Shown here: positions 1-35,248 of the stretch, in pieces
How the letters are laid out: every line of letters begins with the position of its first letter
Position numbering within the stretch: position 1 is the first letter of the stretch
Notes under the pieces: model-generated
What the model saw: the letters and a program-made list of their open reading frames with translations, nothing else
Database searches by the model: none
Told to the model about the DNA's origin: nothing
Assembly: GCA_913062955.1 (NCBI GenBank)
Contig: CAJXZP010000042.1
Location: 1 to 35,248 of the forward strand
DNA: 35,248 bases
Reading direction: 5' to 3'
Source of the DNA: an uncultured Flavobacteriales bacterium
GTDB lineage: Bacteria > Bacteroidota > Bacteroidia > Flavobacteriales_G > Salibacteraceae
Position numbers and translations under genes: made by a program

Positions 1-1613
1 GACGAAAATGTTTTAGGAGCTTGAATTGTATCATTAGAAATACGAATGTAATTATCCCAAGCATAGGTAAACGTACCAGGAATGGAGGCACTCGAGAATA
101 ATTGCATGGAATCTGTCGTACAAATAACAGTGTCGGGACCGGAGATAGCTACATAATTGGGTGCAGCAGTTATGGTGACGGTATCTGTGTTTTGGCATGA
201 GGTAGATAAATTTGAGGTGACAATATAGGTTGTTGTTACCTGTGGGGAGACTTGAGGAGATGAACAGTTTTGGCAAGTCATGTTATAGCCGGGGGAAGTC
301 GAAAGAGTGTCGATGGGTGAACCTGTAAGTACACTCCAACTAAAGGATGTTCCACCAGTGGCGTGAAGTTGAGCCCATTCAACTCCTTGACAGATGGACT
401 TGTCGGGACCTGCATAGGTGGAATTTATTACTCTAATGACATAAGATGTACTCACCATTCCAAAAACGGGACACGCATTATCAAATGCAGTGACAGCAAA
501 GGAATTGAATGGGGGTGTTCCCGATTGAGTATTCCAAGTAACATGCATGATTGCAGGGTTTCCGGGGGTAATGGTAACTACTGCTCCGGGTAAAACTTGG
601 GTAATATTTGACGTCATGTTTACCGTATCAGCGGTGTCTGGGTCTGGGAAAAATAAGTCAAAACTGAATTGATCACCCACACATACATCTACGGTTGTGG
701 AATCTATTAAAACCCCATTTCCAGTAAAATTTTGAATTCCTTGCCAGGTGGGAGGCTGGTTGGAACACGTAATGACTACAAACTGAATGTCTCGGGTTAT
801 ACAACCGAGTAATACCCCTGTGCCATAGTCATATTCGCAAACTTGAACGGCTATCACAAAGTTTCCAAGAGTAGTTGGAATAAAGGTAAGTATTCCAGTT
901 TGCGGATTTAAGTTACATCCTGGAAGTGGGGATGATGCGGTATATCCTGCTACAAATGGAACAGGGTTGTGAATACCGTTATTTGAGGAAGCAATTGGGG
1001 CTACAATCGAATATACAATACTATCACCATCAATTTCAGTAACTCCAAAATTGTAACTAACCAATTGATTTTGACAAACGTATGGGATTGGGTCTCCGTT
1101 AAATGTAGGAGAGTTATTACAGGAGTCGGCTTGAGAGTTAATAGATGCAGGCACATAAAATGCGGGCTGATTAACCAAGTTTTCTGTTGTGTTTCTACAA
1201 CATTGACCCCAAGACATCGTCCATGAGGTGCACACAGGATTTAACGTAACGACCCCTTCAAAAACGTAACGGGCCATTCCCGGGAGTGATCCTCCGCTAC
1301 AGGTCGATAAATGAAGGTCTCTTGGGCACAGTTGCGAAACCTCAGTACCTCCAAGGTTTTGGAGGATAAGGGCAAGATTTACATCGGGGCCACATGGGCT
1401 CTGAAATGTAACGTTTACCCCAGCAGGTGCAGGTGCCGAAAGGGGGTCGCAATCCACAAAAACGTTGAGGGTAATTTTGTAGGTATTGGGACCTATGCAT
1501 TCATAGTTAAAATCGGCTCCCGCAATATGGGTGGCATTTGCTGTTTCTGAAAATAAAAATAAGATGGAAATAAGGATGTAGGAAAGCCCTTTGAATAGTT
1601 GGTTTTTGGTCAT
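1..1613 (-). CDS. Large secreted surface protein, gliding-associated/T9SS-cargo type (3' end outside window)
   Basis: The reading frame is open from an ATG at 1611-1613 (minus strand) to the window edge, so about 537 N-terminal residues are visible and the C-terminus is missing. It starts with a signal peptide (MTKNQLFKGLSYILISILFLF, then cleavage near ETANA/THIAGA). Next comes the pattern ATHIAGADFNYECIGPNTYK, which I recognise from Bacteroidota proteins annotated 'gliding motility-associated C-terminal domain-containing'. Several Cys-containing Ig/cadherin-like beta segments follow (for example VCQNQLVSYNFGVTEIDGDS and GNPAIMHVTW), and later a YAGPDKSICQG motif typical of the repeated domains in these proteins. 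By family knowledge such proteins end in a CHU_C/type B sorting domain exported by the type IX system, but that part is not in view. Probable role: cell-surface adhesin or structural protein. No polar neighbour gene is seen. The ORF is partial only because of the window boundary. Confidence 0.8.
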   Translation of the reverse strand, partial: MTKNQLFKGLSYILISILFLFSETANATHIAGADFNYECIGPNTYKITLNVFVDCDPLSAPAPAGVNVTFQSPCGPDVNLALILQNLGGTEVSQLCPRDLHLSTCSGGSLPGMARYVFEGVVTLNPVCTSWTMSWGQCCRNTTENLVNQPAFYVPASINSQADSCNNSPTFNGDPIPYVCQNQLVSYNFGVTEIDGDSIVYSIVAPIASSNNGIHNPVPFVAGYTASSPLPGCNLNPQTGILTFIPTTLGNFVIAVQVCEYDYGTGVLLGCITRDIQFVVITCSNQPPTWQGIQNFTGNGVLIDSTTVDVCVGDQFSFDLFFPDPDTADTVNMTSNITQVLPGAVVTITPGNPAIMHVTWNTQSGTPPFNSFAVTAFDNACPVFGMVSTSYVIRVINSTYAGPDKSICQGVEWAQLHATGGTSFSWSVLTGSPIDTLSTSPGYNMTCQNCSSPQVSPQVTTTYIVTSNLSTSCQNTDTVTITAAPNYVAISGPDTVICTTDSMQLFSSASIPGTFTYAWDNYIRISNDTIQAPKTFS

Positions 1614-1754
1614 GGTGACTCAAATTTTCTTTGATTAATAAAAAAGGTTTTATTCCTTGGCTCGCATTAAAAACGCAATTGGTATGGATTGGTTGCCATT
1701 AAAAATTTTTAGAGGTAAGGGTTTACAATTCTAAATCGGATAGACGATTGAGTT

Positions 1755-1774
1755 CAACTACTGTTTCGTAGTTG
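1755..1774. repeat. Short perfect hairpin in the gap between the surface-protein and threonine dehydrogenase genes
   Basis: CAACTAC at 1755-1761 and GTAGTTG at 1768-1774 are exact reverse complements around a 6-nt loop. On the plus strand the stem extends further with G-U pairs. It has no T-tract and no obvious gene to terminate, so its function is unknown. Confidence 0.35.
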
Positions 1775-1796
1775 GATAGGTAGGGTTATAAAATAG

Positions 1797-1826
1797 AAAA
1801 GGCGGATAAAAAATTATCCGCCTTTT
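1797..1826 (-). terminator. Intrinsic terminator of the threonine dehydrogenase gene
   Basis: A perfect 13-bp inverted repeat (AAAAGGCGGATAA at 1797-1809, its complement at 1814-1826) with a 4-nt loop begins 18 bp after the minus-strand stop at 1845. Read on the minus strand the stem ends in TTTT followed by an AT-rich tail. Confidence 0.85.
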
Positions 1827-1844
1827 CCTTACTTATTTTCTAAA

Positions 1845-2768
1845 TTAGATATGTGCTAACATTTCCGTGACTAATTCTTTAGTGCCATACGTATGTTTCC
1901 ATCCCCAATCTTCTCTGGCGTTTGTATCATCAATACTTTGTGGCCATGAGGAAGCGATAGCATCTCTTTCATCAGGAGCGTAAGAAATAGTAAAACCTTC
2001 TTTTTGCGATTTTATTTCTTCCGCTAATTGGGCGGGAGAAAATGAGTCAGCCGCTAGGTTATAACTAGAACGAACTTTAATTTGATTTACGGGTGCTTCC
2101 ATAATATCCATAGTTGCTCGTACGGCATCTTCCATCATCATCATAGGTAAGGTGGCATCCGCATGAAGGAAACACTCGTAGCTATTGGTTTTTTTAGCTT
2201 GATGAAAAATGTCTACTGCGTAATCTGTAGTTCCACCTCCTGGTAGCGATTTCCATCCAATTAGTCCTGGGTAACGAATACTACGAACATCTACGCCATA
2301 ACGGTTGAAGTAGTATTCATTCCATCGTTCACCCGCTTGTTTGGCAATACCATACACTGTATTAGGATCCATCACCGTATCTTGAGGCGTGTTGTGTTTG
2401 GGGGTAGTGGGGCCAAAAACAGCAATGGAACTTGGCCAGAATATTTTTTCGATGATTCCGTCCTTCGCTAGATTGAGCACATTAAAGTGACCATCCATAC
2501 TTAATTGCCAGGCGTAATCTACGTGCTTTTCTGCAGTCGCAGATAATAAGGCAACCAGGTTGAAAATGTTCTTGATAGCGTATGTGTCTACAATGACTCT
2601 CAAAGCATCCTTATCTAAAATGTCCAGTTTTTCATAGATTCCTCCCGTACCCTCTTCTTTGATATCGGCAGCCACAACATTGCTTTCACCATATTTAAAG
2701 CGTAGATTTTCTACTAATTCACTTCCCACTTGGCCCAATGCCCCAATTACTAAAATATTGCCTGTCAT
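1845..2768 (-). CDS. tdh: L-threonine 3-dehydrogenase, SDR (epimerase-like) type
   Basis: This protein oxidises L-threonine with NAD+ to 2-amino-3-ketobutyrate, which a separate lyase (KBL, not in this window) splits to glycine and acetyl-CoA. It is cytoplasmic. From the chosen start (residue 7 of the longest frame) it is 307 aa. The Rossmann motif GALGQVG lies at residues 9-15, the catalytic Ser in WPSSIAVFG near 113-114, and the YxxxK pair at Tyr139/Lys143. The segments PGGGTTDYAVDIFHQAK and YNLAADSFSP are characteristic of the short-chain-type threonine dehydrogenases known from Flavobacterium and Cupriavidus, and separate it from zinc-dependent Tdh and from UDP-sugar epimerases. The start at 2768 places MTGNILVIG at the N-terminus as in the family; an ATG at 2786 would add six residues. 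Single-gene unit followed by a strong terminator. Confidence 0.88.
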   Translation of the reverse strand: MTGNILVIGALGQVGSELVENLRFKYGESNVVAADIKEEGTGGIYEKLDILDKDALRVIVDTYAIKNIFNLVALLSATAEKHVDYAWQLSMDGHFNVLNLAKDGIIEKIFWPSSIAVFGPTTPKHNTPQDTVMDPNTVYGIAKQAGERWNEYYFNRYGVDVRSIRYPGLIGWKSLPGGGTTDYAVDIFHQAKKTNSYECFLHADATLPMMMMEDAVRATMDIMEAPVNQIKVRSSYNLAADSFSPAQLAEEIKSQKEGFTISYAPDERDAIASSWPQSIDDTNAREDWGWKHTYGTKELVTEMLAHI

Positions 2769-2945
2769 TATACTCAAATTACCCATTCAAAATTGTGGCC
2801 GTAAATGTAGGGTACATTGCGTCATTTACATTTATTATTTGAAGGCAAATTGGATAAAAAGTAGTGTATTTTCGAAGTAATGAAAAAAAGATTTTTAGGA
2901 ATATGTAATAATTTGAATAATTAGCCACTAACTAAGAAAACACGT

Positions 2946-3437
2946 GTGAGTACCGATTTTTATACCATATCAATTTTACCATATGCGAGCATTGTCATTA
3001 AGATTTGTAGAGCGTATACCAATACTCAAGAAGACTTTGAAGATTATTATCAAGAAGTGTGCCTCCAAATTTGGAGAAGCCATGAAAGTTTTGATCATCA
3101 ATCACAGTGGTCTACTTGGATTTACAGATTAAGCTTAAATGTTTGTTTAACACTGCTAAAAAAGGAAAAGAAAAACAGAGAGCTACGAAGCTCAGATTCC
3201 ATTCCGGATGAAATATTGGAGGATGAGATGTTTTTCACCGATGAATCTTTGAATTTTTTGTATGATGCTATCCGACAACTGAACGAAGTGGATAGAGCAA
3301 TTATTTTGCTCTATCTAGAACAGAAATCGTATCAGGAAATAGGCGAAATCATAGGATCCAATGGGAATAATATTGGGGTGAGAATTACCAGAATTAAAGA
3401 AAAACTTAAAAAATTATTACATGGAAAAATCTATTGA
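2946..3437 (+). CDS. Small sigma-70 family RNA polymerase sigma factor (ECF-like)
   Basis: A 163-aa protein with two sigma regions. Residues about 28-75 match region 2 (YYQEVCLQIWRS, then the WSTWIYRLSLNVCL helix used for -10 recognition). Residues about 112-160 match region 4 (LNEVDRAIILLYLEQKSYQEIGEIIG, a helix-turn-helix, then RITRIKEKLKKLL). No region 1 or 3 and no extra C-terminal domain are present. The start is a GTG at 2946; no better ATG lies upstream in frame. The 3' end overlaps the next gene by 17 bp, indicating translational coupling with a membrane protein. By analogy with other ECF pairs it would direct RNA polymerase to a stress or envelope regulon; its targets cannot be read here. 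Confidence 0.85.
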   Translation: MSTDFYTISILPYASIVIKICRAYTNTQEDFEDYYQEVCLQIWRSHESFDHQSQWSTWIYRLSLNVCLTLLKKEKKNRELRSSDSIPDEILEDEMFFTDESLNFLYDAIRQLNEVDRAIILLYLEQKSYQEIGEIIGSNGNNIGVRITRIKEKLKKLLHGKIY

Positions 3438-4074
3438 AAAAATATGGAACCAAGGGTTTCTGGATGAAGGAGCATTAGTCGCTCCCAAAATAAATAAGCT
3501 ATATGAAGCAAAGTCAATTAATACCATTGATAAGTTTCGCAGTATGTACCATAAAAATTATTGGTTTATTTGGTTATTACTCATCGTGCATGGTGTAGGA
3601 TCTTATGCGTTTACCAATATATATATCGCTGTTTTTATGAGTGTTTTATTTGTACCCATTTTGGTTTTGGGTAAAAAGCAGATTAAAATTATGGATGGTA
3701 TTGATGCCAATCAATCGAGTTATCAATATCTGGTAGCTTTTAATGATTGGTTGCAAAAAATGATTAATGACTTCCGCATAGTATATCGTTTTTTCTATCC
3801 TCTTTATTTTGTGGGATTGGTGAGCATTTTAGCTTTGATGGATACCGGTGAAGATGGGGAGCATATTTCTATGGTGTCACATATTCTAACGAGTAAGCAG
3901 GTATTTATGATTGCAGGAATTCCTGTTATTTGGTTAAGTGTGATTGTTTTTCTAACCGCAGTCGTAGCCTATTTTAGTCCGAATTTATTTATGGTCGATA
4001 TTCGATTAGTATATGGCCGTTTAATGGATAAAATGGAACTGATGTTGAAGGAGATGGACGAGTTAAGGGCTTGA
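3421..4074 (+). CDS. Membrane protein coupled to sigma factor, candidate anti-sigma factor
   Basis: A 217-aa protein whose start codon lies inside the sigma-factor gene (17-bp overlap). About 45 N-terminal residues are cytoplasmic-like and hydrophilic. Four hydrophobic segments follow, at about 48-64, 66-84, 122-141 and 161-185, and then a short charged C-terminal helix (GRLMDKMELMLKEMDELRA). I see no zinc-binding HxxxCxxC anti-sigma motif and recognise no named domain. The anti-sigma role is inferred only from the coupling and topology; it could instead be a sigma-dependent membrane protein of unrelated function. Confidence 0.6.
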   Translation: MEKSIEKIWNQGFLDEGALVAPKINKLYEAKSINTIDKFRSMYHKNYWFIWLLLIVHGVGSYAFTNIYIAVFMSVLFVPILVLGKKQIKIMDGIDANQSSYQYLVAFNDWLQKMINDFRIVYRFFYPLYFVGLVSILALMDTGEDGEHISMVSHILTSKQVFMIAGIPVIWLSVIVFLTAVVAYFSPNLFMVDIRLVYGRLMDKMELMLKEMDELRA

Positions 4075-4085
4075 AATTGAAAATG

Positions 4086-4117
4086 TAAAAGCCCGATATT
4101 TTTATATCGGGCTTTTA
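4086..4117. terminator. Bidirectional intrinsic terminator between convergent genes
   Basis: A perfect 14-bp inverted repeat (TAAAAGCCCGATAT at 4086-4099, complement at 4104-4117, loop TTTT) lies 11 bp after the stop of the membrane protein gene and 16 bp after the stop of the opposing aldehyde dehydrogenase. The A-rich 5' side and T-rich 3' side make it usable in both directions. Confidence 0.88.
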
Positions 4118-4133
4118 CTAGTGTTTTTAAATT

Positions 4134-5582
4134 CTAAAACTTAATACATACATTTTTGGCTTCGGTAAAGAACTTCAAGGCTTCAAATCCACCTTCTCTT
4201 CCTACACCTGAATTTTTCATCCCTCCAAATGGAGTTCTTAAATCTCTAACTAACCAACAATTTATCCAAACAATGCCCGCTTCCACTTTACCCGCTACTC
4301 GGTGGGCACGTTTTAAATCTTGTGTCCAAATCGTTGCGGCTAATCCGTACTCTACGCTATTGGCCATCATTAATACTTCTTCTTCCGTGTCAAAAGGGGT
4401 GATGGTGACTACAGGTCCAAAAATTTCTTCCTGGTTGGTTCTACAGGTATAAGCCAATCCTTCAATAATGGTTGGAGCTAAATAAAATCCTTCCGCATAT
4501 TCGCCATCCAATAGCACCCGATGACCTCCGGTTAAAATAGTTCCCCCTTCTTCTTTGGCAAGTTCTACATAAGAAAGTACCTTTTCCATATGCGGTTTAG
4601 AAACCACTGCTCCTAATTTTGCATCTGGGTCTTCTGGATTACTCACTTTCATTTTACGCACCTTCTCTACAAAAGCATCTCTAAACTTTTCGTATATCGG
4701 ACGTTCAATAAAAATACGAGATCCACATAAACAAATTTGTCCTTGATTCGCAAATGAAGATAGAATCGTTGTTTTTAAAGTATCTTCAAAATCACAATCC
4801 GCAAATATTATATTGGGGTTCTTACCTCCCAATTCAAGCGATAGTTTTTTGAATTTTGGTGCCGCTACAGATGCAATATGTGCGCCTGTTGCCGTTCCAC
4901 CCGTAAAACTAATGGCTTTGATATCGTTACTTTGAGAAATAGCTTCCCCCACTTTATGGCCTAATCCATGTACGATGTTTAGAACTCCCGCAGGCATTCC
5001 CGCATCTATACATATTTGAGAAAGCAGATAAGCCGTATAAGGGGTCACTTCTGATGGCTTGGCTACCACACAGTTTCCTGCAGCCAATGCAGGCGCAATT
5101 TTCCAAGTGAATAAATACAAGGGTAAATTCCATGGTGAAATACAACCAACCACTCCTAAAGGATGGCGGGTGGTGTAATTTATGGCCAGGCCCTCCATTT
5201 CGTGACTTTCAGAGGCATAATGTAGAATCCCTGTCGCAAAGAAGTGAAAATTATCTCGGGCTCTTGGAATGTCAACATGGGTAGCCAACTTTAATGGTTT
5301 CCCATTATCGCGACTTTCAGCAGCCGCTAATTCAGGTAATCGTTCTTCAATTAAGGAGGCAACACGCATCATGATTTGAGAACGATATTCTTTTGGCTTT
5401 CCACCCCAAGATTCAAAAGCATTCTTAGCAGCGCTTACCGCAAGAGCAATATCTTGCTCGGTAGAATCGGGAATTAATGAATAAACCTTTCCTGTTCCAG
5501 GTTCAATATTATCTAAATACTCCCCGCCAACTGGTGCGATAAGCTTCCCGTTGATGTAATTCTGAATTTTATGCATGCTCAT
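4134..5582 (-). CDS. NAD-dependent aldehyde dehydrogenase, ALDH8/2-aminomuconic semialdehyde dehydrogenase-like
   Basis: A 482-aa protein of normal ALDH length. It has the oxyanion-hole motif CISPWNLPLYL, the general-base region LELGGKNPNI, and a catalytic loop GQICLCGSR with Cys284 in the nucleophile position and a second Cys at 286. Coenzyme-side motifs SFTGGTATG and EEIFGPVVT are present. The C-terminal block NCWLVRDLRTPFGGMKNSG followed by FFTEAKNVCIKF is typical of ALDH8 and bacterial 2-aminomuconate or 2-hydroxymuconate semialdehyde dehydrogenases, so oxidation of a semialdehyde in tryptophan/kynurenine or aromatic breakdown is the best guess. No other kynurenine gene is in the window, so the substrate is inferred. 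A start at 5576 (MHKIQ) is equally possible. It shares a terminator with the convergent gene. Confidence 0.85.
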   Translation of the reverse strand: MSMHKIQNYINGKLIAPVGGEYLDNIEPGTGKVYSLIPDSTEQDIALAVSAAKNAFESWGGKPKEYRSQIMMRVASLIEERLPELAAAESRDNGKPLKLATHVDIPRARDNFHFFATGILHYASESHEMEGLAINYTTRHPLGVVGCISPWNLPLYLFTWKIAPALAAGNCVVAKPSEVTPYTAYLLSQICIDAGMPAGVLNIVHGLGHKVGEAISQSNDIKAISFTGGTATGAHIASVAAPKFKKLSLELGGKNPNIIFADCDFEDTLKTTILSSFANQGQICLCGSRIFIERPIYEKFRDAFVEKVRKMKVSNPEDPDAKLGAVVSKPHMEKVLSYVELAKEEGGTILTGGHRVLLDGEYAEGFYLAPTIIEGLAYTCRTNQEEIFGPVVTITPFDTEEEVLMMANSVEYGLAATIWTQDLKRAHRVAGKVEAGIVWINCWLVRDLRTPFGGMKNSGVGREGGFEALKFFTEAKNVCIKF

Positions 5583-5794
5583 TTTTTATCCAATTCTAAA
5601 GGGTGTAAAAATAAGGTTTAGGGAAAGAATGAGCAGAGGAAATTATTTAAGATTATGAAAAAGTATGTCCTTGGGAGACATCCATAAACCGAGGTTAAAT
5701 AATGATCTATTTTTACTGTTTGTAGGTCTTGTCCGTTTTAAATACGCTTTATTTGTGGGTAGTCGGATGGAAAAAATGTAAATTTAGATAGCCT

Positions 5795-7129
5795 ATGTTA
5801 TATCAATTTTTGAAATATTTATTTGCACTTACTATTGACTCCTATTTTAGAGTCTTTAAGTTTACAGGGAAAGAAAATGTACCTAAAAGTGGGCCCATAA
5901 TTTTTGTGGCTAATCATCCAAGTACCTTAATGGACCCCGTGGTAATTGCTACAATTTTGGATAAACCCATTCATTTTTTGGCCGCAGCTGAGTTTATGGG
6001 AAAAGGACTAGTAACCAAGTTTATGCAGCGATTCATTCATATGATTCCTGTTTTTAGACCAAATACATTGCCTCATGAAGCATCCAAAAATGCGGATGTT
6101 TTTTACAAATGTTTTGAGCATTTAGGTAAGGATGGTGCTATTTTGATTTTTCCAGAAGGTAGTTCCGTGACCGCTCCCAAATTACGCCCATTAAAAACGG
6201 GCTCGGTACGAATTGCATTAGGGGCAGAAGAAACTACCGGCAAAACGGTTAGTATTGTCCCCATAGGGTTAAATTATTCTAACCCGCATCAATTTAGATC
6301 GGAGTTGTATGTGAGTATAGGGAAACCAATAACGTCTAAAATGGAGGCACTTAAGGATGTTGAACCAGAGTCGTTGGCGAAGGTATTTACCGAATTGGTG
6401 CAGGATCGTTTACGTGAACTGGTTCATCACCTAGAGGACGAAAGATTACATGGGCTTTTTGGCAAGGTAAAGAGGGTTCTCGTTCATGAACTGCAATCTA
6501 AAAACAAACGTATTGCGAGCCTTCAAGAACAATTCGAGATTGGAATGCAAGTACAAGAGGGGATTACATATTATGCCAAACATGCACCTGGTTCGGTCGC
6601 TAAATTGAGTGAGAAACTGGATCATTACATAGAAAGAGTTGCGTTTTATGGAGTCACAGATGCATCCATTGCCAAAGGAAACCAGAGAGTTTCTTTGAGA
6701 GATTATTCTAAATTAATTGTAGGATTACCCGTTTTCTTTATCGGTTATTTTAGCAATATTTTACCATACTACTGTAATGAATGGATTACTAGAAAACTAA
6801 AACTGGATCATCAGTTTTTAGGTTCTGTAATTATGACCTTAGGACTCCTAATGTATTTGGTATGGTATCTAACTTTAGGGTTTTTGGTATTCATTATTAC
6901 GGATCATTGGTGGTATGGACTGGTAACAGTTGCGGGGATGTTTCTTGCAGGGAAGTTTACTTTAAAGTACCTTAGTTTAAGCCAAAGTACCTACGAAACG
7001 GGTAATTGGAGACGTACGTTTAAGCGAGACCGGAATATATTTAAGGCATTAAAAATAGAACGAGAAAATATTATCTCGAATTTGAATAAATATCAGGCCG
7101 AGTTTGAACAATTGAAAAAGAGTTTTTAA
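5795..7129 (+). CDS. Membrane 1-acyl-glycerol-phosphate / glycerol-phosphate acyltransferase (PlsC domain, Gat/SCT1-like)
   Basis: A 444-aa protein. The N-terminal half (about residues 20-215) is an LPLAT/PlsC domain: motif I NHPSTLMDP with His41 and Asp47, the acceptor-binding motif LIFPEGSS near residue 127, and SIVPIGLNYS near residue 155. His and Asp are one residue further apart than in classical HX4D enzymes, as in the eukaryotic SCT1/GPT2-like subgroup. A helical, charged linker (about 205-300) leads to a C-terminal part with about three membrane segments (about 308-327, 345-372, 375-397) and a charged tail. Likely role: acylation of a glycerolipid precursor at the inner membrane. The next gene starts 111 bp downstream behind its own candidate promoter, so shared transcription with the polysaccharide genes is uncertain. 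Confidence 0.82.
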   Translation: MLYQFLKYLFALTIDSYFRVFKFTGKENVPKSGPIIFVANHPSTLMDPVVIATILDKPIHFLAAAEFMGKGLVTKFMQRFIHMIPVFRPNTLPHEASKNADVFYKCFEHLGKDGAILIFPEGSSVTAPKLRPLKTGSVRIALGAEETTGKTVSIVPIGLNYSNPHQFRSELYVSIGKPITSKMEALKDVEPESLAKVFTELVQDRLRELVHHLEDERLHGLFGKVKRVLVHELQSKNKRIASLQEQFEIGMQVQEGITYYAKHAPGSVAKLSEKLDHYIERVAFYGVTDASIAKGNQRVSLRDYSKLIVGLPVFFIGYFSNILPYYCNEWITRKLKLDHQFLGSVIMTLGLLMYLVWYLTLGFLVFIITDHWWYGLVTVAGMFLAGKFTLKYLSLSQSTYETGNWRRTFKRDRNIFKALKIERENIISNLNKYQAEFEQLKKSF

Positions 7130-7199
7130 GCCTAGATAGGTATTAAAAATCTCAGCCTATCGAAATAAATAAAGGGTTAATTCGTTTGTCGGTTTTATA

Positions 7200-7207
7200 T
7201 ACATTTG
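7200..7207 (+). promoter_or_regulatory. Candidate -7 promoter element for the Wzz/ligase pair
   Basis: TACATTTG fits the Bacteroidota -7 consensus TAnnTTTG exactly and lies 33 bp before the ATG at 7241. The -33 position (about 7177-7180) carries only TTAA, so the match is partial. Confidence 0.35.
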
Positions 7208-7240
7208 GCATCTTAAAATTAAGATCATAAAATCACATAA

Positions 7241-8278
7241 ATGTCTGACAACAATTCAACGCAATCCAGCGATTTTTCTTCAGCAAGTTTACTGTTCTTT
7301 ATATTAAAATGGCGAAAGCCAATTCTAGTTGTAACCATTGCAACGGCTATTATTTCTGCCGCTGTTTCATTTATGATTACGGAACGTTATTTATCTACAG
7401 CCATTTTCTTTCCGGCCAATAACTCATCCCTTTCCAAAGGTTTGATGACCGAAGATGCACAAGGGAAGAATGACCTTTCGAAATTTGGAGAGGAAGAACA
7501 GGCCGAGGCAATGCTTCAGATCTTGAATAGCGATAAAATTAGATGGCGTTTATGGAGTAAGTATCAAATGATGGATCATTATGATATTGATCCACTTGGT
7601 GCAAATCCACAAACGAAACTAGCCAATAAATGGGACGATAACGTGAGTTATAAACGGACAGAGTTCAACTCTATTCGAATTGATGTGTTGGATATAAGTC
7701 CAGATACCGCTGCCTTACTAGCCAATGAAATTGCAGCATTGGTGGATACCATGCGTAATGAGATGATTCGTTCAAGAGCACAAGCAGCTTACGAAATTAT
7801 GGACGAAGAATACAGTAGTTTGGTTTCTTATATGACCGACCTAGATGATTCATTAACGGTATTAAGAAACAAGGGCGTTCAAGATTACGAAAAGCAAATT
7901 GAAATGATTACAGGGGTTTATTACCAGGCTATTGCGGATAATAATACCCGTGCAGTGAAACAATTGCAAATGGAATTGGATACCTTAGCTAAATATGGTT
8001 CTGCATCTAAGTCCATGACTGAAAACTTAGAGTTTTTACGGGAACGATTGGTATTGCAAAAAGGTAAATACGATGAGATTAGAGTAGATGCCACAAAAAA
8101 TCTAACCTGGAAATTTGTGGTTAACGAAGCAGTTGCCGCTGAGAAAAAGGAATATCCAATACGTTGGTTAATTGTAGTGGTGTCTACAATGGCGTCCTTG
8201 TTATTATCGGTTTTATCCATTATTGCGGTGGAGAACTACAACAAATACATGACTCAGTTAAAGCAAGGTAAGAAATAA
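7241..8278 (+). CDS. Wzz/GumC-type polysaccharide chain-length determinant (no kinase domain)
   Basis: A 345-aa protein with the two-membrane-helix layout of polysaccharide co-polymerases: helix one at about 27-47 after a short cytoplasmic N-terminus, a long periplasmic part rich in coiled-coil-like helix (about 185-290, with many Glu/Lys/Leu), and helix two at about 309-328 preceded by a Pro (EYPIRW). It ends without any Walker-type tyrosine kinase domain, so it is the stand-alone form. It would set the length of O-antigen, capsule or exopolysaccharide chains at the inner membrane. The next gene, an O-antigen ligase/polymerase homologue, begins 6 bp later and supports the function. The family assignment rests on topology and context more than on a sharp motif. 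Confidence 0.78.
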   Translation: MSDNNSTQSSDFSSASLLFFILKWRKPILVVTIATAIISAAVSFMITERYLSTAIFFPANNSSLSKGLMTEDAQGKNDLSKFGEEEQAEAMLQILNSDKIRWRLWSKYQMMDHYDIDPLGANPQTKLANKWDDNVSYKRTEFNSIRIDVLDISPDTAALLANEIAALVDTMRNEMIRSRAQAAYEIMDEEYSSLVSYMTDLDDSLTVLRNKGVQDYEKQIEMITGVYYQAIADNNTRAVKQLQMELDTLAKYGSASKSMTENLEFLRERLVLQKGKYDEIRVDATKNLTWKFVVNEAVAAEKKEYPIRWLIVVVSTMASLLLSVLSIIAVENYNKYMTQLKQGKK

Positions 8279-8284
8279 TATATC

Positions 8285-9721
8285 TTGGAAAACCAACTGT
8301 CATATAAACAGTTTTACTTTGTTCTTGGAGCATTTGCCCTTTTGAATGGGATATTTCTATATGCAGAAATATTTTATTTTTTGGCCATTCCTGCGGCCTT
8401 GGCCATTGTGGGCCTAGCGCTTTTTAAATTAGACTGGCTTTTACTATTCATTATGTTCCTTGTTCCTTTGTCAATAACGGTGGAGGATGTAGGAGGGGGA
8501 ATGGGCTTGACCCTGCCTACCGATCCGTTGCTTTTTGGTGCCATGGCGGTATTTATTCTTAAAAATTTATTTGAGGGTAATTACGATGGTAGGATTTTAA
8601 AGAATCCGATTACCCTTTCTGTTATTGCGATGTTGGTTTGGATGATGTTTAGCACCTTGTTTAGTCGGATGCCCGTAGTGTCTGTTAAGTTTTTTATGGC
8701 TAAACTATGGTTCATCATACCGTTCTTTTTTGGTGGGGTTCTGTTGTTCAAAAATCCCAAGAATATTATCCGGATCACCTGGTTGTTTGTCGTGCCTATG
8801 GCTGGTGTAATTATTTATACCATTTTTCGTCAATATGCTCGTGGGTTTGATATGCAATCAGCACATTGGGTAATGCAGCCCTTTTTTCCGGATCATACTT
8901 CCTATGGCGCAATGATGGCTTTTTTCATTCCTTCCATGTTCTCACATATCAATAAATTGAAGTGGGATATTAATACCCGAATTTTGGGTGGCGTATTATT
9001 AGCGATATTCTTTCTCGGTACCGTTTTGTCATTAACCCGTGCCGCTTGGGTAAGTTTGATAATTGTGCTAGGTTTCTACATTTTGTTAAAACTGAAAATT
9101 AGATGGTGGATTGTTGCCCTTTCAGGGGTTACAATGGTTACTTTGGTGTTGGTTTTTTGGGTGCCCTTGATGCATAAACTTGAGCAGAATAGGCAAGATT
9201 CGAGTGGTGATATCGCAGAGCACGTTGAGTCTATGAGTAATGTAGCTACGGATGCAAGTAATCTGGAACGTTTAAATAGGTGGAATGCCGCTTTTCGAAT
9301 GTTTGATGAAAGCCCCGTGGTAGGAACAGGACCGGGAACGTATTCGTTTTTATATGCGCCCTATCAAACCAGTAATTCAATGACCTTGATATCCACAAAT
9401 TTTGGGGATATGGGAAATGCACACTCCGAATATTTCGGCCCCTTGGCCGAACAAGGAGTACTCGGATTGGTCCTGTGGTTGTTGGTGGTGTTTTTCATTA
9501 TGTATCGTGGAATTGTGACGTATTACCGATTAAACGATCCGACCAATAAAGCGTTGATTATGGGAGTGATCCTTGGGTTGACCACCTACTTGGTGCATGG
9601 TATTTTAAATAATTTTTTAGATACGGATAAGGCAGCTGTTCCCTTTTGGGCTTTTGTCGCTGTGATTGTAGCGATGGATGTCTATTACGAACGAGAAACC
9701 ACTGAGCATAAGGAAGCATAG
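8285..9721 (+). CDS. O-antigen ligase / Wzy-like polymerase membrane protein
   Basis: A 478-aa polytopic membrane protein with about 10-12 hydrophobic segments. The Wzy_C-type signature is clear: LSLTRAAWVSL near residues 245-255, then a large periplasmic loop with RLNRWNAAFRMFDESPVVG and TGPGTYSFLY, and GNAHSEYFGPLAEQGVLG before the last helices. This protein either joins O-antigen to lipid A core or polymerises repeat units; the sequence does not decide which. It starts with TTG at 8285, only 6 bp after the Wzz-like gene; the next in-frame Met lies about 57 residues in, after the first membrane helices, so the TTG start is preferred. It forms a two-gene unit with the Wzz-like gene. Confidence 0.82.
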   Translation: MENQLSYKQFYFVLGAFALLNGIFLYAEIFYFLAIPAALAIVGLALFKLDWLLLFIMFLVPLSITVEDVGGGMGLTLPTDPLLFGAMAVFILKNLFEGNYDGRILKNPITLSVIAMLVWMMFSTLFSRMPVVSVKFFMAKLWFIIPFFFGGVLLFKNPKNIIRITWLFVVPMAGVIIYTIFRQYARGFDMQSAHWVMQPFFPDHTSYGAMMAFFIPSMFSHINKLKWDINTRILGGVLLAIFFLGTVLSLTRAAWVSLIIVLGFYILLKLKIRWWIVALSGVTMVTLVLVFWVPLMHKLEQNRQDSSGDIAEHVESMSNVATDASNLERLNRWNAAFRMFDESPVVGTGPGTYSFLYAPYQTSNSMTLISTNFGDMGNAHSEYFGPLAEQGVLGLVLWLLVVFFIMYRGIVTYYRLNDPTNKALIMGVILGLTTYLVHGILNNFLDTDKAAVPFWAFVAVIVAMDVYYERETTEHKEA

Positions 9722-9792
9722 TTTATTTTTATTATTCAGATGATTAAACTACTTTCACGGTCTAACTAATTAACCATGAGACCTTATTCCGT

Positions 9793-10188
9793 TTGCTTTT
9801 ATTTATTTATTTATTTATTTTTCTCCTGTTAGGTTCTTGTTGCTCTCAGAAGTATGATAACCCCCCACGTATTTGGTTAACCTATATCGGGTATCGTGAA
9901 ATGCCAAAAGTGTATCAAATACGAACGCAAAAGAATAATTTGACTAAAGTGATAGATGTTGTGGAGCTAGAAAGTTTTGGGTATGGAGATCCACAACGAA
10001 ATAATATGACGGTGGAGCCCATACTGCTAGAAGATTTTAGTTACATTTTAATGAGTTTTGATTCCACGCAACTCGATACTATTACTGGAATACGTGCCAC
10101 TCGAAATAGGTGTGGCCGACTGGAAGAAATCTCGTATTATTGGAATGGTGATTATTCTACCGAGTCTTCTTTGCAAGTGGAACTGTAA
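9793..10188 (+). CDS. Small lipoprotein of unknown function, possibly phase-variable (frame broken at repeat)
   Basis: The frame running from 9793 encodes a hydrophobic stretch followed by a lipobox (FLLLGSCCSQ) and about 110 hydrophilic residues that match no family I know. The only start codon in this frame ahead of the lipobox is TTG at 9793, which would give a signal peptide with no basic residue. A better start, ATG at 9776, reads MRPYSVCFYLFIYLF through the tetranucleotide tract but hits TAG at 9830 because it is in another frame. One extra ATTT unit (or two fewer) would fuse the ATG to the lipoprotein frame and give a normal charged signal peptide. So the gene is either translated from TTG or is off in this sequence. 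Its end overlaps the convergent lipoprotein gene by 37 bp. Confidence 0.6.
   Translation: MLLFIYLFIFLLLGSCCSQKYDNPPRIWLTYIGYREMPKVYQIRTQKNNLTKVIDVVELESFGYGDPQRNNMTVEPILLEDFSYILMSFDSTQLDTITGIRATRNRCGRLEEISYYWNGDYSTESSLQVEL
9801..9820 (+). repeat. Tetranucleotide simple repeat (ATTT)5 in a signal-peptide region
   Basis: Five perfect ATTT copies, preceded by TTTT and followed by TT. The tract sits between the ATG at 9776 and the lipobox codons of the small lipoprotein. Its unit length is not a multiple of three, so copy-number change switches frame. Confidence 0.9.
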
Positions 10189-10649
10189 GGAACTGGACTC
10201 TTAGATAACTTAGCCCAACCCACTTTCATGGTGAAATCAAAATTGAAGTTTTCTTTTAAATGAAAATTGGACTCCCAGGTTTGGGCTAGTTTTCTATTTG
10301 TTTTGGGTAAAACTAAAAGGATGACCATTTTATTCTTTTCTACCGTTTGTGTTGGATTGATGGCCCCCATTAATTCTCCTCGGATTTCAAATCCATAGTT
10401 AGTGGGAGATAGTTGTGGACTCTGAATTTGTGTGGACCCTACTTTGACTTGAATACCTTTTTCTGCAATATGAATGGTAAATGGGATTTTTCCCATTTCG
10501 ATATCGAAGTCTTGATCCAAAAAATGACCAGAACCGGTCCATTTTCCAATAAGGTAAGGATGTGTGTTAATGACACTTTGATTGGATGTTTTTTTAGGAG
10601 TGCACCCTAATAAAATCCCCATAAGCATAAGTATGATTGTGTGTTTCAT
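10152..10649 (-). CDS. Small lipoprotein of unknown function
   Basis: A 165-aa protein with a clean lipoprotein signal: MKHTIILMLMGILLGCTPKK, lipobox LLGC with Cys16. The mature part has a WTGSGHF motif followed by alternating beta-like strands (DFDIEMGKIPFTIHI, IQVKVGSTQIQ), resembling small lipocalin-like or beta-sandwich periplasmic lipoproteins, but I cannot assign a family. It lies opposite to the possibly phase-variable lipoprotein gene, and the two coding regions share their last 37 bp. Confidence 0.65.
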   Translation of the reverse strand: MKHTIILMLMGILLGCTPKKTSNQSVINTHPYLIGKWTGSGHFLDQDFDIEMGKIPFTIHIAEKGIQVKVGSTQIQSPQLSPTNYGFEIRGELMGAINPTQTVEKNKMVILLVLPKTNRKLAQTWESNFHLKENFNFDFTMKVGWAKLSKSPVPYSSTCKEDSVE

Positions 10650-11077
10650 AACTAAGGTAGTTTGGATAGTTTAAATTAAGGATAAGAAGTAAGTGTTTTT
10701 ACTAATGGTTTCCCATGAAAAATTGACGTGCTAACAAAGAGTAGATCTTAAATCAAATGAGTGCTTTTTTTTGTTATACTGAAGTAAGGGTAGTCCGAAT
10801 TTTGACATTTGGGTTTTATTTCGTGGTTATAAGAATCCATGTTTTTAGTTCTAAGCGCTCCTCTTCTATTTATTAATTCATCTTCAAAAAGCGGGGTCTC
10901 GGCTATAGTTTTCTGGCTCAGTTTCTAGCCGTATGAGTATTTTTAGTGAATAATTAAAGTGGAAAAATGGAGTAGGAGAGAGAGCCGTAATGGATCAAGT
11001 AAGAAAGGGGGTGAATGGCTATGTAGATGCAGCTCACTTAATGCTTTTTATTTTATCCCTGAGAAATTCATTTGGGT
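10650..11077. other. 428-bp stretch without a convincing gene
   Basis: Frames here are short and broken. It should contain the promoter of the lipoprotein gene at 10649 (minus) and the end of the operon finishing at 11078. The only structure seen is an imperfect hairpin: CGGCTATAG at 10900-10908 against CTAGCCG at 10925-10931. No tRNA or clear terminator was found. Confidence 0.5.
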
Positions 11078-11986
11078 TTACAAAGTTATTAAATCCTGCA
11101 AAGATTTCTTAAGGGTAGGGAAACTGAACTGAAACCCTCGGTCTTGAATCTTTTGAGATGAAACATGACTTCCCGTTAGGAAAATCTGGGCCATTTCACC
11201 AAACATAAATTTTAAAACAAAGGAAGGTACATGGGGTAGCCATACTTTTTTACCCAATGATTTTGCAATGGCTTTTGTAAAAGAGCTATTGGTTTGCCCT
11301 TCTGGGGCAACTGCGTTAAATGCACCCGTGATTTTTCGATTCTCCATTGCGTGTAAATAGATCTCACATAAATCTTGAATATGAATCCAAGGCATCCATT
11401 GTTTGCCTGTTCCTAATGGGCTACCCGCACCCAGTTTTACAGGTAGCGTCATTTTACCTAAAGCTCCGTCTTTTGCGGTTAATACTATTCCGGTTCTTAT
11501 TTGTACAGTTCTTATTCTTGGGTCATAAACGTTAGAGGCTGCTTTTTCCCATTCAGAACATGTTTTACCCAGGAAATCTTCAGAGGCTTTATGCGATTCT
11601 TTGAAAATATCCTTGGAAGTAACCATTCCGTAATACCCTACTGCAGAAGCGGAAATAAATGCTTCGGGACTCAGGTTTAATTCCTTGATTTTTTGGTGAA
11701 GAAAATCAGACGATTTTATTCTCGAGTCTTGAATGAGTTGTTTACGTTCCGGTGACCAACGTTGCCCCGCAATATTGGCACCTGCTAAATGAATGATGAA
11801 ATCGCTTGTTTTTAAAGCAATTTCATCTATTTCTTGGTTTTTCCAGTTCCAGTAAAATACCGGGAATTCAGATTTATTGTAACGGACTTGACTCAGTATA
11901 GCGACATCATATCCGGCATTTTTTAAATGCTTACACAAATGTTTGCCAATTAATCCTGTTCCTCCAGTAACCAGAACGGTAGCCAT
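11078..11986 (-). CDS. TIGR01777-family NAD(P)-dependent epimerase (YfcH/SDR39U1-like)
   Basis: A 302-aa extended-SDR protein. The N-terminal nucleotide-binding motif is TGGTGLIG (residues 7-14). The family blocks HLAGANIAGQRW, SASAVGYYG and WMPWIHIQDL are present, followed by a GAFNAVAPEG segment and a C-terminal DUF1731-like region ending LKKSLQDLITL. The usual SDR YxxxK is altered in this family. Its substrate is unknown in the family at large. It starts 3 bp after the stop of gldC and is the last gene of the gldB-gldC operon on the minus strand, which is a shared transcript rather than proof of a role in motility. Confidence 0.85.
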   Translation of the reverse strand: MATVLVTGGTGLIGKHLCKHLKNAGYDVAILSQVRYNKSEFPVFYWNWKNQEIDEIALKTSDFIIHLAGANIAGQRWSPERKQLIQDSRIKSSDFLHQKIKELNLSPEAFISASAVGYYGMVTSKDIFKESHKASEDFLGKTCSEWEKAASNVYDPRIRTVQIRTGIVLTAKDGALGKMTLPVKLGAGSPLGTGKQWMPWIHIQDLCEIYLHAMENRKITGAFNAVAPEGQTNSSFTKAIAKSLGKKVWLPHVPSFVLKFMFGEMAQIFLTGSHVSSQKIQDRGFQFSFPTLKKSLQDLITL

Positions 11987-11989
11987 ATT

Positions 11990-12361
11990 CTATTTATTTA
12001 GATCAATTTTGGGTAAGCCTTTTCCTTCGGCTTGATCCTCATCAATGACACCTAAAGTTTTACCCATGTATTTTCCAAAATCACGCATGTCGTGCGCTTC
12101 TTCCGTTAAACCTGTTGCTTTTTCAAAGGTGTCGGCCATGGTCATGATGTTTTGGAAGGTGAACATTTTCATTTCATCCACGGTGAAATCTTTCGTCCAC
12201 AAATCAATAGTCATGGCATTCTTTTTATCTGGATCCCATACAGATAAAAATGATGCTGTTACTTTTCCTTTTTGATCCCCATCGGTTGCCGACCATTCTA
12301 TTTGCTCAGGAATGTGGTTTTCATCTAATGAGATCTCAATTTTTACTTCTGATTTTTCCAT
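11990..12361 (-). CDS. gldC: Gliding motility protein GldC
   Basis: A 123-aa soluble acidic protein without signal peptide. It begins MEKSEVKIEISLDENHIPEQ and continues WSATDGDQKGKVTASFLSVW and MTIDLWTKDFTVDEMKMF, the pattern of GldC, which is conserved through Bacteroidota. In Flavobacterium johnsoniae GldC is encoded next to GldB and increases gliding efficiency without being essential; the molecular role is unknown. Here it starts 9 bp after gldB ends and is followed within 3 bp by an epimerase gene, so the three are surely co-transcribed. Confidence 0.92.
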   Translation of the reverse strand: MEKSEVKIEISLDENHIPEQIEWSATDGDQKGKVTASFLSVWDPDKKNAMTIDLWTKDFTVDEMKMFTFQNIMTMADTFEKATGLTEEAHDMRDFGKYMGKTLGVIDEDQAEGKGLPKIDLNK

Positions 12362-12370
12362 GTGATAATT

Positions 12371-13393
12371 CTATCTTGGTTTGTATTTTGAATCACGCAA
12401 AATGGTTTGTGCGTCTTCGTTTTGCATTAATTGTTTTAATGTAATATCTGGATTTTCATCCATGTACTTTCGTACAATTTGCCATCCTACCCAATAGCCA
12501 ATTTGTGCGGGTGATTCTCTAGGAAACCCAGTCGAAAAAGGGCCTGGCCCAGTTAACGAACGGATGACATGAAGATCGGTACTGTAAAATGCTTCTTCTT
12601 CAATGAGCTTCGCCCAAACAGAAGGTTCATTTTCTTTACACCAGGTAATTTGATCTTCCAAAAATCCTATTTTAAAATGATCTGGTGCAAAAGGAAACAT
12701 GGCATCCATGGCATAGATGGATTTTCCGTAATGTACAATTTGAGATAGGACATCGTCTTTTTTGTTTTTGGGTTCAAATTCACTCAACAACCAGCCTCTC
12801 ATCATATCGTACACCATGTATTCTGAAGTACATTTATTACTGAGGTAGCCAGGTAATTGCGCTAAAGTGTAAATACTATTAGAATCGCCCATATACATGT
12901 CTAAGCCCACTGCTAGAACAGAATCAGTAACCACAATGTTCCTATTTAAGCCCGCTACCATACTGATCACTACTGGAGGTTTACGATTCGGGAAGTAGTA
13001 ATGGTAATACTTAAATGCAGTCTCCATTTCTATCCGATAAGGTTCAACATCGGTGTAAATACTATCCACTTCTTTAAATAATTGATGTACATTTTTGTCC
13101 GTCAAAAAGCCCATGACCTTTCGTTCGTAATTGGGTGCTTTAACATCTCCAAAATTCATTACTCGTCCGTTATAAAAACGGTAAAAACTACCATAAACAG
13201 ATAGTAATGAATCATTGTAGTGGTCAAAACTTGACTTGGTAGCTAGTCCAGTAAGGTCATGCTCAAATCGTAGCCATTTCATTTCTAGGTTTTGATTGGA
13301 TATATCTACCTCGAATTTATTGGTGTTGCAAGAACTTAAACCTAAAATTAGACCCAAAAAAGTATGGAAAATGATTGCTGTTTTTTTGTTCAT
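12371..13393 (-). CDS. gldB: Gliding motility lipoprotein GldB
   Basis: A 340-aa lipoprotein with signal MNKKTAIIFHTFLGLILGLS and lipobox LSSC (Cys22). The mature part has the GldB patterns MKWLRFEHDL, FPNRKPPVVISMVAGLNRN, VGLDMYMGDS, and IGYWVGWQIVRKYMDENPD near the C-terminus. Known family: GldB is required for gliding in F. johnsoniae and is associated with the type IX secretion/gliding machinery in the periplasm. The layout resembles HExxH-free relatives of DUF2268-like proteins; no catalytic metal site is evident. First gene of the minus-strand operon gldB-gldC-epimerase. It is divergent from the beta-barrel gene at 13460, with 66 bp between the two starts. Confidence 0.92.
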   Translation of the reverse strand: MNKKTAIIFHTFLGLILGLSSCNTNKFEVDISNQNLEMKWLRFEHDLTGLATKSSFDHYNDSLLSVYGSFYRFYNGRVMNFGDVKAPNYERKVMGFLTDKNVHQLFKEVDSIYTDVEPYRIEMETAFKYYHYYFPNRKPPVVISMVAGLNRNIVVTDSVLAVGLDMYMGDSNSIYTLAQLPGYLSNKCTSEYMVYDMMRGWLLSEFEPKNKKDDVLSQIVHYGKSIYAMDAMFPFAPDHFKIGFLEDQITWCKENEPSVWAKLIEEEAFYSTDLHVIRSLTGPGPFSTGFPRESPAQIGYWVGWQIVRKYMDENPDITLKQLMQNEDAQTILRDSKYKPR

Positions 13394-13396
13394 CAG

Positions 13397-13429
13397 TTTG
13401 AATATATTCTACTTTTACCCGTTAATTTG
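13397..13429 (+). promoter_or_regulatory. Candidate promoter of the beta-barrel/nadE operon
   Basis: TTTG at 13397-13400 and TTAATTTG at 13422-13429 are separated by 21 bp, matching the Bacteroidota -33 TTTG / -7 TAnnTTTG arrangement with one deviation. The ATG at 13460 lies 30 bp downstream. Confidence 0.35.
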
Positions 13430-13459
13430 CAAAGCTATAAAACAGAACAAAGTAACGTT

Positions 13460-14209
13460 ATGCACAGAATTAAATTTTATGTTATAGGCTTATTATTTTT
13501 AGGCTTACAAACCAGGGGGAATGCTCAAGATGATCGAAAGGTAAATTTGGGTTTTACCGTATCTCCGTCACTTTCTTGGTTGGAAACAACAAATGCCGGT
13601 TATGAACAGGATGGAAATTCTGCAGGAATTAAATATGGTTTGCTAATGGACTTTCGTTTGTTTGGAGTGGAAAACTATGCTCTGGCTACGGGATTTACTA
13701 TGAATCATATTTCAGGTAAACTAAAAGAAGCTTCTTATTTTTCCAATTCTACTGGAATAGTTGTCCCTGCGGTGCGTAGTTCTAAATACAAAATGACTTA
13801 TATTGATATGCCTTTGGCTATTCGTTTACGTACCAATGAAATTGGCTACACTATTTTTTATGGAGTTTTTGGAACGGAGCTGGGTTTTAACATCAATACT
13901 AAAAAGGAATATACGGACACTTATTCCACAGGTGAAACGGAAAATCGGACGGACGATGTTTCTGCCGATGTGAACTTATTTAGAAGTTCATTGGTTTTTG
14001 GAGCCGGGGTGCAGCGTCATATATCTGGTAATTCTTATTACCGTATTGGAATTACTTATCATAACGGCTTAACCAATGTTTTAAAGGGTGATGCCTATAA
14101 AGTGGATGGTAATAATCAAACACTAATTGTGGATAATGAACCGCAATATGATCGTGGGTTAACCACCAAATTGAAGTTGTTAGAATTGAATTTAGCTATT
14201 ATTTTTTAA
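13460..14209 (+). CDS. Outer-membrane beta-barrel protein, PorT-like
   Basis: From the ATG at 13460 the product is 249 aa with signal peptide MHRIKFYVIGLLFLGLQTRGNAQ. The rest shows alternating amphipathic strands ending in an aromatic residue (LELNLAIIF), as expected for outer-membrane barrels. YIDMPLAIRLRTNEIGYTIF and GVFGTELGFNI resemble the PorT/OMP_b-brl_2 group, whose member PorT/SprT belongs to the type IX secretion system. The frame extends upstream to 13364, but that part is hydrophobic-random and overlaps gldB, so the shorter start is used. The location beside gldB/gldC supports a secretion/gliding link; identity with PorT itself is not certain, since other small barrels look alike. 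nadE follows after 3 bp. Confidence 0.7.
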   Translation: MHRIKFYVIGLLFLGLQTRGNAQDDRKVNLGFTVSPSLSWLETTNAGYEQDGNSAGIKYGLLMDFRLFGVENYALATGFTMNHISGKLKEASYFSNSTGIVVPAVRSSKYKMTYIDMPLAIRLRTNEIGYTIFYGVFGTELGFNINTKKEYTDTYSTGETENRTDDVSADVNLFRSSLVFGAGVQRHISGNSYYRIGITYHNGLTNVLKGDAYKVDGNNQTLIVDNEPQYDRGLTTKLKLLELNLAIIF

Positions 14210-14212
14210 GAA

Positions 14213-15028
14213 ATGAAACATTTAGCTATACAGAGTCATATCGTTAATTGGTTAACGGATTACGTAAAGAATACAGGTGCTAACGGTTTTGTAGTGGGGG
14301 TGTCTGGAGGAATAGATAGCGCATTGACCAGTACTTTGTGTGCCCTTACGGGATTTAAAACTCTTTTGGTAGAAATGCCAATTCATCAAGCAAACGATCA
14401 GGTGGCTCGAGGTAAGGAACATATAGATTATTTGACGGGTAAATTTGAGAATTGTGCCCCAATGGTCATTGACTTAACGCCAACTTATGACCAATTCCTG
14501 AATGAAATTTCCAAGAAATCGGATATGGAAAAGTCGGAAGAGATTAAAAACTTGACTTTGGGAAATACCCGTGCGCGTTTACGTATGACCACTTTGTATG
14601 CGCTAGCTGGAATCGAAGGGTTGTTGGTAGCCGGAACAGGGAATAAAGTCGAAGATTTCGGAGTGGGTTTCTATACCAAATATGGGGATGGGGGTGTGGA
14701 TATTTCACCCATTGCGGATTTGTATAAAACCCAAGTGTTTGGGCTGTCCAAGTTTTTAGGCGTCAACCAAAATATTTTGATAGCTCCTCCTACAGATGGA
14801 TTATGGGATGATGGGCGTACGGATGAAGATCAAATTGGGGCTACCTATGCGGAGTTGGAATTAGCGATGGAGTTGCAAGAACGATTTGGAAATTCTGTTC
14901 CTAATGAGGCTTTTGTAAATAAGAGAGCTAAAGAGGTCTGGGATATTTATTTGAACAGGTGGAAAGCGAATCAACATAAGATGAATCCCATTCCGGTTTG
15001 TTTTATTCCAAAAGAGTTTAAGGCATAG
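14213..15028 (+). CDS. nadE: NH3-dependent NAD+ synthetase
   Basis: A 271-aa enzyme that makes NAD+ from deamido-NAD+, ATP and ammonia, the last step of NAD biosynthesis. The ATP-pyrophosphatase P-loop SGGIDSAL is at residues 31-38. Further family motifs are LGNTRARLRMTTLYALA, VAGTGNKVEDFGVGFYTKYG, and ISPIADLYKTQV; the C-terminus carries the substrate-binding APPTDGLWDDGRTDEDQIG. No N-terminal nitrilase domain is present, so it is the short ammonia-using form. It lies 3 bp after the beta-barrel gene and 16 bp before the ctlX-like gene. Confidence 0.93.
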   Translation: MKHLAIQSHIVNWLTDYVKNTGANGFVVGVSGGIDSALTSTLCALTGFKTLLVEMPIHQANDQVARGKEHIDYLTGKFENCAPMVIDLTPTYDQFLNEISKKSDMEKSEEIKNLTLGNTRARLRMTTLYALAGIEGLLVAGTGNKVEDFGVGFYTKYGDGGVDISPIADLYKTQVFGLSKFLGVNQNILIAPPTDGLWDDGRTDEDQIGATYAELELAMELQERFGNSVPNEAFVNKRAKEVWDIYLNRWKANQHKMNPIPVCFIPKEFKA

Positions 15029-15044
15029 ATTAGATTAATTCCAA

Positions 15045-15944
15045 ATGAAAACAGCGTTTACCCGTAAAATTTTCATGGTGCGTCCCGCTAATTTTGGGTG
15101 TAACCCGGAAACAGCTGAGACCAATAGTTTTCAATCTACCATTTCCAATAATACCTCGCTAGAAATTGCTCAGATAGCAAGATCTGAATTTGATGTTGCC
15201 GTGGCCAAAATGAGGTGTCATGGTATAGAGGTTGTTGTTTATCAAGATTCAAAAAAGCCGATAAAACCAGATGCGGTTTTTCCAAATAATTGGATTTCTA
15301 CCCATCCTTCAGGACACGTATTTATATATCCTATGTTGACTCCTAACCGGCAGCTGGAGGTGAGGTTGGATATTGTTGAAAATCTTGGCGGAAATTCAGT
15401 CCATGATTTCCGGAAGGCTAGTGACTTAATTTTAGAAGGTACAGGAAGTGTGGTCATCGATCATGAAGCCAAACTTATTTATTTCTGTGATTCCGATCGA
15501 ACCGATGCTCGATTGGTGACAGCGTTGGCGGAGAAATTGAATTTTTCTGTTTGCGGGTTTAAATCCGTGGATCATAAAGGAATACCTATTTACCATACCA
15601 ATGTGGTCATGTTTGTAATGAATAAATTTGTGGTGATTGGTTTAGAAACTATTGGGGATGAAATAGAGCGAAAAAGGGTGGTAGAGGCCATCGTGAATTC
15701 CGGGAAAAAGGTGTTGGAATTATCGTATGACCAAATCACCCAGTTTGCAGGTAATATGGTGCAATTAAGAACGGCTAGTAATTCGTTGATGTTGGTCTGT
15801 TCTGAAACGGCTTGGGCAGCGCTTGAGGCGAATCAGAAAAAGGAAATAAAAAAGGTGTCGGAGGTGCTGTCAATTTCAATCCCTACCATTGAATTGTATG
15901 GGGGAGGTAGTGCCAGATGCATGATTGCCGAAAATTATATTTAG
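15045..15944 (+). CDS. ctlX: CtlX-like citrulline/arginine amidinohydrolase (pentein fold)
   Basis: A 299-aa protein of the guanidino-group-modifying (arginine deiminase/DDAH) superfamily. Visible are the N-terminal MVRPANFGCNPET, the substrate-binding VFPNNWISTHPSG, the general-base His184 in IYHTNVVMFV, and the nucleophile Cys292 in GGGSARCMIAE near the C-terminus. Asp/Glu positions FCDSDR and LEGTGS also fit. Family knowledge: CtlX proteins are annotated as citrulline-utilisation hydrolases, but few have been tested, so the exact guanidino or ureido substrate is uncertain. It lies in the same plus-strand run as nadE and the S9 peptidase, so a role in using arginine released by peptidases is plausible. 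Confidence 0.85.
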   Translation: MKTAFTRKIFMVRPANFGCNPETAETNSFQSTISNNTSLEIAQIARSEFDVAVAKMRCHGIEVVVYQDSKKPIKPDAVFPNNWISTHPSGHVFIYPMLTPNRQLEVRLDIVENLGGNSVHDFRKASDLILEGTGSVVIDHEAKLIYFCDSDRTDARLVTALAEKLNFSVCGFKSVDHKGIPIYHTNVVMFVMNKFVVIGLETIGDEIERKRVVEAIVNSGKKVLELSYDQITQFAGNMVQLRTASNSLMLVCSETAWAALEANQKKEIKKVSEVLSISIPTIELYGGGSARCMIAENYI

Positions 15945-15976
15945 CGTAAATTGCACTTCGAAATTAAAAAAACGAT

Positions 15977-18832
15977 ATGAACAGTTCAAAACGAATACTA
16001 TACTTGGTAGGATTCTTATTTGCCACGGTAACGGGTTATGCTCAAGAAAAAAGAGCTTTATCGCCAGATGACTTAGAAGATTGGAAAACACTAAGTGAAG
16101 CCCGAATATCTAATGATGGGAATTGGGTATCGTATACCGTAAAGCCAAATGTGGGTGATGGTATATTACATGTGAAGAATCCTGACTCTGGAATAGAAAA
16201 GCAATTTGAACGGGGGTATAAAGCCAAGTTTTCTGCGCAAAGTAATTACGTGGTTTTTCTGATAAAGCCGCAATTGGATTCCTTACGAAAACTCCGTTTA
16301 GATGAAGTTTCTAAATCTAAGTGGCCCAAAGATACCTTGGCTATTTATGTGTTTGATCAAGATACTGTACTCAAGTTTGGTGGGGTTAAATCACACAAGC
16401 TTGCAAATGAGGGACGTGATTTGCTCGCTTTTATGTACGAGAAACCTAAAAAGGAAAAAACGGCTGCTTCCAAGAAAAAGAAAAAGAAGAAGAAATCGAA
16501 AAAAGGGGAAGAACCGAAAAGTGGAAAAGATCCTATAAAAAGGAAAACGAGTGATCTGGTGTTGTTTGACCCCATTTCCGCTAAGGAAATCATTGTGAAG
16601 AATGTTCAAGAGTATTCCGTTTCTCGCTATGGAAATAGTTTGGCTTATATACGTGCCTTTGGGGATACAATTGATAGTGTGGGCGTGTATTGGCAAAGTA
16701 ATATGACGCAAAGAATTGATACTTCGTACTACGGTTTAGGAACCGCCAAAAAGCCAACGTTTAATACAGCAGGAAGTGAAATGGTATGGATCGTTTCGGC
16801 AGATACAGGGGATGCAAAAGCGTATGCATTGTATGCGACAAGAGGGAATCATGGTACTCGAATAATTGTGGATACCAACGACCAATTTTTGCCAACAGGT
16901 CATACGGTGAGTGAAAATGGGAGGATTTACTTCTCTAAAGATGGTGGAAAGATATTTTTTGGAACGGCAGAAAGACCGGTCGAAGAACCGAAAGATTCGA
17001 TTCCAGTGAATGAAAAATCAACATTGGATGTGTGGTCTTGGACAGATTTAAGAGTACAACCAATGCAGTTGTTGCAACGGAAACGCGATGAAAAGAAAAC
17101 GTATTTGGCGGTGTTCAATAGCAACTCGCAAAAAGTGGTGCCTTTAGAGAATGACTCTACGGGATATGTTAAGTTGCTAAAAGAAGGTAATGGTGATTAC
17201 TTGATTCTAACAGAATCTAAAAAGTATGACATCAGTTCCAGTTGGACCTACCCCTTTTTATCAGATTACTATCAAGTGAATCTAAAAACTGGAGAACGGG
17301 AGTTAATTGCAGAGGCTTTGGGATATAATACTTCTGTTTCACCTTCAGGAAGATTTTTCCTGTATTTTGATGGAGATGAATCTGTTTGGTATTGTAAAGA
17401 TTTAGAATCCAAAAAAACAACTGAAATCTCCAATTGGTTAGTCAATAATGGACAGATTTTGGCCAATCAGGAATCTGAAATTCCAGCCAAACCATTTGCC
17501 TATGGTACGGTGGGATGGGTTGAAAAAGAAGATTGGGTTCTGATAAATACAAAATTTGACGTGTGGATGGTGGACCCAACTGGGGTAAAACTACCCGTGT
17601 CATTAACTCAAGGAAAAGCGGATAAAGAAAAATGGAAAGTGAGAGTTCGCCTTTTTGACCGCGATCTGGATTATGTAAATGTAGATTCTGTTTTAATGCT
17701 GTCTATACAGAATACCATTAATAATGAGGCAGGATTGTATTTAAGGCCTGCCAGAGAGGGGGCTTTGTCTGAGTTGACCTTTGGGAAACAATCCATTTAT
17801 CAATTAAGTAAAGCGAAAGATGTGGATCGGTTTATCTACCGTTTGGCAAATTTCAATACGTATCCGGATGTGGTATATACCGCTGTAGTGGATGATAGTT
17901 CTATAGTAAGCCAGTTTAAGAATAGCACGAAAGTTTCGGATGCTTTACCTGAGCAAAGAGAGGTGCTTTGGGGCTCGGTAACCAAACATTTTTGGAAGGA
18001 TGAAAAGGGTGTGGATCAAAAGGGGCTTTTATATTATCCTGAAAATTTTGATTCTACTCGTCAGTATCCGGTAATGATTTATTTCTACGAAAAATATTTT
18101 AGTTCTGAATATACGTATAAATCCTTTCGTCCTTCGCATTCAACAGTAGCTATCCCTTTGTATACCAGTAACGATTATATGGTTTTGGTTCCAGATATTC
18201 ATTATGCAACCGGACATCCTGGGAAAGATGGATTAAATGCGGTGGTGAGTGGCGCAAATTCACTCAAAGAGCTAGCCTATATAGATGGTTCGAAAATGGC
18301 CATTCAAGGGCAGAGTTGGGGAGGGTATCAAGTGGCCTATATTGTGACGCAAACCGATATGTTTGCGGCTGCTATGGCCGGTGCTCCGGTAAGTAATATG
18401 ACTTCTGCTTATGGCGGGATTCGTTGGGGTTCGGGTATGAGTAGAGCATTTCAATACGAAAAAACGCAAAGTAGAATTGGGCAAAATTTATGGGATGGTT
18501 TTGACTTGTATATAGAGAACTCTCCATTATTTCATTTACCTAAAGTAGCTACTCCATTATTAATTATGCATAATGATAATGATGGTGCGGTACCCTATTA
18601 TCAAGGTATTGAGATGTTTATGGGGATGCGAAGATTACAGAAGCCAGCTTGGTTATTGGTGTATAATAATGAGCAACATAACTTGCGTAAAATGCCAAAT
18701 CGATTAGACTTGAGTCGTAGAATGTTTCAGTTCTTTAATCATTATTTAAAAGGGGAGCCCGTTCCTAAATGGATGCGTGTTGGTGTGCCTGCCGTTGATA
18801 AGGGAAAGGATTACGGTTTTGATTTGAAATAA
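15977..18832 (+). CDS. Secreted prolyl oligopeptidase-family (S9) peptidase with a lysine-rich insert
   Basis: A 951-aa protein with Sec signal peptide (MNSSKRILYLVGFLFATVTG, AQE). The middle is a beta-propeller-like region (about 40-680). The C-terminal alpha/beta-hydrolase domain carries Ser780 in GQSWGGYQ, Asp869 in HNDNDGAVP and His901 in NNEQHN, the full S9 triad. It would cleave peptides in the periplasm or at the surface; its length is greater than DPP4-type members (about 700-750). Odd feature: residues 155-190 form a low-complexity basic segment with eight consecutive Lys (166-173), encoded by mixed AAA/AAG codons and inserted between propeller blades. No C-terminal sorting domain is present, so I expect it to be periplasmic. 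A small DUF1569 gene follows after 20 bp. Confidence 0.88.
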   Translation: MNSSKRILYLVGFLFATVTGYAQEKRALSPDDLEDWKTLSEARISNDGNWVSYTVKPNVGDGILHVKNPDSGIEKQFERGYKAKFSAQSNYVVFLIKPQLDSLRKLRLDEVSKSKWPKDTLAIYVFDQDTVLKFGGVKSHKLANEGRDLLAFMYEKPKKEKTAASKKKKKKKKSKKGEEPKSGKDPIKRKTSDLVLFDPISAKEIIVKNVQEYSVSRYGNSLAYIRAFGDTIDSVGVYWQSNMTQRIDTSYYGLGTAKKPTFNTAGSEMVWIVSADTGDAKAYALYATRGNHGTRIIVDTNDQFLPTGHTVSENGRIYFSKDGGKIFFGTAERPVEEPKDSIPVNEKSTLDVWSWTDLRVQPMQLLQRKRDEKKTYLAVFNSNSQKVVPLENDSTGYVKLLKEGNGDYLILTESKKYDISSSWTYPFLSDYYQVNLKTGERELIAEALGYNTSVSPSGRFFLYFDGDESVWYCKDLESKKTTEISNWLVNNGQILANQESEIPAKPFAYGTVGWVEKEDWVLINTKFDVWMVDPTGVKLPVSLTQGKADKEKWKVRVRLFDRDLDYVNVDSVLMLSIQNTINNEAGLYLRPAREGALSELTFGKQSIYQLSKAKDVDRFIYRLANFNTYPDVVYTAVVDDSSIVSQFKNSTKVSDALPEQREVLWGSVTKHFWKDEKGVDQKGLLYYPENFDSTRQYPVMIYFYEKYFSSEYTYKSFRPSHSTVAIPLYTSNDYMVLVPDIHYATGHPGKDGLNAVVSGANSLKELAYIDGSKMAIQGQSWGGYQVAYIVTQTDMFAAAMAGAPVSNMTSAYGGIRWGSGMSRAFQYEKTQSRIGQNLWDGFDLYIENSPLFHLPKVATPLLIMHNDNDGAVPYYQGIEMFMGMRRLQKPAWLLVYNNEQHNLRKMPNRLDLSRRMFQFFNHYLKGEPVPKWMRVGVPAVDKGKDYGFDLK

Positions 18833-18852
18833 ACGAGTATAAAAAAGGGACG

Positions 18853-19308
18853 ATGATTAAAAATATGTTTGATAGAAAGGAGGCTGATTATTTGTTGGCA
18901 AGGCTAGATAAACTCTTTGCCGAATCCAGGCCAGAGTGGGGGAAGATGGATGCTGCCCAAATGTTGGCACATCTGAATGTGCAATTTGAAATGGTGTATT
19001 CAGATGTGCATCCTAAAGCCACTGGGGTGAAAAAGTTTTTATTGAAGCTTTTTGTAAAAAATGGAGTGGTTAACGAAAAACCATATCCGAAAAATAGTAG
19101 AACTGCACCGGCTTTTATTCAAATTTCGAATAAAAATTTCGAGAAGGAGAAGGAGCGTTTGGTGGACTTTATTAATAAAACCCAAAAGTTGGGAGAAAGT
19201 TCTTTTGAGGGAAGGGAGTCCAATAGCTTCGGTGTTCTAACGGTAAAAGAATGGAATAATTCTTTTGTGAAACATATGGATCACCATTTTATTCAATTTG
19301 GGGTTTAG
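18853..19308 (+). CDS. DUF1569 (DinB-like) protein
   Basis: A 151-aa cytoplasmic-type protein. Motifs of DUF1569: MDAAQMLAHLNVQFEMV (His in the first helix), a basic stretch VKKFLLKLFVKN, and the C-terminal WNNSFVKHMDHHFIQFGV. The spaced His residues resemble the metal-binding triad of DinB/YfiT four-helix-bundle proteins. No function is established for the family. It lies 20 bp after the S9 peptidase and is followed by a hairpin that probably ends the transcript. Confidence 0.82.
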   Translation: MIKNMFDRKEADYLLARLDKLFAESRPEWGKMDAAQMLAHLNVQFEMVYSDVHPKATGVKKFLLKLFVKNGVVNEKPYPKNSRTAPAFIQISNKNFEKEKERLVDFINKTQKLGESSFEGRESNSFGVLTVKEWNNSFVKHMDHHFIQFGV

Positions 19309-19334
19309 GTACAGACACGATAAATAATGGTAGA

Positions 19335-19369
19335 ACCGTATTTTGGAATGGGTAATTCTAAAATACGGT
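19335..19369 (+). terminator. Probable terminator after the DUF1569 gene
   Basis: A 15-bp stem with one G-U pair (ACCGTATTTTGGAAT at 19335-19349, partner at 19355-19369), 5-nt loop, then ATTTATAA. The G-U pair is valid only on plus-strand RNA, which favours the S9/DUF1569 transcript. The T-tract is weak. Confidence 0.6.
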
Positions 19370-19470
19370 ATTTATAACGGTAAGACATTTATTACAACTG
19401 TTTTAACGCATGGTTAGATTTCCGGATGTTACGGTTCCCTAAAGTTTTAATTCCAGTTAGAGTCTAGGTG

Positions 19471-20715
19471 TTAACTTCTAATGGCTTCTACAGGGTCTTT
19501 TTTAGCGGCTTGCCAAGCGGGAACTAAACCCGCAATAATTCCAATAATAACGGAAATAGAGATTCCAATTGTAATATTTTGCAGGGTTAAAACAATCTCG
19601 TAATCGGTAGTCATTGTGGTAATAAAGGTGAGAATGGCAATAAGTAATAATCCGATTAATCCACCAATGAGTGAGAGAATGACAGATTCACTTAGGAATT
19701 GAAATAGAATGAATCCATTCTTGGCTCCCAAAGCTTTTTGAATTCCAATTATTTTGGTCCGTTCCTTAACAGATACAAACATGATGTTTGCAATGCTTAC
19801 GGCACCGACAATAATTGAAAATCCACCAATTACAGATCCCAGAATATGAATGAATCCAAAAAAACCGTCAAACCCTTCGGAGATGATGCTGATCTCATTT
19901 AACGCAAAATCATTTTTCTCAATCGGTTTTAGTCTGCGTTGTGCTCGCAAAATACCCGTTAGCTCATCGATTAATAGGGCATTCTCCACCCCCTCTTTCG
20001 CTTTCACATAGATGGTTGGATCCACCCGGCTCGAGCGAACATTCACCATGGTTTTTGCGTAATTCAAATTGAGGATCACATAAGGGTCTAAAGAAAAACC
20101 GATCATGCTTTCCCCTTCCCGTTTAAAAACACCAATGACACGTACTTTTTTCCCTCCAATTTTTATGACCCGGCCTACCGGATCCGTATACCCAAAAAGG
20201 TCGAACGCTATTTGATTGCCAATTACGCAAACGTTGGTTCCATTTAAAATTTCTTTCTCGGAAAAATAGCGCCCTTTTTCAACTTCAAAATTTCGTACAT
20301 GGTCGTACCCTTTAGAGGCTCCAACAATAATGGTTTGCTCCACACTGTTGGATTTAAACTTAACCGTTTTAGCAAAATTGCAGGTGAATGCACTTCCTTC
20401 CGCATGTTCGGATTGTTCGGAAATAGCTATTTGTTCCGAAGGTTGTGGATAAGGTCTGGACATATAGTCCCACCAATTATAAGCTCCACCAAATTGCCAG
20501 GGCCATTTTTGGACAAAAATGACATTGTTACCCAAATCTTCTACACTACTTCTTATTTTAGATTCTAAAGAATCCACTAGGGTGAAAACGGTGATAATGG
20601 AAAAGATGCCGATCGTAATTCCAAGTAACGAAAGAATAGTTCGTAATTTGTTTGTGGTTAACGCAGTAACCGAAAATGCAATACTCTCTTTGAATAACTT
20701 TAGGTAAATTTTCAT
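19471..20715 (-). CDS. MacB/FtsX-family ABC transporter permease
   Basis: From the start at MKIYLKLFKESI the protein is 414 aa. Residues about 1-47 hold the N-terminal helix (LRTILSLLGITIGIFSIITV). A long periplasmic MacB_PCD-type domain follows (about 50-275, with VIFVQKWPW, GRYFSEKEI and VIGNQIAFDLFG). The C-terminal FtsX unit has three helices (about 290-400) and ends PAWQAAKKDPVEAIRS, a hallmark of the family. It would form the membrane part of a tripartite or mechanotransmission ABC system. No ATPase or membrane-fusion gene is adjacent, so its partner is encoded elsewhere. The frame extends to 20787, but the upstream part does not look like protein of this family. Confidence 0.87.
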   Translation of the reverse strand: MKIYLKLFKESIAFSVTALTTNKLRTILSLLGITIGIFSIITVFTLVDSLESKIRSSVEDLGNNVIFVQKWPWQFGGAYNWWDYMSRPYPQPSEQIAISEQSEHAEGSAFTCNFAKTVKFKSNSVEQTIIVGASKGYDHVRNFEVEKGRYFSEKEILNGTNVCVIGNQIAFDLFGYTDPVGRVIKIGGKKVRVIGVFKREGESMIGFSLDPYVILNLNYAKTMVNVRSSRVDPTIYVKAKEGVENALLIDELTGILRAQRRLKPIEKNDFALNEISIISEGFDGFFGFIHILGSVIGGFSIIVGAVSIANIMFVSVKERTKIIGIQKALGAKNGFILFQFLSESVILSLIGGLIGLLLIAILTFITTMTTDYEIVLTLQNITIGISISVIIGIIAGLVPAWQAAKKDPVEAIRS

Positions 20716-20911
20716 TGGTATGCACAAAAGTAATTCAAGGGTTCTTTGGGTTCCGACCGTTTGTAAATGGATAAGCACCTTTGTCACAAATATTTTTCAT
20801 AAAAAGATGTTCAAAACACGTTGAAAAACGCATTTTATTCGGACTTTTGTGTATTGCCTTTCGAGAGGTAATTCGTTAAAATTGCTAATACTTCAAAAAC
20901 TAGTTAGAGGG

Positions 20912-22426
20912 ATGTCAGTAAAAATCAAAACGGCTTTAATATCAGTGTTTTACAAGGATGGTTTAGAGCCTATCGTTAAGAAACTTCATGCGCAAGGAGT
21001 TCAAATTATTTCAACAGGTGGTACCCAAGCTTTTGTAGAAGGTTTTGGAATTCCAGTTATTCCAGCTGAAAACTTAACTGGATACCCTTCTATTTTGGGT
21101 GGAAGAGTGAAAACTCTACACCCGGCCATTTTTGGAGGTATTTTATCTCGAAGAGAATTAGACAGTGATAAGGAGCAGTTGGATGAATTCAAAATTCCGG
21201 AAATTGATATGGTTATTGTGGATTTATATCCGTTTGAAGAAACCGTGGATTCTGGAGCAGACGAACAAGATATTATTGAGAAAATTGATATCGGTGGAAT
21301 TTCTTTAATTAGAGCAGCGGCCAAAAATTTTAAGGATGTACTAATCGTTTCTACCCGTAATCAATACCAGGATGTATTGAACGTGATTTCGGAAAACGAT
21401 GGCGTAACCGAATTAGCGACTAGAAAACGTTACGCGGGTGAAGCATTTGCCGTGTCATCGCATTACGATACGCATATTCATCATTATTTCAATCCAACAC
21501 CAAGTGCATTAAAGATTAGTGAAAACAATCAAAGTGTATTGCGTTATGGTGAGAACCCGCATCAAAAAGGATATTTCTATGGGAAAATAGAAGAGCTTTT
21601 TGAAAAGAAAAACGGAAAAGAACTAAGTTATAATAACTTATTGGATGTGGATGCTGCTGTTGCCTTAATTGCTGATTATAAAGAGTGTACCTTTGTGGTG
21701 ATGAAGCACAATAATGCATGTGGTTTAGCATCTAGAGAAACGGTTTGCAATGCATTTAAAGGTGCCTTAGCAGGTGATCCAACTTCTGCTTTTGGTGGGG
21801 TTTTAATTGCTAATAGAGAGATTGATCTAGCTACCGCTACAGAAATCGATAAAATATTTTATGAAGTGGTGATAGCCCCTTCTTTTAGCGAGGAAGCTTT
21901 GGCTTTATTATCGGCTAAGAAAAATAGAATCGTATTGGTCCAAAAAGAGGTGGAAGTAGCCACTCAAATGGTACGTACAGCATTGAACGGTTATTTGGTT
22001 CAAGATAGAGACGTAAGCACTCAGGTGGCTGCTGATTTAAAAGTAGTGACAAAGATTACCCCTACTGCAGATGAGGTGGCCGATTTGTTGTTTGCTAACA
22101 AGTTGGTAAAACATACCAAGTCCAATACCATCATTTTGGTGAAAAATGGTCAGTTATTGGCGAGTGGTACCGGGCAAACTTCTCGTGTGGATGCCTTGAA
22201 ACAAGCAATTGCTAAAGCGCAGTCATTTGATTTTGATTTAACCGGTGCTGTTTTGGCATCGGATGCATTTTTTCCATTTGCGGATTGTGTAGAAATCGCA
22301 GATAAGGCAGGAATTCATGCGGTAATTCAACCAGGTGGTTCTATTAAAGATCAATTGTCGGTGGACTATTGTGATGCGAATGATATGGCTATGGTGATGA
22401 CAGGTGTTCGTCACTTTAAACATTAA
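20912..22426 (+). CDS. purH: Bifunctional AICAR transformylase / IMP cyclohydrolase
   Basis: A 504-aa enzyme for the last two steps of IMP synthesis: formylation of AICAR with 10-formyl-THF, then ring closure. The N-terminal MGS-like cyclohydrolase domain (about 1-190) starts KIKTALISVFYKDGLEPIV and has STGGTQAF, GRVKTLHPAIFGG and ENLTGYPSILGGR. The transformylase domain follows, with the catalytic Lys265-His266 in MKHNNACG and the terminal QPGGSIKD and MVMTGVRHFKH. The start at 20912 gives the family N-terminus; an upstream ATG at 20849 would add 21 atypical residues. It is 40 bp ahead of mreB, and the purH-mre order is common in Bacteroidota. Confidence 0.95.
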   Translation: MSVKIKTALISVFYKDGLEPIVKKLHAQGVQIISTGGTQAFVEGFGIPVIPAENLTGYPSILGGRVKTLHPAIFGGILSRRELDSDKEQLDEFKIPEIDMVIVDLYPFEETVDSGADEQDIIEKIDIGGISLIRAAAKNFKDVLIVSTRNQYQDVLNVISENDGVTELATRKRYAGEAFAVSSHYDTHIHHYFNPTPSALKISENNQSVLRYGENPHQKGYFYGKIEELFEKKNGKELSYNNLLDVDAAVALIADYKECTFVVMKHNNACGLASRETVCNAFKGALAGDPTSAFGGVLIANREIDLATATEIDKIFYEVVIAPSFSEEALALLSAKKNRIVLVQKEVEVATQMVRTALNGYLVQDRDVSTQVAADLKVVTKITPTADEVADLLFANKLVKHTKSNTIILVKNGQLLASGTGQTSRVDALKQAIAKAQSFDFDLTGAVLASDAFFPFADCVEIADKAGIHAVIQPGGSIKDQLSVDYCDANDMAMVMTGVRHFKH

Positions 22427-22466
22427 TAAATTAGCGCTTAAGTGCGTAAAAAAGAGGGATTAATAG

Positions 22467-23489
22467 ATGGGGTTATTTGATTTTTTTACACAGGAGATTG
22501 CGATCGATTTAGGTACGGCAAACACGTTGATTATTTATAAAGATAAAGTGGTTGTGGATGAACCCTCTATAGTGGCTCTAGATCGTGCTACCGGTAGAGT
22601 TTTGGCCGTAGGTAAACAAGCGCAACAAATGCATGGCAAAACGCATGAGAATATCAAAACCATTCGTCCGTTGAAGGATGGGGTTATTGCGGATTTCCAC
22701 GCTGCAGAGCATATGATCCGTGGGATGATCAAAATGATCCCTAATAAAAACCGTTTGTTTACGCCATCTCTAAAAATGGTTATCTGTATCCCATCAGGTA
22801 TCACAGAGGTTGAAAAACGTGCGGTACGTGATAGTGCAGAACATGCAGGCGCAAAAGATGTGTATTTAATTCATGAACCTATGGCGGCCGCAATTGGTAT
22901 TGGTATCGATGTGGAAGAGCCAATGGGTAATATGGTTATTGATATTGGTGGTGGTACTTCGGAAATTGCCGTAATCGCTTTAGGAGGTATCGTTTGTGAT
23001 AAGTCTATTCGTGTAGCTGGAGATGAGTTTACCAGCGATATTGAAGACTATATGCGAAGACAACATAATATATTAATTGGTGATCGTACAGCGGAGCAAA
23101 TTAAAATTGCAGTGGGTGCAGCTACCATGGAGTTGGATAGTCCTCCAGAAGATTACGCGGTTCATGGTCGAGATTTGATGACCGGTATTCCAAAAGAAAT
23201 CAAGGTGACTTACCTAGAAATTGCGCAAGCTTTAGATAAATCAATATCTAAAATCGAAGAAGCCATTTTGAGTGCGTTGGAAATGACTCCACCCGAGTTG
23301 TCCGCGGATATCTATAAAACAGGTATTTATTTAGCCGGTGGAGGGGCTATGCTTCGTGGACTGGATAAGCGGATTGAGCAAAAAACTAAATTGCCAATCC
23401 ATATTGCCGATGATCCGTTAAGAGCGGTAGCTAGAGGTACTGGGATCGCTCTTAAGAAAGCAGATACCCTAACATTCTTAATTAGATAG
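22467..23489 (+). CDS. mreB: Rod shape-determining actin MreB
   Basis: A 340-aa actin-like ATPase that positions the cell-wall elongation machinery under the inner membrane. Visible: N-terminal amphipathic MGLFDFFTQ, phosphate-1 loop DLGTANTLI, MAAAIGIGIDV, phosphate-2 IDIGGGTSEIAVI, and the adenosine motif YLAGGGAMLRGLD near residue 290. The length is normal. First of the mreB-mreC-mreD-mrdA-rodA series; 30 bp separate it from mreC. Confidence 0.97.
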   Translation: MGLFDFFTQEIAIDLGTANTLIIYKDKVVVDEPSIVALDRATGRVLAVGKQAQQMHGKTHENIKTIRPLKDGVIADFHAAEHMIRGMIKMIPNKNRLFTPSLKMVICIPSGITEVEKRAVRDSAEHAGAKDVYLIHEPMAAAIGIGIDVEEPMGNMVIDIGGGTSEIAVIALGGIVCDKSIRVAGDEFTSDIEDYMRRQHNILIGDRTAEQIKIAVGAATMELDSPPEDYAVHGRDLMTGIPKEIKVTYLEIAQALDKSISKIEEAILSALEMTPPELSADIYKTGIYLAGGGAMLRGLDKRIEQKTKLPIHIADDPLRAVARGTGIALKKADTLTFLIR

Positions 23490-23519
23490 TTTTATAACAT
23501 ATAAGCTGGGTTCCGCGAT

Positions 23520-24344
23520 ATGCGAAAACTGATTCAAGTTATTCTGACTCATTATGTATTTGGTCTGTTTCTGATATTGGAACTGATTGGGTTTTTAATG
23601 TTGGTACGTTTCAATACCTACCATCAAATCTCCTATTTATCGTGGTTGAACGAAGTAACGGGTGGATGGAATACTCGTGTAAGTAACTTAACACAACATT
23701 TTGATTTAGTGGGTGATAATGCCGTTTTGGCAGAAGAAAATGCACAATTACGGGAGAAATTAGCCATTTCGTATTTAAATGTATCCAATCAATTTAACCC
23801 TTGGATAGACACCATTTATCACCAAAGTTTTTTGTACCGAGAAGCCCAAGTAATCAATAACCAATTGAATCAACAAGATAATTTCTTGATGATTAATAAA
23901 GGGTCTATTTCAGGGATTAAAACCGGAATGGGCGTGATTAATTCCAATGGGATTGTGGGGGTTGTTACTGATGTGTCGGAACACTATGCAGTGGTCATGT
24001 CGGTTTTGAACTCTAAGTTTAGGTTGGGTGTACGGTTAAGAAATCAAGAATATTTCGGTTTGTTAAATTGGAATGGTAAAGATTTGAACCATGGGACCTT
24101 AGTAAACATTCAAAGGTTTGTTACGGTACGGAAATCCGATTCAGTAGAAACCTTAGGAGCTTCAGGAATTTTCCCTGTAGGATTGCATGTAGGTAAAGTA
24201 GATTCCATATTAGCATTGGAAGAATCAAATACTTGGGAAATTCAAATCGCATTATCCGCTAATTTGCAACAAACCAAACATGTGTATGTCATGGAAAATA
24301 TTTTTAAAGAAGAAATTATTGAATTAGAGGAGGCTACGAAATGA
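23520..24344 (+). CDS. mreC: Rod shape-determining protein MreC
   Basis: A 274-aa bitopic inner-membrane protein. One N-terminal membrane helix lies at about 9-30 (HYVFGLFLILELIGFLMLV). A coiled-coil segment with GDNAVLAEENAQLREKL follows near residues 66-82, and then the two-barrel periplasmic domain with FLMINKGSISGIKTGMGVIN and GIVGVVTDVSEHYAVVMSVL, typical of MreC. The protein bridges MreB/RodA/PBP2. The stop codon overlaps the start of mreD by 4 bp (ATGA). Confidence 0.93.
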   Translation: MRKLIQVILTHYVFGLFLILELIGFLMLVRFNTYHQISYLSWLNEVTGGWNTRVSNLTQHFDLVGDNAVLAEENAQLREKLAISYLNVSNQFNPWIDTIYHQSFLYREAQVINNQLNQQDNFLMINKGSISGIKTGMGVINSNGIVGVVTDVSEHYAVVMSVLNSKFRLGVRLRNQEYFGLLNWNGKDLNHGTLVNIQRFVTVRKSDSVETLGASGIFPVGLHVGKVDSILALEESNTWEIQIALSANLQQTKHVYVMENIFKEEIIELEEATK

Positions 24345-24856
24345 CACAGTCAGTTGTAATCAGTAGTTTGCGTTGGGTGATGCTTATGGCACTACAAATA
24401 GTAGTCCTTAATAATATTTATTTGGGAGGCGTTTTTAACCCCTGGGTATATGTACTCATTATTTTGAGTTTACCCATTGAATTTTCCCCTTTAGCCGTTT
24501 TACTTACGGGTTTCTTTACGGGATTTACTTTAGATCTATTTACGCATACTATTGGAATGCACACCATGTCTTTGACCCTACTTGCTTTTTTACGACCAAA
24601 AATACTGGCTTTAATAACCCCCAGAGATGGGTTCGATTTTGGATCCTCCGTCAATGTAAGAGATTTAGGATGGCGTAAGTATGCAGTTTATGCGTTGTTG
24701 TTGATCTTTTCACATCATTTAGTGTTGTTTTCATTGGAAGCATTTTCCTCGGGGCTTTTTTGGTTAGCGGTACAAAAAACCTTTTTGAATACACTTCTTA
24801 CTTTCGTTTTGATTTTGATCATTCAATCGTTTACCGCAATAAAGGAGAAGGCGTAA
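24341..24856 (+). CDS. mreD: Rod shape-determining protein MreD
   Basis: A 171-aa strongly hydrophobic protein with about five membrane segments. The identifying parts are VVLNNIYLGGVFNPWVYVL, SLPIEFSPLAVLLTGFFTG and FTLDLFTHTIGMHTMSLTL, matching MreD of Bacteroidota. Position between mreC (4-bp overlap) and the PBP2 gene (start directly after the stop, TAAATG) confirms the call. Confidence 0.92.
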   Translation: MTQSVVISSLRWVMLMALQIVVLNNIYLGGVFNPWVYVLIILSLPIEFSPLAVLLTGFFTGFTLDLFTHTIGMHTMSLTLLAFLRPKILALITPRDGFDFGSSVNVRDLGWRKYAVYALLLIFSHHLVLFSLEAFSSGLFWLAVQKTFLNTLLTFVLILIIQSFTAIKEKA

Positions 24857-26695
24857 ATGGATAAGTTTGAGAATCGGAAATTTGTAATCTATGGAATTAT
24901 GGTCCTTATTGGACTCATTTTTATTGGGCGCTTGTTTTATATTCAAGTTATTGATGACTCGTATAAACTTTCGGCCGAAAATCAAGCATTAGTTCATACA
25001 ACATTGTATCCATCTCGTGGTGTTATTTACGACCGTAATGGTGAAGTAATTGTTTACAATCAGGCGTCTTACGATTTAATGGTAATTCCCAAACAAGTGG
25101 ATAAGGATCTCGATACGCTTAAGTTTTGTGGTGTTTTAGGGATTTCAAAAGACGACTTCATAAAAAAAATGGAAAAGTGTAGAAGGTATTCTCGTTACCG
25201 AGCGTCTGCCTTTGAAAAACAAATTACAGATGAAAATTGGGTAAGTATTTCGGGAAAACTATTTCAGTATCCTGGTTTTTTTGGACAAAAAAGAACACTT
25301 CGTAAATATGCGCTTCCTGTGGCGGCCCAAGTATTGGGGTTTGTGGGGGAGGCGAGTAGAGATAATATCAATAAAGATGCCTTTTACCGTCCTGGAGATT
25401 ATTTAGGAATTAGCGGTTTGGAAACTTGGTATGAAAAAAATTTACGGGGTAAACGTGGGGTGAAAGTCTACAAAAGGGATGTTCATAACCGAATTATGGG
25501 TAGTTATCGAGAAGGTAAATTAGATACCCTTCCAGTCGCTGGAGAAAACTTGGTATCCACACTAGATTTGTATTTGCAAGAATATGGGGAGAAGTTGATG
25601 GCCAATAAACGAGGATCTATTGTTGCCATTGAACCGGAATCGGGGGAGATTTTAGCATTGGTATCCTCCCCCAATTATGATCCAAATATGCTAGTGGGTA
25701 GAGCTCGAAGCAAAAATTATTCAGCTCTTGCTTCCAATGATTCCTTGAATCCATTATTTAATAGAGCCATCAATGCAGTATATCGCCCAGGATCCATTTT
25801 TAAGTTGGTTCAGGGGCTAATTGGGTTACAAACCCATGTAATCAATCTGAATACTCGGATTCTATGTAAACGATCCATTATTAAGTGTCACGGTACACAT
25901 ACCAATGATAATTTATTTGGAGCCATTCAACATTCCTGTAACCCTTACTTTAGAGAGGTGTACCGAAGATTAATTCAAGGTGGCGAGTTTTCTAATATTT
26001 ATGATGATTCGAGATATGGACTTGGTGTTTGGCGAGATTATGTAACCAGTTTCGGATTGGGGGTTCGATTACCTACCGATATTTCGGGGGTAAGTAAGGG
26101 ATTTGTACCGGATGTCGCATTTTACAACAAATGGTATGGGGATGGAGGTTGGGCTTTCAGTACCATCTATTCCAATAGTATTGGGGAAGGAGAAATGGGC
26201 GTGACACCACTTCAAATGGCTAATTTGGCGGCTATTTTGGGAAATAGAGGGTATTATTACACCCCTCATTTTATTAAATCAATTGGAGATAAAGGCCCCC
26301 GAGAAGAGTATCTAAAGAGGAATTATACCCACATTGATAGTAGTTACTTTTATGTCGTAATAGATGCCTTGGCTGCCGTAGTAAATGAAACAGGAGGAAC
26401 TGCTAGACGGGCTAGAATGGATAGCATTATAATTTGTGGAAAAACCGGTACCGTTCAAAACCCGACCACCCCAGATCATTCGGTTTTCATGGCTTTTGCC
26501 CCTAAGGATAACCCGAAAATTGCCATTGCCGTATATGTAGAAGAAGCTGGGTTTGGCGGAACATGGGCAGCCCCTATTTCTAGTTTAATGATTGAAAAGT
26601 ATTTGACAGGTGAAATCAAGCGACCTGCAAAAGAACAACGAATATTAGATGCTAACTTTTTAATACCGGTAAAAAAATCGAATGAGTCGCATTAA
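24857..26695 (+). CDS. mrdA: Penicillin-binding protein 2 (elongation transpeptidase)
   Basis: A 612-aa class B PBP that cross-links new peptidoglycan during rod elongation. One membrane helix lies at about 10-30. The dimerisation region includes PSRGVIYDRNGEVI. The transpeptidase domain has Ser313-x-x-Lys316 in RPGSIFKLVQG, Ser360-x-Asn362 (SCN), and Lys529-Thr-Gly (CGKTGTVQNP). All three active-site motifs are intact. Its last 14 bp overlap rodA, its glycosyltransferase partner. Confidence 0.95.
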   Translation: MDKFENRKFVIYGIMVLIGLIFIGRLFYIQVIDDSYKLSAENQALVHTTLYPSRGVIYDRNGEVIVYNQASYDLMVIPKQVDKDLDTLKFCGVLGISKDDFIKKMEKCRRYSRYRASAFEKQITDENWVSISGKLFQYPGFFGQKRTLRKYALPVAAQVLGFVGEASRDNINKDAFYRPGDYLGISGLETWYEKNLRGKRGVKVYKRDVHNRIMGSYREGKLDTLPVAGENLVSTLDLYLQEYGEKLMANKRGSIVAIEPESGEILALVSSPNYDPNMLVGRARSKNYSALASNDSLNPLFNRAINAVYRPGSIFKLVQGLIGLQTHVINLNTRILCKRSIIKCHGTHTNDNLFGAIQHSCNPYFREVYRRLIQGGEFSNIYDDSRYGLGVWRDYVTSFGLGVRLPTDISGVSKGFVPDVAFYNKWYGDGGWAFSTIYSNSIGEGEMGVTPLQMANLAAILGNRGYYYTPHFIKSIGDKGPREEYLKRNYTHIDSSYFYVVIDALAAVVNETGGTARRARMDSIIICGKTGTVQNPTTPDHSVFMAFAPKDNPKIAIAVYVEEAGFGGTWAAPISSLMIEKYLTGEIKRPAKEQRILDANFLIPVKKSNESH

Positions 26696-27995
26696 AAAAA
26701 GCATATTCACAAATGTGGACTGGCCGGTAGTGGGGATGTACTTGCTCTTGGTGTTAATGGGGTGGTTAAACATTTATGCTACCCTATACAACGAAGATCA
26801 TACCAGCCTTTTTGATTTCTCACAGCGGCATGGAAAACAACTTATGTGGATTGGTATATCCATTGTAGTGGCCTTGGTCATTGCACTGGTCGATTCTCGG
26901 TTGTTTGAAACCTTTGCCTACGTGTTTTATGGAATTGGGATGTTTTTTCTGATCGCTGTTTTGGTAGGTGGAAATGAAATAAAGGGAGCCCGATCCTGGT
27001 TTGTTATTGGTGGGGTGAGTTTTCAACCTTCCGAAACGGCTAAGTATGTGACGGCATTGGCAGTGGCTTATTATTTAAGTAGGCCAGGGGTGAAAATCGG
27101 GAATATCAAACCGAAGTTAATTATGTTTTTGATGATTGCCTTACCCGGAATTCTCATCGCCTTACAACCAGATCCAGGTTCTACATTGGTTTATTTAGCA
27201 TTTATTTTTGTGCTGTATAGAGAAGGAATGTCGGGAAATATTATGATTGTTGGACTGGTGATGGTGATGTTGTTTATCGTAACCCTTTTTGCGAAACAAT
27301 CCTCTGTAATGATGCCATTTGTGGATGTTGAAATGAATGGAAAGTACGTGTTAATTTCCTTTTTGGTGCTAATCACGGGTGGATTGTATCTGCTATTGAA
27401 AAATTTGAACAAGAATATTTGGAAGGCTTTTGCGGTGGGTTTGCTTATCATGGTAGGTACGGTTCTAAGTGTGGATTATGTGTTCGATAATATTTTTAAG
27501 GATAGGCATCGGAATAGGGTGAATGAATTGGTGGGAATTATATCGGATCCTAGAGGTACGGGATATAACCAACACCAATCAAAAATTGCCATTGGTTCGG
27601 GCGGTTTCTGGGGAAAGGGATATTTGGATGGAACTCAAACAAAATACAATTTTGTACCAGAGCAAAGCACCGATTTTATTTATTGTACCGTAGGTGAAGA
27701 ATGGGGGTTTATAGGAAGTTCATTTGTGATTATTACTTTTCTTACGCTTATTGGCCGACTCATTTTTTTAGCGGAAAGGCAACGATCCAAGTTTTCTAGG
27801 GTATATGGGTATTCGGTGGCATCCATCCTATTTGTTCATTTCATGATCAATATTGGGATGACCATTGGCTTGGCTCCTGTAATAGGAATTCCCTTACCGT
27901 TTTTTAGTTATGGTGGAACCTCATTATTATCCTTTTCCATATTGCTTTTTACATTCGTAAAGTTGGACTCGGATCGTAAACACCTATTGAGCTAG
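26682..27995 (+). CDS. rodA: SEDS peptidoglycan glycosyltransferase RodA
   Basis: A 437-aa polytopic membrane protein of the SEDS family that polymerises lipid II with PBP2. About ten helices are predicted. Family motifs: GARSWFVIGGVSFQPSETAK, LQPDPGSTLVY (with the conserved Asp region), FVPEQSTDFIYCTVGEEWGF, and the terminal GIPLPFFSYGGTSLLSF. Compared with E. coli RodA (370 aa) there is an extra segment (about 205-265, two hydrophobic stretches), which is usual for Bacteroidota RodA. It overlaps mrdA by 14 bp and ends the cluster. Confidence 0.95.
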   Translation: MSRIKKSIFTNVDWPVVGMYLLLVLMGWLNIYATLYNEDHTSLFDFSQRHGKQLMWIGISIVVALVIALVDSRLFETFAYVFYGIGMFFLIAVLVGGNEIKGARSWFVIGGVSFQPSETAKYVTALAVAYYLSRPGVKIGNIKPKLIMFLMIALPGILIALQPDPGSTLVYLAFIFVLYREGMSGNIMIVGLVMVMLFIVTLFAKQSSVMMPFVDVEMNGKYVLISFLVLITGGLYLLLKNLNKNIWKAFAVGLLIMVGTVLSVDYVFDNIFKDRHRNRVNELVGIISDPRGTGYNQHQSKIAIGSGGFWGKGYLDGTQTKYNFVPEQSTDFIYCTVGEEWGFIGSSFVIITFLTLIGRLIFLAERQRSKFSRVYGYSVASILFVHFMINIGMTIGLAPVIGIPLPFFSYGGTSLLSFSILLFTFVKLDSDRKHLLS

Positions 27996-28033
27996 GTTGC
28001 CAAGGGGTATAGGTGAGCTGTAGTAGACGAAAA

Positions 28034-28061
28034 ATGCCGATTGAAGTTCATCAACCGGCAT
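28034..28061 (-). terminator. Intrinsic terminator of the M17 aminopeptidase gene
   Basis: An 11-bp stem (28034-28044 with 28051-28061, loop of 6) lies 23 bp beyond the minus-strand stop at 28085 and is followed on that strand by TTTT. One G-U pair forms on minus-strand RNA but would be an A-C mismatch on the plus strand, so it serves the aminopeptidase rather than rodA. Confidence 0.75.
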
Positions 28062-28084
28062 CTCTTAATTGTGTTTTGTTACGC

Positions 28085-29515
28085 TTATTTACACATGTTC
28101 TTTGCGAAATCATACACTAAACGAACACCCGTTCCTGTTCCACCTTGCGCTTTATACGCTTCTGGTTTTTCAAGGAAAGCAGGACCCGCGATATCTAAAT
28201 GGATCCAAGGATAATCTGTAAAATGTTTCAAGAATGTACCTGCGGTAACAACTCCTCCAACGGGACCACCTAGGTTGGTCATATCGGCAATGTTAGAATC
28301 TAATTGTGTTTTGTACTCGCTCCACATTGGAAGTTCCAAGATACGCTCGTAAACACGCTCGCCACTTGCTTTTAATTGGTTTTTTAGATCCTCTGAAGCA
28401 GTGGCAACCGATGCAATTCCATGAGATCCGGTAATGGCATGTGCCGCTCCGGTTAAAGTCGCCATGTCAATACATAACATAGGATCGTATTGTTTCGCAA
28501 ATACCAACGCATCCGATAAAATTAAACGGCCTTCGGCATCCGTGTTTTTCACCTCTACTGTCGTGCCGTCACTAATGGTAATAACATCATCCGCAACTAG
28601 GGCATTTTTTCCAATTCTGTTATCGGTAGATGGAACTAAAGCGATCGTATAAACAGGTAGGTTGTTTTTTGCAATGGCGTAAATCGCTCCCGCAACACCG
28701 GCAGAACCACCCATATCACTTTTCATATCGCCCATGTGAGCACCTGGTTTTAGGTTGTTTCCTCCCGTATCGTAAACGACCCCTTTTCCTACTAGAACTA
28801 ATGGTTTGTCATTTACTGCATTTTCTGGCTTGTAGGTCATGATCGAGAATGTAGGGTCGTCTATACTTCCAAGGTTGACTCCTAAAAGCCCACCCATTTG
28901 GTGTTCTTCTATTTCTTTTTTACTCAATACACGAGTTTCAAAACCCGCTTTTTTACCTATCTGTACAAAACGGTTCGCAAGCTCTATCGCATTTAATGTA
29001 ATAACAGGTTCGTTTACGATGTCTCTGGCAAAACAAGTGGCTTCCACTACATTCTCCAATTCGGATAAATCATCTTGACCCACAGTGGGGATGTTTACAT
29101 GTAACGTAGCCAACGTGTTTTTCTTAGATTTATCGGTTTTGAAAAGAAGGTACTGGTAGTTTTCTAAACTCATTCCTTCCATAAATGCCAATATATTTTC
29201 TTTAGAAATGGACGGGTCAGCTACCAATTGTAGTGTGGCTAATTTCTCGCCATTAATGGCTTGGGTAATTTTACTTCCTAAAACTCGGTAGTCCTGAAGA
29301 GTTTGATTATCCGTATCCGATTTTTTGTTTGCATAGACCGCATAAACCAGTTGATTACCTACGGAAGAAAAATTCATTCCGTTTTCAGCGAGTTTAATTT
29401 TAGCATTCAAATAGGCCGAATCAATACCTGCAATTTGATTTAAATTCGATTGAGAATTGGCTAACACTATAACATGGTTAGATTTTGCTTCTTTAGAAGC
29501 TAGTAATTTTATCAT
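28085..29515 (-). CDS. pepA: Leucyl aminopeptidase, M17 family
   Basis: A 476-aa cytosolic metallo-aminopeptidase that removes N-terminal residues from peptides. The catalytic C-terminal domain holds the metal-site motifs VLVGKGVVYDTGGNNLKPG (Lys and Asp ligands), MKSDMGGSAGVAGAI, and NTDAEGRL at residues 324-331. The segment ITGSHGIASVAT and the terminal GTGVRLVYDFAKN are also typical. The N-terminal domain (about 1-155) is divergent, as usual. It ends in its own terminator. It fits the other peptidases in the window (S9, M20) for amino-acid recovery. Confidence 0.92.
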   Translation of the reverse strand: MIKLLASKEAKSNHVIVLANSQSNLNQIAGIDSAYLNAKIKLAENGMNFSSVGNQLVYAVYANKKSDTDNQTLQDYRVLGSKITQAINGEKLATLQLVADPSISKENILAFMEGMSLENYQYLLFKTDKSKKNTLATLHVNIPTVGQDDLSELENVVEATCFARDIVNEPVITLNAIELANRFVQIGKKAGFETRVLSKKEIEEHQMGGLLGVNLGSIDDPTFSIMTYKPENAVNDKPLVLVGKGVVYDTGGNNLKPGAHMGDMKSDMGGSAGVAGAIYAIAKNNLPVYTIALVPSTDNRIGKNALVADDVITISDGTTVEVKNTDAEGRLILSDALVFAKQYDPMLCIDMATLTGAAHAITGSHGIASVATASEDLKNQLKASGERVYERILELPMWSEYKTQLDSNIADMTNLGGPVGGVVTAGTFLKHFTDYPWIHLDIAGPAFLEKPEAYKAQGGTGTGVRLVYDFAKNMCK

Positions 29516-29636
29516 TATTTGAGATTTGAGAACTATTTTTTAAAGCCTCACAAATTTGCAAAAAATAAAGGTGCTAAGGGCAGAATTTATTACGTTTTAT
29601 GAATAGTCATCGGAGGCAGAGAATTTTAAAGAATAA

Positions 29637-29996
29637 TTAGTACATGCTAAATGGCATCGCTATAAAATGCAATTGTTTTTGTACTTCTTGATGATACAAC
29701 TCCGTGATTTTTGTTGTGGTTTGGAGAATTTCATGAGCGCTTTGTTCATTAATGGTATGCAGTGTTGCTTTTAATTTGCTATTGAAAAGAGCGGTGAATT
29801 CGGTAGGACTCATCAACGAAGTATCCGCTTCTTGTTTCTCCAGGTATTCATGGAAGAGTACAATTTCCTGTTGTATAAATTGATGGAATAGGGACTTGTT
29901 CTGATCCCAGGATTTTGTATACGCAGATTTGAGCTCGGTTAAGATGACCGTATATAAATCTTGGCAAATAATTAAACGGTCTAATGAATCTTCCAT
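29637..29996 (-). CDS. Hypothetical helical protein
   Basis: From the ATG at 29996 the product is 119 aa, acidic, without signal or membrane segment. Almost the whole length looks alpha-helical (DSLDRLIICQDLYTVILTEL, FIQQEIVLFHEYLEKQ, LYHQEVQKQLHF), suggesting a small helical bundle. I recognise no family. A longer frame starts at 30053 but adds residues without helical pattern. It lies alone between the aminopeptidase gene (121 bp away) and a long gene-free region. Confidence 0.55.
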   Translation of the reverse strand: MEDSLDRLIICQDLYTVILTELKSAYTKSWDQNKSLFHQFIQQEIVLFHEYLEKQEADTSLMSPTEFTALFNSKLKATLHTINEQSAHEILQTTTKITELYHQEVQKQLHFIAMPFSMY

Positions 29997-30098
29997 AATA
30001 TTTAGATTAAAACATTGAAGTTCAAAAATGTTTTTTATATAGAATAGAGACAACCGTATTTTTACCTAATCTTATAGACTGGTTGGAATACGTGTGTG

Positions 30099-30210
30099 GC
30101 AAAAATGACAGAGAAAAATAGATGGATGAAGAAGCGGAGTGGAAAAAAAGTATAGTAAGTTTTTTTCCGTGTAGTTTGTTGTTCTAGACGGTATTATTTG
30201 TCATTTTTGC
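30099..30210. repeat. 112-bp imperfect palindrome (MITE-like or long hairpin)
   Basis: The outer arms GCAAAAATGACA (30099-30110) and its exact complement (30199-30210) share their centre, 30154.5, with an inner perfect pair, GGAAAAAAA (30141-30149) and its complement (30160-30168). By hand alignment 33 of 56 positions pair in Watson-Crick fashion, nearly all of the excess coming from the two perfect arms. No flanking target duplication and no ORF are seen. Confidence 0.6.
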
Positions 30211-30241
30211 TTCGCTTGTTACGGCTCCAAAAGAAGGTGAT

Positions 30242-30260
30242 TAAGATTCATTTTCAGTAG
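30242..30260 (+). repeat. Direct repeat copy 1 (19 bp)
   Basis: TAAGATTCATTTTCAGTAG recurs at 30406-30424 with a single G-to-A change. The copies start 164 bp apart and enclose a short palindrome. Confidence 0.75.
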
Positions 30261-30284
30261 GTAGTTTCCGTAGTTTTTATCAAA

Positions 30285-30300
30285 CAGGTAATTTTACCTG
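30285..30300. repeat. Perfect 7+7 palindrome, possible operator
   Basis: CAGGTAA and TTACCTG are separated by TT. The form resembles a dimeric regulator site, but no promoter can be tied to it. Confidence 0.35.
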
Positions 30301-30405
30301 GTTGTGAAATATGGAGCCCCTAATTCTCAAATGAGGATAACCGAATAGCCAAACTCTTTACCCAATTTGGTTTTCAATATTTAGGATTATCTCGTATAAG
30401 AAAAA

Positions 30406-30424
30406 TAAGATTCATTTTCAATAG
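30406..30424 (+). repeat. Direct repeat copy 2 (19 bp)
   Basis: TAAGATTCATTTTCAATAG, identical to the copy at 30242-30260 except for one base. Confidence 0.75.
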
Positions 30425-30517
30425 TTAATGTGCATGGTTTTTTTAGAAGGGTTAGGGTAAGCCCTGTTCGGTGGGTTATGGAACGACTTACCAATATATT
30501 AGGGTATAGCCAATAAA

Positions 30518-30547
30518 AAAGCCGAACTCTTTTCAGAGTTCGGCTTT
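30518..30547 (-). terminator. Intrinsic terminator of the ALDH7-type gene
   Basis: A perfect 13-bp inverted repeat (AAAGCCGAACTCT at 30518-30530, complement at 30535-30547) with a 4-nt loop sits 22 bp past the minus-strand stop. Read on that strand it ends in six T. Confidence 0.88.
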
Positions 30548-30569
30548 AAAGTAGAATTGAAATTATCGC

Positions 30570-32111
30570 TTAAAAGTCAAATTTGATTCCTTGTGCTAAT
30601 GGTAAATGAGTCCCATAGTTTAAGGTATTGGTTTGTCTTCTCATGTAGGCTTTCCAAGCATCAGATCCTGACTCACGGCCACCACCTGTTTCTTTTTCAC
30701 CACCAAAAGCACCACCAATTTCAGCTCCAGAAGTTCCAATGTTTACGTTTGCAATTCCACAATCAGAACCCGTAGCAGAAAGGAATAAATGTGCCTCACG
30801 CATATTGTTGGTCATAATAGCAGAAGATAAACCTTGGTTTACCCCATTTTGCATTCCCATTGCTTCGTCAAATTCACTGTATTTCATTAAATATAAAATA
30901 GGAGCAAATGTTTCGTCTTGTACAATTTGGTACGAATTATCGGCTTCACAGATAGCCGGCTTTACGTAACAACCTGATTCGTATCCTTCACCTGTTAAAA
31001 CGCCACCTTCTCGGATGATCGTTCCTCCTTCAGCTACTAATTTTTCTAAAGCCTTAGAATAAGTGTCTACCGCCATAGTGTCAATAAGTGGCCCCATATG
31101 ATTGGTTGGATCCAATGGGTTACCAATTTTGATTTGATCGTATGCTTTCACCATTTTCTCTTTTACGGTGTCGTAAATAGAATCGTGAATAATTAATCTT
31201 CTGGTAGAAGTACAACGTTGACCCGCAGTACCTACTGCACCAAATACCGCTCCAATGATCGTCATTTCTAAATCCGCATCCGCCGTAACGATAATGGCGT
31301 TATTTCCACCTAATTCAAGAATAGACTTACCTAAACGACCCCCAACAGTAGCACCTACAATTTTACCCATACGAGTAGAACCTGTGGCAGAAACTAAAGG
31401 AATTCTCTTATCGGTAGTCATCATTTCACCGACTGTATAATCACCCGTAATGATATTGGAAAGACCGGCAGGAACATCATTCTCTGCAGCTACCATGTTG
31501 AAAATGTTTTGACAAGCAATAGCACACATCGGTGCTTTTTCTGAACCTTTCCAAACCACAGAATCACCACAAACCCATGCCAAAGCAGCATTCCATGCCC
31601 AAACAGCAACTGGGAAGTTAAATGCAGAAATGACACCTACGGTTCCAAGTGGGTGATATTGCTCTTGCATAGAATGTTGCGGACGTTCCGATTTGATCGT
31701 TAATCCATGAAGTTGACGGGAAAGACCCACTGCAAAATCACAGATATCAATCATTTCCTGTACTTCACCCCAACCTTCCTGCAAGGATTTCCCCATCTCG
31801 TAAGAAACTAATCTTCCAAGTGGATCTTTTAGGTCACGTAATTTGTTTCCAAACTGGCGGACAAATTCACCTCTTATAGGTGCTGGTACCACTTTCCAAT
31901 CTTTAAAAGCAGATTGAGCGGTAGTCATTACTTTTTCATAATCTTCTGCAGTAGTAGAGCTAACTTTTCCAATTAGTTTACCATCCACAGGAGAGTAAGA
32001 CTCAAATATGTCTCCGTTACCGAAGAATTCGGAACCCGTTGAAGTTCCGGCATTTACCTCTTTTAAACCCAAGGCCTTTAAGGCTTCTTGGATACCGTAA
32101 TCGTTACTCAT
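30570..32111 (-). CDS. amaB: Aldehyde dehydrogenase, ALDH7 type (alpha-aminoadipic semialdehyde dehydrogenase-like)
   Basis: A 513-aa protein from the start MSNDYGIQEALKALGLK. It has the ALDH7 patterns VISAFNFPVAVWAWNAALAW, the general base in SILELGGNNAII, catalytic Cys300 in GTAGQRCTSTRRL, ETFAPILYLMKY, and the C-terminal GGEKETGGGRESGSDAWK with YMRRQTNTLNYG. Members oxidise alpha-aminoadipic semialdehyde/P6C to alpha-aminoadipate in lysine breakdown, or related aldehydes such as betaine aldehyde. No other lysine genes are near, so the pathway is inferred from the subfamily. A longer frame to 32168 adds 19 unrelated residues. Confidence 0.88.
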   Translation of the reverse strand: MSNDYGIQEALKALGLKEVNAGTSTGSEFFGNGDIFESYSPVDGKLIGKVSSTTAEDYEKVMTTAQSAFKDWKVVPAPIRGEFVRQFGNKLRDLKDPLGRLVSYEMGKSLQEGWGEVQEMIDICDFAVGLSRQLHGLTIKSERPQHSMQEQYHPLGTVGVISAFNFPVAVWAWNAALAWVCGDSVVWKGSEKAPMCAIACQNIFNMVAAENDVPAGLSNIITGDYTVGEMMTTDKRIPLVSATGSTRMGKIVGATVGGRLGKSILELGGNNAIIVTADADLEMTIIGAVFGAVGTAGQRCTSTRRLIIHDSIYDTVKEKMVKAYDQIKIGNPLDPTNHMGPLIDTMAVDTYSKALEKLVAEGGTIIREGGVLTGEGYESGCYVKPAICEADNSYQIVQDETFAPILYLMKYSEFDEAMGMQNGVNQGLSSAIMTNNMREAHLFLSATGSDCGIANVNIGTSGAEIGGAFGGEKETGGGRESGSDAWKAYMRRQTNTLNYGTHLPLAQGIKFDF

Positions 32112-32271
32112 GCGTATGTTGTTTTTGTTCTTTAAAATGGTCTTCAAATTTAGGTAGAAAAAGGGCACGAAAAATGAATTTCACATTTTGTTAAGTTTTT
32201 ATTAAGGAGGCGTCCGTATCCATATTCTAAAAGCGTTGGTTTAATATTGTATCTTCAACAAAACGAAAATT

Positions 32272-33117
32272 ATGAAATCAATAAAGACCTTGTTTGTCGC
32301 TGCTGGAATGGCTCTAATGACACTTAATGTAACTGCTCAGGATTTACCCTTGCCTAGTCCGGCAGCCTCTTTTACCCAAAGAGTCGGTGTGACGGATATT
32401 AGCATGATGTATTCTAGACCAGCCGTTAAAGGGAGAGCCATTTGGGGTGATTTGGTGCCTAACAATGAATTGTGGCGTGCGGGAGCTAATGCTTCTACAA
32501 AAATTGAATTTAGTACCGAAGTAATGATTAATGGGGTGAGTATTCAACCGGGAGAATATGCCTTGTTTATTTTACCTTCAAAAGAAGAATGGACTTTTGT
32601 TATTAGTAGTTATACCGATGGTTGGGGAACCTCAGGTTATACCGAAGAATCGGATATAGTACGTGTTTCTGTAAAACCTCAAGCTTCTAGTATGGTTGAA
32701 AACTTAGTGTTCTCCGTAGATAATATTAAGGATGATGCGTGTGAAATCAGCTTAAGCTGGGAGAAATTAAGTGCTGGATTTGATGTGACTATTAAAACCG
32801 CGGATTTTGCAAGTAAAAATGTAGAAGCGCTAGTGAAAGAAGCCGACAAAAGCTTTAGTAAATACAATGATGCTGCAAAATGGTATTTAAGTACGAGTGA
32901 AAATGCGAAAGCAGTTGAAATGGCTAAAAAATCGGTAGCTCAAACCAAAAAGTTTTGGAATTTAACGGTGCTTTCGGAAGCGTATATGGCTAACGGAGAT
33001 AAAAAAATGGCCGTGAAAACAGCTAAAGAAGCTTTAGAGATGTCTGAAAAAGCGGAATACATGCCGTATGTAAAGAAAAATACAGAAAACATTGAAAAGT
33101 GGGAATCTGCTAAATAA
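32272..33117 (+). CDS. Secreted DUF2911 protein with TPR-like C-terminus
   Basis: A 281-aa protein with signal peptide (MKSIKTLFVAAGMALMTLNV, TAQ). The DUF2911 domain covers about residues 25-175, with YSRPAVKGRAIWGDLVP, NELWRAGANASTKIEF and QPGEYALFILP. The last 90 residues are helical and rich in Ala/Lys (KAVEMAKKSVAQTKK, KKMAVKTAKEALEMSEKA), in the style of tetratricopeptide repeats. The domain has no known function; such proteins are common in Bacteroidota and probably periplasmic. Single-gene unit ending in a strong terminator. Confidence 0.87.
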   Translation: MKSIKTLFVAAGMALMTLNVTAQDLPLPSPAASFTQRVGVTDISMMYSRPAVKGRAIWGDLVPNNELWRAGANASTKIEFSTEVMINGVSIQPGEYALFILPSKEEWTFVISSYTDGWGTSGYTEESDIVRVSVKPQASSMVENLVFSVDNIKDDACEISLSWEKLSAGFDVTIKTADFASKNVEALVKEADKSFSKYNDAAKWYLSTSENAKAVEMAKKSVAQTKKFWNLTVLSEAYMANGDKKMAVKTAKEALEMSEKAEYMPYVKKNTENIEKWESAK

Positions 33118-33140
33118 AAGGTTCTGTTAAAATTATAGGG

Positions 33141-33173
33141 AGCTCTTATTCGAAAGAATAAGAGCTTTTTTTT
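33141..33173 (+). terminator. Intrinsic terminator of the DUF2911 gene
   Basis: A perfect 11-bp stem (AGCTCTTATTC at 33141-33151, complement at 33156-33166) with a stable GAAA tetraloop is followed by a run of eight T, 23 bp after the stop codon. Confidence 0.93.
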
Positions 33174-33229
33174 GTGCTTTGCTTTCTTCTGCCTAGGGAT
33201 AGCGTTCAATTGTTTTAATTTGCATTCGT

Positions 33230-34207
33230 ATGAAAAAATCCAATCAACATATTTCCGTTTTTATATACATCTTAATGGGATATACTATTGTTCAGTTTTT
33301 TTGGTGGACGTATCTCATTTTTGAATTGAATGCAGAGATCATTGCCTTAGAAAAAATAATAGTCAATTTGGCGCAAAACTCGGAGGTAGCACAAATTATT
33401 TTAGCGAAAGGTGATTTGGATGCTGTTTTCTTTCAAAAGAAAATGATGATAATGGGTGAAGGTGGGGTCTTCTTGGTGATTCTATTAATTGGGTTTTATC
33501 TCATAAAAAGTTCGCATCAAAAAGAAATGGATTTGGCCAAACAAGAACAAAATTTTATGCTCGCCATTACCCACGAATTAAATTCTCCCTTGGCTGCGAT
33601 TAAGCTAAATATTGAAACCCTACGTAAGCGAAAACTAACGCAAGACAAAGTGGATATGGTCTTGGAAAGAACAGCGCAAGAATCGGAACGTTTGAACCAT
33701 TTAATAAATAACATTCTAGCTACTTCGAGAATGGAAAAAACGGGTTTTGAACTCTACCCTGAACATGTAGATTTGAGTCGTCATATCCCCGGTTTAATTT
33801 CTAAATATGAATTACTTATTCCACAAAACATCAATTTCACGACTCAAGAAAACATTAGGGCCAATGTGGATATTTTGAGCTTTGAGTTAATTATTCAAAA
33901 CCTCATTGAGAATGCGTCCAAATACAGCGAGAATGAAAGTGAAATAAATTTGACTTTATCACAAAAAAACAAAGAGATTGAATTGGCCGTAGCTGATCAA
34001 GGAATTGGAATTTCTAACCTGGAGAAAACCAAGGTGCTTACCAAGTTTTATCGCGTAGGTAATGAAGGAACTAGAAGGTCAAAAGGAACAGGATTAGGAT
34101 TGTATCTGGTATCCAATTTAATATCTGAAATGAAAGGGAAATTGACGATATCAGATAATATCCCCCAAGGAACCATTTTTAAAATGGTGATTCCTTCCGA
34201 TATGTAA
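33230..34207 (+). CDS. Membrane sensor histidine kinase
   Basis: A 325-aa protein. Two membrane helices (about 9-30 and 77-93) enclose a short periplasmic sensor loop of about 45 residues with no recognisable domain. A dimerisation/phosphoacceptor domain follows, with His115 in THELNSPLAAIKLN. The ATPase domain shows the N box NLIENASKYS (Asn224, Asn228), G1 DQGIGIS, and G2 GTGLGLYLV (286-294). All catalytic motifs are intact. No response regulator lies within the window on either side, so it is an orphan or its partner lies elsewhere. The small sensor suggests detection of a membrane-borne signal. Confidence 0.9.
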   Translation: MKKSNQHISVFIYILMGYTIVQFFWWTYLIFELNAEIIALEKIIVNLAQNSEVAQIILAKGDLDAVFFQKKMMIMGEGGVFLVILLIGFYLIKSSHQKEMDLAKQEQNFMLAITHELNSPLAAIKLNIETLRKRKLTQDKVDMVLERTAQESERLNHLINNILATSRMEKTGFELYPEHVDLSRHIPGLISKYELLIPQNINFTTQENIRANVDILSFELIIQNLIENASKYSENESEINLTLSQKNKEIELAVADQGIGISNLEKTKVLTKFYRVGNEGTRRSKGTGLGLYLVSNLISEMKGKLTISDNIPQGTIFKMVIPSDM

Positions 34208-34317
34208 AATAGTAAGCGGAAAATCCCGTCTACAATACCAATAAAATTGGCTAATTTGGCCGACAGAAAACCGGCTCATTTTTTGGGTGAGGTTCAAAAC
34301 ATAGAAATCATTATACC

Positions 34318-35248
34318 ATGAATAAAACACAAGAATTTATTTCACAAAATAAAGAGGTGTTCTTAACGGAGTTGTTCGACTTATTAAGAATCCCTTCGGT
34401 AAGTGCTGATCCGACAAAACAACCAGAATTGATCCAAACCGCGGAAAGCGTTAAACAATCGTTGATTGATGCAGGGGTTGATTTTGCAGAGCTGTGCGAA
34501 ACCCCAGGGAATCCAATTGTGTATGCAGAGAAAATTATTGATCCTGCGTTACCTACCGTTGTGGTTTACGGTCATTACGATGTGCAACCAGCAGATCCAT
34601 TAGAGTTATGGGACTCTCCTGCTTTTGAGCCGGTCATTAAAAAAACAAAAATCCATCCGGAAGGAGCCATTTTTGCCCGTGGAGCTTGCGATGATAAAGG
34701 TCAGATGTTTATGCATGTGAAAGCTTTTGAAGCGATGAACAAAGCAGGTGAATTGCCGTGTAATGTGAAATTCATGATTGAAGGTGAAGAAGAAGTCGGT
34801 TCGGTTTGTTTGGATGCTTTTGTGAAAGAAAATCATGAAAAATTAGCGGGTGATGTGATCTTGATTTCGGATACCGGTATGTTGGCCAACGATACCCCAT
34901 CTATTACTTCTGGTTTAAGAGGTTTAAGTTATGTAGAGGTGGAAGTTACGGGACCTAACCGTGATTTGCATTCCGGTTTGTACGGAGGAGCTGTGGCTAA
35001 TCCAATCAATGTATTGAACCGAATGATTGCCTCTCTTCAAGATGAGAACAATCATATTACGATTCCTGGATTCTACGACAAAGTGGTGGAACTTTCGGAC
35101 GAAGAAAGAACAGAAATGGGTAAAGCTCCGTTTAGCATTGATGCGTATAAAGAGGCTTTAGATCTAAGTGATGTGGAAGGCGAAAAAGGGTATTCTACCA
35201 TGGAAAGAGCAACTATTCGTCCTACTCTTGATGTAAACGGAATTTGGG
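34318..35248 (+). CDS. M20-family dipeptidase (C-terminus outside window)
   Basis: The frame is open from ATG at 34318 to the window end (310 codons), so about two thirds of a usual 450-460 aa protein is seen. Metal-site motifs of M20 peptidases are present: VVYGHYDVQPADP (His and following Asp), ARGACDDKGQMFMHV (bridging Asp), MIEGEEEVGS (catalytic Glu pair) and LISDTGML (Asp). The lid domain begins at GLRGLSYVEVEVTGPNRDLH. It resembles the CNDP/PepV-like group that cleaves dipeptides in the cytoplasm. It is truncated only by the window edge and lies 110 bp after the histidine kinase gene. Confidence 0.9.
   Translation, partial: MNKTQEFISQNKEVFLTELFDLLRIPSVSADPTKQPELIQTAESVKQSLIDAGVDFAELCETPGNPIVYAEKIIDPALPTVVVYGHYDVQPADPLELWDSPAFEPVIKKTKIHPEGAIFARGACDDKGQMFMHVKAFEAMNKAGELPCNVKFMIEGEEEVGSVCLDAFVKENHEKLAGDVILISDTGMLANDTPSITSGLRGLSYVEVEVTGPNRDLHSGLYGGAVANPINVLNRMIASLQDENNHITIPGFYDKVVELSDEERTEMGKAPFSIDAYKEALDLSDVEGEKGYSTMERATIRPTLDVNGIW

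Follow-up and report, generated by a model that had tools for sequence, protein, structure and literature searches.

A putative small lipoprotein gene in the 35,248-nucleotide stretch of DNA analyzed here (the window) carries, within the code of its signal peptide, a tetranucleotide repeat tract that separates a well-placed ATG from the reading frame of the remaining protein. The reading that we favor, tentatively and at slightly less than an even chance, is that translation begins at ATG 9776, that (TTTA)n encodes the core of the signal peptide, and that slipped-strand changes in the repeat switch the lipoprotein ON and OFF, the assembled copy being OFF. Judged from its sequence, this candidate phase-variable gene is a plausible case of the known repeat-in-signal-peptide type. 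The features of the locus are listed in table 1.

Table 1. Position of the repeat tract, the two competing reading frames and the neighboring genes in the window
Feature	Position	Strand	Basis
Wzz-type chain-length determinant	7241..8278	+	Pfam PF02706, 31.9 bits against a cut-off of 25.5
O-antigen ligase family protein (Wzy_C), TTG start	8285..9721	+	Pfam PF04932, E 2e-22
Short ORF MRPYSVCFYLFIYLFFSC, opened by ATG 9776 (proposed true start), crossing the repeat and closed by TAG 9830-9832; OFF frame of the assembly	9776..9832	+	Translation and start-context score
131-aa ORF from TTG 9793; lipobox LLGS-C, Cys 9838-9840; putative orphan lipoprotein body	9793..10188	+	ORF list, frame-specific codon score
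(TTTA)5.75 tetranucleotide tract	9798..9820	+	TRF, period-4 scan, genome pattern search
Convergent 165-aa lipoprotein-like ORF	10152..10649	-	ORF list; 3' end overlaps orphan ORF by 37 bp

The Repeat Tract

The tract reads TTT(ATTT)5 over 23 bp and was found once in the 3.9-Mb genome by a genome-wide pattern search. Statistics on period-4 tracts were collected over 1.24 Mb of genome stretches (31% of the genome), in which it is the only one of at least 20 bp, the next longest measuring 17 bp and then 13 bp. Under an order-5 Markov model, approximately 1.4e-4 such tracts are expected per genome, and the tract is far beyond chance. In the sister species, 400 kb were scanned and no period-4 tract longer than 13 bp was found. 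The scanned DNA of the two species holds no other tetranucleotide tract of at least five copies, and so the genome shows no visible habit of repeat switching, which counts against a switch. The 5.75 units lie just above the cut-off of at least five tetranucleotide units applied in a survey of the Neisseria phasome (PMC5953494); this number would rank low among tracts that slip often, which also counts against a switch.

The second-longest period-4 tract, (CAAT)4.25 at C3:222-238, was considered as another switch candidate and rejected, given that it lies in a duplicated stretch with no convincing gene. Beside it, at the contig end, more than 100 bp recur as a nearly exact duplicate less than 300 bp away (C3:1-480; L095 1-480). 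Elsewhere on this contig (C3:7487-7506) there is an intergenic (CCAAT)4, and on contig C4 (L096 19956-20000) GGAAGTT/GGAAGAC heptamer repeats directly follow a 560-aa ORF and reach the end of the stretch examined.

The assembly is a draft of 131 contigs, and the true tract might differ in length and be in frame, or the contig might be the consensus of a mixed population. However, an ordinary short read is long enough to span 23 bp, and errors of 4 bp are uncommon in a tract of this size. We regard an artifact of assembly or consensus as quite improbable.

Two Reading Frames That the Repeat Could Join

The tract lies between ATG 9776 and the body of the protein in the lipobox frame, and its unit of 4 bp is not a multiple of 3. 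TTTA repeats encode Phe-Ile-Tyr-Leu (FIYL) in all three frames (TTT-ATT-TAT-TTA), and so, irrespective of its length, the tract contains no stop and codes for hydrophobic residues, and only the downstream frame changes. The preliminary description had reported that the ORF from ATG 9776 runs through the repeat and stops at TAG 9830, and that the lipobox and the protein body lie in another frame with TTG 9793 as its start; translation and the ORF list bear out both statements. The lipobox frame is open from approximately position 9766, has TTG 9793 as its first listed start and carries FLLLGSCC. The gain of one unit or the loss of two joins ATG 9776 to this frame, yielding products of 138 or 134 aa, in which an Arg2 signal peptide extends over 23 residues to the Cys at 6.75 units and over 19 at 3.75 units. 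At tract counts other than 3.75, 6.75 and so on, ATG 9776 yields peptides of 14-29 residues. The joining is thus as exact as had been claimed, but it does not constitute independent evidence, since 4 bp equal 1 (mod 3) and an open out-of-frame ATG is always one unit, gained or lost, away from the frame in question.

The two frames could also be connected during translation, by a programmed -1 ribosomal frameshift at TTT-TTC (9818-9823), just 5' of TAG 9830. The product, as read from the sequence, would be MRPYSVCFYLFIYLFF-LLLGSC, a good lipoprotein signal. However, A TTT TTC departs from the canonical slippery heptamer X XXY YYZ, and for slippage during transcription a run of T5 would be short; we regard a frameshift of this kind as very improbable.

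ATG 9776 as the Likely Start Codon

Ribosome profiling in Flavobacterium johnsoniae indicates that Bacteroidetes initiate translation without a Shine-Dalgarno sequence, that adenines at -3, -6 and -12/-13 matter, and that AUG is depleted around start codons (PMC6847099). We scored start contexts with a weight matrix built from the genome's own genes, which displays the A-rich block at -10 to -13 seen at Bacteroidetes starts. In line with these determinants (PMC6847099), ATG 9776 is preceded by an A at -3 and, farther 5', by a stretch rich in A; its context ranks at the 97th percentile when compared with all genomic ATGs and at the 65th when compared with presumed true starts. The corresponding percentiles are the 65th and 14th for TTG 9793, and the 66th and 14th for the non-standard start ATT 9769. 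An equally strong out-of-frame upstream ATG running into the gene is found in six of 513 genes with an ATG start and in none of 157 genes with another start.

The composition of signal peptides provides additional clues. We collected 26 lipoprotein-type signals in the 1.24 Mb, 25 of which have an ATG start and Lys/Arg, the commonest length being 19 residues. At in-frame tract lengths, the reading from ATG 9776, MRPYSVCFYLFI(YLFI)FLLLGSC, combines a basic n-region, a hydrophobic core and the lipobox Cys over 19 or 23 residues. The reading from TTG 9793 as assembled, MLLFIYLFIFLLLGSC, contains neither Lys nor Arg and has no basic n-region, as the preliminary description had pointed out; it is the sole signal of the 26 to lack both ATG and Lys/Arg and also the shortest, at 16 residues. 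The start context, the rarity of such decoy ATGs and the signal-peptide statistics together suggest that ATG 9776 is likely the real start. The assembled copy is out of frame with it, and thus most likely OFF. Whatever the mechanism, an annotation from TTG 9793 by automatic pipelines probably has the wrong N-terminus.

In an alternative scenario, the gene would be translated constitutively from TTG 9793 (or from ATT 9769), with the ATG irrelevant and the repeat merely a hydrophobic segment. TTG 8285 of the ligase scores like real ATGs in start context, and the ligase orthologue of the sister species (76% identical) also starts with TTG, so that the use of TTG as such is normal here, as the earlier caution about this codon had anticipated. 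Furthermore, the exact repeat codons have a probability of 2.6% given the amino acids, and amino-acid choice thus accounts for part of the repeat, if not all of it. However, the contexts of TTG 9793 and ATT 9769 are both poor, the resulting signal would be the exception in charge and length described above, and a strong rival ATG stands 17 nt before the TTG, within a region in which Bacteroidetes as a rule show a depletion of AUG (PMC6847099). Constitutive translation is in our view unlikely.

An Orphan Gene Next to an O-antigen Locus

Past the Cys, the DNA is free of stops only in the lipobox frame, whose worst codon log-ratio over six backgrounds exceeds that of 99.97% of wrong-frame segments. 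The 115 codons downstream of the tract are intact and coding-like, with a codon score that is low among true genes (approximately 5th-7th percentile). Homologues of the 131-aa protein were found in none of 100 relatives, 42 genomes of the order and 395 genomes of the class, nor in genomic contigs (genome_contigs), viral contigs or plasmids, and the protein has no match in Pfam, NCBIfam, PHROGs or PDB sequences. The one match at E 0.04 in the search of the 42 genomes, in a frame of 496 codons, was judged to be due to chance. The gene is known from one genome among those searched. A single-sequence AlphaFold2 model (pLDDT 63, pTM 0.55) consists of three strands, two helices and three strands; with this weak model, Foldseek gave no match at E <= 0.001, and VIA Z was at most 3.4. 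The lack of homologues in all these searches, and of a clearly similar solved structure for a single-sequence model of such pLDDT, would fit an ORF that is not a gene at all. Nevertheless, the codon log-ratio and the position of the lipobox right after a hydrophobic core make this extremely improbable. From the lipobox we infer that the product is anchored in a membrane, with a surface or periplasmic location.

The orphan gene begins 54 bp past the Wzz-ligase pair, a gap at which the ligase gene is a possible operon partner. Pfam identifies both neighbors as had been proposed. The suggested link to O-antigen holds as adjacency but not as association, for neither in the sister species nor at the other ligase loci examined in relatives is the ligase followed by a small lipoprotein gene. 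In the sister species, the ligase is directly followed by a convergent elongation-factor-G-like gene (family read from sequence). The gene thus appears to be an orphan specific to its lineage, located where gene order is broken.

Several observations concern the surrounding genes. The ligase orthologue of a same-genus genome (G001) likewise begins with TTG, at the residue that corresponds (MENQLSYK / MEDKLSYK); the non-ATG start is conserved. The convergent ORF has a 58% identical relative on another contig of a same-genus genome (G002), while its matches in G003 and G006 hold an in-frame stop; its overlap with the orphan ORF comprises the last residues, outside the aligned part. A short way downstream, the gliding-motility genes gldC and gldB were identified with NCBIfam (11990-13393, minus strand).

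The isolated occurrence of the gene bears on another explanation, a one-off frameshift. The gene would formerly have been in frame from ATG 9776 and then slipped a single time at the repeat, so that a lineage-specific ORF became a pseudogene, still young and now silent, and no switching would be under selection. The orphan status of the gene and its absence at the locus of the sister species are consistent with such an origin, as are the low codon score and the presence of a sole long tetranucleotide tract in the sampled genome. However, the downstream codons are intact and coding-like, so that the gene can have been inactivated only recently, if at all, and the tract is still able to revert. 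We consider a one-off frameshift unlikely.

A Proposed Translational Switch

In the switch that we put forward, a small lineage-specific lipoprotein gene would start at ATG 9776 and (TTTA)n would supply the hydrophobic core of its signal peptide. With n = 5.75, as here, translation from the ATG would end at TAG 9830 and the lipoprotein would be OFF, or weakly made from TTG 9793. Slippage would alter the TTTA count, and a gain of one unit or a loss of two would turn the gene ON, the Arg2 signal peptide then measuring 23 or 19 residues up to the Cys; counts of 3.75, 6.75 and so on would give the lipoprotein. We further presume that the length of the tract differs within the population, that selection rather than accident underlies these differences, and that the protein is exposed as a lipoprotein at the cell surface. 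The phase-variable reading of the preliminary description is in part supported: the features expected of a genuine start are present at the ATG but not at the TTG, and the exceptional repeat occupies a position at which changes in its length would switch the frame.

A broader claim would be that we are dealing with a contingency locus of the tetranucleotide kind in a lineage of Bacteroidota, away from the well-studied pathogens, and that its repeat acts as a length-tolerant signal-peptide core and controls a lineage-specific orphan lipoprotein beside an O-antigen ligase; we hold this to be possible but doubtful. In the literature searched we found no precedent for repeat-driven phase variation in flavobacteria, which does not prove its absence, and the examples of phase variation given for Bacteroides in a recent review are DNA inversions (PMC11868660). 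Should the tract vary, translational switching by repeats, which is known chiefly from pathogens adapted to hosts, would extend to a lineage of Bacteroidota whose relatives are largely uncultured, and the surface protein might experience selection that fluctuates, for instance through phages or grazers.

Comparison with Known Systems

Three repeat systems of Neisseria invite comparison. The nadA gene has a tract of the same unit class (TAAA/TTTA), studied in constructs with 4-13 copies and present in natural isolates at 5-12 (PMC2791445). However, that tract lies in the promoter and tunes transcription, whereas the TTTA tract described here is in coding sequence and shifts the frame. With its repeats inside the code of a signal peptide, the proposed mechanism would correspond to those of opa and autB. 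In opa, the gain or loss of CTCTT pentamers in the leader-peptide code switches translation ON and OFF (PMC3960869, PMC5354566), and the frame-shifting repeats are thus found in signal-peptide-coding DNA, as in the (TTTA)5.75 gene. In contrast to opa, which encodes a beta-barrel, the present candidate has a 4-bp unit in few copies and a predicted lipoprotein product, belongs to an unrelated lineage and is known from one assembled tract length. The autB gene carries AAGC tetranucleotide repeats in its signal-sequence code and is OFF in most strains, the reference strain being OFF and differing from the long ORF by two units (PMC5118866). It encodes an autotransporter, for which many strains have been sequenced and slippage has been reported, whereas the present candidate encodes an orphan and is known from a single genome. 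Yet the likeness extends to the tetranucleotide tract inside the signal sequence, the putative OFF state and the two-unit distance to the long ORF.
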